64,000 nucleotides of DNA from Oceanococcus sp. (GTDB lineage Bacteria > Pseudomonadota > Gammaproteobacteria > Nevskiales > Oceanococcaceae), in the NCBI GenBank assembly GCA_030147945.1, contig JASBUL010000011.1:62001-126000 (forward strand), given 5' to 3'. Both the position numbers and the translations under genes were made by a program. Of this stretch, positions 1 through 64,000 are shown piece after piece (position 1 is the stretch's first letter; each line of letters begins with the position of its first letter). The notes under the pieces were generated by a model. That model ran no database searches, was not told the origin of the DNA, and worked only from the letters and a program-made list of their open reading frames with translations.

Positions 1-1
1 T

Positions 2-301
2 CACGCGCTGGCGCAGAAATATCTCAACGGACACGGCTCGGGCATCCTCAGCTTCGGCATCGAAGGCGGACGCGAGGCCGGTGTGCGCTTCTACGACGCG
101 CTGCAGCTGATCCTGCGTCTGGTCAATATCGGCGATGCCAAGAGCTGCGCTGCCATTCCGGCCTCAACCACGCACCGCCAGCTGAATGACGAGGAGCTGC
201 GCCAGGCCGGCGTTACCCCGGACATGGTGCGCCTGTCGATCGGTATCGAGCACATTGGCGATCTGATTGCAGACCTGGATCAGGCCCTCAACGCAGTCTG
301 A
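2..301 (+). CDS. metY: O-acetylhomoserine sulfhydrylase, C-terminal part only
   Basis: This is the last 99 residues of a Cys/Met-metabolism PLP enzyme; the rest lies left of the window. The segments LVNIGDAKS, PASTTHRQL and VRLSIGIEHIGDL are typical of the C-terminal domain of O-acetylhomoserine/O-succinylhomoserine sulfhydrylases, which make homocysteine from activated homoserine and sulfide. The catalytic lysine is outside the window, so subfamily choice (MetY versus MetZ/MetB) rests on the tail alone. The metX-metW genes 37 kb away would supply the activated homoserine. The family is clear; the exact substrate is inferred. Confidence 0.85.
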   Translation, partial: HALAQKYLNGHGSGILSFGIEGGREAGVRFYDALQLILRLVNIGDAKSCAAIPASTTHRQLNDEELRQAGVTPDMVRLSIGIEHIGDLIADLDQALNAV

Positions 302-315
302 TTCGGCGTGTGCGT

Positions 316-335
316 CCCCGGCTGCCAAGCCGGGG
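316..335. terminator. Hairpin between convergent metY and PilZ genes
   Basis: A perfect 8-bp stem (CCCCGGCT pairing with AGCCGGGG) closes on the tetraloop GCCA, just after the metY stop and before the end of the convergent PilZ gene. There is no clear T run, so it is at most an atypical terminator or a transcript-end stabilising hairpin. Confidence 0.35.
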
Positions 336-346
336 GCGCAGCCCGC

Positions 347-700
347 TCATTCGCGCCCGAAGAAGGCGGGATATTTGCGGATCAAACGGCGCTGCTCGCT
401 GACCATCAAGGCCAGGGGAATGCCTTCCGACAGCACCAGGACCACTTCATCGCTCTGCTTGCGCAAGACCCGCCCTTCAACCGCAACGCTGTCGCCAGGC
501 AGCTGCAATATGCCCACGATCTGGCGTTGCTGAGTCAGATCGTCGCCCTGATCCAGGGCAACCAGGCGCATGCCGCCCTCGGAAATCTCACTGACCGGAT
601 AACTGGCTCCGTCGGTCAGCAAGCACGGCCGCTCCACTTGCGGGTAAAGCAAGCGAAAGTACGCGCGCCGTTGCGCCTCATTGTCATCCGATTTGGCCAT
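347..700 (-). CDS. PilZ domain protein (c-di-GMP receptor)
   Basis: A 117-residue single-domain protein with PilZ signatures. The RxxxR motif is at residues 12-16 (RAYFR) and the second motif at 38-43 reads E-I-S-E-G-G, with Glu in place of the usual Asp/Asn of (D/N)xSxxG. PilZ proteins bind cyclic di-GMP and act as adaptor effectors on motility, adhesion or secretion machinery. Nothing else is fused to the domain, so its partner is unknown. It is transcribed convergently with metY and lies 56 bp beyond the end of gshA on the same strand, so co-transcription with gshA is possible. The Glu substitution is conservative; binding is probable but not proven. Confidence 0.8.
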   Translation of the reverse strand: MAKSDDNEAQRRAYFRLLYPQVERPCLLTDGASYPVSEISEGGMRLVALDQGDDLTQQRQIVGILQLPGDSVAVEGRVLRKQSDEVVLVLSEGIPLALMVSEQRRLIRKYPAFFGRE

Positions 701-756
701 GCACAGAACGAACTCAAACCCGCAGCATCACTAGCCTACACTGCCTGATCGCCGGC

Positions 757-2340
757 TCAGAGCAGACTGGCCAGCATGTCATCACAAACCGAGGCGAAAT
801 AGTCCTGAACATAGGCCTCGACCTGCTCGGCGGTCGCGCCGGGCAAAGCTGCGGCCTGCTCGAAGGATGCGCGGGTCAATTGCGCCAATTCCGCCGCCAC
901 CGCCGTATCCATGGTCTGCTCGGCAAACCCTCGGGTATGGCGCTCGGCCAGACCCAGCGCCCAGTCGTGGTAGCCGCCGTCGGCACCGGCATCCAGAACG
1001 CGCTGGGACGGCAAGGTCTCCGGCGCCTGCCATTTGTCGCGCTGAATTTGCACCGCCTCGGCGTATTGATGCCCTCCATGGGCGCGATCAAGCTGGACCG
1101 CGATCAAGGCGCAATCATCCAGGCATTCATCCAGCCAGTGTCGCAATGACAGGCTGGACGAGCCCCGCATCAGCTTGACGCCGGGCTGACGTCCGTAGCG
1201 GATCGCCACCGTACGATTGTGCTTGTCGATTTTCTCGCGCCCAGTGTTGTCCTCTCCCCAGGCCAGACAGGCGAGCAGAAACACCTCCATGAACCGCGCG
1301 CTGGCGCCACTCAGACCAAGCGGATCAAACGGGTCCACATCCAACATGCGGACTTCGATGTAGCTCACGCCGCGATTGAACAAGGCACACGCCGGCCGCT
1401 CGCCGCGCTCGGCAATCTGCTTGGGCCGAATCGCGCTGTAGTACTCGTTCTCGATCTGCAGGATATTGCCGTTGAGCTGCACCCAATCGCCATTGGCCTG
1501 CGCACCCAGGGCTTCATAGGCTGGCCATGGCGTGCGCGTGGCCAGCACCAGCTCACGCACGTAATCCGTGAGATCGCGGTGCGAGATATTGAGGTCCGAC
1601 TGCGCCGGACTCTGATAACCGATGTCGCTCATGCGCAGGCTGGTGGCATATTCGCCGTAGACATGCTGATCGTCCAGCCTGCGCAGCCAGTTGGTTGGCT
1701 GTGCCATGGAACTGCGCGCGGCAATGGGCGAAGCGCCAAACAGATAAGGCAGAACCCAGGCGTGTTGATCAAAGCCGCGGATCAACCGGAAATACAGCTG
1801 GTTGCGACACACCTGTTCGCTCAGCCCCTGCCCCATGCGGGTGTGCATGTGGGCCAGAAAGCGTGGATCGAAGGAAAAATTGAAGTGCACGCCGGCAATG
1901 ATCTGCATGATCTTGCCATAACGTGAAGCCAATCCCTGGCGATAGATCTGCTTCATGCGACCGCTGGCGCTGGGACCAAAATCGGCTATGCGAATCTGCT
2001 CGTCGAGCGCCCATGGCGGCATGCTCAACGGCCACAGACGTTCACCCGCCGGCAGGTGGCGCGCAACCCAGGCATGCAGCTGGCGCAGCTCATCCCGCAT
2101 CGGCTCAGCACCCTGATGCGGCGCTGTGACCAGCTCCAGCAGGCCCTCGGAAAAGTCCACCGTGATCGATGGATGGGTGAGCTTGTGTCCGATCGCTGCC
2201 GGGTGATCGCTTGGCGACACTGCACCCTGGGCATCGACACGCAGGGTTTCACGCTCCAGGCCCACCTGATTTCGCGTCAACGTCGCGAAATCCAGCTGCT
2301 CAAGGCAAGTCCGCTTCAACACGGACGGGCGATTCGACAT
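757..2340 (-). CDS. gshA: Glutamate-cysteine ligase (first step of glutathione synthesis)
   Basis: This 527-residue protein looks like the E. coli-type GshA (518 residues in E. coli). It ligates L-glutamate and L-cysteine using ATP, the committed step of glutathione synthesis. Near the start NQVGLERETLRV contains the glutamate-binding/Mg region; further on IIAGVHFNFSF, NGNILQIENEYYS and YIEVRMLDVDPF are family signatures. I chose the ATG at 2340 (MSNRPSVLKR). An upstream in-frame start at 2385 would add 15 residues that do not look like the family and would overlap the divergent gene at 2378. No gshB is visible in the window. Confidence 0.92.
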   Translation of the reverse strand: MSNRPSVLKRTCLEQLDFATLTRNQVGLERETLRVDAQGAVSPSDHPAAIGHKLTHPSITVDFSEGLLELVTAPHQGAEPMRDELRQLHAWVARHLPAGERLWPLSMPPWALDEQIRIADFGPSASGRMKQIYRQGLASRYGKIMQIIAGVHFNFSFDPRFLAHMHTRMGQGLSEQVCRNQLYFRLIRGFDQHAWVLPYLFGASPIAARSSMAQPTNWLRRLDDQHVYGEYATSLRMSDIGYQSPAQSDLNISHRDLTDYVRELVLATRTPWPAYEALGAQANGDWVQLNGNILQIENEYYSAIRPKQIAERGERPACALFNRGVSYIEVRMLDVDPFDPLGLSGASARFMEVFLLACLAWGEDNTGREKIDKHNRTVAIRYGRQPGVKLMRGSSSLSLRHWLDECLDDCALIAVQLDRAHGGHQYAEAVQIQRDKWQAPETLPSQRVLDAGADGGYHDWALGLAERHTRGFAEQTMDTAVAAELAQLTRASFEQAAALPGATAEQVEAYVQDYFASVCDDMLASLL

Positions 2341-2377
2341 TGGCGCTAACCCAGTGGCTGGAAAGTGGCGTACTGTA

Positions 2378-3487
2378 ATGCACATGGCGCGGGCCGTGAA
2401 TCATTCCCTTCCGCGACGCTGCGCGCGGCTCTTGGTCGGCACCGGCCTGGTACTGACGGCCAACTGTGCCTTGCCGGCAGACGCCGAAGCGCCCGAGCCG
2501 GCCACCGAACGTGTGCCTCTTGAGACCTACGGCAATCATCCTGTGCCGCGTGTGTATCCGCGTGAGAAGCCGCGCCCCTGCGATCAGGTTTATGTGCCGG
2601 ACCACGATGACATGCTTGACCTGACCCGCGACCAGATCGAGGAAATCATCTGCCGCGCCGCCCTGTGGCTGGACGGCTTTGGCGGCGAAGCCAACGTGCT
2701 GGCGGCACGGCGCTCACGCGGGCGCCTGGAGACCTCCTACTACTGGTCGGAATTCACCGGCTCAGAAACCCGCGTGCGCTTCAAGGTCCGGGTCGAACTG
2801 CCTGCCCTGAAGGAGCGCCTGTCGGCCTTCGTCGGCCTGGATAATGACGACGATTTCGTGCGCGGCCGTAGCGAGGGCTTCGCCCTGCGCAGCGAATTCC
2901 CTACCCTGGACGATGATGACGACTGGCTGGCCGGCCTCGGCTATGGTTTCCCCACCTCAAGCCGGGTGTTCAAATCCGACCTGCGGGTGGGGGCCAAGCG
3001 CCTGACCGACACCGAAGTGTTCGTGCAGAACCGTTTTCGCTATCTGGCCTACAGCGACGATGTCAATGTGGTGACCCTGCGCGAAGTGCTGTTCTGGACC
3101 AACAAAGACGGCTTCGGGTCGACCAGCGGGCTGGACTGGATGCATGTCATCACCCCCAAGCTGCTGGCGCGCTGGGATACCGTCGGCACCGTGACCCAGG
3201 AGAGCGCCGGGCTGGACTGGCGCAGTGCCGCCTGGCTCTACTACAGCCTGGGGGGCGAAAAGGGTCTGGCGCTGGAAGTGTTCAGTCGTGGCGAGACACG
3301 CCATCTGGTCCCGGTGCGGGAATACGGCCTGCGCATGCTGTACCGCCATCCGCTGTTCCAGCGGCGCCTGTATCTCGAGTTCATCACCGGCTACACCTGG
3401 CCACGCATTGATCCGCTGGTCGAACGCGACGGCAGCTACGGGGTCGGCGTGGGCCTGCAGTTGCCGTTTGGGCCCAGGGACACCTGA
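2378..3487 (+). CDS. Exported protein of unknown function, probably outer-membrane barrel
   Basis: I do not recognise a named family. The protein is about 369 residues and begins with a basic n-region and a hydrophobic stretch ending near CALPADA, consistent with a signal peptide. The body has alternating polar/hydrophobic strands with many aromatic and charged residues (RLETSYYWSEF, GYGFPTSSRVFKSDLRVG, YGVGVGLQLPF), and ends in a strand-like segment. This suggests a beta-barrel-like outer membrane protein. An acidic patch (LDDDDDW) lies mid-protein. ATG 2378 or 2384 is preferred over the GTG at 2354. It is divergent from gshA with 37 bp between starts, so the two may share a promoter region. 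Confidence 0.6.
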   Translation: MHMARAVNHSLPRRCARLLVGTGLVLTANCALPADAEAPEPATERVPLETYGNHPVPRVYPREKPRPCDQVYVPDHDDMLDLTRDQIEEIICRAALWLDGFGGEANVLAARRSRGRLETSYYWSEFTGSETRVRFKVRVELPALKERLSAFVGLDNDDDFVRGRSEGFALRSEFPTLDDDDDWLAGLGYGFPTSSRVFKSDLRVGAKRLTDTEVFVQNRFRYLAYSDDVNVVTLREVLFWTNKDGFGSTSGLDWMHVITPKLLARWDTVGTVTQESAGLDWRSAAWLYYSLGGEKGLALEVFSRGETRHLVPVREYGLRMLYRHPLFQRRLYLEFITGYTWPRIDPLVERDGSYGVGVGLQLPFGPRDT

Positions 3488-3568
3488 GCCTGCGCCGCAG
3501 CGGCCTTCACTTTTTCACTGCGGCCCCCAGCTTAGGCTGCGTCACATCTCACCATGTGATGCAAAGCG

Positions 3569-4249
3569 ATGTTCAAAATTGTACTGGGCTGCAGCCACGA
3601 GCGTGATCCGGCACAAGCCGTTGGCACGGTGATCGCTCATGCCATGTCAGGCCTGGCCGATGCACGGGCGCAGGCCGGCATACTGCTCAACAGCGGCCAC
3701 CACAACGACAGCACCTTGCTGCGGGCCATTCATGAAACCTGGCCGTCGATCAACCTGATTGGCTGCGCTGGCCCCAGCCATGGCCAGCACCCCAGCCTCA
3801 GTCTGCTGCTGCTGAACAGCCCCGATCTGGTGTTTCACGTCACCAGCGGCGCCCGCGATGAAAGCGCCCAAAGCGCGGCCGAACATGCCCTGTCGGGCTT
3901 CATGGAACAAGCCCACAACCTGGCCCTGTACCTCAGCCTGCACGACCAGTCCCAACCCTGGCCGGACGATTTCATTCACGCCACCACGCGCCTGCTGCCC
4001 GAGCAATGCGCCTGCCTTGAACCCTTGCTGCCGCCGATCGAGAAGCCATGGCAGATCGACCGCTACTATCTGGGCCGTGAAGTCACCCATGAACGTCTGC
4101 CGCTGCTTCTGGCGAGCAATCGGATCGACGATGCCAGCGGCTGGCGCTTTACCCGTCAACCCGGCATCGTGCGTCGTCAGCACGGCGAAGCGGTGTACGA
4201 ATACGACCGTCTGATCGGTGATCGACGCCGGCGCCAGCCCGCCGCCTGA
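3569..4249 (+). CDS. FIST N-terminal-domain-like protein
   Basis: A 226-residue soluble protein without signal peptide. The first 75 residues (an ILLNSGH-type strand, then LLRAIHETWPSINLIGCAG) match the pattern of the FIST N domain, in which a strand, a helix and an IGC(s/t) loop recur. FIST domains are predicted small-ligand sensors, often linked to signal transduction. The usual C-terminal FIST_C domain appears absent, and the C-terminal third is Arg-rich (IGDRRRRQPAA). It lies 112 bp upstream of icmF on the same strand. The family assignment is from pattern memory; the ligand is unknown. Confidence 0.5.
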   Translation: MFKIVLGCSHERDPAQAVGTVIAHAMSGLADARAQAGILLNSGHHNDSTLLRAIHETWPSINLIGCAGPSHGQHPSLSLLLLNSPDLVFHVTSGARDESAQSAAEHALSGFMEQAHNLALYLSLHDQSQPWPDDFIHATTRLLPEQCACLEPLLPPIEKPWQIDRYYLGREVTHERLPLLLASNRIDDASGWRFTRQPGIVRRQHGEAVYEYDRLIGDRRRRQPAA

Positions 4250-4323
4250 GGCACGAAGCACCCTCCTCGTCCAATCCGGCGATTTTCCCCGCCGCACAGC
4301 ACAGTAGACTGGCTCCATTTCGC

Positions 4324-4350
4324 TATACTGCGATTAATTAACCGATCGTT
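4324..4350 (+). promoter_or_regulatory. Putative icmF promoter with partial palindrome
   Basis: A TATACT hexamer at 4324-4329 could be a -10 box. Immediately downstream AACCGATCGTT (4340-4350) is an imperfect inverted repeat of the kind bound by TetR-type acyl-CoA-metabolism repressors. An AGGAG ribosome site at 4352-4356 precedes the icmF ATG. No convincing -35 box is seen. Confidence 0.3.
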
Positions 4351-4361
4351 CAGGAGCCGAC

Positions 4362-7300
4362 ATGAGCCAGCCGGCCGAATCATTTGCAACCCAGCCCGCC
4401 GCGGCGCACAAGCCTTTGCGCTTTGTCACCGCGGCCTCCCTGTTTGATGGCCATGATGCGTCCATCAACATCATGCGTCGTTTGCTGCAGTCACTGGGCT
4501 GCGAGGTCATCCACCTGGGGCACAACCGCTCGGTGGAGGAAATCGTCACCGCCGCCCTGCAGGAAGACGCCCACGGCATCGCCATCAGCTCTTACCAGGG
4601 CGGCCATGTCGAGTACTTCAAGTACATGATCGACATGCTCAAAGAGCGTGGCGGCGAAAACATCAAAGTCTTCGGCGGTGGTGGCGGCGTGATCGTGCCG
4701 GAGGAAATCCGCGATCTGCATGCCTACGGCGTGGCCCGCATCTATTCGCCACATGACGGACAGAAGCTCGGCCTTGAAGGCATGATCCGCGACATGATCG
4801 AGCGCGCCAGCCAGGACTTGAGCGGTGATGGCGAAGATCTGCTGGGCAAAACCTGTCAGGGCGACCAGCGTGCCCTGGCCCGCCTGATTACGCTGATTGA
4901 AGCGGAGCAAGTGCCCTGCGCCTTCATGGAACGCATCAAGCAGACCGCCAGCAGCAAGCATGTTCCAGTGCTGGGGATTACCGGCACCGGTGGCGCCGGC
5001 AAATCCTCGCTCACCGACGAGGTGATTCGGCGCTTTCGTATCGACCAGCAGGACGAGTTGAAGATCGCCGTTATTGCGGTCGACCCCAGCCGGCGCAAAT
5101 CCGGCGGCGCGCTGCTTGGCGACCGCATCCGCATGAACGCGCTGTACAAAAGCCGTGACGGTGAGTTCAAGATCTTCATGCGCTCGCTGGCCACGCGTGA
5201 AGGCGGCATGGAAGTGTCCAAAGCCCTGCCCGGCGCGATTGCGGCCTGCAAGGCTGCCGGCTTTGACCTGATCGTGGCCGAAACCGCGGGGATTGGTCAG
5301 GGCGACGCCGCCGTGGTCGAGATCGCCGATGTTTCGATGTACGTGATGACACCGGAATTCGGCGCCGCCAGCCAGCTCGAGAAAATCGACATGCTGGACT
5401 TCGCCGATGTCGTGGCGATCAACAAATTCGACCGTCGCGGCGCCGAAGACGCCCTGCGTGATGTGCGCAAGCAGATGCAGCGCAATCAGGTTGCATTCGA
5501 TCGCCCCACCGACGCCATGCCGGCCTACGGCACAATCGCTGCGCGCTTCAACGATGACGGCGTCACCGCGCTGTATTTCGCCCTGAAGGAACAACTGGCC
5601 AAACATCAGCTGGAGCTGCCCGAAGGTCAGCTGGCCCGGCCCGACACCACCATGTCGAGCAAAAGCGATGCGCTGGTGCCGGGTGCGCGTATCCGCTATC
5701 TGGCGGAGATCGCCGACACCGTGCGCGGCTACAAAAAACACGCCGATCATCAGGCTCAGATCGCGCGCGAGCGTCAGCAGCTGCGCGAAGCCAAGCGCAT
5801 GCTGGATCAGGCTGGCGAACCGACCGAGGCGCTCGAGCATCAGCTCAAGAAGCGCGATGATCATCTCAATGCCGAATCACGCCATCTGCTGCAGGACTGG
5901 CCGCAAACGGTGGAAAACTACAGCGGCGACAGCTTCACCTACAGGGTGCGCGACAAGCAGATTTCGGTGGCGCTGACCCGTGAATCCCTGTCCGGCACCA
6001 AGATTCCGAAGGTGGCCCTACCGCGGTTCTCGGATGACGGCGACCTGCTCAACTGGCTGTACAAGGAAAACCTGCCCGGCCGCTTCCCCTACACCGCGGG
6101 CGTGTTCCCGTTCCGGCGTGAAGGTGAAGACCCGGCCCGCATGTTCGCTGGTGAAGGTGGCCCGATTCGCACCAACAAGCGTTTCCACTACCTGTCCGAA
6201 GGCATGCCGGCCGCGCGCCTGTCCACCGCCTTTGATTCGGTCACCTTGTACGGCGAAGACCCGGACCCGCGCCCCGACATCTACGGCAAGGTCGGCAACT
6301 CCGGGGTCTCCATCGCCACCCTGGACGACATGAAGGACCTGTACGCAGGGTTCGACCTGTGCGCACCGACCACCTCGGTATCGATGACCATCAATGGGCC
6401 AGCGCCGACCATCCTGGCGTTTTTCCTCAACACCGCCATCGATCAGCAGGTCGAGGCTTTTGTCGAAGCCGAAGGCCGCCAGCCGCGGCCGGACGAATAC
6501 GAAAACATCAAGGCGCAAACCCTGCGCAGCGTGCGCGGCACGGTGCAGGCCGACATCCTGAAGGAAGACCAGGGCCAGAACACCTGCATCTTCTCCACCG
6601 AGTTCGCCCTCAAATGCATGGGCGATATCCAGGAGTATTTCATCGCCAATCAGGTGCGGAACTTCTACTCCGTGTCGATTTCCGGCTACCACATCGCCGA
6701 AGCTGGGGCCAACCCGATCAGCCAGCTGGCCTTCACCCTGTCCAACGGCTTCACCTTCGTCGAGAGCTACCTGGCGCGGGGCATGGACATCAATGATTTC
6801 GCCCCCAATCTGTCCTTTTTCTTCTCCAACGGCATGGACCCGGAGTACTCGGTCATGGGCCGGGTTGCCCGGCGCATCTGGGCCGTGGCCATGCGCGAGA
6901 AGTACGGCGCCAATGCACGCAGCCAGATGCTGAAGTACCACATTCAGACGTCTGGCCGTTCGCTGCACGCCCAGGAGATCGATTTTAACGATATCCGCAC
7001 CACCCTGCAGGCCCTGATCGCGCTGTACGACAACTGCAATTCGCTGCACACCAATGCCTACGATGAAGCGATCACCACGCCGACCGAGGAATCGGTGCGT
7101 CGGGCGCTGGCAATTCAGCTGATCATCAACAAGGAATGGGGCGTCAACAAGAACGAAAACCCCAACCAGGGCGCCTACATCTTTGATCAGCTCACCGAAC
7201 TGGTGGAAGAAGCCGTGCTGGCCGAATTCGAGCGCATCTCCGAGCGTGGCGGCGTGCTCGGGGCCATGGAAACCGGCTACCAGCGCGGCAAGATCCAGGA

Positions 7301-7640
7301 AGAGTCCATGCACTACGAACACCTCAAGCACTCCGGCGAGCTGCCGGTGGTTGGGGTGAACACCTTCCGCAATCCCAAGGACGACGACGGCCCGCAGGAC
7401 ACCACGCTGGAGCTGGCGCGCTCCACCGATGCGGAGAAGGACGAGCAAATCGAACGTTTGCGCGACTTCCACCAGCGCCATGCCGATCAGGCCCCGCAAG
7501 CCCTAGCCCGGCTGCAGCAGGTGTGCATCGAACGTGGCAACATCTTCGCCGAGCTGATGAACGCGGCGCGGGTCTGTTCTCTGGGACAGATCACCAACGC
7601 CTTGTTTGAAGTCGGCGGCCAGTACCGACGCAACATGTAA
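4362..7640 (+). CDS. icmF: Fused isobutyryl-CoA mutase (IcmF)
   Basis: A 1092-residue adenosylcobalamin enzyme that interconverts isobutyryl-CoA and n-butyryl-CoA. The order is that of IcmF. An N-terminal B12 domain has DGHD at 29-32, with His31 the presumed lower cobalt ligand. A central MeaI-type G-protein chaperone follows, with Walker [10 protein letters not shown] at 208-216 and NKFD from Asn354. The C-terminal acyl-CoA mutase domain has [12 protein letters not shown]. Phe595 (RMFAGEG) and Gln739 (GQNTCIF) stand where methylmalonyl-CoA mutase has Tyr and Arg, and are 144 residues apart as I recall for known IcmF, which argues against methylmalonyl-CoA as substrate. Pivalyl/isovaleryl activity is known for some members. 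The gene is intact and followed after 12 bp by an FAD oxidoreductase. Confidence 0.93.
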
Positions 7641-7652
7641 GGAGACCATCCG

Positions 7653-9269
7653 GTGCACGATACTGATGTCATCATCATCGGCGCCGGACACAACGGCCTG
7701 ACCGCGGCAGCCTACCTGGCCGCCGCCGGTCGCCGGGTCACGGTACTGGAACGTCGCGCTGTGGTCGGCGGCGCCTGTGTCAGCGAGGAGCTGGCACCGG
7801 GCTACAAGGCCTCAACCTGCAGCTATCTGGTCAGCCTGCTGGCGCCCGACATCATCCGCGACCTGGATCTGGCCCGCCACGGCTATCGCATGATCCCGCG
7901 CGATCCGGCCTCGTTCACCCCGCTGGATGACGGACGCTACCTGATACTCGGCCGTGACAGCGCAACCAACCAGCGTGAAATCAGCAAGTTCTCGCGGCGT
8001 GACGCCGAAGCCTATCCGCGCTACGAAGCCTTTCTGACCCGCGTGGCCGAGGCCCTGGAGCCGATCCTCGACAACCCGGTGCCGGCCCTGTTGCCACTGC
8101 CACAAAGCTGGCGTCGCCAGCCCCTCAGCCGGCGCATCAGCGATTTGCTCGGCACGCTGCGCCTGCGCCGTGCGCTGGCCAGGCTGGGTGCGGATCAGCC
8201 CGCAGCCATGCGCTTGCTGCTGGACTCTGCCCAGCAGGTGCTGGATCGCTGGTTTGAGTCGGATGTGCTCAAAGCCACCCTGGCCACCGACGGTGTGATC
8301 GGCGCCATGGCTGCGCCGTCCACCCCCGGCACCGGCTACGTCCTGCTCCATCATGTGATGGGCCATGCCGGCGGCACCCGCGGCGTGTGGGGCTATGCCG
8401 CTGGCGGCATGGGTGCGATCAGCCAGGCGCTGGCCGCCAGTGCAGCACAGCGCGGGGTGGAAATTCACACCCAGACCAGCGTGGCGCAGATCGAACACCA
8501 GGCGGGGCGGGTCACAGGCGTAAGGCTTGCCGACGGGCGCGTGCTCAAGGCCCCGATCGTGTTGTCCAATGCCACACCGCAGGTGACCTTCGGCCAGCTG
8601 CTTACACCCGACGCACTGCCGGATGGCTTCAATCAGGCCGTGGCTGCCATCGATTACAGCAGCGCCAGCGCCAAGATCAATCTGGCGGTGTCACGCCTGC
8701 CTGATTTCAGCGCCTGTCCCGGCAGCGACGAACCCGGCCCGCAACATCGCGGCACCATCCACATCGGCCCCAGCATGGACGCGCTGGAGCGTGCTTATGA
8801 TGCGGCCAAATACGGTCAGTTCAGCCCGCATCCACTGATCGAGATGACCATCCCCAGCGCACTGGACGACAATCTCGCGCCGCCCGGTCATCACATCGTT
8901 CAGCTGTTTGTGCAGTACGCACCCTACACCCTGCGTGATGCGGACTGGAGCAGCCAGCGCGACCGCTTTGCGGCGACCTGTCTGGCCGAAATCGACCGCT
9001 ACGCACCGGGTTTTTCACAGCATGTGCTGCACCGCCAGGTGCTCACCCCGGTGGATCTTGAACACGAATTCGCGCTGACCGGGGGCAATATTTTTCACGG
9101 CGCGATGACGCCCTCGCAGCTGTTGAGCCTGCGCCCGGTGCCCGGCTGGGCCGATCACCGCAGCCCGCTTCAGGGCCTGTACCTGTGTGGCGCCGGCGCG
9201 CATCCCGGCGGCGGTGTCAGCGGCTTGCCCGGGCGCAATGCGGCGCGGGCGGTGCTCAGCGACGGTTAG
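7653..9269 (+). CDS. PYROXD2/phytoene-desaturase-like FAD oxidoreductase
   Basis: A 538-residue flavoprotein of the amine-oxidase/phytoene-desaturase superfamily. The Rossmann motif IIIGAGHNGLTAA is at residues 7-19, followed by a VLERR..VGGAC segment, and the C-terminal FAD motif reads LYLCGAGAHPGGGVSGLPG. The GHNGL variant and overall length resemble the PYROXD2 group, whose bacterial substrates are mostly unknown; there is no carotenoid cluster here. The start is a GTG 12 bp after the icmF stop, preceded by AAGGAG at a good distance, so it is probably translated from the icmF transcript. A link to branched short-chain acyl metabolism is inference from position only. Confidence 0.75.
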   Translation: MHDTDVIIIGAGHNGLTAAAYLAAAGRRVTVLERRAVVGGACVSEELAPGYKASTCSYLVSLLAPDIIRDLDLARHGYRMIPRDPASFTPLDDGRYLILGRDSATNQREISKFSRRDAEAYPRYEAFLTRVAEALEPILDNPVPALLPLPQSWRRQPLSRRISDLLGTLRLRRALARLGADQPAAMRLLLDSAQQVLDRWFESDVLKATLATDGVIGAMAAPSTPGTGYVLLHHVMGHAGGTRGVWGYAAGGMGAISQALAASAAQRGVEIHTQTSVAQIEHQAGRVTGVRLADGRVLKAPIVLSNATPQVTFGQLLTPDALPDGFNQAVAAIDYSSASAKINLAVSRLPDFSACPGSDEPGPQHRGTIHIGPSMDALERAYDAAKYGQFSPHPLIEMTIPSALDDNLAPPGHHIVQLFVQYAPYTLRDADWSSQRDRFAATCLAEIDRYAPGFSQHVLHRQVLTPVDLEHEFALTGGNIFHGAMTPSQLLSLRPVPGWADHRSPLQGLYLCGAGAHPGGGVSGLPGRNAARAVLSDG

Positions 9270-9363
9270 GATTTGCATAAAGCTGTCCGGATTCATCCCG
9301 TGGCTGCGTATCTGATGAGCAAGGGCAATCAAGCCCGGACCTGTCAGACTCAAGGAGACCACC

Positions 9364-9627
9364 ATGATCAAATCCATCACCCGCGCCAGCATCTGCTTCG
9401 CCGCCTTCATCGCTGCACCGGCTTTCGCCGGTCCGGTCAACATCAACACAGCCGACGCCACCACACTGGATCAGGAACTGCACGGGGTTGGCCCGACCAT
9501 CGCCCAGCGCATCGTCGAATTTCGTGACGCTCACGGCGCTTTCGAATCGGCCGAGCAGCTGACCCAGGTCAAAGGCGTTGGCGACAAGACCCTGAGCCGC
9601 AACGCAACGTTCATTCTGCTCAAGTAG
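9364..9627 (+). CDS. ComEA-like helix-hairpin-helix DNA-binding protein, exported
   Basis: An 87-residue protein with a signal peptide (about residues 1-22, ending AFA) followed by a single ComEA-type helix-hairpin-helix unit: VNINTADATTLDQEL, GVGPTIAQRIVEFR, then VKGVGDKTL. Such proteins bind double-stranded DNA in the periplasm and in competent species help pull DNA across the outer membrane. The domain is the whole mature protein, as is common in gammaproteobacteria. A GGAG site lies just before the ATG, and a strong terminator follows the stop, so it may be a single-gene unit. No other competence genes are in the window. Confidence 0.85.
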   Translation: MIKSITRASICFAAFIAAPAFAGPVNINTADATTLDQELHGVGPTIAQRIVEFRDAHGAFESAEQLTQVKGVGDKTLSRNATFILLK

Positions 9628-9646
9628 GCTGATCAAACATCACACA

Positions 9647-9669
9647 GCGGGCTTCGGCCCGCTTTTTTT
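9647..9669 (+). terminator. Rho-independent terminator after the comEA-like gene
   Basis: The stem GCGGGC / GCCCGC closes on a TTCG tetraloop and is followed by seven T residues. It starts 20 bp after the stop codon. This is a textbook intrinsic terminator. Confidence 0.9.
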
Positions 9670-9702
9670 GTGCCCCAAGGCGGCCCTGGACATGCCTGTT
9701 TT

Positions 9703-9735
9703 TTGAGCGCGCCTGATGACGTCTATACTGCGTCA
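9703..9735 (+). promoter_or_regulatory. Putative promoter with inverted repeat upstream of PhoX-family gene
   Basis: A TATACT -10-like box (9724-9729) lies 15 bp after TTGAGC (9703-9708). The -10 is flanked by an inverted repeat, TGACG (9717-9721) and CGTCA (9731-9735), with nine bases between, which could be an operator. The short spacer makes the promoter call weak. Confidence 0.35.
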
Positions 9736-9798
9736 CATAGGCACAACAAGAACGCGGTATAAGCCGCGCCACGATCAAAACCAGAACGAGGACCCACG

Positions 9799-11313
9799 AT
9801 GTCTAGGACGCCCAACCCGATACTCGCCGAGATAGCCCAGCAAGGCCTGCCGCGCCGCCTGTTCCTGCGCAACATGCTGTTTGCCGCCGGCAGTGTGCCG
9901 CTGGCCAGCTGGCTGACCGCATGCAACTCCAATGGTGGTCTGAGCACGGGTGGCGGACGCAACCCCAATTACCGCAGCCCGTTCGAGAACATCGGCCCGC
10001 TGCTGGAGCCCGATGAAAACGGCGTCCAGTTGCCGGCTGGCTTCACCTCCCGCGTGGTCGCAGAGCACGGCCAGCCGCCGATAGCATCACAGCCCGACTT
10101 TGTATGGCATTCGGATCCGGACGGCGGCGGCATGTTCCGCACCGACGACGGAGGCTGGATCTACCTGTCCAACTCCGAAGCCCGCGACGCCACCACCCTG
10201 TTCGGCTTTCTGCCAGAGATTCCGGTCCTGTCAGAACTCACCACGCGTGAAACCGTGGAGGCGCTGGGCACCGTGACCGGGCCGGTTTCGGGGCTGCTGC
10301 CGCTGGGCGATATCCCGCTGGTTCTGCCCTTTTCCGGCGGCGTCAGCGCTTTGCGTTTCGACAAGGACGGCAATCTGATCGACGCCTACCCCGTCCAACG
10401 CAACACCACCACCAACTGCTCCGGCGGCGCCACCCCATGGGGCACCTGGATCAACGGCGAGGAAATCGCCGACGGCTACATGTTCGAATGCAGTCCGCTG
10501 CGCGACGGCGGCGAGCCACGCCGCCTTGACCGCTTCGGGCGCAAAGCCCACGAAATGGTCGCCATCGATGAAGCCGGGCGGGCGATCTACCACACCGAAG
10601 ATATTTCCGGCTCCGACCGTTTTTACCGCACCGTATTCAGCGCGGACGCCTGGCCCGCAGGCGGCCGCCCCGACATGGACCAGGGCAAGCTGCAGGCCCT
10701 GGCCGTGGACGCCGGCCTGGATGCGGCCCGCGCCGGTCCCACACCGATTCGCTGGGTCGATGCCATTGATGACGGCACGCCCCAACCACAGGTCTACCAG
10801 GACGAAACCACGGTGTTCGCGGGCAACGAAGGTGTCTGGCACCTCAACGGCTTCATCTTTTTCTCGACCAAGAGCGATGACAACATCTGGGCCATCGACA
10901 CCCTGGGCGGCACCATCGAAAGCATTTACAACCCCGCAGATGGCCCGATCGGCTCGCCGGTTGACCCGGACGAGCCCCCCATGGCCGGTGTCGACAACAT
11001 CTCCATGACCCTGGACGGCGAAATGGTGGTGGTCGAAGACGGCGGCGACATGCGTGCCATGGTGTTGCTCCCCGACGGCCGCACCATTCCGTTGCTGCGC
11101 CTGCCCGGCCCGGCCGATGGCACCAACGCCACCGAAGTGACCGGTCCCGCATTTTCGCCCGATGGTCGGCGTCTGTACGTGTCCAACCAGCGCGCGCTGC
11201 GTGATGGCACCGGCGTGAGCTTCGGCATGGGCGGCGTGGTGTATGAAATCACCATGCCGTTTGCGGTGCGGGTCAACCCGCCGCTGGCCCAGGCCATGCC
11301 GCCCGAGGCCTGA
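9799..11313 (+). CDS. PhoX-family (DUF839) Tat-exported lipoprotein
   Basis: A 504-residue protein of the PhoX/DUF839 family, which includes Ca-dependent alkaline phosphatases with a beta-propeller fold. The N-terminus has a twin-arginine signal (RRLFLRN at 19-25) and a lipobox LTAC with Cys42, so it is probably a folded, lipid-anchored envelope protein. Body motifs such as NCSGGATPWGTWINGEE, VWHLNGFIFFSTKSDDNIWA and VVVEDGGDMR fit the family. Whether it is a real phosphatase is not shown, since many DUF839 members have unknown substrates. A candidate promoter and inverted repeat lie upstream, and a bidirectional terminator separates it from the convergent groEL. Confidence 0.8.
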   Translation: MSRTPNPILAEIAQQGLPRRLFLRNMLFAAGSVPLASWLTACNSNGGLSTGGGRNPNYRSPFENIGPLLEPDENGVQLPAGFTSRVVAEHGQPPIASQPDFVWHSDPDGGGMFRTDDGGWIYLSNSEARDATTLFGFLPEIPVLSELTTRETVEALGTVTGPVSGLLPLGDIPLVLPFSGGVSALRFDKDGNLIDAYPVQRNTTTNCSGGATPWGTWINGEEIADGYMFECSPLRDGGEPRRLDRFGRKAHEMVAIDEAGRAIYHTEDISGSDRFYRTVFSADAWPAGGRPDMDQGKLQALAVDAGLDAARAGPTPIRWVDAIDDGTPQPQVYQDETTVFAGNEGVWHLNGFIFFSTKSDDNIWAIDTLGGTIESIYNPADGPIGSPVDPDEPPMAGVDNISMTLDGEMVVVEDGGDMRAMVLLPDGRTIPLLRLPGPADGTNATEVTGPAFSPDGRRLYVSNQRALRDGTGVSFGMGGVVYEITMPFAVRVNPPLAQAMPPEA

Positions 11314-11325
11314 TCAGCCAGGCAT

Positions 11326-11355
11326 AAAAAAACCCCGCACTTGGCGGGGTTTTTT
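11326..11355. terminator. Bidirectional terminator between PhoX-family gene and groL
   Basis: CCCCGC (11333-11338) pairs with GCGGGG (11344-11349) around a 5-nt loop. The stem has an A run on its left and a T run on its right, so it can act as an intrinsic terminator on both strands for the two convergent genes. Confidence 0.88.
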
Positions 11356-11390
11356 GTTTGGAGCACGGATTCTTGCGAACCCGGGCGGCT

Positions 11391-13235
<1,845 letters not shown>

Positions 13236-13523
13236 TTACTCGACCACCGCCATGATGTCGTCTTCGCGCATGACGAGCAGTTCTTCGCCGTCGACTTTGA
13301 CTTCGGTGCCCGAATACTTGCCGAACAGAACCTTGTCGCCGACTTTAACGTCGAGCGCACGGACTTCACCGTTGTCCTGGACCTTGCCGTTGCCGACAGC
13401 CACGATTTCGCCGCGCGAAGGTTTTTCGGTTGCGGTATCCGGAATCACGATGCCGCCCGGCGACGTGGTTTCTTCTTCCAGGCGCTTGACGATCACGCGA
13501 TCGTGCAGAGGACGCAAACTCAT
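13236..13523 (-). CDS. groS: Co-chaperonin GroES
   Basis: The 95-residue 10-kDa lid of the GroEL chamber. [18 protein letters not shown], the mobile loop [13 protein letters not shown], and [15 protein letters not shown] are typical. It is the first gene of the groESL operon, with a strong Shine-Dalgarno (AGGAG) 12 bp upstream of its ATG. Transcription is predicted from the heat-shock-type promoter at 13625-13652 and should be repressed by HrcA at the CIRCE element. Confidence 0.99.
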
Positions 13524-13598
13524 GTGTTCGATCTCCTAACGAAGAACAAAAATTAATAAAAACAGCCATCTAGGCTGCAATACACCAAAACAGGGTTT

Positions 13599-13625
13599 TT
13601 AGCACTCTCCCCAGGTGAGTGCCAA
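13599..13625 (-). promoter_or_regulatory. CIRCE operator (HrcA site) of groESL
   Basis: Read on the minus strand, TTGGCACTC and GAGTGCTAA form the 9-bp arms of the CIRCE inverted repeat with exactly nine bases between. Only one arm position departs from the consensus TTAGCACTC-N9-GAGTGCTAA. The heat-shock repressor HrcA is the known ligand of CIRCE. It lies about 75 bp upstream of groES. Confidence 0.95.
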
Positions 13626-13652
13626 AGTGGGGCTCCGTACCTGCCTTTCAAG
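13625..13652 (-). promoter_or_regulatory. Sigma32-type promoter of groESL
   Basis: On the minus strand CTTGAAA (13652-13646) and CCCCACTT (13632-13625) are separated by 13 bp. The RpoH consensus is CTTGAAA with about 13-15 bp to CCCCATNT, so the match is near perfect. The -10 touches the CIRCE repeat, and the expected start site falls inside it, which would allow direct occlusion by HrcA. Confidence 0.8.
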
Positions 13653-13728
13653 GGCTGTTGGCAAATTTTTTTGAGCGGGCGACGCTGCAGGCGGGCTTAC
13701 GCATCATCGGCGTGGAGCTCACCAGATC

Positions 13729-13750
13729 AAACATACGCCAGCGTATGTTT
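13729..13750. promoter_or_regulatory. Perfect 22-bp palindrome upstream of thiolase gene
   Basis: AAACATACGC and GCGTATGTTT form perfect 10-bp arms around a CA centre, 84 bp upstream of the thiolase start. The short centre and lack of an upstream gene on this strand argue for a protein-binding operator rather than a terminator, despite a few Ts after it. TetR-type regulators of fatty acid degradation use sites of this shape. The half-site ACATAC/GTATGT recurs at 62901-62917 next to a TetR gene. Confidence 0.6.
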
Positions 13751-13833
13751 TTCTTGATTAGCGCACTCAAATCCCTTAGGGTTTGCGCACATTTGTGCAC
13801 TGCAGCGCAAAGCTCTCACTGGAGTACTCCTCT

Positions 13834-15144
13834 ATGACATCCGTTCGCAAAGTCGCCATTGTCGGCGGCGCTCGTATCCCCTTCTGCCGTTCCAACACGG
13901 CTTACGCCAAGCTGTCCAACCATCAGATGCTGACCGCCGCGCTGAACGCGCTGGCCGACAAGTACAACCTGGGTGGCAAACTTATCGGTGAAGTGGCCGC
14001 CGGGACCGTGCTCAAGCTCAACCCGCAGGACACCATGACCCGCGAAGCGGTGCTGGAATCCAAGCTGGCCAACGAAACGCCGGCCTACGATGTGGGTCAG
14101 TACTGCGGCACCTCGCTGGAAACCGTGATGCTCGTGGCCAACAAGATCGCGCTGGGCCAGATCGAGTGCGGCATCGCCGCCGGCACCGACACCACCTCGG
14201 ATGCTCCGGTGGGCGTCAACGAAGGTCTGCGCAAGATTTTCATGGAAGTGAACCGGGCCAAGACCGGGGCCGAGCGGGCCAAGGCGCTGGCCAAGATTCG
14301 CCCCAAGCATGTGGTGCCGAACATTCCCCAGAATGCGGAAGCACGCACCGGCAAATCCATGGGCCAGAGCTGCGAAGACATGGCCCAGGCTTGGGGCATT
14401 GCCCGTGAAGATCAGGACCAGCTGGCCTATGAGAGCCACAAGAAAGCCGCTGCGGCTTATGACGCCGGTTTCTTCGACGACCTGGTCTTCCCCTGCAACG
14501 GTGTGCAGCGCGACAACAACATGCGTCCGGACACCTCACTGGAAAAGCTGGCCACACTGAAGCCGTGCTTCTCCAAATCGGATGCCGCCACGCTGACCGC
14601 CGCCAACTCGACCCCGCTGACCGATGGCGCGGCCGCCGTGTTCCTGTGCTCGGAAGACTACGCCAAGAAGAACAAGCTGCCGGTTCTGGCCTACTTCGTC
14701 ACCGGCCAGACCGCCGCCGTCGACTTTGTTAAAGGCAATGAAAGTCGCGACAACTTCGTGCGCGGCGCCGAAGGCCTGTTGATGGCACCGGCCCAGGCCG
14801 TGCCCAACATGCTGGATCGCATGGGCCTGAGCTTCGACGACATCGACTTCTTCGAAATCCACGAAGCCTTTGCAGCGCAGGTGTTGTGCACGCTCAAAGC
14901 CTGGGAAGACCCGCGTTTCTGCAAGGAGTACCTTGGCAAGGACAAACCGCTGGGTGCGGTTCCGCGCGAAAAACTCAACGTCAAAGGCAGCTCACTGGCC
15001 GTGGGTCATCCCTTTGGCGCCACCGGCGCACGCATTGTCGCCACGCTGGCCAAGATCCTCGACGAGAACAAGGGTGGCCGCGGTCTGATTTCGATCTGCA
15101 CCGCTGGTGGCATGGGCGTGACCGCGATCATCGAACGCCCGTAA
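13834..15144 (+). CDS. Acetyl-CoA acyltransferase, FadI-like thiolase
   Basis: A 436-residue thiolase, the same length as E. coli FadI and similar in layout. The nucleophile region is YCGTSLETV with Cys91; HEAFAAQ provides His343, GHPFGATGAR lies around His392, and CTAGGMG carries Cys422. It should catalyse thiolytic cleavage of 3-ketoacyl-CoA (or the reverse condensation). The start at 13834 has a GGAG site 9 bp upstream; an in-frame start at 13783 would add 17 unrelated residues. No fadJ/fadB partner is adjacent. A perfect palindrome upstream suggests control by a TetR-type regulator. Confidence 0.85.
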   Translation: MTSVRKVAIVGGARIPFCRSNTAYAKLSNHQMLTAALNALADKYNLGGKLIGEVAAGTVLKLNPQDTMTREAVLESKLANETPAYDVGQYCGTSLETVMLVANKIALGQIECGIAAGTDTTSDAPVGVNEGLRKIFMEVNRAKTGAERAKALAKIRPKHVVPNIPQNAEARTGKSMGQSCEDMAQAWGIAREDQDQLAYESHKKAAAAYDAGFFDDLVFPCNGVQRDNNMRPDTSLEKLATLKPCFSKSDAATLTAANSTPLTDGAAAVFLCSEDYAKKNKLPVLAYFVTGQTAAVDFVKGNESRDNFVRGAEGLLMAPAQAVPNMLDRMGLSFDDIDFFEIHEAFAAQVLCTLKAWEDPRFCKEYLGKDKPLGAVPREKLNVKGSSLAVGHPFGATGARIVATLAKILDENKGGRGLISICTAGGMGVTAIIERP

Positions 15145-15187
15145 GCCTCGCCAGCGCGCCTCACGGCGCGTTCACCAGGCTTTGAAG

Positions 15188-15223
15188 AACCCCGCTCCGG
15201 CATCCGCCAGGGCGGGGTTTTTC
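15188..15223 (+). terminator. Rho-independent terminator after thiolase gene
   Basis: AACCCCGC (15188-15195) pairs with GCGGGGTT (15212-15219) and a T run follows. The intervening 16 nt can pair further. It lies 44 bp after the stop codon. Confidence 0.85.
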
Positions 15224-15315
15224 TTTGTGAAACAAGCCCTTTGCGGCGCTGCAACATTGGTGTCATACGCACCACCTAGGATGCGCACTCCTCCGACCAC
15301 GCGCAGTGCACCGCC

Positions 15316-16962
15316 ATGGCTGAACCAGAATCCACCAAACGCGCCGAAGCCGTCACCCGGCTGTGGGAACTCAAGCGTTTGTCCGACAAGCACACCGCTC
15401 AGGGCATGCCCTTTGTTCATTTCAGCATGCTGCTGAGCGACCAGGTCTATCGCGACGGCATACTGGCCAAGGCGGAACGCTCCAACGATACGGCGCTACG
15501 CGACATGGCCAGCGAATTGAAATCGCTGAATTTGCAGGGTCGCCTGCGCGAAGCGGCCCCGACCAATGGCTCGGCACGCGCATCGGCGGCACTGTCGGCC
15601 GACGGCTTCTCCATCGGTGCTGGCGGCAGCGGTGGCTCCGGAGCCAAACCCAAAAGCCGCGGCGGCGCCTGGCCCATGATCGGCCTGGCCATGCTGGGCC
15701 TTGTGCTGCTTGCTGGCTGGGCGTGGTTCATGACCAGCTCATCCGGACCGCGCACCGTTGCGGTGGATGACAACATCCTGCAGAACACCGTGTGGAAGAG
15801 CGGCAACACCTACGTGCTGTCGAAGCTCACCTTTGTCGAGTCCAACGCACGCCTGACCATCGAACCCGGCGTGACCGTTCGCGGCAAGAACGGCTCGGCC
15901 CTGATCGTGACCCGCGATGCCAGCGTGCATGCGCGCGGCCGCGCCGATCAGCCGATTGTCTTCACCAGCGCCAAAGCGCTGGGCAAGCGACAGGCTGGCG
16001 ACTGGGGCGGTCTGGTCCTGCTCGGCAATGCACCGGTCAACCGCGACGCCCATATTGAAGGCATCGAAAGCAGCGACAGCCGTGGCGATTTCGGCGGCAG
16101 CGACACCAGCAGCAGCTGCGGCGTGCTGGACTTCGTGCGCATAGAATTCGCCGGCTTCGAGATTTCCAAGGACAACGAGCTCAACGGCTTGACCCTGGGC
16201 GGTTGTGGCGATGGCACCATCGTGCGTAACGTGCAGGTCCACATGGGCCTGGACGACGGTGTGGAGGTCTTCGGTGGCACCGTCGATCTGAAAAACATTG
16301 TGGTCACCGGTGCCGACGATGATGCCTTCGACTGGGATATGGGGTGGACCGGCCGGGTTCAGAACCTGATCATCCAGATGCATCCGGACCGCGGCGACAA
16401 CGGTTTCGAGGGCGACAGCTACAAAGCCGACATGGACGCACAGCCGCGCTCCGAGCCGCAGTTCTATAACGTGACCATGATCTCCGATCCCCAGGGCCAG
16501 AAGCGCCATCGCGCCATGACCGTGCGACGCGGCAGCGGCGGGCACTTCCATAACGTGCTGATCGACGGCTTTACCACCGAGCTGATCGACCTGCGCGATG
16601 AGCCGGTCGAGCGTCTGGTCAGCGCGGGCAATCTGTCGTTCTCCAGCCTGATCGTGGCCGGTACCAGCGCCGAGCAGGCATTCCCCCAGGAGTCCGCCGA
16701 GAGCGACGACGATGCGGGGTTTGACGAGTCGGCCTACCTCGATGCGCAGCGCCTGGAGTTCGTTGCCTCCACCGGTTTAAGCGAACAGGCTCGCGATATC
16801 CACGAGCCGCGCTTCAGTCCGGCCCGAATCAACTATTCGGTGAAACCGACGTCGCTGCCGCAGGGCGAGTTCTGGGATGAAAGCGCGGACTACTTCGGCG
16901 CGGTTCGCCCGGGCGACCGGCGCGACTGGAGCCGCGGCTGGACGGCTTTTCCGGCCAATTGA
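15316..16962 (+). CDS. Membrane-anchored beta-helix-like protein of unknown function
   Basis: A 548-residue protein with an unusual layout. Residues 1-95 are hydrophilic and helical with a conserved-looking start (WELKRLSDKH). A Gly/Ser linker (about 99-109) leads to one transmembrane segment at about 119-139. A large domain follows with repeated short strands (NARLTIEPGVTVRGKNGSAL, GGCGDGTIVRNVQV, GGTVDLKNIVVTGADDDAFDW) like right-handed beta-helix proteins. The second half is rich in Asp, so Ca binding is possible. The topology predicts a cytoplasmic N-domain and a periplasmic helix. I do not recognise a named family. It may be monocistronic. Confidence 0.65.
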   Translation: MAEPESTKRAEAVTRLWELKRLSDKHTAQGMPFVHFSMLLSDQVYRDGILAKAERSNDTALRDMASELKSLNLQGRLREAAPTNGSARASAALSADGFSIGAGGSGGSGAKPKSRGGAWPMIGLAMLGLVLLAGWAWFMTSSSGPRTVAVDDNILQNTVWKSGNTYVLSKLTFVESNARLTIEPGVTVRGKNGSALIVTRDASVHARGRADQPIVFTSAKALGKRQAGDWGGLVLLGNAPVNRDAHIEGIESSDSRGDFGGSDTSSSCGVLDFVRIEFAGFEISKDNELNGLTLGGCGDGTIVRNVQVHMGLDDGVEVFGGTVDLKNIVVTGADDDAFDWDMGWTGRVQNLIIQMHPDRGDNGFEGDSYKADMDAQPRSEPQFYNVTMISDPQGQKRHRAMTVRRGSGGHFHNVLIDGFTTELIDLRDEPVERLVSAGNLSFSSLIVAGTSAEQAFPQESAESDDDAGFDESAYLDAQRLEFVASTGLSEQARDIHEPRFSPARINYSVKPTSLPQGEFWDESADYFGAVRPGDRRDWSRGWTAFPAN

Positions 16963-17209
16963 TCAAGCCCGGCGGTTGTGCGCGACGCACAGCCGCCTGA
17001 CGCCGCCGCCGAACGCGCCCAAGCAAACCGGGCATCAGCTCGGATGCGCCAAGCAGGGCGGCACTGAGGAACAGAAAACTGCCCTGTGCAGCAATCTGTC
17101 CGTCACCGCCGGCAAACAGAAAGAGAAGAAAAAAACCACCACCCAGCCCGCGCAGGTACCGCGCCGAGGTCTGGTTGTCGTCAACTGCCGCATTGCCGTA
17201 TTGGCTCAT
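16829..17209 (-). CDS. Doubtful small hydrophobic ORF, antisense tail
   Basis: A 126-codon frame whose first half contains two hydrophobic stretches (GGGFFLLFLF and SFLFLSAALLGA) followed by a basic segment, resembling a small membrane protein. Its last third is antisense to the end of the beta-helix gene and is Arg/Pro/Ser-rich like a shadow frame. It would fill the otherwise empty gap before the NSS gene. No convincing ribosome site is seen, and it may be spurious. Confidence 0.2.
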   Translation of the reverse strand: MSQYGNAAVDDNQTSARYLRGLGGGFFLLFLFAGGDGQIAAQGSFLFLSAALLGASELMPGLLGRVRRRRQAAVRRAQPPGLINWPEKPSSRGSSRAGRPGEPRRSSPRFHPRTRPAAATSVSPNS

Positions 17210-17373
17210 CCGATCGCACTCCGGTTCTTCCGTTGACGACCACTATCCGCGCCCCGAGGCTCAATACATGAGCCTGCAAAAAAACCGCCTGGCGGCGGCA
17301 ATCAGGCACGCCTATTGCTAACAGACCCGGTGTTTTAGCTATCCTTGCGACTTGGGGACATTAGGCGGATTAC
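16963..17373. other. 411-bp stretch without a confident gene
   Basis: Apart from the doubtful minus-strand frame above, I see no gene here. The right end has an A/T-richer segment (GTTTTAGCTATCC, about 17331-17343) that may hold the promoter of the NSS transporter, and AAACCGCCTGGCGGC (17282 onward) can form a small hairpin (GCCTGGC-type). Confidence 0.4.
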
Positions 17374-18702
17374 ATGCAATCTCGCGAAAATTGGGGCAGC
17401 CGATTTGGCTTTGTCATGGCCGCGGCGGGCTCTGCCGTGGGTCTGGGGAATATCTGGAAGTTTCCGTACGTCACCGGGGAGAACGGTGGTGGCGCCTTTC
17501 TGATTCTTTATCTGGCTTTCATACTGATCTTCGGCCTGTCGCTGGTGATCGCCGAGATGGCGATCGGGCGCATGACCCAGAAGAATCCGGTGGGCGCGTT
17601 CAGGACCCTGGCCGGCGGAGCCTGGCCATTGATCGGCTATCTCGGTGTGGCCACGGGTTTCATCATCCTGTCGTTCTACATCGTGATCGCAGGCTGGACC
17701 GTAGCCTACATGGTGTTCATGCTCAGCGGCCATCTGGCCTCAACCGACAACGCACAGATCGCCGAGGTCTTTACCGGCTACATTGGCAACGGCGCCTGGT
17801 CGGTCACCACCGCCATCGTATTCATGCTGACCTGCTGCGCGGTCGTCATCGGCGGCATCGGTCGAGGCATCGAACGCGCCTCGCGCCTGCTCATGCCCGC
17901 CCTGTTCGTGATGCTGCTGGTCCTGGTCGCGCGTGCGGTGACGCTGGATGGCGCCAGCGAAGGTTTGGCCTTCTATCTCAAGCCGGATTTTTCCAAAGTC
18001 ACCGGCGCGACGTTCACGGCGGCCATCGGTCAGGCGTTTTTCTCGCTGTCGCTGGGCATGGGCGCACTGATCACCTACGGCTCCTACCTGTCGCGCAGCG
18101 AACGCCTGCCCGGCGCCGCGTTCATGGTGGTGGGGCTGGACACACTGGTCGCGGTGCTCGCAGGCTTCATGATTCTGCCGGCAGTGTTTGCCTACGCGCT
18201 GGACCCGGCCGCCGGCCCGGGGCTGACCTTCATCACCCTGCCCGTGGTCTTCGCCCAGATGCCCGCCGGCACCCTGTTCGGCTTCGTGTTCTTCGCCCTG
18301 CTGTTCGTCGCCGCGCTGACCTCGGCCGTATCGCTGCTTGAGGTGGTGGTCGCCTATCTGGTCGACGAAAAACAGCTTACGCGGCGCCGGGCTGTCAGCT
18401 GGGCGGCGCTGATCTGCCTGGCACTGGGAATTCCATCCGCGCTGTCGCAAGGGGCCGTCGACAGTCTGGTATTCGGCGGCCAGTCATTCCTCGACTGGGC
18501 CGCTCAGCTGACCGACATCCTGTTGCCTCTGGGCGGATTGTTCACCGCTCTGTTCGTCGGCTGGGTTCTGGGCCCCCGCCTGATCCGGGAAATCACCAAT
18601 GACGGTGAGGTCGCCTTCCCGCTGGCCGGCGTGTGGTTGTTCATTTGTCGATTCATTGCACCCCTGGGCATCGCCTGGGTACTGATTGCGGGGCTGATCT
18701 GA
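17374..18702 (+). CDS. Sodium-dependent transporter, NSS/SNF family
   Basis: A 442-residue inner-membrane protein with about 11-12 hydrophobic helices. The TM1 signature AAGSAVGLGNIWKFPY (about residues 16-31), with GENGGGAFL after it, is characteristic of the neurotransmitter:sodium symporter family (LeuT, MhsT, TnaT), which couples Na+ to uptake of amino acids or related amines. Bacterial members of this shorter type commonly have 11 helices. Its stop overlaps the AGCS start by one base (TGATG), so the two transporters are probably translationally coupled. Substrate is not predictable from sequence. Confidence 0.9.
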   Translation: MQSRENWGSRFGFVMAAAGSAVGLGNIWKFPYVTGENGGGAFLILYLAFILIFGLSLVIAEMAIGRMTQKNPVGAFRTLAGGAWPLIGYLGVATGFIILSFYIVIAGWTVAYMVFMLSGHLASTDNAQIAEVFTGYIGNGAWSVTTAIVFMLTCCAVVIGGIGRGIERASRLLMPALFVMLLVLVARAVTLDGASEGLAFYLKPDFSKVTGATFTAAIGQAFFSLSLGMGALITYGSYLSRSERLPGAAFMVVGLDTLVAVLAGFMILPAVFAYALDPAAGPGLTFITLPVVFAQMPAGTLFGFVFFALLFVAALTSAVSLLEVVVAYLVDEKQLTRRRAVSWAALICLALGIPSALSQGAVDSLVFGGQSFLDWAAQLTDILLPLGGLFTALFVGWVLGPRLIREITNDGEVAFPLAGVWLFICRFIAPLGIAWVLIAGLI

Positions 18703-20360
18703 TGCAGACGTTCATGGAAACACTCAACGCCATCAACGGCATCATGCTGTCGGTGCCGGTACTGCTGACGCTGCTGGGCGTGGGCGTGCTGTTCACGTTC
18801 TGGAGCGGCTTTTGCCAGTACCGCTCGTTGACCCACGGCGTTGGTCTGATCAGCGGTCGCTGGGACAGTAAGAAAGGGCCAGGTGCGATTTCGCATTTTC
18901 AGGCGCTGTCCGCCGCACTCTCAGCCACCGTGGGGCTGGGCAACATCGCCGGCGTGGCCATTGCCGTGGAACTGGGCGGCCCGGGCGCGGTGTTCTGGAT
19001 GTGGATGGTGGGCTTGGCCGGCATGGCCATCAAAACCACCGAAGTCACCCTGTCCATGCTCTATCGCAACACCGACAACCCGGACAATCCGCACGGTGGC
19101 ACCATGTGGGTGGCCCGCCACGGTCTGCGCGAAGCCTTTCCCGGCCTGGGCAAGCTCGCCAGCCTGATCGGCGCCCTGTTCTGTCTGCCACTGATTCTGT
19201 TCGCCCTGACCGGCGGCAACATGTTCCAGGCCTGGAGCGTGGCCGAGACCACTCGCAGCTACTTCGGTGTGCCGACCTGGATTTCCGGTCTGGTCATGGC
19301 GGTGCTGGTCGGCCTGGTGATTCTCGGCGGAATCAAGCGCATCGGTCGCTTCGCCGGCACCCTGGTACCGCTGATGTGCGGGGTTTATGTACTGTGCGGC
19401 CTGTTCGTGATCGGCAAGAACGCACAGATGCTGCCCGACATCGTACGTCTGATCTTCTCCAGCGCCTTCAGTCCGGCCGAAGCCTCCGGTGCTTTTGTCG
19501 GGGCCGGTGTCGGCAGCGCCTTCATTTTCGGCATGAAACGTGCGCTGTTTTCCTCTGAGGCCGGGCTCGGCAGCGCGCCCATCGCCCACTCCGCGGTCAA
19601 AACCAAGGAACCGGTGACCGAAGGTGTGGTCGGCGGGCTGGAGCCGTTTATCGACACCCTGGTGGTGTGCACGCTGACCGCGTTCGTAATCCTCTCCAGC
19701 GGCGTCTGGCAACGCGGGCCGGCCGGCGAATGGCCGAGCACGCCGGCCACGGTTCAGGCCGCGAACGGCTGGACCCCGGCGGTGGACACGGCACCACCGG
19801 GACCGTGGAGCGATGGCGACACGGTGTTCGTGGTTGCCGAGCTGCCCCAGGCTGACGGCGAGCTGGAGCGACGCCGCCTTTTCGGTCAGGTCGAAGCCAG
19901 CAGCGGTGCCTTGCAGATTCGCTGGAAACCGCTCAGCAGCGCGGCCCAGCCAAGCCTGGTCGGTGCCGGTCTGTATGAAAATCTGCCGGCCTCGACGCTC
20001 ACCGCACGCGCCTTCGACAGCGGTTTCGACGGACTCGGGCGCTGGATGGTCACCATCACCATCTGGCTGTTCGCGATTTCCACCATGATCACCTGGAGCT
20101 ACTACGGCGAGCAGGGCATGATCTATCTGTCCGGCAACCTCCTGATCGTGCCCTTCCGCATCGTATGGTGCGCCCTGATCGTGATCACCTGCCTGGGCTT
20201 TATTCGCACCGCCGCAGAGATCGATACCATATCCACGGTTGCCATCGGCTTCATGCTGGCGATCAACGTGCCGGTGATGGTGGTTCTGGGCAGCAAGGCC
20301 ATGCACGCCTACAAGGACTACATCCGGCGACTCGACAACGGTGATATCAAAGAGGTCTGA
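18702..20360 (+). CDS. AGCS-family alanine/glycine:sodium symporter with extra soluble insert
   Basis: A 552-residue sodium:amino acid symporter. Family signatures include LSATVGLGNIAGVAIA, GPGAVFWMWM, ALFSSEAGLGSAPIAHSA and WSYYGEQGMIYL. An unusual hydrophilic segment of about 90 residues (roughly 345-435, from WQRGPAGEWPSTP to SLVGAGLYENLP) lies between late transmembrane helices, where most family members have a short loop; it has beta-rich, acidic character and is probably extracytoplasmic. The ATG overlaps the upstream NSS stop, and hemH begins two bases after its own stop, so it sits mid-operon. Likely substrates are alanine or glycine. Confidence 0.9.
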   Translation: MQTFMETLNAINGIMLSVPVLLTLLGVGVLFTFWSGFCQYRSLTHGVGLISGRWDSKKGPGAISHFQALSAALSATVGLGNIAGVAIAVELGGPGAVFWMWMVGLAGMAIKTTEVTLSMLYRNTDNPDNPHGGTMWVARHGLREAFPGLGKLASLIGALFCLPLILFALTGGNMFQAWSVAETTRSYFGVPTWISGLVMAVLVGLVILGGIKRIGRFAGTLVPLMCGVYVLCGLFVIGKNAQMLPDIVRLIFSSAFSPAEASGAFVGAGVGSAFIFGMKRALFSSEAGLGSAPIAHSAVKTKEPVTEGVVGGLEPFIDTLVVCTLTAFVILSSGVWQRGPAGEWPSTPATVQAANGWTPAVDTAPPGPWSDGDTVFVVAELPQADGELERRRLFGQVEASSGALQIRWKPLSSAAQPSLVGAGLYENLPASTLTARAFDSGFDGLGRWMVTITIWLFAISTMITWSYYGEQGMIYLSGNLLIVPFRIVWCALIVITCLGFIRTAAEIDTISTVAIGFMLAINVPVMVVLGSKAMHAYKDYIRRLDNGDIKEV

Positions 20361-20362
20361 AC

Positions 20363-21328
20363 ATGGCAGCAAACCCCGGGGTTCTGGTGGTCAACCTGGG
20401 CACCCCCCAGGCACCGACGGCTGCCGCCGTGCGCCGTTACCTGGCGGAATTCCTGAGTGACCGCCGTGTGGTGGAGATTCCTGCCCTGCTGTGGCGTCCG
20501 CTGCTTTTCGGTCTGATCCTACCGCTGCGCAGTCGCCGGGTTGCGCACAACTACGCCTCCATCTGGATGGAGGATGGTTCGCCGCTGGCGGTCTACACTC
20601 AGCGTATTGCCGACGGCCTGCGCCAGCAGCTGCACTGCCCGGTCGAAGTGGCCTACCGCTACGGCGCCCCGTCTCTGCAGACCGGACTTGACCGCTTGAG
20701 CGCGCAAGGCTGCGACGAGATCATCGTGCTGCCGCTGTATCCTCAATTTTCTGCCACCACCAGCGCCACGGTGTTCGATCGCATGGCCGAGATCTACCGC
20801 GCGCGGCGCGCCATGCCGGCGCTGCAATGGATCGCCGACTACGCCACCGCACCCGGATATATCAGCGCACTGGCCTCATCGGTGCAGCAGCACTGGGCCG
20901 AACATGGCCGCGGCGAACGCTTGTTGATGAGCTTTCACGGCCTGCCGCAGCGCAATGTGGACCTGGGCGACCCGTATCAGGCCCAGTGCGAAGCCACCGC
21001 ACGCGCGCTGGCGGACGCCCTTGAGCTGGACGACCAGGCCTGGTCACTGAGCTACCAGAGCCGCTTCGGCAAGCAGGTCTGGCTGCAGCCCTACACGGAA
21101 CCGACCCTGCAACAGTGGGCCACCGATGGTCTGCGTGAGGTCGACGTGATTTGTCCGGGTTTTCCTGCCGACTGCCTTGAAACGCTCGAAGAAATCCGCA
21201 TAGAGGCGGCACAGACGTTTTGTGCTGCGGGTGGTCACAAGCTGAGCTACATCCGCGCCCTCAACGACACCCCGCAACACATCGAGGCCCTTGCGGCGCT
21301 GCTCGCGCCCCGCCTGAATCGCGCCTGA
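20363..21328 (+). CDS. hemH: Ferrochelatase (protoheme ferro-lyase)
   Basis: A 321-residue HemH that inserts Fe(II) into protoporphyrin IX, the last step of protoheme synthesis. VLVVNLGTPQAPT opens the protein, SFHGLPQRN holds the catalytic His192, and CPGFPADCLETLEEI has the second metal/acid motif. It starts two bases after the AGCS stop and is followed 25 bp later by sohB, so it appears to be part of the transporter operon, an uncommon neighbourhood. Probably membrane-associated in the cytoplasm. Confidence 0.96.
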   Translation: MAANPGVLVVNLGTPQAPTAAAVRRYLAEFLSDRRVVEIPALLWRPLLFGLILPLRSRRVAHNYASIWMEDGSPLAVYTQRIADGLRQQLHCPVEVAYRYGAPSLQTGLDRLSAQGCDEIIVLPLYPQFSATTSATVFDRMAEIYRARRAMPALQWIADYATAPGYISALASSVQQHWAEHGRGERLLMSFHGLPQRNVDLGDPYQAQCEATARALADALELDDQAWSLSYQSRFGKQVWLQPYTEPTLQQWATDGLREVDVICPGFPADCLETLEEIRIEAAQTFCAAGGHKLSYIRALNDTPQHIEALAALLAPRLNRA

Positions 21329-21353
21329 AACGCGCATCCCCACCGGACACCCC

Positions 21354-22397
21354 ATGACTGAATTTCTTCTCGAGTACGGCCTGTTCCTGGCCAAAGCGGT
21401 AACCCTGGTTGCCGCGATCGTATTTGTGGTCGGCACCGTGCTGACGCTGGTCCGCCAGATGCGCGAGCAGATGAGCGAGCAGCTCGAGATCAAGAACATC
21501 AATCGTCGCTACGAGACGATGACCGAGATTCTCAATCAGGAACTGCTGAGCGAGGACGACGCCAAAGCCCAGCGCAAGCAGAAGAAAAAAGACCAGAAAG
21601 CCGAGGCCAAAGCGGCCAAGCAAGGGCGTAAGCCTGCGCCCCACCCGCGACTCTTCGTGCTCGATTTCGACGGCGACCTGCGAGCCAGCGCGGTGGACAA
21701 CCTGCGCGAGGAAATCAGCGCGATTCTGCAGGTCGCCAAGGCCGAGGACGAGGTGCTGGTGAAGCTTGAATCCGGCGGCGGCCTGGTCCACAGCTATGGC
21801 CTGGCCGCGTCACAACTGCGCCGCCTGCGTGACCGGGACGTACGTCTGGTGGTCGCCATCGACCGGGTTGCTGCCAGTGGTGGCTACATGATGGCTGGCG
21901 TAGCCGATCACATCATTGCCGCGCCCTTCGCCATCGTCGGCTCCATCGGGGTAATCGCGCAGATTCCCAATTTCAACAAGCTGCTCAAGAAGAACGACAT
22001 CGACTTCGAAATGATCACGGCTGGCGAATACAAACGCACGCTGACCATGTTCGGTGAAAACGACGACAAGGCTCGGGAAAAATTCCGCGAAGAAATTCAG
22101 GACACGCATGAGCTGTTCAAGGAATTCCTGCTTGATACGCGGCCCAAACTGGAGCTCGACAAGGTTGCCACCGGCGAACACTGGTATGGTCGACGGGCAC
22201 TGAACCTCGGTCTGATCGACGAGATCAAGACCAGCGACGACTACCTGCTGGAAAGCCTCAAGACACGCGATATCTACAGTGTCGAATACAAGACCCGCCA
22301 GCCGCTGGCGGAGAAGATTTCCCAGGCGGTGCAAGTGTTCCGCAAGCCGCTCAACGTGCAGCGGCACGATTATCTGAGACTGCAAAGCGAGGCCTGA
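21354..22397 (+). CDS. sohB: Inner-membrane S49 protease SohB
   Basis: A 347-residue S49-family peptidase. An N-terminal transmembrane helix (about 10-32) precedes a charged Lys/Gln-rich segment (KAQRKQKKKDQKAEAK) typical of SohB. In the protease domain, RVAASGGYMMAG gives Ser175 and GEYKRTLT gives Lys227, the expected Ser/Lys dyad. The length matches E. coli SohB (349). It probably cleaves membrane peptides or quality-control substrates from the periplasmic side. It lies 25 bp after hemH and one base before the PEBP gene. Confidence 0.95.
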   Translation: MTEFLLEYGLFLAKAVTLVAAIVFVVGTVLTLVRQMREQMSEQLEIKNINRRYETMTEILNQELLSEDDAKAQRKQKKKDQKAEAKAAKQGRKPAPHPRLFVLDFDGDLRASAVDNLREEISAILQVAKAEDEVLVKLESGGGLVHSYGLAASQLRRLRDRDVRLVVAIDRVAASGGYMMAGVADHIIAAPFAIVGSIGVIAQIPNFNKLLKKNDIDFEMITAGEYKRTLTMFGENDDKAREKFREEIQDTHELFKEFLLDTRPKLELDKVATGEHWYGRRALNLGLIDEIKTSDDYLLESLKTRDIYSVEYKTRQPLAEKISQAVQVFRKPLNVQRHDYLRLQSEA

Positions 22398-22398
22398 C

Positions 22399-23028
22399 AT
22401 GCAACTGAGCAGCAACAGCCTGACCCATAACCAGCCCGTCCCGGGCGAGTTTGCATTCTGTATTGCCGACCCGCACGAGCATGTGCGCATGGCACCCAAC
22501 CGCAACCCTCATCTGGCCTGGAGCGGCGCCCCCGAGGGCACCCGCTCGTTCGTGATCTGTTGCATCGACAACGACGTGCCGACCAAGCCGGATGATGTCA
22601 ATCAGGAAGGGCGCAGTGTGCCCGCCGACCTTCCCCGAGCGGAATTTGTGCACTGGCTGATCAGCGACATTCCAGCCAGCATCACCAGCATTGCCGCGGG
22701 CAGCTGCTGCGACGGCATCACTGCCAAGGGCAAGCAGGATCCGCCTGGCCCGGCGGGCAGTGTGCAAGGGGTCAATGACTACACCGGCTGGTTTGCCGGT
22801 GATCCCGATATGGGCGGCACTTACCTCGGCTATGACGGCCCGTGCCCGCCATGGAACGACAGCCTGGTGCACCATTACCACTTCACCGTGTACGCGATAG
22901 ACACCCCCAGCCTGGGGCTGAGCAAAGGCTTTGACCTGAGCGCGCTGCGCAGTGCGCTGGACGGCCACGTTCTGGCCCAGGCCGAGCTGGTGGCCACCTA
23001 CAGTCTGAACCCCGAAGTACCCGCCTGA
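22399..23028 (+). CDS. YbhB/YbcL-type PEBP-family protein
   Basis: A 209-residue protein of the phosphatidylethanolamine-binding/Raf-kinase-inhibitor-like family. NPHLAWSGAPEGTRSFVI, VHWLISDIPAS, YDGPCPPWND and HHYHFTVYAID are the conserved ligand-pocket segments (DPDxP/GxHR-like region modified). Bacterial members have no settled biochemical role; anion-binding pockets and chaperone-like roles are reported. No signal peptide, so cytoplasmic. It is the last gene of the NSS-AGCS-hemH-sohB run and starts one base after sohB. Confidence 0.88.
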   Translation: MQLSSNSLTHNQPVPGEFAFCIADPHEHVRMAPNRNPHLAWSGAPEGTRSFVICCIDNDVPTKPDDVNQEGRSVPADLPRAEFVHWLISDIPASITSIAAGSCCDGITAKGKQDPPGPAGSVQGVNDYTGWFAGDPDMGGTYLGYDGPCPPWNDSLVHHYHFTVYAIDTPSLGLSKGFDLSALRSALDGHVLAQAELVATYSLNPEVPA

Positions 23029-23096
23029 GCGGCCGGCGGGGAACCGTCGGCGCAGATATCAGTCACAGCAGCGTTCCCCACAACACAAACACACCC

Positions 23097-24452
23097 ATGC
23101 GCAAAACCCTACTGCTTGCCCTGAGTCTGATCATCATGCCGGCCGCCCATGCGGCCCTGCCCCAGGCGGTGGCCGATGAGCCGCTGCCCAGCCTGGCGCC
23201 GATGCTCAAACAGGTGACCCCGGCGGTGGTCAACGTACTGGTCAAGGGCAAGGGCAAGGGCCAGGTCCAGCATCCGTTTTTCAACGACCCCAACTTCCGT
23301 CAGTTCTTTGGCGACCGGGTCCCCGAACGCGAAGTCCGCGGCCTGGGTTCCGGGGTCATCGTTGACGCCAAGCAGGGGCTGGTCCTGACCAACCATCATG
23401 TGATTGCTCAGGCCGATGAGATCAAGATCCGTCTGGCCGACGACCGTGAGCTGGATGCCGAGCTGGTCGGCTCCGACCCGGACAGTGACGTCGCTGTTCT
23501 GCGCATTCCCGCCAAGAACCTCACCGCCGTGGAAATCGGCAACTCCGACAAGCTGGAAGTGGGCGATTTCGTGGTCGCCATCGGCAACCCCTTCGGCCTG
23601 CGCCAGACCGTGACCTCGGGCATCGTCAGCGCCAAGGGCCGTTCGGGCCTGGGCAACCGCTACGAGAACTTCATCCAGACCGATGCATCGATCAACCGTG
23701 GCAACTCCGGGGGTGCTCTGGTTGACCTGCGCGGACGCCTGGTTGGCATCAACACGGCAATCATCTCGACCAGCGGCGGCAGTGTCGGCATCGGCTTTGC
23801 CATTCCGATCAAGCTGGCCATGTCAGTCATGGACCAGATCGTTGAACACGGCAGCGTCAAGCGCGGCATGCTCGGCGTCATCGGCCAGGACCTGACCCCG
23901 GAACTGGCCAAGGCCTTTGGCCTGGATGCGGCACGCGGCGCCGTGGTGGCGCGCGTGCTGGAAGATTCCGCCGCGGCTGAAGCCGGCCTCAAATCCGGCG
24001 ACATCATCACCAAGGTCGACGACCAGGAGATTCGCAATTTCGATGCCTTGCGCAACGCCATCGGCCTCTACCGCGAGGGTGACAAGGTCAAGATCGACTA
24101 CCTGCGCGATGGCGAACGCATGAGCGTGAAGCTGGCCCTGGGCAAGAGCACCATGGTTGGCAGCGGCAGTGTTGACCATCCACGTCTGCGCGGCGCGACC
24201 CTGAGCGATCTGCCGGAGGATCACCCGCTGGCCGAGCAACTTGAGGGCGGCGTGCTGGTGGAAGAGGTCGAACGTGCCAGTCCGGCAGCTGAGGCCGGGC
24301 TGCGTCCGGGTGATGTCATCACTTCGGTCAACCGCAAACCGGTCGAGTCGCTCGCAGCGCTGAATGAGTTGCTGGAAAACAGCGCCGAAGATGCACAGCT
24401 GCTGCTGCACCTGAATCGCGGCCAGGGCGCGCTGTTCCTGCTGTTGCGTTAA
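23097..24452 (+). CDS. degQ: DegQ-type periplasmic serine endoprotease
   Basis: A 451-residue HtrA-family protease with a signal peptide (first ~19 residues, ending AHA). The trypsin-like domain has His101 (TNHHVI), Asp131 (SDVAVL) and Ser204 (GNSGGAL), a complete triad. Two PDZ domains follow, with ligand loops around MLGVIG and LEGGVLVEEV and ending in LLLHLNRG. It degrades misfolded periplasmic proteins. DegQ rather than DegP is suggested by the short loop region before the protease core and the 451-residue length, but the DegQ/DegP/MucD distinction is soft. A strong hairpin follows. Confidence 0.93.
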   Translation: MRKTLLLALSLIIMPAAHAALPQAVADEPLPSLAPMLKQVTPAVVNVLVKGKGKGQVQHPFFNDPNFRQFFGDRVPEREVRGLGSGVIVDAKQGLVLTNHHVIAQADEIKIRLADDRELDAELVGSDPDSDVAVLRIPAKNLTAVEIGNSDKLEVGDFVVAIGNPFGLRQTVTSGIVSAKGRSGLGNRYENFIQTDASINRGNSGGALVDLRGRLVGINTAIISTSGGSVGIGFAIPIKLAMSVMDQIVEHGSVKRGMLGVIGQDLTPELAKAFGLDAARGAVVARVLEDSAAAEAGLKSGDIITKVDDQEIRNFDALRNAIGLYREGDKVKIDYLRDGERMSVKLALGKSTMVGSGSVDHPRLRGATLSDLPEDHPLAEQLEGGVLVEEVERASPAAEAGLRPGDVITSVNRKPVESLAALNELLENSAEDAQLLLHLNRGQGALFLLLR

Positions 24453-24460
24453 GACCCGGC

Positions 24461-24488
24461 GTGCCGGCCGCAGCCCTGCGGCCGGCAC
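24461..24488 (+). terminator. Long GC hairpin after degQ
   Basis: GTGCCGGCCGCA pairs perfectly with TGCGGCCGGCAC around a GCCC loop, 9 bp after the degQ stop. No T run follows, so it may stabilise or attenuate the transcript rather than be a classical terminator. Confidence 0.5.
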
Positions 24489-24562
24489 CTGTCATGCGCC
24501 TGTCACGGGCACGCCAATGGCGTTTGATATAGTGCCAGCACATCCCCAGACGGGATTGCGTC

Positions 24563-25720
24563 ATGCATCTTGCTGAACGTTATCCAGCCATCCGCGCGTA
24601 CAGCCAGGCGTTGATCGCACCGCTGAGCGCCGAGGACTGCGCCATCCAGAGCATGGACGACGCCAGCCCGGCCAAATGGCATCTGGCTCACACCACATGG
24701 TTTTTTGAAACCGTGGTCCTTAAACCTTTGATCGATGGCTATCGGGTCTTCAATCCGGCTTACGCCTACCTGTTCAACTCGTATTACAACTCGCTGGGTC
24801 CGCGCCATGCGCGACCCCAGCGTGGTCTGCTCAGCCGACCACACCTGGATGAGGTCCTGAGCTACCGCGCGCATGTTGATGCGGCCATGGACCAGTATCT
24901 GGCCAACGCCGATGAGGAATTCCTGCGCCTGACCGAAATCGGCTTGAATCATGAGCAGCAGCATCAGGAGCTTCTGCTGACCGACATCCAGCACGCGTTT
25001 TATTGCAATCCGCTGCACCCGGTGTATGCCGCCGACGCCGCCCAGCTTGCGGCAAACGCCCGGGCACCCGCGTGGCTACCGCTGGAAAGCGGCCTGCACA
25101 GCGTCGGCCACACTGCCAGCAGTTTCTGCTACGACAACGAAACCCCGGCTCACCAGGTCTGGCTGCACGGCAGTGAAATCGCCTCCACGCTGGTCAGCAA
25201 CAGCGATTTCCAGGCCTTTATCGAGGACGGCGGCTATCGCGACGCGACCTGCTGGCTGGCCGATGGCTGGGACTGGATTCGCGCCGAAGGCCTGCAGCAA
25301 CCCCTCTACTGGCACGACGATGCAGCCACCGCTTTCAGCCTGCGCGGTGATCAGCCACGCGATCCGCACGCGCCGGCGGCCCACCTCAGCTTTTACGAGG
25401 CTGATGCCTATGCCCGCTGGGCAGGGGCACGCCTGCCCAGCGAGCGTGAATGGGAAGTGGCCGCCACGCTGTTTCCGCAGCACGACTGGTTCGGGCAGGT
25501 CTGGCAGTGGACCAGCAGCCCCTATCAGCCCTACCCCGGTTACCGCCCGCCGCAGGGACCGCTGGGCGAGTACAACGCCAAATTCATGTGCAACCAGATG
25601 GTGCTGCGCGGAAGTTCCGCCTACACCCCGGATGGCCACAGCCGCACAACCTACCGCAACTTCTTTCATCCGCACTGCCGCTGGCAACTCAGCGGTCTGC
25701 GACTGGCCCGGGATTTATGA
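24563..25720 (+). CDS. egtB: Ergothioneine synthase EgtB (sulfoxide synthase)
   Basis: A 385-residue nonheme iron enzyme that joins hercynine to a thiol (gamma-Glu-Cys or Cys) with O2. The N-terminal DinB-like domain has AKWHLAHTTWFFE (His43) and LNHEQQHQE (His130, His134), the expected iron-binding three-histidine set. The C-terminal formylglycine-generating-enzyme-like domain contains RLPSEREWEVAA, WQWTSSPY and RGSSAYTP. It overlaps egtD by ATGA, a compact two-gene pathway as in many proteobacteria. The separate gshA gene could provide gamma-Glu-Cys. A TATAGT box at 24528-24533 may be its -10. Confidence 0.95.
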   Translation: MHLAERYPAIRAYSQALIAPLSAEDCAIQSMDDASPAKWHLAHTTWFFETVVLKPLIDGYRVFNPAYAYLFNSYYNSLGPRHARPQRGLLSRPHLDEVLSYRAHVDAAMDQYLANADEEFLRLTEIGLNHEQQHQELLLTDIQHAFYCNPLHPVYAADAAQLAANARAPAWLPLESGLHSVGHTASSFCYDNETPAHQVWLHGSEIASTLVSNSDFQAFIEDGGYRDATCWLADGWDWIRAEGLQQPLYWHDDAATAFSLRGDQPRDPHAPAAHLSFYEADAYARWAGARLPSEREWEVAATLFPQHDWFGQVWQWTSSPYQPYPGYRPPQGPLGEYNAKFMCNQMVLRGSSAYTPDGHSRTTYRNFFHPHCRWQLSGLRLARDL

Positions 25721-26661
25721 CCTCCGCCAAGCACCAGCCCCTGCCGACGAGCCCGATGCAAAGTGAGCTGATCGCCGGCTTGTCTCGGGACCGCAAGCAC
25801 CTGCCCTCGAAATATTTCTACGATGCCCGCGGCGCCGCCCTGTTCGAACGCATCTGCGAGTTGCCAGAGTACTACCCCACGCGCACCGAAATCGCGATCT
25901 TGCGCGCGCATCTGCCGACGCTCTCGGCACAGTTGGGGCCACAGCGCTGGCTGGTTGAACCCGGCAGCGGCAGCGGTCTCAAGACCCGTTTGCTGCTGGA
26001 GGCCCTGGATCAGCCCGCCGGCTACGTCCCTATCGATATCAGCGCCGCGCAGTTGCACAGCTACGCCCAGGAGCTCCGCGCAGATTTCCCGCAGCTCAAC
26101 GTGCGACCGCTGAGCGCCGACTTCACCGCCGATCTGCGCCTTCCCCCCGGAGTCGAACGTCCGGTGATCTGGTTTCCCGGCTCAACCCTGGGCAACTTCA
26201 GCCGCCCCGACGCGCAGGCCTTTCTGCGCCGACTCAGCCGCTGGGGCGGCGGTGCTGGCGAGCTCCTGCTGGGGGTCGATCTGATCAAACCGGTGGAGGT
26301 GCTGGAAGCGGCCTACAATGACCCGGCCGGTGTGACCGCCAGCTTCAATCTCAACCTGTTGCGTCACCTCAACCGCGAAGCCGGGTGTGATTTCGATCTC
26401 AGCCAGTTCCGCCATCAGGCGCTGTGGAATCCCGAAATCGGGGCGATACAGATGTTTCTGATCAGTCAGCGTGAACAACAGGTTCAGGTGGCCGGGCAAA
26501 GCGTGCGGCTGGCCCGCGACGAAGCCATCTGCACCGAGTACTCACACAAATACACAACGGACCAGGTCGCCCAGATGGGCCAGGCTGCAGGCTGGTCGTT
26601 GCGTGCTGTGTATACCGACCCCAAGCGCTGGTTCGGCGTGTTTCACCTGGAATGCGTGTAG
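25717..26661 (+). CDS. egtD: L-histidine N-alpha-trimethyltransferase EgtD
   Basis: A 314-residue SAM-dependent methyltransferase that makes hercynine from histidine. LPSKYFYDARGAALFERI opens the EgtD fold, VEPGSGSGLKTRLLL is the SAM motif, VIWFPGSTLGNF and TEYSHKYT are strong family signatures. The ATG at 25717 overlaps the egtB stop (ATGA), so the proteins are translationally coupled; longer in-frame starts run into egtB and are rejected. The product is the substrate of EgtB. Confidence 0.95.
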   Translation: MTSAKHQPLPTSPMQSELIAGLSRDRKHLPSKYFYDARGAALFERICELPEYYPTRTEIAILRAHLPTLSAQLGPQRWLVEPGSGSGLKTRLLLEALDQPAGYVPIDISAAQLHSYAQELRADFPQLNVRPLSADFTADLRLPPGVERPVIWFPGSTLGNFSRPDAQAFLRRLSRWGGGAGELLLGVDLIKPVEVLEAAYNDPAGVTASFNLNLLRHLNREAGCDFDLSQFRHQALWNPEIGAIQMFLISQREQQVQVAGQSVRLARDEAICTEYSHKYTTDQVAQMGQAAGWSLRAVYTDPKRWFGVFHLECV

Positions 26662-26710
26662 GCGCCAGCGGGCCTGTTAAACTGCGGGTTTTCGTGCACG
26701 GTAAGCCACG

Positions 26711-26905
26711 ATGACCGAACAACAATGGCTCAAACTGGAGCGCCGCATCGACGCGCTGCTCGACTCGCATGCCGCGCTACGCGAAAGCAATCGCAAACTG
26801 CGCATCGAGCGTCAGGAATTGTATGAACGCAACGCCGAATTGCGCCAACGGCTGGAGAACGTCATTGAGCGTATCAAGCGTCTGGAACTGGAGAGTGATG
26901 CATGA
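26711..26905 (+). CDS. ZapB-like coiled-coil protein (TIGR02449 type)
   Basis: A 64-residue all-helical coiled coil (WLKLERRIDALL, ENVIERIKRLELESDA) of the TIGR02449/ZapB-like group always found next to zapA. It is thought to assist the Z-ring through ZapA. It overlaps zapA by ATGA. Name by context and shape; it is not the E. coli ZapB sequence proper. Confidence 0.8.
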   Translation: MTEQQWLKLERRIDALLDSHAALRESNRKLRIERQELYERNAELRQRLENVIERIKRLELESDA

Positions 26906-27243
26906 AACCCCATGACTCGGTGCCATTGACGGTCAAGATCATGGGCCGCGAATACCAAGTGGCCTGCCCCAAGGAAGAACGCGACCTGCTGCTCGCATCG
27001 GCACGTTATCTGGACGACCGCATGCAGGCCATCCGCAAACGTTCAGCCGGCCTGGGGATTGAGCGCATCGCGGTCATGGCCGCCCTCAACATGGCCCGCG
27101 AGATGCACCAGACGGGCGCTTCGACCAAACCCGACCCCGGCCAGAGCGTGGATTTTGCGCTGGATGGCAACCTTGATGACGGCGATGACGACCGCGCACA
27201 CCAGATGCAGCTGCGTATCGACTCAGAACTTGAAGCCGACTGA
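26902..27243 (+). CDS. zapA: Cell division protein ZapA
   Basis: A 113-residue Z-ring-associated protein. VKIMGREYQVACPKEERDLL and AARYLDDRM-like SARYLDDRMQAIRK are the ZapA signature and the helix-rich tail forms a coiled coil that bridges FtsZ filaments. It overlaps the upstream coiled-coil gene and is followed by 6S RNA, the classical gammaproteobacterial order zapA-ssrS-fthC. The tail is acidic (DGNLDDGDDDR). Confidence 0.93.
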   Translation: MKPHDSVPLTVKIMGREYQVACPKEERDLLLASARYLDDRMQAIRKRSAGLGIERIAVMAALNMAREMHQTGASTKPDPGQSVDFALDGNLDDGDDDRAHQMQLRIDSELEAD

Positions 27244-27255
27244 TTCATCCCCACG

Positions 27256-27261
27256 TATAAT
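27256..27261 (+). promoter_or_regulatory. -10 box of the 6S RNA gene
   Basis: A consensus TATAAT hexamer ends 4-5 bases before the predicted 5' end of 6S RNA. A possible -35, TTGAAG at 27230-27235, is 20 bp upstream and lies in the zapA 3' end. Confidence 0.7.
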
Positions 27262-27265
27262 CCCT

Positions 27266-27459
27266 GCCCCGGTTCTACTGCGGTGCTCGATAGCGTGTCG
27301 GGAACCCCTTGAGCCAATTTTGTCACCCCGGGAGCGGGGCTTGCGCTTGTGTGCAAGTCCGCCACGTAGCGGAAAGCCTGATGGCGTGGAGTGTCGCACC
27401 CACTTGAGACGTCGTCTCAAGGTCAATGACATGCGTCGGCACAGGCGGTGAACCGGGCC
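27266..27459 (+). ncRNA. ssrS: 6S RNA
   Basis: About 194 nt between zapA and the 5-formyl-THF cyclo-ligase gene, the classical ssrS locus. The 5' segment GCCCCGGTTC pairs with GAACCGGG near the 3' end to form the closing stem. CCCCTTGAGCC matches the conserved 5' strand of the E. coli molecule, and ACTTGAGACGTCGTCTCAAGG followed by GGCA-containing sequence matches the 3' hairpin region. The open middle bubble binds sigma70 RNA polymerase and mimics a promoter; pRNA would be made from the bubble. Ends are approximate. Confidence 0.93.
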
Positions 27460-27476
27460 CTCTTTTCTTCTCAGTC

Positions 27477-28037
27477 GTGTCTGTGAATCGTCAAACACTG
27501 CGCCGCGAATTGCGCGCCAGACGTCGCGCACTGAGTCCCCGGGAGCAGACCCGCGCGGCGCGCGCGCTGGCCCGGCGCTTGCGCAGTCTGCGCCGCGTAC
27601 GTCTGGCCCGGCGCCTGGGCGCATACACTGCGGTTGGCAGCGAACTCTCGCTGCAGGCCTTTCTCCAGCACTGTCCGATCGAGCGCGTCGCGCTGCCCCA
27701 GGTGATCGGAACCTGCTTGCGTTTCCTGCCCGCGGATGCGCCGCAACGACGTCATCGACTGGGCTTTGCCGAACCTTACGGGCGGCGCGCCTGGGCAATC
27801 TGGTCACTGAGCGTGATCCTGATCCCGCTGCTTGGCTTCGATCGCAAGGGCAATCGGCTGGGCCAGGGTGGCGGCCATTACGACCGTGCGCTGGCACGCT
27901 TGCGCCCCCGCCGTCCCTGGCTGCTCGGTATCGCCCACGACGTTCAGGAAGTCAGCGCGATTCCGACCGATGTCTGGGACATCCCGCTGGATGGCATCAT
28001 CACCCCCACTCGCACCCTACTGATCAACAAGGACTAG
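27477..28037 (+). CDS. fthC: 5-formyltetrahydrofolate cyclo-ligase
   Basis: About 186 residues. The C-terminal signature LGFDRKGNRLGQGGGHYDRA is diagnostic of the family, and ILIPLLGFD precedes it. The enzyme converts 5-formyl-THF to 5,10-methenyl-THF with ATP. The N-terminus is very Arg-rich. Start is a GTG at 27477 (or 27483), just after the 6S RNA end; the earlier in-frame ATG at 27426 would fall inside 6S RNA. Co-location with 6S RNA is the conserved gammaproteobacterial arrangement. Confidence 0.9.
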   Translation: MSVNRQTLRRELRARRRALSPREQTRAARALARRLRSLRRVRLARRLGAYTAVGSELSLQAFLQHCPIERVALPQVIGTCLRFLPADAPQRRHRLGFAEPYGRRAWAIWSLSVILIPLLGFDRKGNRLGQGGGHYDRALARLRPRRPWLLGIAHDVQEVSAIPTDVWDIPLDGIITPTRTLLINKD

Positions 28038-28043
28038 CCCGCC

Positions 28044-28505
28044 ATGGCCTACTGGCTTATGAAATCGGAACCCGACGAATTCAGTTTCTCCGATCTGGAG
28101 CAACGCCCGGAACAGACCGAGCCCTGGGATGGTGTGCGCAACTATCAGGCACGCAATTTCATGCGTGACGCCATGCAGGATGGCGATGAGGTGTTTTTCT
28201 ATCACTCCAACTGCGCTGAACCCGGCATCGTCGGAATTGCCCGGGTACACGGCGAAGCCCGTCCCGATCACACCGCGTTTGACCCTGACGACAAGCACTT
28301 CGACCCCAAAAGCGACCCGGACAATCCACGCTGGTATCTGCGCGACATCCAGTACCTGCGTCCGCTCAAACGCACGATCAGCCTGCGCGAGCTCAAGCAG
28401 CATGCCGAGGCTCTGGATGATTTCGCTCTGGTTCGACGTGGCAATCGCTTGTCAGTGATGCCGGTGGCGCCTGAGCACTGGGACTACATCCTCGGTCTGG
28501 AATAG
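28044..28505 (+). CDS. EVE-domain protein
   Basis: A 153-residue single EVE domain (MAYWLMKSEPDEFSFSDL, WDGVRNYQARNFMRD, DEVFFYHS). EVE folds are PUA-like and recognise modified bases in RNA or DNA. The start MxYWLxKSEP is nearly universal in bacterial EVE proteins. It lies 6 bp after fthC and 3 bp before the UDG-like gene, so the three may be co-transcribed. Its biological target is unknown. Confidence 0.9.
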   Translation: MAYWLMKSEPDEFSFSDLEQRPEQTEPWDGVRNYQARNFMRDAMQDGDEVFFYHSNCAEPGIVGIARVHGEARPDHTAFDPDDKHFDPKSDPDNPRWYLRDIQYLRPLKRTISLRELKQHAEALDDFALVRRGNRLSVMPVAPEHWDYILGLE

Positions 28506-28508
28506 CTC

Positions 28509-29096
28509 ATGCCCGCGCCTGGCTCGCTGGAAACACTGCTTGCGCAGGTCCGGGCGTGCCAGCTGTGCGCAGCTGAGCTGGCACATGCGCCCCGCCCAGT
28601 GCTCCAGGCTGCAGAAGGCGCTCGACTGCTGATTGCCGGGCAGGCGCCCGGACGCCGCGTGCACGCCAGCGGCGTCGCTTTCGACGACCCCAGTGGCCAA
28701 CGCCTGCGCAGCTGGCTGGGCGTTGATGAGGCCACCTTCTACGACCCGCAACGGGTGGCGATCCTGCCGATGGGTTTCTGCTATCCCGGACACGGCCCTC
28801 GCGGCGACCTGCCGCCGCGGGCAGAGTGCGCACCAGCCTGGCGTCGCGCCCTGCTTGATGCACTGCCGAACATCCAGCTGAGCGTGATTCTGGGACAGTA
28901 CGCGATGGATTATCACCTGGACGGCGGTGAAGGCTCACTGACGGCCAGCGTGCGCAACTGGCGGGCCTACTGGCCCAGGCAGTTGGTTCTGCCTCACCCC
29001 AGTCCGCGCAACAACATCTGGCTACGCCGCAACCCGTGGTTCGAGCGGGATGTGATCCCGCTCTTGCAGCGCCGGGTTGCGACGCTCATGCGCTGA
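28509..29096 (+). CDS. Uracil-DNA glycosylase superfamily protein
   Basis: A 195-residue UDG-fold protein. LLIAGQAPGRRVHASG matches motif 1, VAILPMGFCYPG follows, and LVLPHPSPRNN is the C-terminal motif with its His. RACQLCAAEL has two Cys but the full four-Cys [4Fe-4S] set of families 4/5 is not seen, so this is the cluster-less uracil-DNA-glycosylase-like group; enzymatic activity is not certain. It probably removes or senses uracil-like lesions. It is the third gene after fthC and EVE and ends at the convergent subtilisin gene. Confidence 0.8.
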   Translation: MPAPGSLETLLAQVRACQLCAAELAHAPRPVLQAAEGARLLIAGQAPGRRVHASGVAFDDPSGQRLRSWLGVDEATFYDPQRVAILPMGFCYPGHGPRGDLPPRAECAPAWRRALLDALPNIQLSVILGQYAMDYHLDGGEGSLTASVRNWRAYWPRQLVLPHPSPRNNIWLRRNPWFERDVIPLLQRRVATLMR

Positions 29097-30923
29097 TCAG
29101 TCGGTGTAGCGCTGCGGTTCCGGATCAACCCAGCGGTTACCTGGCACCGGTGCGTCCGCCCACTCGAACGGCAGCAAGCCATTGACCAGCTCACCCACCG
29201 GATTCAGCAAGGCATCCAGAATGTCGCCGACCGTGACGATCAGGTTCTGCGGTGCGGCCGCAACCGGATCCTGTGCATAGGTTTCGGCCTGCGCCGTATC
29301 CCAGGTGTATGACCGGCTCCAGATGTAGGCACGTGACCAGATGTAGGCACGGCTCCAGATGTAGGCGCGTGACCAGATGTAAGCGCGGCTCCAGATGTAG
29401 GCGCGCGACCAGATGTAGGCACGACTCCAGATGTAGGCATCACCGTTGAGTTCAGTGGCTTCGCCATTCTCGTCACGGATCACGAAGTTGCCGTCTTCAT
29501 CCTCCTGAACCGGCCCGGCATAGTGCTCCTCGCCCGACAGATCCTTGGCCACATCCAGCCCCTGATTGGCGCAACCGGCGGCATCACTGGCCACCGCGTC
29601 GCCCGCATGAATCAGACCCGCGCCCTGCTGGAACACCGAATACATGGCACCTTCGCCATTCATCGCCGCATAGGTGGAACTGGCCAGTCGACATTTGACA
29701 TCGTCCGGCGACAACTCCGGCTCGGCCTGCAGCATCAGCGCAACCACACCGCTGACCACCGCAGCCGACTGCGAGGTGCCTGACATGCGGAAGTGACGGT
29801 TGTCTTCCAGCAGGTAATTTTCATGCCCTTCCACAATCCGGGCCTGCGACGGCATGATGCCCATCAGATGCCCGCCAGGAGCGAGGAAATCCGGCTTGAC
29901 GAAGCCTTCGTAGGTTGGTCCAACCGAGGAAAACACCGACAAGAAGTTGTCGCTGTCATCACCTGGTGTGTAATTGTCGTCTGCCGAGCCGACCGTGATC
30001 ACGTAGGGCACATTGCCGGGCACGCCGACGGTCATCGGCTCGGGACCATCATTCCCCGCCGAGGCGACCACCACGATACCGGCCTGCCAGGCCGCCATGA
30101 CGGCCTGGTTGAGCGGATCTTCCCAGTAGAACGACTGCGGCGGCGCGCTGAACGACATGTTCAGCACCCGGATGTTGTACGCCTCACGGTGATTCACCAC
30201 CCACTCGATGCCTTCGATCACATCGAGATAGGTCGAGGACCCGTTCTCGTCAAAAGCTTTGACGTCAACCAGATCGACATCAGGCGCCACGCCCTGGTAG
30301 CGCCCACTGGGCGTGATGAAGCTGCTCGCCGCCACGCTGGAAATATGGGTTCCGTGACCGCTGGGGTCGCCGGTGGCCTCGTCGATCACATTGACCCGGG
30401 CCAGAATGCGCGGGGTGCGCAAGTTCACGCCCAGTTCCAGCCCGTGATGAGGCCAGATGCCGGTGTCGAGCATGGCGATTGTCACGCCCTGACCGGTAAT
30501 GCCCTGTTCATGCAGCTGATCGGCCCCAAGCCATGAGGTGAAGTCGGTTTCCTTGGGTTGCCACAGGATCAAGCCTTCCTGCTCGTCCAGCTCCACGTTC
30601 TGCACCACGCCACCGACCAGACCGCCAAGCAGGCCGGACACCTTGACCGGATGGTTGGCGAGCACGCGCAATGCCGGAGGATCGGTACGCAGGCGCAGGG
30701 CCTGTGCTTCGGTCAGCACCGCGCCGACCGCATTGATGATGCCCAGCTCGGACTGGACCTCACCGCCGACCTCTTCGACCCAGCGTCGCGCCTCGCTCAG
30801 GCTGTCTGCCTGTACGATGTAGCGTGCCCCTGCTGGATAAGGGGTCTGGGCCTGAGCGGCAGTGACGCTGAACATCAGCACGACCGTTGCAGTGACGGTA
30901 AATTGGCGGAGAGTCGAAATCAT
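29097..30923 (-). CDS. Secreted subtilisin-like protease (S8) with AYIWSR repeats
   Basis: A 608-residue exported peptidase. A signal peptide (about 1-25, ending AQA) and an inhibitor-I9-like propeptide precede the catalytic domain. The triad is Asp153 (MLDTGIW), His190 (GHGTH) and Ser384 (SGTSQSA), with Asn291 (SAGNDG) as oxyanion residue. After the domain, residues 496-537 are seven exact copies of AYIWSR and residues 538-543 (SYTWDT) are a degraded eighth. The tail then ends PQRYTD. Repeats of this WS type could form a beta structure or anchor; the role is unknown. It is divergent from the large sensor gene at 31059, perhaps its regulator. Confidence 0.9.
   Translation of the reverse strand: MISTLRQFTVTATVVLMFSVTAAQAQTPYPAGARYIVQADSLSEARRWVEEVGGEVQSELGIINAVGAVLTEAQALRLRTDPPALRVLANHPVKVSGLLGGLVGGVVQNVELDEQEGLILWQPKETDFTSWLGADQLHEQGITGQGVTIAMLDTGIWPHHGLELGVNLRTPRILARVNVIDEATGDPSGHGTHISSVAASSFITPSGRYQGVAPDVDLVDVKAFDENGSSTYLDVIEGIEWVVNHREAYNIRVLNMSFSAPPQSFYWEDPLNQAVMAAWQAGIVVVASAGNDGPEPMTVGVPGNVPYVITVGSADDNYTPGDDSDNFLSVFSSVGPTYEGFVKPDFLAPGGHLMGIMPSQARIVEGHENYLLEDNRHFRMSGTSQSAAVVSGVVALMLQAEPELSPDDVKCRLASSTYAAMNGEGAMYSVFQQGAGLIHAGDAVASDAAGCANQGLDVAKDLSGEEHYAGPVQEDEDGNFVIRDENGEATELNGDAYIWSRAYIWSRAYIWSRAYIWSRAYIWSRAYIWSRAYIWSRSYTWDTAQAETYAQDPVAAAPQNLIVTVGDILDALLNPVGELVNGLLPFEWADAPVPGNRWVDPEPQRYTD
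29313..29438. repeat. Seven 18-bp tandem repeats encoding AYIWSR
   Basis: Exactly 126 bp: seven in-frame 18-bp units on the minus strand. The serine codon alternates strictly between AGY and TCN along the seven units (AGT, TCG, AGC, TCA, AGC, TCA, AGC), giving a 36-bp higher-order period. Such an array may vary in length between strains by slippage without shifting the frame. Confidence 0.95.
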
Positions 30924-31058
30924 GTTAGCCCCCGGTGGGATCGTGATAACAACCCTGCAAGGTCTGTTCCGCGCGGCCTGTGAAAGCGGCCAGACGGGGC
31001 GATGCGGGCGTGGCGTAGACTTTGCAGATCACCGCGCGAACGAAACGTGAAACTCAGC

Positions 31059-34000
31059 ATGCTCCAGCGCCGCCTTAACATTCGCCCGTTTTTACCCGCG
31101 CTGCCCGCCGCGGGCATGCTGATGTTGCTGTGCGCGCTGTTGGCCACCCCGGCACACGCGATTCCGGTGATGGTGTTCCAGTCCTTGACGCAAAGCGATG
31201 GGCTGTCGCAAAACACCGTCAACGACATTTACCAGGACAGCTTCGGATTTATCTGGCTGGCCACCGAAAGCGGCCTGAACCGCTACGATGGCACCGCCTT
31301 TGTCCGCTACCAGCGCGATCATCGCGATGCCCGCAGCCTGCCGGCCGATTTCATCTGGGACATCGCCGAGGACCGCGCAGGTGATATCTGGCTGGCCACA
31401 CGCGGCAGCGGCCTGGTTCGTTTCAAGCGCAACACGCAGACCTTCACCAGTGCCCTGGACATCGGCGATCCTCGCTTTGCCGACAGCCGCAACGGCCGCA
31501 GCCTGCTGATCGACACCCGTGGTGATATCTGGCTGGGCACCCGCGATTCCGGGGTTTTGCAGTTTTCCCCCGAGGGCGCGCTGAAGCACTGGTATCGCGG
31601 CAACGACAACAAACCCGGCGGGGTCTACGGCCTGCTCGAACACCCTGACGGACGGCTGCTGATGGCCACGGATCAGGGTCTGTGGCAGCTCGACCCGGGG
31701 AGCGGCGGCATGCGCCCGCTGGGCGGCCAGACCCAGCCTGCTTCCTCCCTGATCCTGGACGCCGCGGGGCGCATCTGGATCGGCTACTTCGAACATGGTC
31801 TGGAAAACATCAGCAGCGACGGCGCCCAGCGGCAAAGCTTTCGCTATGACCCGCAACGCAGTCACAGCCTCAGCGATGACCGGGTGCGCGACATCGTTCA
31901 GGACAGCCGCGGGCAGCTCTGGGTGGCCACCCAGAACGGCCTCAATCTGAAAACCGCAGCGGGCCCAGAATTTCTTCGCTTCCAGCACGAGCCTGCCGAC
32001 CCGTTCAGCCTGACCGATGACCGCCTGATGTCGCTGGCCGAGGATCGCAATGGATTGCTCTGGATCGGCACCCGGGTCGGCGGCGTCAACCGCTGGAACC
32101 CGCGCAGCTGGCTGCTTGGCGGCCACGAACCTGCGGCCCTTGGCGGCGCGGTGATACTCGCATTCGCCGACGGCGCGGAGCAGCAGACCTGGATTGGCAG
32201 CTTTGGCGCCCCCTTGCTGCGGGTCAACACAGATGGCGAAGTGACCGCGACGTTCACGCCCGCGGATGGCTATCCTGAGCGTGGACAGTCGCCGGTCACG
32301 GCCTTGTTGCGCGACCGCCAGAATCAGCTGTGGATCGGCACCTTCGACAACGGGCTGCAACGCTATCGGGCGCAGGATGGCAGCCTCACCAGCTGGCGTC
32401 ACGACGCCGCCAAGCGCGACAGCCTGGGCGCCGACGGCATCATGAGCCTGTACCAGGACCGGCGCGGGCACATCTGGATTGGCACGTTCGGCGCGGGTAT
32501 CTCGCGCATCGAAGCCAACAGCGACCGGGTCGAACGCTTACCCGGCGACCCCAGCTCGCCGCTGCACAAAACGCGCCCCACCGCTATCGTGGAAGATGGC
32601 TTCGGCCATATCTGGGTCGGCACCGACGGCGATGGTCTGTTCCGGCTCACTGCCGATGGCCGCATCGAGCAGAATTTCCGGCATCGCCCCGGCGAGGCCG
32701 GCAACCTTGGCGCGGATACCATCTATGGCCTGCACCTGGATGGCCAGGGCCGCTTGTGGATCGGCACAGCCGACGCCGGTCTGGCCCACCTTGAGGCCGA
32801 CCAGCTGCGCAGTGACCGACCGCTGTTCGACCACCTGACCGCAGCCCAGGGCTTGCCCAGCAATGTCATCAACGGCTTGCGCAGTGATGATGCCGGTCGC
32901 CTGTGGATCAGTACCAACCGCGGCCTGGTGCGCTATGACCCGGCGCGCGATCAACTGCGCGAGTTCCATCAAGCCCAAGGTCTGCAAAGCGAAGAGCTCA
33001 ACTTTGGCGCGGTCCACCGCAGCGCGGACGGGCGCTTGCTGTTCGGCGGCCACGGTGGCTACAACAGTTTTGACCCGAACACGATCACACCGCCCCACCA
33101 GCCGCCCACGCTGGTCATCACCGCCCTGGAGAGCGTCAACCGTCCGATTCCGACCGAGCAGGCCTACGCCGCAGTCAACGCCATCACCTTGAGCCACCGC
33201 GACCCGGTCTTGAGCATTGAATACGCCGCGCTGGATTACACCGCGCCGGAATTGAACCGCTACAGCGTCATGCTGGAAGGGTTTGACAGCGACTGGTCGC
33301 CACCGCGATCACGCACGCGCAGTACCTACACCAATCTCGACCCCGGTCACTACGTGTTTCGCATCAAAGCCGCCAACAGCGATGGTGTGTGGACCCCACA
33401 AGCGCGGGAACTGGCCATCACCGTGAAGCCGGCACCGTGGGCGACCATGGGTGCCAAGCTTGCCTATCTGGGGCTGAGCGGCGTACTGCTGTGGCTGTTC
33501 ATGCGCTGGCGTTTGCGCAGCCTGCAGCGCGATGCGCAAATCAACCAGCTCGCCTACTACGACCGCACAACCGGCCTGCCCAATCGCGACCTCGCCGAGC
33601 TGCGCGGCGCCAACATGATCGCCAACGATCAGGGCTTGCACCGCTCCGCCGCATTCATCGTGGTGCGCCTGGGGCCGTTCAAGCACCTGCAGGACAGCCT
33701 GGGCTTTCGCTCCACCGACGACATCATGCGCACCATCAGTCGACGCCTGTCTCAGGTGCTTTTTGGCGAGGCCGACGGCAGCAGTTCACGCGAACTGGCC
33801 CGGCTGGGCGAGGAGTCGTTCATCGCCATCATGCAGATGGAAGCCGCCGACATGCAGGCCATGCGTTGGGCCCGCGCCCTCAGCCAAGCCGCCACCATCC
33901 CGGTGGAATTTGGCGCGCACAAGGTCAGCGTGCCGGTGCGTGTGGGCATCGCCTGCTATCCCAAACACGCCAGCGATGTCTTCACCCTGATCAAATTTGC

Positions 34001-34868
34001 CGACACCGCCGCGCATGATGCAGCCCGGGATGGCCAATCCGGCATCGCCTTCTATGATCACGGCATGACCCAGCGCGCGCTGGATCGTCTGACCCTGGAA
34101 AGCGACCTGCGCGAAGCCATCCGCACCGATGCGCTTGAACTCCACGTCCAAGGCAAGTTCGACGGACAGCAGCGTATCGTCGGGACCGAAGCGCTGGCCC
34201 GCTGGAACCACCCGCAGCGGGGCGCCATATCGCCGTCGATGTTCGTACCACTGGCCGAGGAATCCGATCTCATCCTCGATCTCGACCAGTGGGTGGTCGG
34301 TCAGGCCTGCGCCACGTTGGCGCGCTGGAAGCAGCATGGCTACAACATCACCATTGCGGTCAATGTGTCGGCTGAAACCTTTATCAGCGGGCGTATCTTC
34401 ACGGCACTCAAACGCAACCGTCAGCGTTACGATTTCGACCCAGCAAAGCTGGAAATCGAAATCACCGAATCCGTCCTGGCCAGCGACATGAAGCTGATCA
34501 CCGAGTCGCTCAACCGCATCAAGGCGCTCGGCCACCTGCTCTCGCTGGATGATTTCGGCACCGGCTACTCGTCGCTGACCTACCTGCAACGCTTTCCGAT
34601 CGACAAGCTGAAAATCGACCAGGCCTTTGTCCGAGACCTGGAAGACCGCAGCGATCAGCAGGCCCTGTGCACGGCCATCGTCGCACTGGCCCGCAGCCTC
34701 AATATGACCACCGTGGCGGAAGGGGTGGAAAATCCCTTCCAGCTGGATTTCCTGCTCTCACTCGGCTGCGATCAGATGCAGGGCTTCATGCTGCACAAAC
34801 CGCAGGCGGTGGACGCGTTCGAACAGGCCTGGCTGACCCGCGCTCAGGTGCCCAGAAACAGCTCGTAA
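31059..34868 (+). CDS. Reg_prop beta-propeller sensor with GGDEF-EAL output
   Basis: A ~1269-residue membrane sensor. A signal peptide (PALPAAGMLMLLCALL..AHA) exports a Reg_prop two-propeller domain, recognisable by many repeats of the type GxxWIGTxxxGL and SLxxDxI. A Y_Y_Y domain follows (YAALDYTAPELNRYSVMLEGF, NLDPGHYVFRIKAANSDG), then one transmembrane helix (about YLGLSGVLLWLFM), then GGDEF and EAL domains. The GGDEF motif is degenerate (LGEESF), while EAL is intact (TEALARW, IEITES, DDFGTGYSSL), so it is probably a c-di-GMP phosphodiesterase controlled by a periplasmic signal. Starts at 31002 or 31047 are possible. Its 3' end overlaps ilvA by 25 bp. Confidence 0.88.
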   Translation: MLQRRLNIRPFLPALPAAGMLMLLCALLATPAHAIPVMVFQSLTQSDGLSQNTVNDIYQDSFGFIWLATESGLNRYDGTAFVRYQRDHRDARSLPADFIWDIAEDRAGDIWLATRGSGLVRFKRNTQTFTSALDIGDPRFADSRNGRSLLIDTRGDIWLGTRDSGVLQFSPEGALKHWYRGNDNKPGGVYGLLEHPDGRLLMATDQGLWQLDPGSGGMRPLGGQTQPASSLILDAAGRIWIGYFEHGLENISSDGAQRQSFRYDPQRSHSLSDDRVRDIVQDSRGQLWVATQNGLNLKTAAGPEFLRFQHEPADPFSLTDDRLMSLAEDRNGLLWIGTRVGGVNRWNPRSWLLGGHEPAALGGAVILAFADGAEQQTWIGSFGAPLLRVNTDGEVTATFTPADGYPERGQSPVTALLRDRQNQLWIGTFDNGLQRYRAQDGSLTSWRHDAAKRDSLGADGIMSLYQDRRGHIWIGTFGAGISRIEANSDRVERLPGDPSSPLHKTRPTAIVEDGFGHIWVGTDGDGLFRLTADGRIEQNFRHRPGEAGNLGADTIYGLHLDGQGRLWIGTADAGLAHLEADQLRSDRPLFDHLTAAQGLPSNVINGLRSDDAGRLWISTNRGLVRYDPARDQLREFHQAQGLQSEELNFGAVHRSADGRLLFGGHGGYNSFDPNTITPPHQPPTLVITALESVNRPIPTEQAYAAVNAITLSHRDPVLSIEYAALDYTAPELNRYSVMLEGFDSDWSPPRSRTRSTYTNLDPGHYVFRIKAANSDGVWTPQARELAITVKPAPWATMGAKLAYLGLSGVLLWLFMRWRLRSLQRDAQINQLAYYDRTTGLPNRDLAELRGANMIANDQGLHRSAAFIVVRLGPFKHLQDSLGFRSTDDIMRTISRRLSQVLFGEADGSSSRELARLGEESFIAIMQMEAADMQAMRWARALSQAATIPVEFGAHKVSVPVRVGIACYPKHASDVFTLIKFADTAAHDAARDGQSGIAFYDHGMTQRALDRLTLESDLREAIRTDALELHVQGKFDGQQRIVGTEALARWNHPQRGAISPSMFVPLAEESDLILDLDQWVVGQACATLARWKQHGYNITIAVNVSAETFISGRIFTALKRNRQRYDFDPAKLEIEITESVLASDMKLITESLNRIKALGHLLSLDDFGTGYSSLTYLQRFPIDKLKIDQAFVRDLEDRSDQQALCTAIVALARSLNMTTVAEGVENPFQLDFLLSLGCDQMQGFMLHKPQAVDAFEQAWLTRAQVPRNSS

Positions 34869-36373
34869 GCCGGGTTTCCGGTTTCCTCGAAATAGGCGTA
34901 GGAGAGGCTGTCGAGCGTATCGCGGCAAGCCTGATGTTCATCCGTCGGCACCTGGATGCCGACCAGCACGCGCCCATAGGCCGCGCCATGATTGCGGTAA
35001 TGGAACAGCGAAATGTTCCAGCGTGTGCCGATACGCTGCAGAAAACCCAGCAAGGCGCCGGGGCGTTCGGGAAACTCGAAGCGGAACAGCAGCTCGTTTT
35101 TCAGCCCGGGCACCCGTCCGCCCACCATGTAACGCACATGGACCTTGGCCATTTCGCTCTCGCTGAGATCAGTGACCTCAAACCCGGCACCGGCGAAGTC
35201 AGCAACCAGTGCGGCCCGCTCGCTGGCTTTGCCGAGCTTCACCCCGACAAACACATGGGCATCGCTGCTGTCGGCGTAACGGTAGTTGAACTCGGTCACG
35301 GCGCGCCGGCCCAGCCGCTCGCAGAACGCCAGGAAACTGCCCGGGCGTTCCGGAATGGTAACGGCGAACAAGGCTTCGCGATGCTCGCCCAGCTCAGCCC
35401 GTTCGGCGATATGGCGCAAGCGGTCGAAGTTGACGTTGGCGCCGCTTTCGATCGCCACCAGCACAGCGTTATCACCTGCGGCCTGACTTTCGGCGTATTT
35501 TTTCAGCCCAGCCACAGCCAGCGCCCCGGCCGGCTCGGGCAAGGAACGGTTGTCCTCGAAGATATCGCGCACCGCCGCACAGATTTCATCCACGCTGCAG
35601 GTGACCACATCGTCGACCAGCTCGCGGCACACATCGAAGGTGTGCTGGCCGATCTGACGTACGGCCACGCCATCGGCGAACAGGCCAACCTGGGCCAATA
35701 CGCCGCGCTCGCCGCTGTCCATGGCCAGTTTGAGACAGGCCGCATCGTCCGGCTCGACACCGATGATGCGAATCGACGGGTCGGCGGCCTTGACCGCCAG
35801 GGCTACACCGGCGATCAAACCGCCACCGCCAACCGGCACGAAGATCACATCCGGCTTTTCGCTGTACTGGCTGAGAATCTCCAGCCCCACCGTGGCCTGC
35901 CCGGCAATCACATCCGGATCATCATAGGGATGCACATAGGTCAGGTTGTGCTCACGCGCCAGCGCCTGGGCATGCTCGCTGGCCACATCGAAGATGTCTC
36001 CGTGCAGCACCACCTCACCGCCGTGGGCGCGTACCGCGTCGACCTTGATGCTCGGGGTGGTGCTGGGCATGACGATGACCGCACGCAGCCCCATACGGGT
36101 TGCGGCCAGAGCCAGACCCTGGGCGTGATTGCCGGCCGAGGCGGCGATCACACCGCGCTGGCGTTCCTCTTCACTGAGGCAGCGCAGTTTGTTGTAGGCG
36201 CCACGCAGCTTGAACGAGAATACCGGTTGCAGATCCTCACGCTTGAGCCACACACGGTGGCCGAGTCGCTCGCTCAGTTTTCGGGCAAACTCCAGCGGGG
36301 TCTGAATCGCAACCTCATAGACGTCGGCACGGGCAAGACGTGAGGCATATTGCTCAAGGATTGGGAGAGACAT
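34844..36373 (-). CDS. ilvA: Threonine deaminase, biosynthetic
   Basis: A 509-residue PLP enzyme, near the E. coli IlvA length of 514. It converts threonine to 2-oxobutanoate, the first step of isoleucine synthesis. VFSFKLRGAYNK holds the PLP Lys55, AASAGNHAQG is the substrate loop and PVGGGGLIAG binds the PLP phosphate. Two ACT-like regulatory domains follow (FAVTIPERPGSFLAFC and FRFEFPERPGALLGFL), consistent with isoleucine/valine allostery. ATG at 36373 is used; the longer frame starting at 36571 covers the divergent proC region and is rejected. The 3' end overlaps the convergent sensor gene. Confidence 0.96.
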   Translation of the reverse strand: MSLPILEQYASRLARADVYEVAIQTPLEFARKLSERLGHRVWLKREDLQPVFSFKLRGAYNKLRCLSEEERQRGVIAASAGNHAQGLALAATRMGLRAVIVMPSTTPSIKVDAVRAHGGEVVLHGDIFDVASEHAQALAREHNLTYVHPYDDPDVIAGQATVGLEILSQYSEKPDVIFVPVGGGGLIAGVALAVKAADPSIRIIGVEPDDAACLKLAMDSGERGVLAQVGLFADGVAVRQIGQHTFDVCRELVDDVVTCSVDEICAAVRDIFEDNRSLPEPAGALAVAGLKKYAESQAAGDNAVLVAIESGANVNFDRLRHIAERAELGEHREALFAVTIPERPGSFLAFCERLGRRAVTEFNYRYADSSDAHVFVGVKLGKASERAALVADFAGAGFEVTDLSESEMAKVHVRYMVGGRVPGLKNELLFRFEFPERPGALLGFLQRIGTRWNISLFHYRNHGAAYGRVLVGIQVPTDEHQACRDTLDSLSYAYFEETGNPAYELFLGT

Positions 36374-36467
36374 CAAACCGCTGAATCGGGGACAATGGGC
36401 GGGCAGAATACCCAATGGCGCACGCGCGGTAAAAGCGCAACGCCCCGGCTCATCAAGGATTTCGGAT

Positions 36468-37286
36468 ATGCACAGCAAAACCATCGGCTTCATCGGCGGG
36501 GGCAATATGGCCACCAGCCTGATCGGCGGACTGGTCGCGACCAGCCACGACCCGGACCGCATCCTGGTCACCGAACCGGATGAGCAGCGCCGCGATCTGC
36601 TGGTCTCCGATCATGGTGTGGTTGCCCTGCAGGACAATGCCGTGCTGGCCGCTCAGGCCGATGTCATCGTGCTCGCGGTCAAACCCAACATCATGGCCAG
36701 CGTGCTGGAGCAAATCCGTCAGCCTGTGCAGGTGCGCAAACCGCTGATCATCAGCATTGCTGCGGGTATTCCGCTGCAACGCTACCGTGATCTGCTTGGC
36801 CCGGGCATGCCGATCGTGCGCTCCATGCCCAACACACCGGCGCTGGTGCGCGCCGGCATGACTGGAGCCATCATGGATGCCGAACAGCCCGGCGAAGTGC
36901 GCAAACTGGCCACCGCCGTGCTCGCCGCAGCCGGTGAAGTGCGCTGGTTCGAAACCGATCACGATCTGGATTGTCTGACTGCGGTATCAGGCAGTGGGCC
37001 GGCCTACTTCTTCCATCTGATGGAATGCATGCAGGCCGGCGCCGAGCGGCTGGGCCTGAGCCCCGAGGTGGCACGCGATCTGGTCTTGCATACCGCCTAC
37101 GGTGCCGCCAAGCTGGCCCTGCATGACAGCGCCAGTCCGGCCGAATTGCGCCAACGCGTGACCTCACCCGGCGGCACCACGGCGAAAGCGCTGGACGCGT
37201 TTGCGGCGGGTGATTTCCCCCGCGTCGTGGACAACGCCATGCAGGCGGTGGTCCAGCGCGCAGCCGAGATGTCGCGTGAAAATTGA
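36468..37286 (+). CDS. proC: Pyrroline-5-carboxylate reductase
   Basis: A 272-residue dehydrogenase that makes proline from P5C with NAD(P)H. IGFIGGGNMATSLIGGL is the nucleotide-binding motif, VLAVKPNIM follows, and TAVSGSGPAYFFHLMECM and VTSPGGTTAKALDAF are the catalytic/dimer signatures. It heads the proC-yggT-metX-metW-DUF4426 run, a standard gammaproteobacterial order; here yggS is absent upstream and ilvA is divergent. Confidence 0.97.
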   Translation: MHSKTIGFIGGGNMATSLIGGLVATSHDPDRILVTEPDEQRRDLLVSDHGVVALQDNAVLAAQADVIVLAVKPNIMASVLEQIRQPVQVRKPLIISIAAGIPLQRYRDLLGPGMPIVRSMPNTPALVRAGMTGAIMDAEQPGEVRKLATAVLAAAGEVRWFETDHDLDCLTAVSGSGPAYFFHLMECMQAGAERLGLSPEVARDLVLHTAYGAAKLALHDSASPAELRQRVTSPGGTTAKALDAFAAGDFPRVVDNAMQAVVQRAAEMSREN

Positions 37287-37335
37287 TCACGCGCCCCCAT
37301 ACATCCACCGTTAGCATCACGAACGCGACACCCGC

Positions 37336-37893
37336 ATGACTTCCAATATCGACAGCGCCGGGCTGTTTCTGGTCAATACCCTGTTCAGCCTGTACGCCTA
37401 CACGCTGATCCTGCGCATCCTGCTGCAATGGGTGCGTGCGGACTTCTACAACCCGATGGCCCAGTTCGTGTGGAAAGTCACCAATCCACCGACCCAGCTT
37501 CTGCGTCAGGTAGTACCGCGCTATCGCCAGCTGGATATCCCGGCACTGGCGGTGCTGCTGGCGGTGGTGTTCCTCAACATCCTGGTCGACCTGCTCATCA
37601 TTGGGCGCGGTGCCGGTGTGGTCACGATCCTGTGGATCAGCCTGCTCAAGGTGCTGACCCTGACCATCAACCTGATGACCATCACCATCCTGGTGCAGGC
37701 GGTGATGAGCTGGTTCGGCGCATCCATGCACAGCCCGGCGTCCAGTCTGCTGTTTTCCGTCAATGAGCCCATGCTGCGACCGGTGCGCCGCGTGCTGCCG
37801 CCGATCGGAGGCCTGGATCTTTCACCGCTGGTGGTGATCCTGGTGCTGCAGGTGCTGATCCGTCTGATTCCTCTGCCGTACATCTTTCGATGA
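37336..37893 (+). CDS. YggT family membrane protein
   Basis: A 185-residue inner-membrane protein with duplicated YggT units: [22 protein letters not shown] and [20 protein letters not shown]. Each unit has a W(V/F)-x-ADFYNP-like loop. YggT proteins are linked to cell-division/PG synthesis and osmotic functions but lack a defined activity. It overlaps metX by ATGA, so it is translated with the metXW genes. Confidence 0.93.
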
Positions 37894-39050
37894 GTGAATC
37901 ATCTTCGCCACCATGGTCGAGCGATTCGGTCGGCCTGGTCAGCCCGCGCACCCTGCACTTCGATCAGCCGCTGGAGCTGGATTGCGGCCGCAGTCTGGAT
38001 GCCTTCGACCTGATCATCGAAACCTACGGCGAACTCAACGCTGCGCGCAGCAACGCGGTGCTGATCTGCCATGCCTTGTCCGGCGACCATCACGCGGCCG
38101 GCTACCACAGCGCCACGGACCGCAAACCCGGCTGGTGGGAATCCTGCGTCGGGCCGGGTAAGCCGATCGACACCAACCGCTTTTTCGTGGTGTGTCTGAA
38201 CAATCTGGGCGGCTGTTGCGGTTCGACCGGCCCCAACCAGTTGCGTGCCGACAACGGCAAACCATGGGGGCCAGACTTCCCCATCGTCACGGTGCGCGAT
38301 TGGGTGCGTTCCCAGCAGCGCCTGATGCAGGCCCTCGAGCTGCCACGCTGGGCTGCGGTGATCGGCGGCAGTCTGGGTGGCATGCAGGCCCTGCAGTGGA
38401 GCGTGGATTTTCCCGATCTGACCCGCCACGTGGTGGCTATTGCCGCGGCGCCGCGCCTGTCAACGCAGAATATCGCCTTCAACGAGGTGGCCCGCCAGGC
38501 CATCCTCACCGACCCCGACTTCCATGACGGCCGCTATGCCGAGCACGCCACCGTGCCCAGCCGCGGACTGATGCTGGCACGCATGCTCGGCCACATCACC
38601 TATCTGTCGGATAACGCCATGGCCGACAAGTTCGGGCGTGATCTGATCAGTGGCAACCCGCAGTTTTCCTTCGAGGCCGAGTTCCAGGTCGAGAGCTATC
38701 TGCGCTATCAGGGTCGCAGCTTTATCGACCGCTTCGACGCCAACACCTATCTGCTGATGACCAAGGCGCTGGATTACTTCGATCCGGCGCGCGAGTTCGG
38801 TGGCGATCTAGCCAGCGCCTTTGAACGCACCGAGGCCGGCTTCCTGCTGGTCGCTTTCACCCGCGACTGGCGCTTCTCGCCGGAGCGTTCGCGCGAGCTG
38901 ATGCGCGCCCTGCTGCAGGCTGGCAAATCGGTCAGCTACGCCTGCATCGACTCGCCGCTGGGCCACGATGATTTTCTGGTTCCGGTGCCGGACTATCTCA
39001 AGGTGTTCGGCCAGTACATGCACAAGGTGGCCGAGGAGGCAGGCGCATGA
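37890..39050 (+). CDS. metX: Homoserine O-acyltransferase MetX
   Basis: A 386-residue alpha/beta-hydrolase-fold enzyme that acylates homoserine for methionine synthesis. [13 protein letters not shown] and [16 protein letters not shown] are signatures, and [12 protein letters not shown] holds the nucleophile Ser161. The Asp (FTRDWRFSP) and His (PLGHDDFL) complete the triad. Whether the donor is acetyl- or succinyl-CoA cannot be decided from sequence alone; MetX enzymes from gammaproteobacteria often use succinyl-CoA. It overlaps yggT and metW by ATGA on each side. Confidence 0.95.
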
Positions 39051-39643
39051 AGCCGGAATTCTCGATTATCAGCGAGTGGATCGAACCGGGCAGCCGGGTG
39101 CTGGATCTGGGCTGCGGCGACGGCACCTTGCTGTCGATGCTGCAGCGCGAACGCCAGGTGACCGGCTATGGCCTGGATCTGGACGTGGGCAACATCGCGG
39201 CCTGCATCGCCAAAGGTGTGGATGCCATCCACACCGATGTCGACAATGGGCTGAGCGAATTCAACGACCAGCGCTTCGATTACGTGGTCATGACCCAGGC
39301 CCTGCAGGTGATGCAGCAGCCTGATCAGGTGCTGCTCGACATGCTGCGGGTGGGACGCCGCGGGGTGGTCACCTTCCCCAACTTTGCCCACTGGTCACTG
39401 CGCCTGCAGCTGCTGATGTCCGGGCGAATGCCGCGCACCCGCGCCCTGCCCGCCACCTGGTACAACACCCAGAACATCCACCTGTGCACGCTCAAGGACT
39501 TCGAGGCGCTGTGCCAGGAACTCAATATCCGCATCCTCGAAAGGCGTGTCTCCGACGATCAGCACCGCAATGGTCGTTCGCGCCGCTGGTTGCCCAATCT
39601 GTCAGGCCAGGTCGGCCTGTATCTGCTGGACAAGCCCCGATGA
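39047..39643 (+). CDS. metW: Methionine biosynthesis protein MetW
   Basis: A 198-residue SAM-methyltransferase-like protein. [12 protein letters not shown] is motif I, and [21 protein letters not shown] and [20 protein letters not shown] are MetW signatures. It is coupled with metX by an ATGA overlap; MetW is needed for full MetX function in several proteobacteria. The next gene again overlaps by ATGA. Confidence 0.95.
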
Positions 39644-40071
39644 GAGTTGTGATTGCGCTGATCACCAGCCTGCTGAGCCTTGCTGCCTGGGCCGAGCAGG
39701 TCATCGAATCCGGCCCTTACCGTCTGCATTACATGGCCATGGTCACCTACGACCTGCCGCCCGAGGTGGCACAGGCCTACGGCATCACGCGCAGCCGCAA
39801 GCAGGGCGTGGCGGTGCTCAACCTGCAGCATGTCGATGCGCCGCAGGTCAGCGTGGCGTCCAGCGTCAGCGGGCGTATCCGCAATCTGATCGGCCAGGAA
39901 CGCCTCGATGATCTGCGTGAGGTGCGCGAACAAGACGCCATCTACTGGATTGCGACCTTTGATTTCTCGCATCTGGAAACCATGCGCTTCGATTTCCAGA
40001 TTGATCCGCAGGGACCGCACGGGCCGTTCCCCGTGCACTTTTCACAGCAGTTCTACCGCCCGCCCCGCTAG
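39640..40071 (+). CDS. DUF4426 exported protein
   Basis: A 143-residue protein with a signal peptide ([18 protein letters not shown]) and a DUF4426 body (YRLHYMAMVTYDLPPEVAQAYGITRSRKQGVAVLNL). It is always found after metW in gammaproteobacteria; its function is not known. It overlaps metW by ATGA, so it ends the proC operon. The usual rdgB gene downstream is missing here and a TerB-like gene on the other strand follows after 8 bp. Confidence 0.92.
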   Translation: MRVVIALITSLLSLAAWAEQVIESGPYRLHYMAMVTYDLPPEVAQAYGITRSRKQGVAVLNLQHVDAPQVSVASSVSGRIRNLIGQERLDDLREVREQDAIYWIATFDFSHLETMRFDFQIDPQGPHGPFPVHFSQQFYRPPR

Positions 40072-40079
40072 GCCCAGAT

Positions 40080-40523
40080 TTATTCGCCGGTGATCTTGAG
40101 CTTGGCCTGAATGAACTCGGCGTGGGACAGGAACAGCAGATCAGCGATGCGCCGCATCATGTGCTCTTCCTGGGCGTCCAGGCGACCATCCGCCCAGGCC
40201 ACCGCCCACAAGGCTTCCAGCAGATGCAGCTTCTGTTCGCGTGAGCAGTGCTGGTTGACCGCACTGACATAGGGCTGCATGGAAATGCAGTGGGCCTGTT
40301 CCTGCTCAGCGCGGGCGATCAGCTCCAGCGCGGCGGACGCCTCCAGCGCAAACACCGTCTGCATACCCTGGGCCAACATGCGACGCTCGCTGTCGGCCAG
40401 GTCCTGATCGGCCTGGGCAATCTCGACCAGCAGTACCGCAGCGGCGAGCTGCGCGTCCACATCCGCATCACGTTCCGACGAGGCGCTGACAAACGCGCGC
40501 TCGAACAGTTTTTTCAGACTCAT
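40080..40523 (-). CDS. TerB-like protein
   Basis: A 147-residue all-helical protein that resembles the TerB domain (tellurite-resistance B-like): ADQDLADSERRML and AVAWADGRLDAQEEHMMRRIADLL are the two acidic D-x-x-x-x-x-E helix motifs which bind metal (Ca) in family members. The domain occurs in many proteins unrelated to tellurite, so no role is implied. It lies directly downstream of the hydrolase gene on the same strand (no gap). Confidence 0.8.
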   Translation of the reverse strand: MSLKKLFERAFVSASSERDADVDAQLAAAVLLVEIAQADQDLADSERRMLAQGMQTVFALEASAALELIARAEQEQAHCISMQPYVSAVNQHCSREQKLHLLEALWAVAWADGRLDAQEEHMMRRIADLLFLSHAEFIQAKLKITGE

Positions 40524-41195
40524 TCAGTCTCCGCTCTCGGCGAGCCGGGCCGTGAGCCAGGTTTCGACCCGGCTGCGCAACTGGGTCAGCTCGCCATGGA
40601 AAAAATGTCCGACACCAGCAATGGTGTGAAATTCCGGCGGCTGGGCCATGCCCCGGGCACGTTCCAGGGTGTCATCGTGGGCGACCACATCATCGGCATC
40701 GCCATGAATCACCAACCACGGGCAACGCGGTTGCGGCACCGCCGCATCGCCGGCGTACATCAGCGGCGGTGCAATGGCGATCAGCCCGGCCACATCGTCG
40801 CTCTCGGCAGCCACTTTCAGCGCCATGTACGCGCCAAACGAAAAGCCCATCAGAAAGGCCGGAACCTGCGGCCAGATGCGGCGCAGTTCGCCCAGCATGA
40901 AAGCGGTGTCCAGCGCCTCACCGACGCCCTTGTCATGTGGCCCATCGCTCGACCCGACACCGCGAAACTGGAAGCGCAAAGCCGCCAGCCCGCAACTCTG
41001 TGCACTGCGCGCCAGCGAGTACACCACCTTGTTGTCCATGGTGCCGCTAAACAGCGGATGCGGATGACAGATCACCGCCACTGCATGCGGCTCGCTGTCC
41101 GGCATGTCGAGACGATATTCCAGCGCCCCGGCAGGGCCCTGAATCAGTCCACGACGACTTTCCCCGGGCTCAAGCCTCGGCAGGTACTGGTCCAT
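40524..41195 (-). CDS. Alpha/beta hydrolase
   Basis: A 223-residue hydrolase. GFSFGAYMAL has the nucleophile Ser in a G-x-S-x-G motif; LVIHGDADDVV supplies the Asp, and GVGHFFHG the His. HPHPLFSGTMDNKVV matches the DUF-type 'HPHPLxGG' group of small, possibly thioesterase/dienelactone-hydrolase-like enzymes. Its 5' end overlaps the 3' end of the upstream antiporter gene by 26 bp, so it is likely coupled to it. Substrate not known. Confidence 0.85.
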   Translation of the reverse strand: MDQYLPRLEPGESRRGLIQGPAGALEYRLDMPDSEPHAVAVICHPHPLFSGTMDNKVVYSLARSAQSCGLAALRFQFRGVGSSDGPHDKGVGEALDTAFMLGELRRIWPQVPAFLMGFSFGAYMALKVAAESDDVAGLIAIAPPLMYAGDAAVPQPRCPWLVIHGDADDVVAHDDTLERARGMAQPPEFHTIAGVGHFFHGELTQLRSRVETWLTARLAESGD

Positions 41196-43041
41196 CACTG
41201 CTCGACTCCTTGTCCGCCTTGGGCGTTTTCTTGGGCACCGGCGGTTTGATCGGTTTGCTCTCGGGCGGCGCGTAGTACACCACGGTATCGCCCGGTTGCG
41301 GGCGTATGGGATTGAGCGGCGCGTGGAAAGTCATGCGTCGACCGTCCTTGACCACGCCGATGGGAATGGACTCGCCACTCACATCGGCAAGGAAATTCTC
41401 CCAGTCGTAGGTGCTGGTGATACGCGTTTTGCTAAAGCTCCAGCCCTGGAAATGGCGCCGCCACAACTCCTCGTACTGGGAGTCCTCGGAAAAGGCCATG
41501 ACACCGGTCAGAGGCTTGGCCACCTTGCGCCGCTTGTGCGACTCCTCGGCGGCATACATGGGCAGCTGGAACACCCGATCGGGCCCTAGCTCCTGGGAGA
41601 AGTGCCGGCACACCAGGGCGTTGTAGGCATCATTGCTGGTCGCCGCCAGCAGGCAGTTGACGCTGCCCAGCTCCAGCCCCTGCTGCAGTTCTTCGGAGAG
41701 AATCTCACCGTATTGCACGGGAATGCCGTTAAGCCGCGCCTCGCGCAGACGGTGCCAGGAACTGTCGACCAGGATGATGTTGCTGCCCAGATCGTTCTTG
41801 ATGGTCTGCGCCAGCGCGGTGGTCCACGGCGAGGCGCCCACGATCACCACCGTGTTGGGGGTGACGGTCAGATCCAGACGCCGCGCCAGCCAGCCGATGG
41901 AAAAACCATGGCTGATCACGGTGGCGAAAACCAGGGCAAACATCAGCGGCGCCAGCAGAGCGCCATCCTCGTAACCGGCCGCCACCAGATCGGGGCCGAA
42001 CACCCCGGCCACCGCTGTGGCCACAATCCCGCGCGGTGCGATCCAGGCCACCAGAATGCGCTCGGACCAGCGCATGTCGGTCCACATCGTGGCGATCAGT
42101 ACGGCCGCCGGACGCACGATGAACATCAGGGCCAGAATCAGGGCCACCGCATGCCAGTCGAGGATGTTGAGGATATCGCGGTCGATGTCGGCGCTGAGCA
42201 TGACGAACACCGACGAGACCAGCATCAGGGTGATGTACTCCTTGAAGCGGCGCATCTCCCCCATGCTCGGCAAATCCATATTGCCCATCCACAGGCCCAT
42301 CACCGTGACCGCAAGCAGACCGGCCTCGTGCTGCATGTGATTGGACAGGGTGTAGACCACCAGCACGGTAGCCAGGGTGCAAGGCGCTTTCAGGTATTCC
42401 GGGATCGTACCGTTGTTGAAGGCCCGCCCCAGCAGCCAGGCTGCGCCACCACCCAGACCGATGCCCGAACCCAGGGCAATCAGCAAGCCAGACAGCAAAC
42501 CGCCGTGGCCGGACTGATCGCTGAGTACGAACACCTGGAAAATCAGCACGGCGGCCAGCGCACCGATGGGGTCGTTGATGATCCCTTCCCACTTGAGATA
42601 CGACGCGGTGCGCCGGTTCAGATGCGACTGCCGCAGCAGCGGCATGATCACGGTCGGCCCGGTCACCACAATGATCGCACCGAACACCATCGCCACAGGC
42701 AATTCCAGCCCACCGACCCAGTGCGCCGCGATCGAGCCCAGAGCGAAACTCAGCACCGCCGCCACGGTCACCAGCCGCTTGACCCCGGAGGCCGAACTGG
42801 ACAGCTCGTGCCAGTGCAGATTAAGCCCGCCCTCGAACAGGATCACCGCCACACACAGCGAAACCACCGGACGAAACACATCGCCCAGCACCAGCGACGG
42901 GTTCACCACCCCGGCAATCGGGCCAATGATCAGGCCGACGGCGGCAAACAGCACGATGGCGGGAATATGAGCGCGCCAGGCCAACCACTGGGCGAGCACG
43001 CCCAGCGAGAAGATCAGCACGATGACTTCTGCAATATCCAT
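41170..43041 (-). CDS. CPA-type sodium/potassium:proton antiporter with RCK domain
   Basis: A 623-residue protein. The first ~400 residues have about 12 transmembrane helices of the CPA1/NhaP-like fold (LFEGGLNLHWHEL, AIIVVTGPTVIMPLLRQS, EGIINDPIGALAAVLIF). The NDPIG motif is characteristic of the ion site. A Rossmann RCK/TrkA-N-like domain follows (VVIVGASPWTTALAQTIKNDLG), then a TrkA-C-like domain and a Pro/Lys-rich tail. Antiporters of this kind handle Na+ or K+ at high pH or salinity, with nucleotide-controlled gating. Its stop overlaps the downstream hydrolase gene. Confidence 0.88.
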   Translation of the reverse strand: MDIAEVIVLIFSLGVLAQWLAWRAHIPAIVLFAAVGLIIGPIAGVVNPSLVLGDVFRPVVSLCVAVILFEGGLNLHWHELSSSASGVKRLVTVAAVLSFALGSIAAHWVGGLELPVAMVFGAIIVVTGPTVIMPLLRQSHLNRRTASYLKWEGIINDPIGALAAVLIFQVFVLSDQSGHGGLLSGLLIALGSGIGLGGGAAWLLGRAFNNGTIPEYLKAPCTLATVLVVYTLSNHMQHEAGLLAVTVMGLWMGNMDLPSMGEMRRFKEYITLMLVSSVFVMLSADIDRDILNILDWHAVALILALMFIVRPAAVLIATMWTDMRWSERILVAWIAPRGIVATAVAGVFGPDLVAAGYEDGALLAPLMFALVFATVISHGFSIGWLARRLDLTVTPNTVVIVGASPWTTALAQTIKNDLGSNIILVDSSWHRLREARLNGIPVQYGEILSEELQQGLELGSVNCLLAATSNDAYNALVCRHFSQELGPDRVFQLPMYAAEESHKRRKVAKPLTGVMAFSEDSQYEELWRRHFQGWSFSKTRITSTYDWENFLADVSGESIPIGVVKDGRRMTFHAPLNPIRPQPGDTVVYYAPPESKPIKPPVPKKTPKADKESSSDGPVPAEA

Positions 43042-43050
43042 GGGCGTTGT

Positions 43051-43698
43051 TTACCAGTTGCTGGTGCGGCGCGGACGCAACAAGGGCACGATCAGGCCGA
43101 GCAGAATGCCGGCCAACAGAATGCCCGCGCCGAGCAGCATGTTGGAGCGCCGCGACTCGCGTGCGCTGAGTTCGCCCTGCAAGGCCTGGCCCTGGGCCTC
43201 GGCATCCGCCAGCGTCTGCTGCAAGTCCTTGTTGCGCTCACGAATCTCCAGCGTGCTGGCCGCTGCGCTGGAGATCTCCTGCAATTCCTGACGCAAGTTC
43301 ACGGCCTCGGCCTGAAGCTGCTCGTGGGCCGCGCTCAGCGCGGCGTGCTCGGCCTCAAGGGTCTGCAAGGCCTGCTCTGCAGCCTCGGCTGCGGCCACCG
43401 CCTTATCACGCTCGGCCTGCGCGGCGTCCAGGCGCGCGCGCGCGACCGGCTCCTTCTGCACGAAACGAGCGAGCACCCAGCCTTCCTTGCCGCGCGGGGT
43501 GCGCACCTTGTAATAGCCCGGCTCCTGCCCCAGCACCTCAAGACGCTCGCCGCTATGGGCCGCGCCGATGATCGCGTGTCCAGTGCCAACACCGGAGCGC
43601 ACATTGATGGGCAATTGATCCGAAACCACCACGGTTTCGGATGCTGCCGCACACAGCGGCAGAATGAGCAGCAACACTAAAGGCTTGAGTGACTTCAT
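43051..43698 (-). CDS. SH3-domain protein, TIGR04211/YgiM type
   Basis: A 215-residue protein with a signal peptide (LVLLLILPLCAAA), a bacterial SH3 domain (INVRSGVGTGHAIIGAAHSGERLEVL, EGWVLARFVQ), a coiled coil of about 90 residues and a C-terminal transmembrane helix (LLGAGILLAGILLGLIVP). The layout matches the YgiM group, whose function is unknown but which may act in envelope homeostasis. It sits 9 bp upstream of the antiporter and is divergent from tatD. Confidence 0.9.
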   Translation of the reverse strand: MKSLKPLVLLLILPLCAAASETVVVSDQLPINVRSGVGTGHAIIGAAHSGERLEVLGQEPGYYKVRTPRGKEGWVLARFVQKEPVARARLDAAQAERDKAVAAAEAAEQALQTLEAEHAALSAAHEQLQAEAVNLRQELQEISSAAASTLEIRERNKDLQQTLADAEAQGQALQGELSARESRRSNMLLGAGILLAGILLGLIVPLLRPRRTSNW

Positions 43699-43810
43699 AA
43701 ATCCTTTGGACAGGCGTGACGATCACGCCAGCCGGCACTACACTGCCGCACCAACGCATCCGGCGGCCCCAGCCGCTCACCGCTCACTACTTTACTGCTT
43801 TCGAATCCAC

Positions 43811-44620
43811 GTGTCCGCTGCTCCGCTCGACCTGACCGACATCGGTGCCAACCTGCACCACGACAGTTTTGACCCCGACCGCGACGTGGTGCTGCAGCGT
43901 GCTGCGGCCGCTGGGGTCAGCACCGTTGTGGTCACCGGAAGCTGTCTGGACAGCGCCATTGGCGCCGCCGAGATGAGCGGCACCAAGCACGGTGTGGAGC
44001 TGTATGCCACCGCCGGTCTGCACCCGCACCATGCCAGCGACTGGAACACCGAAATGGCCGCGTGCTTTCGCGATCTGAGCCAGCACCCGCGGGTGGTTTC
44101 GCTGGGTGAATGCGGTCTCGACTATCACCGCAATTTCTCACCGGTTACGGCGCAGAAGCAGGCTTTCGCAGCCCAGCTGGACTTGGCCATCGAGACCCGG
44201 ATGCCGGTCTTTCTGCATCAGCGCGATGCGCATGAGGATTTTCTTGAAATCCTCAAACCACGCCTCGACGAACTCGTCGGGGTGGTGGTGCACTGCTTTA
44301 CCGGCACGGCCGAGGAACTGGCCGACTATGTGGCGCTTAACGTGTATGTCGGCATCACCGGCTGGATCTGTGATGAGCGGCGCGGCGCTCACCTGCTCGA
44401 TTGCGTGAGCCTGATCCCCGATGAGCGTCTGCTGATCGAGACCGACGCGCCCTACCTGCTGCCGCGCACGATACGGCCGCGACCCAAATCACGCCGCAAC
44501 GAGCCGGTCCACCTGCCTGCCGTGGCCCAGTGCGTGGCCGATGCACGCCAGCAAAGCCTTGAACATGTTGCCGCGATCACACGCGCCAACGCCGCAGCGC
44601 TATTCGGACTGCACGCATGA
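43811..44620 (+). CDS. tatD: TatD-type metal-dependent DNase
   Basis: A 269-residue amidohydrolase-superfamily nuclease. DIGANLHHDSF opens it like E. coli TatD, TAGLHPHHAS, GECGLDYHRN, VVHCFTGTAEEL and IETDAPYLLPRT are the metal-site motifs. TatD proteins are 3'-5' exonucleases of ssDNA/RNA with Mg. Start is a GTG at 43811, which gives the usual length; the in-frame ATG at 43664 would add residues from the divergent gene region. It overlaps the next gene by ATGA. Confidence 0.93.
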   Translation: MSAAPLDLTDIGANLHHDSFDPDRDVVLQRAAAAGVSTVVVTGSCLDSAIGAAEMSGTKHGVELYATAGLHPHHASDWNTEMAACFRDLSQHPRVVSLGECGLDYHRNFSPVTAQKQAFAAQLDLAIETRMPVFLHQRDAHEDFLEILKPRLDELVGVVVHCFTGTAEELADYVALNVYVGITGWICDERRGAHLLDCVSLIPDERLLIETDAPYLLPRTIRPRPKSRRNEPVHLPAVAQCVADARQQSLEHVAAITRANAAALFGLHA

Positions 44621-45123
44621 AAATGTTGATGATCCTGCTGAGCAGCCTGTTGCTTGGCACCTCAGCCGGCATCGCCCAGGCTCAGATGGATCATTCGCAC
44701 ATGCCACTTGAGGTGCCGGAGGATGTCCAGGTGCCGGCCCTGGACCTGAGCCTGCGCAGCGATGTGATGAGCGGCTACAACCTGCATCTTGAGACCCGCC
44801 ACTTCGTACTCGAGCCGCCACCGGCGCAGATGAACATGCGCCAGATGATGAGCGCATCACGTGATCCGCGCAGCGGCGTGCTCAGTGGCCACGCCCACCT
44901 GTACGTCAACGGGCGCAAGATCCAGCGTCTCTACGCCGCCGACGTGCATCTGCCGGCCAGCCTGTTCAAGGCCGGCGTCAACCAGATCACCGTGACCCTG
45001 AACAACCATGGCCACATGGATCTGGTTCATCAGGGCCGTCAGATTCTGGCCAGCCTGTTTGTCGATCCGGCGGCCACTCCGGCCATCGTGCACCGCTTTG
45101 CCGCGCAGCCGCCGGGCGACTGA
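44617..45123 (+). CDS. Small periplasmic protein of unknown function, His/Met-rich start
   Basis: A 168-residue protein with a signal peptide (SSLLLGTSAGIAQAQ) and an N-terminal MDHSHMP segment, with more Met in AQMNMRQMMS. The core GYNLHLETRHFVLEPP..GHAHLYVNGRKIQRLY..VTLNNHGH recurs in proteins linked to copper/periplasmic metal handling, which suggests metal binding, but I do not know a named family. It overlaps tatD by ATGA and ends just before the convergent kinase gene. Confidence 0.65.
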   Translation: MKMLMILLSSLLLGTSAGIAQAQMDHSHMPLEVPEDVQVPALDLSLRSDVMSGYNLHLETRHFVLEPPPAQMNMRQMMSASRDPRSGVLSGHAHLYVNGRKIQRLYAADVHLPASLFKAGVNQITVTLNNHGHMDLVHQGRQILASLFVDPAATPAIVHRFAAQPPGD

Positions 45124-46059
45124 TCAGCTCAGGCTGTAGCCGAACTCGTCAGCAAAGCGTACGGAAAAGCTCTCGGCCGAGAATTGATGATTCTGGGTCC
45201 CGGCCTGCTCGATCTTGATCGACCCGCACAAGGCCGCAACACGTGCCGTGGTTTCCCAGTCCATGCCCTGCTGCAAGCCATACAGCAAACCGCCCCGGTA
45301 GGCGTCGCCGCAACCGGTCGGGTCACTCAAACGGGCCGCCTTGACCACCGGAATCTCAAGCACCTTGCCGGCGCTGTAGATGCGTGAGCCTTCGGCGCCG
45401 CGGGTCACGATCAATGCCTCTACGCGCTGGGCCACCTGTTCCGGGCTCAGACCGGTGCGCTCGCACAACATGCCGCACTCGTAATCGTTCAGCGCCACAT
45501 AGGTGGCCTGCTCGATGAAGGTGTTGAGATCCTGGCCATCGAACATCGGCATGCCCTGACCCGGATCGAAGATGAACGGAATGCCGGCCTCGGCAAACTG
45601 GGTGGCGTGCTCGATCATGCCGTCGCGCCCATCGGGCGAAACCAGGCCCAGGGTCACGCCCTGATCGGTTGGCACGCGCTGCTGATGCGCCTCGCTCATC
45701 GCACCGGGATGGAACGCGGTGATCTGATTGTCATCAAGATCGGTCACGATATAGGCCTGTGCCGTGAAGCTGCCCTCCACGCTTTTCACATAGCGATCAT
45801 CAATGCCCAGACTGTTCAGACGCTTGCGATAAGGCGCGAAATCCTCGCCCACCGTCCCCATGGGCAGGGCCGCTCCCCCGAGCATGTCCAGGGTGTAGGC
45901 GATATTGCCGGCGCAACCGCCAAATTCCTTGCGCAGCTGCGGCACCAGAAACGACACATTCAGGATGTGCACCTTGTCGGGCAGGATTTCATCGGCGAAT
46001 CGCCCCTGAAAAACCATGATGTTGTCGTAGGCGAAAGATCCACAAATCAGTGCAGTCAT
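45124..46059 (-). CDS. PfkB-family carbohydrate kinase, adenosine-kinase-like
   Basis: A 311-residue ribokinase-fold kinase. MTALICGSFAYDNIM opens it, FGGCAGNIAYTLDMLG is the first signature and DPTGCGDAYRGGLLYGL is the second with the catalytic Asp. The adenosine-kinase subgroup is indicated by GSFAYDNIM and the SIKIEQAGTQNHQFS tail. It would phosphorylate adenosine or a nucleoside/sugar. ATG at 46059 is used; the longer frame from 46179 lacks family sequence. Confidence 0.85.
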   Translation of the reverse strand: MTALICGSFAYDNIMVFQGRFADEILPDKVHILNVSFLVPQLRKEFGGCAGNIAYTLDMLGGAALPMGTVGEDFAPYRKRLNSLGIDDRYVKSVEGSFTAQAYIVTDLDDNQITAFHPGAMSEAHQQRVPTDQGVTLGLVSPDGRDGMIEHATQFAEAGIPFIFDPGQGMPMFDGQDLNTFIEQATYVALNDYECGMLCERTGLSPEQVAQRVEALIVTRGAEGSRIYSAGKVLEIPVVKAARLSDPTGCGDAYRGGLLYGLQQGMDWETTARVAALCGSIKIEQAGTQNHQFSAESFSVRFADEFGYSLS

Positions 46060-46198
46060 GCGTAGGCTTTGTTGTTGTCGGTGAAGGACGCCGCCACGGC
46101 GGCAAGCCGTCCCATCATAAGCGATCGTTGGGCGCGCGGTCGGCTGGACCTTGTCGGCAAAAACAGCGACGCTCAGCATCCACCTCCGAGATCACCGC

Positions 46199-46597
46199 AT
46201 GAGCATTCATCTGAGCAAAGCCCCGCAGGGCACCTACCGCCAGCAGATCCGTATCGACCAGCACACGCTGCTCAGCGATGTCGCACCGGCCTTTGGCGGC
46301 GAAGGCTCAGCGCCGGATCCGCACGACCTGTTTGATGCCTCACTGGCCGCCTGCAAAGCGATCACCGTGATGATGGTGGCACGACGCCGCAAGCTGGCGC
46401 TGGACAGCATCGATCTGGTGGTCAGCCGGGACGCCAGCGCGGAGAGCAAAGGACATTACGCCCTCGACGTGGCGATGACTTTCAACGGTGATCTGGACGA
46501 GACCGAGCGCGCCAAGCTGCTGGAGATTGCCGACAAGTGTCCGATCCACAAACTCATGACCCAGGCGCAGATCAGCATCGACACCCACCTGGGCTGA
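46199..46597 (+). CDS. OsmC-family protein (YhfA type)
   Basis: A 132-residue OsmC/Ohr-superfamily protein. DPHDLFDASLAACKAITVMMVARRR carries the first redox Cys, and IADKCPIHKLM the second. These proteins reduce organic hydroperoxides; the YhfA subgroup (CKAIT motif) has unclear substrate. Start 46199 lies in-frame with a longer frame from 46151 but is the family start. It is divergent from the kinase gene and convergent with the fusion protein gene after 4 bp. Confidence 0.85.
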   Translation: MSIHLSKAPQGTYRQQIRIDQHTLLSDVAPAFGGEGSAPDPHDLFDASLAACKAITVMMVARRRKLALDSIDLVVSRDASAESKGHYALDVAMTFNGDLDETERAKLLEIADKCPIHKLMTQAQISIDTHLG

Positions 46598-46601
46598 CGT
46601 C

Positions 46602-47576
46602 CTACCAGTACGGCGGTGGTGCTTCCAGCGGATCACCACAGGCCGAACATTCCGGCTTGCGTTTGTAGGCGTTGTTTTTCTTGCCGCAGGTGCTGCAGGC
46701 AATCATCACCGGCTTGGCCCGAACCAGCTGATACACGCGCGAATGGGTGCCGTAGGCAAAGCCTTCCTTCATGAACCGATGCACAACCTGCTTGTGGTCT
46801 TCGTTGGGCAGCAGATTTTCTTCCAGGGCTTCGATCGACTCCCAGGCCGACAGCGTGAAACCGGATGAATTGCCGTGTTCATCGGGTGGTCGGGCGCCGA
46901 TGATGCCGGTCACAAAGCCCGGCTTGTCGGCAAAGCTCTCGAGCACCTTGTTGGTCACATCAGCCGCCGCATCGAATGGCTCCTGACCACCGCGCACCAG
47001 CAACCAGGTGATGCCAATGGCCTCGGGCGGTGCACGGTTGCCACGGTTGAGGCGGTAATAGGCACCAAACTGGTAATCACCCTGCTCGCGCGGCATCAGC
47101 AAGGCCAGAAAGCCGAGCTGCTCGGCCAGGGTATCGAGCGCGAAATGATTGTCGACACAGACCTGACCCTGGGCATCAAAACGCAGACTCATGGTCGCTT
47201 CCAGCGCGAGCTCACGCCCGGTCGGGTCAACCGCATCAATGCCCAGACCACCGGGCAGCGGCCCGTCATGCCGGCCGCTCAAACGATAGCCGGCAACAAG
47301 ATTGCGATCACCAATCGAAATGGGGCCGGTCAGCTCAAAACTCAGATTGGGAAACGCGGTGATCAGCGCTTGCGCATGCGCGCGAAACGCCTCACCGGAC
47401 AACGCGCCCTGGCTGAGCGGATCGCGGTAGCTGCTGCCCTGCGCCATCAAGGCCATGATGGCGTCGATATCATGCTTGTTCCAGGCATCCAGAAAGCGCT
47501 GGGCAAAGCCGAGCATGCGTGGCGATTGAACAAACAGCCCCTTGAACAGGCCGGCGAGGATTTTGATCGGACTCAT
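46602..47576 (-). CDS. SnoaL-like / ABM-like / zinc-ribbon fusion protein
   Basis: A 324-residue cytoplasmic protein that appears to be three domains. Residues about 20-150 look like a SnoaL/NTF2 fold (MLGFAQRFLDAWNKHDIDAI, FPNLSFELTGPI), the fold that includes limonene epoxide hydrolase and polyketide cyclases. Residues about 180-280 look like an antibiotic-biosynthesis-monooxygenase/IsdG-type ferredoxin fold (GITWLLVRGGQEPFDAA, WESIEALEENLLP). The C-terminus is a zinc ribbon with CSTCGKK and CSACGDP. I do not know a named protein with this combination. ATG at 47576 overlaps the upstream membrane-protein stop by ATGA, so the two are coupled; substrate is unknown. Confidence 0.6.
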   Translation of the reverse strand: MSPIKILAGLFKGLFVQSPRMLGFAQRFLDAWNKHDIDAIMALMAQGSSYRDPLSQGALSGEAFRAHAQALITAFPNLSFELTGPISIGDRNLVAGYRLSGRHDGPLPGGLGIDAVDPTGRELALEATMSLRFDAQGQVCVDNHFALDTLAEQLGFLALLMPREQGDYQFGAYYRLNRGNRAPPEAIGITWLLVRGGQEPFDAAADVTNKVLESFADKPGFVTGIIGARPPDEHGNSSGFTLSAWESIEALEENLLPNEDHKQVVHRFMKEGFAYGTHSRVYQLVRAKPVMIACSTCGKKNNAYKRKPECSACGDPLEAPPPYW

Positions 47577-48061
47577 GCTTGGGCCTCCAGACGAGTATTG
47601 CGCGCACCGCGCCACAGCAGCCAGGCCTGCGCAAAGGCTGTGGGGACGGCGATCAGGAACAGCAGGTAATTGAGGGTGTTGGTCAGCGAACCGCCGAAGG
47701 CCAGCCCGCGGACACCGAACAGAGCGCCGACCAGAAAACCCAGGCTGTTGGACCAGCCCGTGACGCACACGCAGATGATGTACCAGCGTCGCGCCCCCTG
47801 AGTCAGGCGGATGCTGGCGCCCGCTGCGGCGAAGGCGATCATCGCGATGGCATTGATCAGCAGGCCCAGATGGGTCCGCCGCCAAGCCGCCTCGGTGCCG
47901 GGCATCTGGATATCCAGCGCCGGCAGCAAAGGCCATGCGGCGACATGGCCAATCGCCTCGAAGGTGAAAACCAGACCGATCACCAGACCCAGGCCAAACA
48001 GCCCGGCAGCAGGCGCCAGGATACGGGCGCGCTCCGCCGCGCTCAGATTTTCAGGCCTCAT
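47573..48061 (-). CDS. StyC-like four-helix membrane protein A (putative heme-dependent isomerase)
   Basis: A 162-residue protein with four hydrophobic helices. It is a paralogue of the protein at 48861: both carry a P-G-T-x-x-A-W-R segment, then His and Asn six residues apart (His64, Asn70), GW (GWSN at 102-105) and RGLxFGGSxTN. From memory, styrene oxide isomerase StyC has the same layout: PGSPEGWARAH, heme-ligand His58, Asn64, DGWAN and RGLTFG. This suggests a heme-binding epoxide isomerase-like role, not proven. ATG at 48061 has GAGGAG upstream; a GTG at 48067 overlaps that site. It overlaps the fusion gene and is divergent from TetR. Confidence 0.7.
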   Translation of the reverse strand: MRPENLSAAERARILAPAAGLFGLGLVIGLVFTFEAIGHVAAWPLLPALDIQMPGTEAAWRRTHLGLLINAIAMIAFAAAGASIRLTQGARRWYIICVCVTGWSNSLGFLVGALFGVRGLAFGGSLTNTLNYLLFLIAVPTAFAQAWLLWRGARNTRLEAQA

Positions 48062-48116
48062 CGCCACTCCTCTTGTTGTTGTGTTTGATCATTCGCCTGA
48101 CCGGCAGCCACAAAGA

Positions 48117-48143
48117 TTGACACCGTCAATTTAACACTGTCAA
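48117..48143. promoter_or_regulatory. Tandem operator between StyC-like gene A and tetR
   Basis: Two related 13-bp imperfect dyads, TTGACACCGTCAA (48117-48129) and TTAACACTGTCAA (48131-48143), stand one base apart in front of the tetR ATG at 48152. The outer ends also form TTGACA..TGTCAA. The first TTGACA could serve as a -35 with TCAAAT (48140-48145) as a poor -10, which would put the start of transcription at or near the ATG. This is a likely autoregulatory TetR site covering the divergent gene pair. Confidence 0.65.
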
Positions 48144-48151
48144 ATAAATCC

Positions 48152-48796
48152 ATGGCACGACAAAGCTTGAGCGACACACAGGTGGAACAGCGGCGCGAGG
48201 AAATTCTCGAAGCCGCCATGCAGCTGTTCGAAGACGGTGGCCTGGAGTCGGTCAGCCTGCGCAAGATTGCCGCACGCCTGCAATGCAGCTATTCAACGCC
48301 GTACCGTTATTTCGCCAGCAAGGATGCGCTGCTCACCTCGATGCGCGCCCAGGCCTTTCGCTGGATGGAGCAGAGCATGCTGCGCGCGGTCGACACCCAC
48401 CAGTCGCCGCTGCAGCGCCTCAACCTGCTGGCTGAAGCATTCATACGCGCCGGTGTCGAACGACCGGGCCGCTATGCGCTGATGTTCTTTCGCCTGCCCG
48501 AGCCGGAAACCGGCCCTCACCTGGAAGAACTGACCGCAGCCAAGCACGCTGCGCTGGATGTGTGCACGCGCACCGTCACCGCCGCCCACAACAGCGGCGC
48601 CTTGCACCTCCGCACTGATCCGCTGACCGCCAGCCATCTGTTCTGGGCCGGCGCGCACGGCCTGGTGTCACTGGAGATTTCCGGCCAGTTCGTGATGGGG
48701 CGCCAGCTCGATGACCTGCTGCCAGCCATGATCCAGACCCTGGTTCAGGGGCTGGAGAATGCCAGCGCCAGCATGCAAACCAGCAACGCATCGTGA
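48152..48796 (+). CDS. TetR-family regulator of the StyC-like locus
   Basis: A 214-residue TetR regulator. The helix-turn-helix region is LEAAMQLFEDGGLESVSLRKIAARL followed by STPYRYFASKDALL, the usual TetR pattern with tyrosine in the recognition helix. The C-terminal ligand/dimer domain is typical in size. It is divergent from StyC-like gene A with dyad sequences between, and upstream of gene B on the same strand, so it probably represses both. There is no Shine-Dalgarno before its ATG, consistent with leaderless or weak translation. Ligand unknown. Confidence 0.88.
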   Translation: MARQSLSDTQVEQRREEILEAAMQLFEDGGLESVSLRKIAARLQCSYSTPYRYFASKDALLTSMRAQAFRWMEQSMLRAVDTHQSPLQRLNLLAEAFIRAGVERPGRYALMFFRLPEPETGPHLEELTAAKHAALDVCTRTVTAAHNSGALHLRTDPLTASHLFWAGAHGLVSLEISGQFVMGRQLDDLLPAMIQTLVQGLENASASMQTSNAS

Positions 48797-48860
48797 GATG
48801 TGACGGCTGGATCAGCCAAACCAACAGAACAACAGCCGCTGACATACAAAGGAGACCCGC

Positions 48861-49343
48861 ATGACCGCCGATCTTGAAAACACCAAACGTCTGCTCGTAG
48901 GCCACGGCGCACTGCTGATTTTCATCGGCGGGGTGCTGGGTTTCGGCTTCCTGTTTTTCCTCATGGAACGCGTCGCGTTGTGGCCGTTTCCCTTCAGCAT
49001 TGATGTGCAGCTACCCGGCACCTATGACGCCTGGCGTATGGCCCACATGGAAGGCATCGTCAACGGCTTTGGGCTGTGGATTGCCGCAGCCGTGCTGCCG
49101 GTGTTTCCGTTTGGCCTGAAAGCGCTCAAACGTATCGCCTGGGGTCTGATCTCGGTGGGCTGGACCATCGTCATCGCCTCCGCCCTGGATCCGCTGTTTC
49201 CGGACAGCCGAGGCCTGGAATTTGGTGGCTCGGCAACCAACCAGCTCGCCTTCTTCCTGTTCTACTGGGGCGTGGTGCTCGTGATGATCATCATGGGCGT
49301 GATTGCGTGGCGCTGCCTGCGCCCGCATAAACAGCCGGACTAG
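48861..49343 (+). CDS. StyC-like four-helix membrane protein B (putative heme-dependent isomerase)
   Basis: A 160-residue protein with four hydrophobic helices, 64 bp after tetR, with AAGGAG upstream of the ATG. The start LLVGHGALLIF recalls the AGHG..MIF start of StyC. LPGTYDAWRMAH is followed by Asn68, six residues after His62; RGLEFGGSATN is conserved with protein A. It has GWTI where A and StyC have GW(S/A)N, so a polar residue near the active site differs. Likely binds heme via His62 if the StyC comparison holds. The function, presumably epoxide or related isomerisation, is inferred. Confidence 0.7.
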   Translation: MTADLENTKRLLVGHGALLIFIGGVLGFGFLFFLMERVALWPFPFSIDVQLPGTYDAWRMAHMEGIVNGFGLWIAAAVLPVFPFGLKALKRIAWGLISVGWTIVIASALDPLFPDSRGLEFGGSATNQLAFFLFYWGVVLVMIIMGVIAWRCLRPHKQPD

Positions 49344-49499
49344 CCCCCACCCAAAATGCCACGGATGTTCCCAAGCACCGCGCGGACGGGCACAATACGC
49401 TCGCGGATGGCGATAGATTTTTAGCCAAACACGCACTCGACGAGCCGATACCTACGATTACACACAAACGGCCGCGGGGGTGCACTGAGGAGACACAAT

Positions 49500-51815
49500 A
49501 TGGTGATTGGGCGACGCGCAGCAGCGCTGGTGGTGCTGTGGGCAGGCGCAATGCTTGCAGGATGCGGGCAAGGTGGTCGCGATGCGGCCACAGCGACAAA
49601 CAGGGACGATGCGGCGGCGCCGATCATCGAAATTCTTTCCAACCGCGCCGACATGATCAGTGGCGACGACGCCCTGATCGGGATTCGTGCGCACGATGGT
49701 GCGCCACTCAATGCCATTCACGTCAGTCTGAATGGCAGCGATGTGAGTGCACTTTTCCACCCCATGCCCGACGGCTCGCTGATGGGCCGTATTGAGGGGC
49801 TCAAGCTCGGCGAGAACACGCTCAGCGCCCGTGCCGGTGGCGCACAGGCCCAAAGCCAGATCTACAACTATCCGAATCAGGGCCCGATCTTTTCGCGTCC
49901 GGAAATCAAACGTTACCGCTGCCAGGACAGCGCCACCGACATTCACTGCAACCAACCGGCCGAATACACCTATCTGTATCGTCCCAATGCGTTTGTAGAC
50001 AACCTTGATGTAGTCACCGACATCGTGCCGATCGCCGAGTTGGGCACCGAGTTGCTGCCCTACGATCCGCAGAATCCACCCGACGATGTGGCCATGACGA
50101 CCACGCAAAATGGCCAGACCGTGCCCTTCATCGTGCGTTTAGAGCGCGGCTATCAGGATCGCGACGAATACAAGATTCTGACGCTGTTCAACCCCGATGA
50201 GGCCTGGGAGCCCTGGGCCCCGCAGCCGCAATGGAATGGCAAAATGCTGATCACCCACGGCGGCAACTGCGGCGCAAAGTACCGCCCGGGCAGCGCCCCT
50301 TTGGATGACTATTCCGGCACCTTTGGCGACCTGCCCCTGCTCGAACCCAGCTATATCTACGCGCTGGGTCAGGGCTATGCCGTGCTCTCGACCGCACTGG
50401 CCAACACCGGACACAACTGCGACGTAGCACTCAACGCCGAATCAATCATGATGGCCAAAGAGCGCTTCGTGGAGCAGTACGGCCCACTGCGCTACACCAT
50501 CGGCACCGGTTGTTCGGGCGGCTCGATTGCCCAGCTGACCATCGCCAACGCCTATCCGGGTCTCTACCAGGGCTTGCTGGTTATGTGCGCCTATCCCGAC
50601 TCGTTGTCGGCAGGCCTGCAGTTCGCCGATCTGCATCTCATGCGCAAGTACTTTGAGGCGCCCGCGCGCTGGGCACCCGGCGTGATCTGGAACCCGCTGC
50701 TGTGGGGGCCGGTTGAAGGCCATCTGACCCACCTCAACGCCATCGTCGCTGACGAAGGTCTGTTCAAAGCTGCCACCCAAACCACCGGTGATTGCTTTGC
50801 CGAAAATACCTACGATCCCGAAACCAACCCCACCGGGCAACGTTGCGGCATTCTCGAGTGGATTCCGCACATCCTCGGACAACGCTCTCCCGAGGTCTGG
50901 TCGGATATCGAAAAGCAGGTCGGCTACGGTTTCACCGGCATTCCGCTGGGCAACACCGGTGTTCAGTACGGTCTCAAGGCACTGCGGGCGGGTTTGATCA
51001 CACCGGCCATGTTTGTCGATCTGAACGTCAAGATCGGCGGTCTCGACATCGATATGCAACCGCAGGAAGCGCGCACGCGTGCCGACAACCCGGCCGTGGG
51101 CAATGCCTATCGCAGTGGCATGATCAACATGACCAACAATCTGGATACCGTGCCGATCCTGAATTTTGTCGGCCCGGACCCCGGCATTGCGCACGACGCC
51201 CTGCACGCCTGGTGGATACGCTGGCGCATTGAGCGCGAGCACGGCAGCGCACGCAATCATGTGATGTGGGCCGGCCCGGTGCCGCTGCTGGGCGATCTGT
51301 CCTATGTGTACAAAGGCCTGGATGCGATGGATCGCTGGCTGTCCAATATCGAAACCGATCTGAGCGACACGCCCCTGCCGGACAAAATCTCCCGCAACCG
51401 GCCTGGTGATATTCAGGACCAGTGCGCCGTGGTTGCCGGGCAACCGATCCTAGGCGAGGTTTGCGTCGATTTACTGCGCCCGCTATACGCTTATGGCACC
51501 CCACGCACCGTAGCCGGCGATACGCAAACGGCGGACAACTTTGATTGTCAGCTCAAACCCATGGATCGCAATGACGACTATGGGCTTGTGCCGTTCACCG
51601 ACGCGCAGTGGGAGCAATTGCAGAGTGCTTTCCCTGATGGTGTGTGCGACTACCGCGCGCCGGGCAAGAACAAGCAGAAGACGGTGTCGTGGCTGACCTA
51701 CGTGGACAACAGCGGTCGCATGATCGTGGGTGGCGAACCGCTACCGCCACCGCCGGCCCGGTCCGCCACAGGCACCCAGGCCGCAGCCTTCGTCTACCCG
51801 ATCCGCGACCGTTGA
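49500..51815 (+). CDS. DUF6351 family lipoprotein, putative alpha/beta hydrolase
   Basis: A 771-residue exported protein. The signal peptide ends in the lipobox LAGC (Cys22). The core contains GKMLITHGGNCGAKY, TALANTGHNCDVALNAES and TIGTGCSGGSIAQL, the last a G-x-S-x-G-like nucleophile elbow; Cys residues are frequent. This fits DUF6351, a tannase/feruloyl-esterase-like hydrolase group of unknown substrate common in hydrocarbon-associated proteobacteria. The 156-bp gap upstream has AGGAG before the ATG. Substrate unknown; a link to the upstream isomerase-like genes is position only. Confidence 0.75.
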   Translation: MVIGRRAAALVVLWAGAMLAGCGQGGRDAATATNRDDAAAPIIEILSNRADMISGDDALIGIRAHDGAPLNAIHVSLNGSDVSALFHPMPDGSLMGRIEGLKLGENTLSARAGGAQAQSQIYNYPNQGPIFSRPEIKRYRCQDSATDIHCNQPAEYTYLYRPNAFVDNLDVVTDIVPIAELGTELLPYDPQNPPDDVAMTTTQNGQTVPFIVRLERGYQDRDEYKILTLFNPDEAWEPWAPQPQWNGKMLITHGGNCGAKYRPGSAPLDDYSGTFGDLPLLEPSYIYALGQGYAVLSTALANTGHNCDVALNAESIMMAKERFVEQYGPLRYTIGTGCSGGSIAQLTIANAYPGLYQGLLVMCAYPDSLSAGLQFADLHLMRKYFEAPARWAPGVIWNPLLWGPVEGHLTHLNAIVADEGLFKAATQTTGDCFAENTYDPETNPTGQRCGILEWIPHILGQRSPEVWSDIEKQVGYGFTGIPLGNTGVQYGLKALRAGLITPAMFVDLNVKIGGLDIDMQPQEARTRADNPAVGNAYRSGMINMTNNLDTVPILNFVGPDPGIAHDALHAWWIRWRIEREHGSARNHVMWAGPVPLLGDLSYVYKGLDAMDRWLSNIETDLSDTPLPDKISRNRPGDIQDQCAVVAGQPILGEVCVDLLRPLYAYGTPRTVAGDTQTADNFDCQLKPMDRNDDYGLVPFTDAQWEQLQSAFPDGVCDYRAPGKNKQKTVSWLTYVDNSGRMIVGGEPLPPPPARSATGTQAAAFVYPIRDR

Positions 51816-51821
51816 AATCCG

Positions 51822-51849
51822 GGGCCGCGCTGCCGACGCAGCGCGGCCC
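51822..51849. terminator. Strong GC hairpin between convergent genes
   Basis: GGGCCGCGCTGC pairs perfectly over 12 bp with GCAGCGCGGCCC around a CGAC loop. It begins 6 bp after the DUF6351 stop and ends on the last base of the AEC gene stop. There is no T run; it likely ends or protects both transcripts. Confidence 0.55.
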
Positions 51850-52748
51850 TAACCCAGCATCAGGTGCCAGGCCGGCACGCTGAGCAGGGACAGTAATATG
51901 CCGAAGGCCAGCACCGCGTTGGCCAACGGCGGATCCAGATGATGCTGATCGGCCAGAATGGCGGCTGAAATCATCGGTGCCATGGCCGCCTCCAGGACCC
52001 CGACATGCAGGGTCTGGCCGGACGAGCCGGCCACCACGCCCAGCGCCAGCGCGAGCAAAGGCGCCAGCAACAACTTCCACGACAGCCCCAGTACCACCGG
52101 CAAAGCCTGATCCCGGCTGATGCGCGGTCGAAAACGCAGCCCGACCGAGAACAGGGCCAAAGGCGTCAAGGTCTGACCGATCGGCTGCAACACCCCGTTG
52201 ACCGGCGCCGGCCAGCCGCCCAGCAAGCCCACCACCAGCGCCGCCAGCAGGGCCAGAAATGGCGGAAAGCGCAGCACTCGCCTGCCAATCTCGCTCGCAT
52301 TGGCGGGCTTGCCGGAATACATCGCGGCAACCACCGCGCCGCCCACCGCCAAGGCCACAAAGCAACCCAGCTGATCGGCGATTACCGCCAGGGCCAGCGC
52401 ATCCTGCCCGCGCAGGGCATCGATCATCGGATAACCCATGAACGAGGTGTTGCCCAGGCCACACACCAGCACCAGCGCACCAATGCGTGCCCGGTTCCAG
52501 TTCAGGCGTCGTCCCAGCCCTTCAAACAGCAGCCAGGCGCCGCCAAACACCAGCCACTGCGAGGCCACCAGGAACCACAGACTGGGGTCGAGGTGAATGC
52601 GCGGGACCAGATAAAGCACCAGCGCCGGCAGGGCGATGTTGATGACCCACCAGTTGAGCATCTGAGCCAGACCGATGGGCGGCTGCGCCCAACGCGCGAC
52701 CGCAGCGCCGAGTGCCAGACAGGTCAGTAACAGCCAGAATGCATCCAT
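51849..52748 (-). CDS. AEC-family transporter
   Basis: A 299-residue membrane protein with about 10 helices of the auxin-efflux-carrier family (NIALPALVLYLVPRI, CGLGNTSFMGYPMI, LAALVVGLLGGWPAP, AAMAPMISAAILADQHHLDP). Bacterial members move organic anions such as malate. Start at 52748 (MDAFWLL) fits the family; the longer frame from 52802 adds an unlikely 18 residues. It lies 67 bp after the response regulator gene on the same strand. Confidence 0.88.
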   Translation of the reverse strand: MDAFWLLLTCLALGAAVARWAQPPIGLAQMLNWWVINIALPALVLYLVPRIHLDPSLWFLVASQWLVFGGAWLLFEGLGRRLNWNRARIGALVLVCGLGNTSFMGYPMIDALRGQDALALAVIADQLGCFVALAVGGAVVAAMYSGKPANASEIGRRVLRFPPFLALLAALVVGLLGGWPAPVNGVLQPIGQTLTPLALFSVGLRFRPRISRDQALPVVLGLSWKLLLAPLLALALGVVAGSSGQTLHVGVLEAAMAPMISAAILADQHHLDPPLANAVLAFGILLSLLSVPAWHLMLG

Positions 52749-52815
52749 GAACAGGCAGCGTGTGAAATCAAGCCGACTATGATGACGCGTCGGCCCGAGC
52801 ACTCACAAGCGCGGC

Positions 52816-53460
52816 TCAGTCGGCCCGCGGCAGGGCATCACGCTGCTCGCGGGCAAAACGCAGCAAGGCGTGGCTGCCGCGCAGGCCGAGCTTGCGCAAG
52901 ATATGTGCCCGGTGATTGTCCACCGTGCGAATGCTGATATTGAGCAGGTCCGCGATCTCGCGGCTGCTGTGGTAATCCGCAACCAGATCCAGAACTCTGC
53001 GCTCGGCGGCGGTCAAGCCTGCCAGCGGACTCTGGGCTCGCGGATCGCCGAGTTCATCCAGGGTCCAGCGAATGTCGTGCCCGACATAACGCTGCCCGCT
53101 CATCACCGCGCGCAGGCAGCGCTCCAGTTCCTCTTCCGCCTGTTCCTTGAGCAGATAACCACGTGCGCCCAGTCTGAAGGCGCGATTGAAGTAGGCGCGC
53201 TCATCATGCATGGTCAGAATCACGCAGTCCGGCGCGTCCGGCCAGCGCTGAACCTGTTCCAGCACACTCAGCCCATCCATCTGCGGCATGCTCACATCAA
53301 GCAGCGCCAGACGCGGCTGGTGCTCACGAATCAGTCGCACGGCCTGCTCGCCATCGCCCGCTTCAGCAACCACGGCAAAGTCCGCGGTGAGACCTAGAAT
53401 CTCGCGCAGCCCACGGCGGAATATCGGATGGTCATCGGCGATGAGCACGCTGATGTTCAT
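52816..53460 (-). CDS. NarL/LuxR-type response regulator
   Basis: A 214-residue two-domain regulator. The receiver has ADD near residues 8-10 and the phosphoacceptor Asp55 (LLDVSMPQMDG). The C-terminal HTH is LTAAERRVLDLVADYHSSREIADLL followed by SIRTVDNHRAHILRKL. It overlaps the preceding kinase gene by ATGA, so the two form a co-translated pair and it is the likely target of that kinase. Confidence 0.93.
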   Translation of the reverse strand: MNISVLIADDHPIFRRGLREILGLTADFAVVAEAGDGEQAVRLIREHQPRLALLDVSMPQMDGLSVLEQVQRWPDAPDCVILTMHDERAYFNRAFRLGARGYLLKEQAEEELERCLRAVMSGQRYVGHDIRWTLDELGDPRAQSPLAGLTAAERRVLDLVADYHSSREIADLLNISIRTVDNHRAHILRKLGLRGSHALLRFAREQRDALPRAD

Positions 53461-55205
53461 GTCAGTGGCGCCTCGAGCGTGACCTGGGTGCCACCCTGTG
53501 GTCTGGTCTGCACAGTCAAACAAGCATTCAGGCGCATCGCACGGTCGTGCATACCCGGTATGCCCTGCCCGCGCCGGGCGGCGTGCTCGGCAAAGCCGTG
53601 GCCATCATCCTCGATCCGCAGCCGATAGTGATCCTGATCCGCCTGCAAGGCCAGATGCACGTGCCGAGCCTGCGCGTGACGCAAAGCATTGCTGATCGCT
53701 TCCTGGGCAATACGGTAGACCTGCAAAGCATCGCGCCGGCTCAGCGGCACATCGTGCAGATCGTGGGTACAGCGCAAGCGGGCGCTGTCACAGGCCGTTT
53801 CCAGCATCGCCTGCAGGGCCTCAACCAGGCCCAGACGATCGAGCTGCGAAGGGTACAGATTGGCCGAGACACGCCGCGTTTCACGGATCGTTTCACGCAC
53901 CTCGTGCTGCAACGCGCGGACCTCGGGTGCGGCCATGCCACGCAAGCTCATCAAGATGGTCAGCAGACGCTGGCCAATACCGTCGTGAAGTTCCTGGGCG
54001 ATGCGTCTGCGCTCGGCGTCCTGCACGTCCAGCAAGGCCTGGGCACCGCGCTCACGTTGCTGGGCCAGCGCGTGGGTGGCGCGCTCCTTTTCCACATTGA
54101 GCAGATTGATCCGGTCGGCCAAGGCAAATGACAGCAGCATGGCCTCGGCCATGGTCCCGATCTGATAGGCATGCTCGCTCAGCCAACTGGCCGGCAGAAA
54201 CCCGGCCGTGCGCAAGGACAGCAAGGCCGCCCCCGGCATGAAGGCGCAGTAGCCCAGCAGCAGAAAACGCGCCTGACGCTCACCGGCACGCAAAGCCTGC
54301 ACCAGGGTCAGCGGAAACACCACGCTGCACACGGCCACACTCAGCAACAGCATCAGCATGGCCGTACGGTAGGTCAGCGGGGTCAACAGCGCCGCCACGA
54401 CCGCCACCAGCATCAAGCCACAAAGCATCTTGTGCAGTGTCGGCGCCCAGCGCCGCGCGCGCGCCATGTCGGACACGAAGGCCGCACCAAAGCCCAGTGT
54501 GGCGGCCAGCCCGAGCAGGGTCGCAAGATGTGCAAACAAGCCTGCATGTGGCCACAGCAACCAGTGGCCGTGCCCGCTGTAGGCGACCTGAAACAGCAGC
54601 AGGCCCAGCAGATACAGCACATAGTTCAGATAGGCGCGATCACGAAAGGCCAGCCACAAAAACGCGTTGTAGATCGCCAGCGCAAACAGCACGGCGTAGT
54701 AAAACCCGTACGCCAGCTGGTTGCGCCCATCCTGGCGCCAGAACGCCCGCTCATCCCACAGCTGCAACGGCACATTGACCGCGCCGCTTGATGCCACCCG
54801 CAGATACAAGGGTCCGGCGAAATCTGGTTCGATCGCAAAGATCGGCTGCGGATGGGCAATCTCGCGACTGGACATCGGTGTGAAATCGCCCGCTGAGGCA
54901 GTTTGCCAGCGGCCTGGCAGGTTCCGCCGAAAGACATCGAGCTGGTCGTTCTGCGAATACGGCACGACCAGCAGCCGCGCATTGGCCGCGGCCGCAAGAT
55001 CAACGCGCATCCACCAAACCGAATCACTCAGCCCGGCATTCAGACCGTGCTGCGCATCCGTCGAGGCGTGGGCAAGGCCGTCCAGCTGCGCCGCAGCCTG
55101 CTCAATCGACATGCGCCCGGCCTCATCCTCGAGCACGGCAAAGTCCGGCGTAAGCCACGCTGCTGCAAGCATGCCGAGTCCCACCCCGAATACCGCAAAG
55201 TCCAC
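53457..55205 (-). CDS. 7TMR-DISM sensor histidine kinase
   Basis: A 582-residue sensor. A signal-peptide-like start (FAVFGVGLGMLAAAW) leads to a periplasmic 7TMR-DISMED2 domain (about 30-160), then seven transmembrane helices, a short coiled coil and a HisKA_3 domain with AERRRIAQELHDGIGQRLLTI. The ATPase domain shows AQEAISNALRHAQARHV and DDGHGF. The GTG at 55205 is chosen: it gives a clean signal and has a GGGGGTGG site upstream; the frame extends to 55430 without family sequence. It pairs with the NarL-type regulator. Confidence 0.88.
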   Translation of the reverse strand: MDFAVFGVGLGMLAAAWLTPDFAVLEDEAGRMSIEQAAAQLDGLAHASTDAQHGLNAGLSDSVWWMRVDLAAAANARLLVVPYSQNDQLDVFRRNLPGRWQTASAGDFTPMSSREIAHPQPIFAIEPDFAGPLYLRVASSGAVNVPLQLWDERAFWRQDGRNQLAYGFYYAVLFALAIYNAFLWLAFRDRAYLNYVLYLLGLLLFQVAYSGHGHWLLWPHAGLFAHLATLLGLAATLGFGAAFVSDMARARRWAPTLHKMLCGLMLVAVVAALLTPLTYRTAMLMLLLSVAVCSVVFPLTLVQALRAGERQARFLLLGYCAFMPGAALLSLRTAGFLPASWLSEHAYQIGTMAEAMLLSFALADRINLLNVEKERATHALAQQRERGAQALLDVQDAERRRIAQELHDGIGQRLLTILMSLRGMAAPEVRALQHEVRETIRETRRVSANLYPSQLDRLGLVEALQAMLETACDSARLRCTHDLHDVPLSRRDALQVYRIAQEAISNALRHAQARHVHLALQADQDHYRLRIEDDGHGFAEHAARRGQGIPGMHDRAMRLNACLTVQTRPQGGTQVTLEAPLT

Positions 55206-55315
55206 GCCACCCCCGTTTGCGCTGCGACACGCCAAACCGCATCCATCGCGCACATCGTCTTGTGCCTGATGATGAACCAGCCGGCCGTCAAGTTCATCTC
55301 GGCCTGGCGGCGGGC

Positions 55316-57361
55316 CTAATGCAGCAGCTCTATGCTCAAGGCGGACGAGGCATTGCACAGCGGCACATCCGCTTCGAAGTCGCCGTCGCTGTCGTTCTCG
55401 AAGAGGTCGAAGTTCGACACCGCCTCGCATAATCCGCTGCCGCTCAATCGGTAGCGGATACGCTGCGCGCTGATGATGTCGGCCTCGACCGAAACATCCA
55501 GCAGCTGCATGGTGATCTCGCGATCGTCACCATCGCGGTGCGTCACCTGCATCGCATGAGCAGTCTTGCAGGTTTGCGGATCGACCTGAACCACAATCGC
55601 ACCTTGTGATTCGCCACCGCCGTTCTGGTTACTGAAAGCAAAACCAAAAGCCTGATTATTTTGCTCACTGCCCAGATCCTGCCGCGGGCACGGCACGCTG
55701 CCAAAGCCCGGATAGCTCTGGTCATCATTCACCGCACGCACCTGCGTGAACGCATCGGCCCCGCTCGCATCCGGGTAGAACATGCCCTGTGCATTGACGC
55801 TGAGAGTGAAGCGCGCACGATTCACAGCGGAAAAATCGAAATCACCGGGTGCTGGCTGCGTGTCCGGTTCCCCCTCAAACACCACGCTGCGTTTCTGCGT
55901 GACCGACTGCGCCGTTGCCATGTTGCTCGCCGACACCGTCAGAACATCCACCGTGTCGGCCTGGGTCGCGGCCGCAACCTGAACGGAGATGCTGCGTCGG
56001 TTGCTGGAACTGGTCACCGCATTCGCAGCAACCGTGCCACCTCCCCGCTCGGCAGTGAGCGCAATGTCGGCATCCTGCACGCAGGAGAGTGTGGCGCTGG
56101 CGGTATACGCTTGATTGATTGGCGGTGTGGCCGGCGAGGTCACGAAACGATCCACACTGGGGCTGAGATCGTTGATCGCCAGCGTAGGGAACGGCCCGGC
56201 CGCGTTGACGCTGCGCTGCTCGGAGGCCACGATACCGCGGGGCTGTGAACCCGGTGCGGAGATCGATGCCCCGGCCTGAAAATCGGCGATGGCCTGCAAG
56301 GACACCTGATCCAGGCCAACAGCCGAATCAACCGCATTCAATGCCCCTTCCACGTCGCACAAGCGATCCAGAATGCTCGGGGTGTCCGGCGAGGCACTGA
56401 AACTCTGCCCCAGTGTGTTGCAGGCGAAGGTGCCACCCGCCAGCGTGGCCAGGCACAAAGCCCCGGCGGCGCTGCCGGTGATCGGAGCAGCCGGGGTGGC
56501 CGAGGCTAGAACGGCGACCTGGGCACAGAATCCGGCCTGGAACGTCGGATCGCCGACCAGTTGACTGCCCGCAGGCGAAGCGGCCGGGTTGAACACCAGA
56601 CAGGCCTGGTTGAGCAGACCGGAGAAGCCGGTGCACACGGCTTCCAGCTGATCCGGCACGTCTATCGGCTGGCGCACCGGCACGCGCGCCACGTAACGCC
56701 CCGTCTGCCCTGTCGGCCAGGCTGGGTAACGACCACTGGAGGCCACACTCAAACTGGCGAAATTGACCACCACACCGCCGCTGGGATTCACCGGCGTATC
56801 ACACTTGGCCACGTCCACGGTGACGTTGCCGACCGGTTCAGCAGCCTGCAACTGAGCCAGGGCCTCGTCCAGATCGACGATGACCGGACTGTCCAGACTG
56901 AGCACGCCACCAATCGAACGCGCCTCATCATCATCGTTGCTGATGATATCGATGCCGATACTGCTGACACTGCGGGTCGCATCCGCGGCATCCGCTTTCA
57001 GACTTTTCTGGATCGCTTGCCCTTCAGCATCCAGGTAGGTCAAGCGGATAACGTTGCCGCTCTCATCCGCGCCGCGGACCGGCAAGCCAAATTCATCCAC
57101 ACCGATTTCGAAAGCCTGGCCTTGCGCGTCCTGGTAGGACAAATGCGTGATCGCAGTGGGCAGGCCATCAGCGTCGCGCTGGCCAAAGAATGTCACCTGC
57201 TCGCCATTGTCCGCATCCAGTTTGTACACCGCGCTGTCATCCGGATTGACGTAAACGGTGCGCTCGGAAATTGCCGCCGCGCCGCCACCACCGCCGCCTC
57301 CGCAAGCCATCAGGGTCAGGGCCAGGCTGCCCAAAACCATGCCACGTCGCTGAATATCCAT
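55316..57361 (-). CDS. Large lipoprotein of unknown function
   Basis: A 681-residue protein with a lipobox LMAC (Cys20) followed by a run of seven Gly. There is an early segment of two related strand repeats (VTFFGQRDADGLPTAITHLSYQDAQGQAFEIG, then ESGNVIRLTYLDAEGQ) that recall RHS-like or YD-like motifs, a middle with several Cys, then a C-terminal region with strand-like sequence and acidic ends. I do not recognise a named family. It may be transcribed with the downstream histidine kinase and regulator (110 bp gap). The role could be a surface or signal-sensing lipoprotein. Confidence 0.6.
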   Translation of the reverse strand: MDIQRRGMVLGSLALTLMACGGGGGGGAAAISERTVYVNPDDSAVYKLDADNGEQVTFFGQRDADGLPTAITHLSYQDAQGQAFEIGVDEFGLPVRGADESGNVIRLTYLDAEGQAIQKSLKADAADATRSVSSIGIDIISNDDDEARSIGGVLSLDSPVIVDLDEALAQLQAAEPVGNVTVDVAKCDTPVNPSGGVVVNFASLSVASSGRYPAWPTGQTGRYVARVPVRQPIDVPDQLEAVCTGFSGLLNQACLVFNPAASPAGSQLVGDPTFQAGFCAQVAVLASATPAAPITGSAAGALCLATLAGGTFACNTLGQSFSASPDTPSILDRLCDVEGALNAVDSAVGLDQVSLQAIADFQAGASISAPGSQPRGIVASEQRSVNAAGPFPTLAINDLSPSVDRFVTSPATPPINQAYTASATLSCVQDADIALTAERGGGTVAANAVTSSSNRRSISVQVAAATQADTVDVLTVSASNMATAQSVTQKRSVVFEGEPDTQPAPGDFDFSAVNRARFTLSVNAQGMFYPDASGADAFTQVRAVNDDQSYPGFGSVPCPRQDLGSEQNNQAFGFAFSNQNGGGESQGAIVVQVDPQTCKTAHAMQVTHRDGDDREITMQLLDVSVEADIISAQRIRYRLSGSGLCEAVSNFDLFENDSDGDFEADVPLCNASSALSIELLH

Positions 57362-57421
57362 GCCCCGCTCCAATGCATATTGTCGTTGCACCAACGCTAG
57401 GCCAGCCGGGATCACAGCACC

Positions 57422-57439
57422 ATGAGCAGTTCTACTCAT
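57422..57439. promoter_or_regulatory. Imperfect 18-bp palindrome between divergent genes
   Basis: ATGAGCAG and CTACTCAT form near-perfect 8-bp arms (one mismatch) around TT, midway between the divergent lipoprotein and molybdopterin-enzyme genes. A candidate operator controlling one or both; no regulator is known. Confidence 0.4.
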
Positions 57440-57529
57440 TTTGTCGCGCCCGATGTAGTCCTTGCTGAGTAGGCGCACGCGCCCCCGCAGTGGCAGCGTT
57501 GAGTCTTCCCAGGGCCAACGGGCGAATTC

Positions 57530-59767
57530 ATGACACAGCACAAGCACACCTTCTGCCGCATCTGCGAAGCCGGCTGTGGACTGCAAGCCGAGCTTGAGCA
57601 CGGCCGTATCGTTGAGCTGCGCCCCAATCGTGAGCACATCGGCACCGATGGGTTCGCCTGCATGAAAGGGCTCAACCAGCACAAGATGTACGACTCGCCC
57701 GACCGCCTGCGTTATCCGCTGAAACGGGTCGGCGAGCACTTCGAGCGCATCAGCTGGCGCCAGGCCTATGCAGAAATCGGCGCCAAGGTGAGAAAACTGC
57801 GCCGGCGCAGCCCGCGCGCCTTGTCGATGTACGTGGGCACCGCCGCCGGCTTCAGCATCCTGCACCCGATATTTGCCGAGGGCTTCATGCAGGGGCTGGG
57901 TTCGCCCAACATCTTCTCCTCATCGACCCAGGACTGCGCCAACCGCTTCGCCACCTCCAGCGAAATGTACGGCTTTCCGTTCTGCCTGCCGTTTGTCGAT
58001 CTGGACCATGTGAAATTCATGCTCATCGTCGGCACCAATCCGGTGGTTTCGAAATGGACCTTCCTGCAGGTGGCCCACCCGGTCAAACGCCTCAAGCAGG
58101 TGCGCGAACGCGGCGCCCAGATCGTGGTGGTCGATCCGCGCTATACCGAAACCGCCAAGGTGGCCAGCGACCATCAGTTCATTCGCCCCAACACGGATGT
58201 GTTCTTCTTCCTGTCCTTTCTGCACGAACTGTTCCTGCAGAACGGCGTGGATCAGGCCCGCGCACAAGCCCATATGTGCGGTAGTCAGGCGCTCGAAAAG
58301 CTGGCGGCCGACTGGCCGGCCGAGCGCACCGCCGAGTTGACCGGCATCAGCGCGCCACGCCTGAAACAACTGGTTGCCGATTACATCGCCGCCGGTGCAT
58401 CGGCCATCGTGACCGGGACCGGACTGGGCATGGGGCGCCACGGCACGCTGGCCCAGTGGCTGGCCGAGGCGATCAATGCCCTGAGCGGCAATCTCGATCG
58501 CAAGGGTGGCACCCTGGTTGGCCAGGGCATGTTCGATTTCGCGGCCTACGCCAAAAAGGAAAAGCTGTTCGAACGCCACGCGCGCTCCCGCATCGGCGGT
58601 TTCTTCGAACTCAACGGCGGCTTCCCCGGCGGCATCCTGGCCGATGAAATTCTCGAGCCGGGCGACGACCAGATTCGAGGTCTGTTCGTGACCGGTGGCA
58701 ACCCGCTGATGACCATGCCCAACTCAGCCCGGCTGCGCGATGCACTGAGCACGCTGGACCTGCTGGTGGTGACCGACATCTACCTCAACGAAACCGCCAG
58801 CCTGGCGGATTACGTGCTACCGGCCACCTCTCCGCTGGAGCGGCCTGACCTGCCCTTCGTGTTCCCGCTGTTCCTCGGCATGCAATCCAAGCCCTATGTG
58901 GCCGCGACCGACGCCATCGTCGAAGCCGATGCCGAGCAAAAAGACGAGGCCACGATCTACACCGAACTGGCCCGCGCCTGCGGTGTCAGCCTGTTCAAGT
59001 CACGCCCATTGCAGTGGATACTGCAGGGGCTGGTGGCGGCCAATACGCCATGGCGGCGGGGCAAGCCCCGCGCCTTGCCACTGCGTCTGATCCTCGACCT
59101 GATCCTGAGGCTGAGCAAAACCGGGCGTTTTCGCGACCTGGCGGCGCAACCCAATGGCATGCGCTGGCGTGGCGGAGCCCGTCCGGACAGCTATCTGGGC
59201 CAGCGTGTCGTCACCGATGACGGCAAGGTGCAGCTGGCGCCAGCCCGCCTGATGGCCGAGACCTCACGCCTGGACGCGATCTTCCGCAGCGAGATGGCGA
59301 GCTACCAGCGCGGCGAACTGCGCCTGATCAGCAAACGCATGCACAGCACCCACAACTCGTGGACCCAGAACATCGCCGAACTCACCAATGGCCGCATGGG
59401 CCAGACCAACTACCTGTACATGCATCCGGACGACGCTGCCGCCCACGGTCTGAGTGAAACGGATGCGGCGGACATTTCCTCACAGACCGCAACCATCCGA
59501 TTGCCGGTCAAACTGCTCGACACGCTACTGCCGGGCACCGTGGCGGTGCCGCATGGCTGGGGGCACCAGCACGCCCGTGGGCTGAGCGTGGCCGCCCGTC
59601 TGGGCGGCGCCAACGTCAATCTGCTGGCCGCCGATGGTGCGGACGCGGTCGAGCCGGTGTCCGGCATGGCCCACCTCAGCGGCATCCCGGTGCGCATTGG
59701 CAAAGCCGCAGGTCCGATCGACCGCGGCAGCTGGTCCGGCATCGCGCCGGAGCACGCAACGGCCTGA
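57530..59767 (+). CDS. Cytoplasmic molybdopterin oxidoreductase
   Basis: A 745-residue member of the DMSO-reductase family of molybdenum enzymes. A [4Fe-4S] motif is at Cys9, Cys12, Cys16 and Cys44. Cys136 (QDCANRF) sits where NapA/formate dehydrogenase have the Mo-ligand Cys/Sec. C-terminal cofactor-binding motifs include VTGGNPLMTMPN, YLNETASLADYVLPATS and VPHGWGHQHARG. There is no Tat signal, so it is cytoplasmic. The layout fits the formate-dehydrogenase/nitrate-reductase-like group without known substrate. No electron-transfer subunit is adjacent. Confidence 0.85.
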   Translation: MTQHKHTFCRICEAGCGLQAELEHGRIVELRPNREHIGTDGFACMKGLNQHKMYDSPDRLRYPLKRVGEHFERISWRQAYAEIGAKVRKLRRRSPRALSMYVGTAAGFSILHPIFAEGFMQGLGSPNIFSSSTQDCANRFATSSEMYGFPFCLPFVDLDHVKFMLIVGTNPVVSKWTFLQVAHPVKRLKQVRERGAQIVVVDPRYTETAKVASDHQFIRPNTDVFFFLSFLHELFLQNGVDQARAQAHMCGSQALEKLAADWPAERTAELTGISAPRLKQLVADYIAAGASAIVTGTGLGMGRHGTLAQWLAEAINALSGNLDRKGGTLVGQGMFDFAAYAKKEKLFERHARSRIGGFFELNGGFPGGILADEILEPGDDQIRGLFVTGGNPLMTMPNSARLRDALSTLDLLVVTDIYLNETASLADYVLPATSPLERPDLPFVFPLFLGMQSKPYVAATDAIVEADAEQKDEATIYTELARACGVSLFKSRPLQWILQGLVAANTPWRRGKPRALPLRLILDLILRLSKTGRFRDLAAQPNGMRWRGGARPDSYLGQRVVTDDGKVQLAPARLMAETSRLDAIFRSEMASYQRGELRLISKRMHSTHNSWTQNIAELTNGRMGQTNYLYMHPDDAAAHGLSETDAADISSQTATIRLPVKLLDTLLPGTVAVPHGWGHQHARGLSVAARLGGANVNLLAADGADAVEPVSGMAHLSGIPVRIGKAAGPIDRGSWSGIAPEHATA

Positions 59768-59778
59768 GGGCCTCAGGC
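59762..59778. terminator. Hairpin spanning both convergent stop codons
   Basis: GCCTGAG and CTCAGGC are perfect 7-bp arms around GGC. The left arm contains the TGA stop of the molybdopterin gene and the right arm the TCA (reverse TGA) of the DSD1-like gene. There is no T run, so transcript-end stabilisation is as likely as termination. Confidence 0.4.
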
Positions 59779-61056
59779 GCCGCTGGTGAAGACCGGCCAG
59801 GTGTCGACGATGGCACCCTGGTCGTAGACCGCGATATCACCAAACTGCAGGAACACGAACTCGGACTGCCGCGGGCGCAAGAACACGTTGTCACCCACAC
59901 CCAGCTCCACCTCGCGTGAACCATTCAACAGATCCTGGTTGGTCGAATGCCCCCAGATCGGATTGCGTTGCAGGCCGGGCGGCGACACGCTGTCGGCCAG
60001 CCAGTAACCACCATAGGTGTAGAAGGCCTGCGCGGTATTGGGATCCCAGGCACGCAGAACACCACTCATGGATTCAAGGCCGGGCAATTCGGTGCGGTCC
60101 AAAGCTTTGAGCACTGGCGTGGCGATGAAGCTGGCGTGCTGATGATCGGACAAGGCCGGCACATCGAAATCCGAAGGCATGACCAGACCGGAGCCCATCG
60201 CCAGTTCATTGCACGGCGCGCTGTTGTCGTACAGCGCAAAAGTCGAGCTGCCGCCCGCATTGAGTGTGAGCGCCTCGGCGTCAAAGCCACCGCCCTGTTG
60301 TTCACGCAACACCTGCAACGCCGCGCTGTAGCGCTGCATGGCCAGCTCCAGGGCCTTGCGCGGACCGCCAAGAAAGCCCGGCATTTTCGAAGCATGGGCT
60401 TCATAACCCATGAAACCGGAAAAGCGCAGGGCCGGCTCCTCATCGATCAGTTTCAGCACCTCGGCCACTGCCGCCGCATCGCGCAGACCGCCACGATGCA
60501 AACCGACATCAAGCTCCAGGTTGACCTTGAGCGGGCCCATGCCCTCGGCCTGTCTGGCCCGCGCCAGCTCGGCGTATTCACGCAGGCGCACAGGGGTATC
60601 AATCAGCCATTCGATCTGCTGGGCCGGATCAAACGCACCGCGGCCGTAATGCGTGAAGAAGCGCTGCGCCGCGCCCACCGGCACGGGCTTGCCCAGCAGC
60701 ACCTGCGCATCGTCCATCTGCTGTGCAACCAGATTCAGGAAGGGCTGATGAAAGACCATCAGGCGCTGACTGCCGGTGGCCTGACGCACGTAGTCGATCA
60801 GCGCCAAGCTGGGCAGCGACTTGGCCACGATGCGGTAGGCCATGCGTGACGGCAGATGGGCCTTGAGACGCGCGATGTTGTGATCCAGCCGGGCCTTGTC
60901 GATGACCAGCGTGGGCCGGAATAACCCGGCATCGGCCAGGGCCTGCTGCAATGACAGAAAATAGTCATCATGCCGCCCGCCACGCGTGGAGGGGCGCAAG
61001 GCCACGGCGGCTGCCGGTGCCGCTATTGCGGCGCCAAGAAGAAAACGACGATTCAT
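59773..61056 (-). CDS. DSD1-type PLP protein with export signal
   Basis: A 427-residue alanine-racemase-fold PLP protein of the D-threonine aldolase/DSD1 group. MNRRFLLGAAIAAPAA is a Tat-like signal, and YRIVAKSLPSL holds PLP Lys79. LEDVGLHRGG-type sequence (LELDVGLHRGGLR) and TLNAGGSSTF follow. The C-terminal metal motif of D-threonine aldolases (H-x-C) seems replaced by RPRQSEF, so it is probably not a standard metal-dependent aldolase. Third gene of the cyt c-lactone oxidase operon on the minus strand, 9 bp downstream of it. Substrate unknown. Confidence 0.8.
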   Translation of the reverse strand: MNRRFLLGAAIAAPAAAVALRPSTRGGRHDDYFLSLQQALADAGLFRPTLVIDKARLDHNIARLKAHLPSRMAYRIVAKSLPSLALIDYVRQATGSQRLMVFHQPFLNLVAQQMDDAQVLLGKPVPVGAAQRFFTHYGRGAFDPAQQIEWLIDTPVRLREYAELARARQAEGMGPLKVNLELDVGLHRGGLRDAAAVAEVLKLIDEEPALRFSGFMGYEAHASKMPGFLGGPRKALELAMQRYSAALQVLREQQGGGFDAEALTLNAGGSSTFALYDNSAPCNELAMGSGLVMPSDFDVPALSDHQHASFIATPVLKALDRTELPGLESMSGVLRAWDPNTAQAFYTYGGYWLADSVSPPGLQRNPIWGHSTNQDLLNGSREVELGVGDNVFLRPRQSEFVFLQFGDIAVYDQGAIVDTWPVFTSGA

Positions 61057-61065
61057 GGCAAGGCC

Positions 61066-62481
61066 TCAGCTGATGCCAAAAAGCTGGCGCAGGTAGGGAT
61101 TGAGCATACGCCCATCGGGATCAAGCGCTTCGCGCACAGCCAGGAAATCCTTCCAGCGCGGGTAGCGTGCGGCCAGCTGCGCGCTGCTCAGGGTGTGCAT
61201 CTTGCCCCAGTGCGGACGGCCCTCGTAGGGCTGGTAAATCGGTTCCAGACTGGCGAAGTACGGCAGCGGATCTTCCTTGTGGTAGCGATGCACGGCAATC
61301 GAGCCGGACACCGCATGCCCCTGGAAAGGCGACAGCATGGCGTCATCGCCACGCACCACACGGACCTCGATCGGGAAGAATTCTTCGTGGTGCTGCGATT
61401 CGACCCGTTCACGGACCTGCTTGAAGGCGGGCATCAGCGCTTCCGACGGCAGGTGATATTCCATCTCGTTGAAACGCACTTCGCGACTCGAGGGGAAAAT
61501 GCGGTACCACACATCCACGGCCTCTTCCGGCTCGAAATCACGCGTCGCCATATCGAGCAAACGCCGGCGCATGCCCGGCCACCACGACAGCCAGTCACGC
61601 AGCTGCTTGATCTGCATGACCGCATCATTGTCCTGCTCCGGCCCGCGCGGCTGCATCGGTTCCTCGGTCGGGTTGATGGCGATCGCCATGGCCTGGCTGC
61701 AGAACGGAATGTAATACATCTCGAAGCTGTGATTCGCGCTGACCAACTGATCAAAGTTCTCGATCAGCTCATCGATCGGGGCCAGCCAACTGCGCCGTTT
61801 GAGCCGGTGCGTGGGCACGTTTTGCAATGTCATCTGCGTGATCACGCCGAGACTGCCCAGCGACACCTTGGCCGCGCTGAACACTTCGGGGTTCTGCTCG
61901 GCGCTGCAATCGACAATTTCGCCGCCTGGCGTCACCAGACGCAGCGCTTTGACATAGCTGTGCAGGGCGCCCAGCCCAGCACCGGTGCCATGGGTGGCCG
62001 TGCCGATGGCGCCGGCCAGGGTCTGTGAATCGATGTCCGGCATATTGGCCAGCGCCTGCCCCACCTCATCCAGCATCGGCCCCACGTCACCCAACCGGGT
62101 GCCGGCACCCAGGCGCGCCGTCATGCTGTCCTGGTCATGGGACAGCAGGCCGCTGAAATTGCGCAATGACAGCAACGTGCCGTCGGTCGGCACCAGTGCG
62201 GTGAATGAATGGCCGGCGCCAACCGGGCGAATCGGCCCCGGTGCATGGCGCATGATGTCGGCCAGCTCGGCCTCATCCTTGGGGACCAGACGCTGAACCG
62301 GCACACCGAACTGATAACCCGACCAGTTCTGCCAGGGAATCAGGCGTTTTCCATCCGGGCCGGTGGTCGGTGCCGGGGCCTGCGGCAGCTTGCTCGCACC
62401 ATGATCATCGCAGCCGGCAAGCCCCACGCCAGTGGCGGCGGCCACCGATGAAATCAGCAAATCACGTCGATTCATCGCCAT
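61066..62481 (-). CDS. Aldonolactone oxidase-type FAD lipoprotein
   Basis: A 471-residue flavoprotein of the VAO/FAD_binding_4 superfamily, D-arabinono-1,4-lactone oxidase type. The N-terminus has NRRDLLI (Tat) and a lipobox LAGC with Cys24. GAGHSFTALV carries His91, which in the family links covalently to FAD, and HWGKMHTLSS is the C-terminal ALO signature. It would oxidise an aldonolactone or a related polyol outside the cytoplasm, passing electrons to the neighbouring cytochrome. Second gene of the operon; one base separates it from the cytochrome gene. Confidence 0.88.
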   Translation of the reverse strand: MAMNRRDLLISSVAAATGVGLAGCDDHGASKLPQAPAPTTGPDGKRLIPWQNWSGYQFGVPVQRLVPKDEAELADIMRHAPGPIRPVGAGHSFTALVPTDGTLLSLRNFSGLLSHDQDSMTARLGAGTRLGDVGPMLDEVGQALANMPDIDSQTLAGAIGTATHGTGAGLGALHSYVKALRLVTPGGEIVDCSAEQNPEVFSAAKVSLGSLGVITQMTLQNVPTHRLKRRSWLAPIDELIENFDQLVSANHSFEMYYIPFCSQAMAIAINPTEEPMQPRGPEQDNDAVMQIKQLRDWLSWWPGMRRRLLDMATRDFEPEEAVDVWYRIFPSSREVRFNEMEYHLPSEALMPAFKQVRERVESQHHEEFFPIEVRVVRGDDAMLSPFQGHAVSGSIAVHRYHKEDPLPYFASLEPIYQPYEGRPHWGKMHTLSSAQLAARYPRWKDFLAVREALDPDGRMLNPYLRQLFGIS

Positions 62482-62482
62482 G

Positions 62483-62836
62483 TCATTGGCCCGCCATATA
62501 GCGAATCAGCGCGACATAATCGTCTTCGCTGCAATCCATGCAGGCCCCAAGCGGCGGCATGCCGTTGTAACCGTTGATGGTGTGCTCAACCAGCACATCC
62601 ATGCCCTGCGCCATGCGTGGCGCCCACGCCTGCGTATCACCTGCCATCGGCGCGCCGGTGCGTGACGAGGCATGACAGGCGCGACAGGTCTGATCGTACA
62701 AACGGGCCAGTGCCGCATCCTGAGGCGGTGGCGGCGCGGTCACCTGCGCCTTGCCGGTTGGAGCGCTGTTGCCACAGGCGCTGACGATCACCACAAGCGC
62801 GGCAATCACGGCGCTGTTCCCCAAGCTCTTCTTCAT
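62483..62836 (-). CDS. Lipoprotein c-type cytochrome (cytochrome c5-like)
   Basis: A 117-residue heme protein. The signal peptide has a lipobox VSAC (Cys21), so it is anchored in a membrane. CRACH at 51-55 binds heme, Met93 is the probable axial ligand, and Cys99/Cys102 (GACMDC) form the disulfide typical of cytochrome c5. ATG at 62836 is used; 15 extra residues of the longer frame lack signal features. It is first in the operon with the lactone oxidase and DSD1-like gene and likely accepts electrons from the oxidase. Confidence 0.9.
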   Translation of the reverse strand: MKKSLGNSAVIAALVVIVSACGNSAPTGKAQVTAPPPPQDAALARLYDQTCRACHASSRTGAPMAGDTQAWAPRMAQGMDVLVEHTINGYNGMPPLGACMDCSEDDYVALIRYMAGQ

Positions 62837-62900
62837 CGTTTGTATGTCCTCTTGCAAAGGCGCATGACGCAGGCCGGCCACGCGGGCGCTTTCGCAAATT

Positions 62901-62917
62901 ACATACTCAGGGTATGT
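62901..62917. promoter_or_regulatory. Inverted repeat between tetR and cytochrome operon
   Basis: ACATAC (62901-62906) and GTATGT (62912-62917) form a 17-bp dyad with a 5-bp centre in the 115-bp gap between the divergent tetR gene and the cytochrome c operon. A likely operator of the adjacent TetR. The half-sites match those of the palindrome at 13729-13750. Confidence 0.6.
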
Positions 62918-62951
62918 TTATGTCAACACAGCCCGAAAACCGATTGAATAC

Positions 62952-63599
62952 ATGGCCGTCCACTCTGCCGCGAAAACCAGCCGCAAGCCGAGCCCTGCCA
63001 AGCGCCGCCCGCAAGCGCGCGGGCTGGCCACGCGCGAGCGGCTGCTCAGTGCTGCAGAGACACTGTTCATCGCCGAAGGCTATGACCCGGTCGGGATTGA
63101 GCGCATCGTCGCCGCTGCTGATGTGACCAAGGGCGCCTTCTATCACCACTTTGGCGACAAGCTGGCGATCTTTCGCGAGGTTTTCGAGGCGATCGACCAG
63201 GAAATGGCCGACCGCGTGCGCGCCCGCGCCCTGACCGCAGAAACGCCGTTGGGCATGGTTCAGCGCGGCGTGCGCAGCTGCTTCGAGCTGTGCACCCAGC
63301 CTCGCTACGGGCGCTTCGTTTACATCACCGCGCCGCCGGTCATCGGCTGGACCGGCTGGTACGAAACCGACAACGCGATCTCGCGTGAAATCGTCATGGA
63401 AGGCCTGCAGAACGCGGTCGAACTGGGCGAACTCGCACCGTTGTCAGTGACCTCGCTGACCACCCTGCTGATGGGCTTGGTGCTGCAGGGTGCCATCGCC
63501 GTGGTGAACTCCGACACGCCGCAACGGACAGCCCGCGAGCTGGCCGATGAAGCGGACCACATTTTGCTTGCACTTGCGGCACAGGCCCGATCGAGCTGA
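62952..63599 (+). CDS. TetR-family regulator
   Basis: A 215-residue TetR regulator with a basic N-terminal tail. The HTH is RLLSAAETLFIAEGYDPVGIERIVAAADV followed by KGAFYHHFGDKLAIF, typical of the family. It is divergent from the cytochrome c-lactone oxidase-DSD1 operon, with an inverted repeat between, so it likely controls itself and that operon. A TonB receptor gene follows 34 bp later and may be co-regulated. Ligand unknown. Confidence 0.9.
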   Translation: MAVHSAAKTSRKPSPAKRRPQARGLATRERLLSAAETLFIAEGYDPVGIERIVAAADVTKGAFYHHFGDKLAIFREVFEAIDQEMADRVRARALTAETPLGMVQRGVRSCFELCTQPRYGRFVYITAPPVIGWTGWYETDNAISREIVMEGLQNAVELGELAPLSVTSLTTLLMGLVLQGAIAVVNSDTPQRTARELADEADHILLALAAQARSS

Positions 63600-63633
63600 C
63601 GGCCCGGCCCCTCATGAAAACCAGAGAACTTCG

Positions 63634-64000
63634 ATGCGTTTGATCCTTTTGCCCTTGCTCCCGCTCGCACTGTGGACCTCAACCACCGCGGCCCAGGACG
63701 ACGATCTGGATTTTCTGTTCGCGGACACCCCGACTACAGCGACACCGCGCCCTACACCCGCACCGGCACGCAGCAGCGCCCAACCTCAAGACGAGCCCGA
63801 CTTGCAGACCATCCCGGTGGATGCCTTGCGCTCACCTGAGCCAACGCCTGTTCGTGCGCCGCAAGCCCGCGTGATCGAGGAAATCGTGGTCACCGCGCAG
63901 AAGCGCGAGCAATCCCTGCAGGACGTCCCCATTTCGGTCACCGCAGTGGATGGATCGTTCATCGAAATGACCAACGCATCCGATCTGGCCGATGTCTCGC
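63634..64000 (+). CDS. TonB-dependent receptor, N-terminal part
   Basis: The gene starts at ATG 63634 and runs off the window after about 122 codons. A signal peptide (LLPLLPLALWTSTTAAQ) is followed by a long acidic/Pro-rich linker and then the TonB box and plug start: IEEIVVTAQKREQSLQDVP and ISVTAVDGSF. These are standard for outer-membrane TonB-dependent transporters. No substrate can be inferred. Its place after TetR and the lactone oxidase operon suggests uptake of the substrate of that pathway. Confidence 0.9.
   Translation, partial: MRLILLPLLPLALWTSTTAAQDDDLDFLFADTPTTATPRPTPAPARSSAQPQDEPDLQTIPVDALRSPEPTPVRAPQARVIEEIVVTAQKREQSLQDVPISVTAVDGSFIEMTNASDLADVS

Follow-up and report, generated by a model that had tools for sequence, protein, structure and literature searches.

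The window, i.e. the whole stretch of 64,000 nucleotides analysed here, contains four genes arranged around a short palindromic element:

46602..47576, minus strand: P0001, SnoaL-domain protein of 324 aa, second gene of the P0002 operon (Pfam SnoaL_2, 3.9e-14)
47573..48061, minus strand: P0002, four-helix membrane protein resembling styrene oxide isomerase (SOI), Phe103 type (NCBIfam StyC 8.8e-14; PDB SOI 4.3e-7)
48117..48143, no strand assigned: candidate TetR operator TTGACACCGTCAATTTAACACTGTCAA, an interrupted palindrome of 27 bp flanked by P0002 and the TetR gene, which are divergent
48152..48796, plus strand: P0003, TetR-family regulator (Pfam TetR_C_33 4.9e-17, TetR_N 4.6e-13)
48861..49343, plus strand: P0004, SOI-like four-helix membrane protein, Ser103 type, from the PF10118-linked clade (NCBIfam StyC 3e-14)

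All four genes are present at the coordinates and with the motifs that an earlier note on this DNA had given. P0002 carries PGTEAAWRRTHLGLLIN, TGWSN and RGLAFGGSLTN, and P0004 carries PGTYDAWRMAHMEGIVN, VGWTI and RGLEFGGSATN. The two proteins are paralogs (35% identity across 116 aa, E 8e-16), both with an equivalent of the heme-ligand His of SOI, which in P0004 is His62. The overlap between the P0002 stop and the P0001 start, an ATGA at 47573-47576, was likewise confirmed, and the start codon of P0003 lies 8 bp past the palindrome. Directly downstream of P0004 a DUF6351 tannase-like protein is encoded (49500-51815, plus strand, 685.7 bits). We rejected this gene as a conserved part of the pathway since none of the 25 outside loci described below contributed a member to its cluster, which held copies from the window only.

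No Pfam family scored above cut-off with P0002 or P0004. Both match the NCBIfam StyC model NF045734, with 51.8 and 53.3 bits respectively, which is far below the 150 bits or more that define a StyC equivalog. Their only convincing matches among PDB sequences are two styrene oxide isomerases, 30tw and 8pnu (3.5e-9 and 1e-7 for P0004; for P0002 the SOI match at 4.3e-7). The AlphaFold model of P0004 shows four long helices (pLDDT 82.5), and SOI 8pnu_A was its sole significant match when compared with the PDB by Foldseek (E 1.7e-6, TM 0.81/0.84). By profile, PDB sequence and AlphaFold/Foldseek, the two proteins are remote members of the SOI/StyC superfamily. The relationship to StyC proposed in the earlier note is thereby supported, and the searches led to the SOI superfamily with its conserved His, not to an unrelated four-helix family. 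A search of viral contigs found no relatives of P0004.

Which residues are kept and which are changed can be judged against the characterised enzyme. In SOI the heme is ligated by His58/His57, Arg111 presumably keeps one of its propionates in place, and mutants of D95 and N64 are impaired (PMC11374702, PMC12502698). The alanine mutants N99A and Y103A are dead, and the heme is ferric, with a Lewis acid role and an open sixth site (PMC11374702). Among 116 aligned relatives the His58 equivalent is invariant (116/116) and Asn64 is kept in 113, so that the conserved His and its paired Asn bear out what had been noticed in the two window proteins; the Arg112 position holds Arg in 94 relatives and His in 21. 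At the positions of D95, N99 and Y103 the alignment gives V, I and S for P0004, and T, N and F for P0002. Throughout the P0004 clade the first of these positions is V/I/T, the second I/F/L, and the third is Ser in 42 of 44 members, while the P0002 clade has Thr, Asn and Phe (9 of 9). With N99 and Y103 replaced in the PF10118-linked clade, the same chemistry as in SOI is not to be assumed, and the loss of this Tyr and Asn is the main ground for caution on mechanism. Because the scores fall short of 150 bits and the catalytic positions differ, both proteins are, judged from their sequences, members of the superfamily that stand outside the StyC family as its model and catalytic residues define it. 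Of the epoxide-isomerase role suggested earlier, the homology to SOI therefore holds, but equivalence to StyC does not, and an activity on epoxides would be a presumption.

The larger result lies in genomic neighbourhoods beyond the window. With P0004 as the only query, 84,980 species genomes yielded 25 loci, and in 25 out of 25 the SOI-like gene adjoins a gene of family PF10118, which in L012 is cut off by the contig start. These loci belong to Alpha-, Gamma- and Deltaproteobacteria, Acidimicrobiales and Binatia, and their regulators vary (TetR, PadR, MerR/MEDS, AraC). Of 85 genomes from the window's order, 43 encode SOI-like proteins, up to seven each; contrary to the picture in the earlier note, SOI relatives are not confined to single genes beside a styrene monooxygenase. 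For this order 80 regions were fetched and gene-mapped, and adjacency was counted from them. PF10118 lies within 2.5 kb at 43 of 77 SOI-like loci, against a chance expectation of less than 1, our own estimate from about five PF10118 genes per 4 Mb genome. The nearby pairs are on the same strand in 58 of 75 cases.

Resolved by clade, adjacency to PF10118 is found at 40 of 44 loci in the P0004 clade (41 counting L012), at 10 of 11 in the clade of the tandem second SOI-like gene, at five of seven in the clade of this genome's third SOI-like paralog, and at 15 of 21 in a clade with an Arg-to-His exchange, there with a different PF10118 subfamily. At StyC-type loci it is 0 of 13 (the clade count also lists two PDB references); the members of the StyC-type clades that were tested exceed the StyC cut-off. 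Two different PF10118 subfamilies hence accompany two different SOI-like clades, and the tree distances of SOI-like and PF10118 proteins are correlated (Mantel r 0.54, 0/2000 permutations), to which shared species ancestry contributes. The clade with the Arg-to-His exchange (L117-L135 and relatives) is a separate one, with Arg112 replaced by His in 20 of 21 members and its PF10118 gene divergently transcribed.

The common operon reads TetR-PF10118-SOI-like and in many cases includes a second SOI-like gene; Sinimarinibacterium flocculans (L013) has an intact operon of this kind. Ser103-type and Phe103-type genes are frequently paired under one operator, in tandem in L094, L096 and L099-L104 and divergently in the window. 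No dedicated electron donor or reductase was seen in the PF10118-SOI-like operons, whose neighbour genes also indicate no substrate. For the other SOI-like clades the flanking genes (acyl-CoA synthetase, aldehyde dehydrogenase, SDR, AcrB, LuxR) are too mixed to name one. At two loci, L108 (G046; 5086-7575) and L092 (4033-4938), the SOI-like and/or PF10118 gene appears split over two reading frames, which suggests frameshifts or assembly errors.

Could the two window proteins nevertheless be ordinary catabolic StyC paralogs, isomerising foreign aromatic epoxides, with the gene pairing devoid of deeper function? Clear SOI homology and fold would fit. However, their scores below the equivalog cut-off, the changed catalytic residues and the conservation of the PF10118 linkage across phyla speak against it. 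Furthermore, as the earlier note had supposed, styrene monooxygenase is missing: StyA (PF17885) is absent from this genome (93.5% complete) and from the sister species G067 (99%), while the positive control, G031, was found. We consider this explanation very improbable. The control itself is a locus of G031 (L166, 3001-5486) in which a true StyC (249 bits) adjoins StyA; the same genome has seven SOI-like matches. This StyC beside StyA shows that the same order harbours canonical styrene modules as well as the PF10118 type.

In Pfam, PF10118 is named a "predicted metal-dependent hydrolase", a name for which we found no support. Across 73 members linked to SOI-like genes and 10 that are not, the residues E48, E78xxH81, E130, H162 and E165/E166xxH169 do not vary, apart from one gap at E48. 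They form the ligand pattern E, ExxH, E, ExxH, one set on each of the helices H31-59, H65-95, H119-142 and H153-181 of an all-helical AlphaFold model of an SOI-linked member (pLDDT 91). The PF10118 profile matched no solved structure among the PDB sequences. The top 50 Foldseek matches of the model are nearly all ferritin-like diiron or related proteins, including desaturases, CmlI, R2, R2lox, AurF and toluene monooxygenase, although the matches are weak (best E 0.029, TM mostly 0.35-0.5). Invariant ligand residues and predicted fold together suggest that PF10118 is probably a ferritin-like diiron oxygenase, whose residues would bind the metal.

The palindrome probably links these genes over a distance. 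It had been described as an operator-like tandem dyad, of which the operator-like element stands, but it is a single interrupted palindrome and not a tandem. Orthologs of P0003 precede PF10118-SOI-like operons, which fits the association with TetR that the earlier note had suggested looking for in related species. A palindrome ahead of the related TetR genes is present at all 31 loci examined, with the consensus TTGACAnTRTTAAnTTAAYRnTGTCAA and usually 8-12 bp before the TetR start. This conservation is consistent with the TetR control proposed before, in which the regulator would occupy the site. The chance expectation for the operator in the window is 0; the pattern has matches in 33 of the 85 genomes of the order, compared to one match in all 85 for a reversed-pattern control.

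In this genome there are exactly two sites, one at 48117-48143 of the window and one on contig C124, where it precedes an operon of a second TetR gene, PF10118 and the third SOI-like gene. Both sites recur in the sister species G067. In the window itself, where a gap of 64 bp separates TetR and P0004, no PF10118 gene was found. Other members of the order show related arrangements. In G061 a TetR-SOI-like pair occurs without PF10118, which is found by itself after a further operator copy, and in G035 (L114) PF10118-TetR and the orthologs of P0002-P0001 are transcribed away from each other on either side of a single operator. Based on the shared operator and these two arrangements, P0004, P0002, P0001 and the distant PF10118 likely constitute one regulon. 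The window locus is a rearranged piece of a widespread PF10118-SOI-like gene set.

The second site deserves a separate remark. At this locus (L149, contig C124, 4000-6205) the order is operator-TetR-PF10118-third SOI-like gene, and the third protein keeps Asn99 and Tyr103; in this genome the SOI-like protein adjoining PF10118 is the more SOI-like one. A related palindrome, TTGACAsTGTAAAwTTTACAsTGTCAA, is found before more distant TetR paralogs in L173 and L175-L178, where no PF10118 or SOI-like gene was detected in the 3-kb stretch.

P0001 had been read as a fusion of SnoaL, ABM and zinc-ribbon domains. The SnoaL domain is certain (SnoaL_2, 53.5 bits versus a Pfam cut-off of 27), and the zinc ribbon is supported by C294xxC297...C310xxC313, which is invariant in eight orthologs, the Pfam matches being weak (best 2.1e-4). 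For ABM (PF03992), however, there is no match in P0001 and the best one, in a single ortholog, reaches E 0.014 and 16 bits versus a cut-off of 23.1; this domain is not established, and the middle region is one that is conserved among orthologs. Orthologs of P0001 lie directly downstream of P0002 orthologs in eight out of eight genomes with both in one region, again as neighbours expected from the earlier note; in G003 and G068 P0001 occurs without an adjacent SOI-like gene. P0002 thus has a conserved partner in the SnoaL fusion. Its proposed partnership with the SOI-like proteins holds for the P0002 subclade, but only for that one, and the key conserved partner of these proteins is PF10118.

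Taken together, we propose a single regulon under TetR, where a diiron oxygenase would oxidise a hydrophobic substrate and heme-containing SOI-like proteins would rearrange the product, with the unit split in this genome; we would give this reading an even chance of being correct. The ancestral and commonest unit would be TetR, PF10118 and a Ser103-type SOI-like gene, often followed by a second one of the Phe103 type. The substrate of PF10118 would be hydrophobic and unsaturated, and its oxidation could plausibly yield an epoxide. With heme b carried on the conserved His at the subunit interface, as in SOI, the SOI-like proteins would act as Lewis acids on the oxidised product and rearrange it, in a pocket unlike that of StyC. 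TetR may repress both directions from one operator as long as its ligand is absent. The window operator would in this genome control P0004 and the P0002-P0001 operon, and the second copy, on the other contig, would control PF10118 with the third SOI-like protein. The SnoaL fusion would serve the P0002 branch as a soluble partner and perhaps act on the product of P0002.

The fate of the SOI residues leaves room for a different role of the membrane proteins. Instead of acting as isomerases, they might be heme proteins that serve the PF10118 oxygenase as membrane anchor or electron donor. Loss of the Tyr/Asn network with retention of heme ligand and propionate Arg would agree with this, as would the tight operon pairing, mostly on the same strand, and the lack of a reductase in the operons. 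In SOI, however, the heme is ferric, leaves its sixth site open and works as a Lewis acid (PMC11374702), and clades with intact Asn99 and Tyr103 (that of the third paralog and the Arg-to-His clade) are paired with PF10118 as well, which suggests chemistry over electron transfer. We regard such a role as unlikely. To a similar degree we doubt that the SOI-like proteins act on a PF10118 product other than an epoxide (a hydroperoxide, diol or alcohol), as heme isomerase, lyase or dehydratase. Pocket residues strongly unlike those of SOI would allow it, but the only characterised relatives of the fold are epoxide isomerases and there is no direct evidence of another reaction.

Returning to oxidation followed by rearrangement, the pairing of Ser103 and Phe103 types under one operator, together with the heme of SOI at the subunit interface, suggests mixed oligomers of the two types, which is speculation. 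A broader proposal is more tentative than the regulon itself, and we judge its chances to be below even: PF10118 may be a large undescribed family of ferritin-like diiron oxygenases, one branch of which works with complementary Ser103 and Phe103 SOI-like proteins, possibly hetero-oligomers holding heme between unlike subunits, in a widespread pathway by which a natural hydrophobic substrate is first oxidised and then rearranged.

We found no description linking SOI with PF10118 in a literature search from whose scope subscription journals mostly fell out, so that a prior description is possible. The SOI fold emerges as a large and diverse bacterial family, present in several phyla, which keeps the heme ligand, changes the pocket and adjoins an unstudied family of iron-type oxygenases. 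This yields many new candidate biocatalysts and a functional lead for PF10118, and the operator of the regulon makes the pathway easy to find and to induce.

Among known systems, StyC/SOI (8pnu/8pnv, 30tw; NF045734) is the closest to P0002 and P0004. They have in common the four-helix membrane fold, the PGTxxxW..H motif with the heme-ligand His, the Asn six residues on, GW and RGL. In P0002 and P0004, D95/N99/Y103 are replaced, the scores are 52-53 bits versus 150 and a styrene monooxygenase is lacking, and loci of their type are paired with PF10118 and a TetR operator. The SnoaL-like polyketide cyclases and ketosteroid isomerase-like proteins resemble the N-terminal domain of P0001, which extends into a conserved middle region followed by a C-terminal zinc ribbon and shares its operon with a membrane protein. 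With ferritin-like diiron oxygenases (CmlI, AurF, stearoyl-ACP desaturase, R2lox) PF10118 shares E, ExxH, E, ExxH on four helices; it differs in having no sequence match to solved structures, Foldseek E-values above 0.001 and a hydrolase name in Pfam, and its gene is located outside the window. In outline, the arrangement is like StyAB-StyC, an oxygenase gene beside a membrane protein of the heme epoxide-isomerase type, whereas the oxygenase would here be the ferritin-like PF10118 protein and not a flavin monooxygenase.
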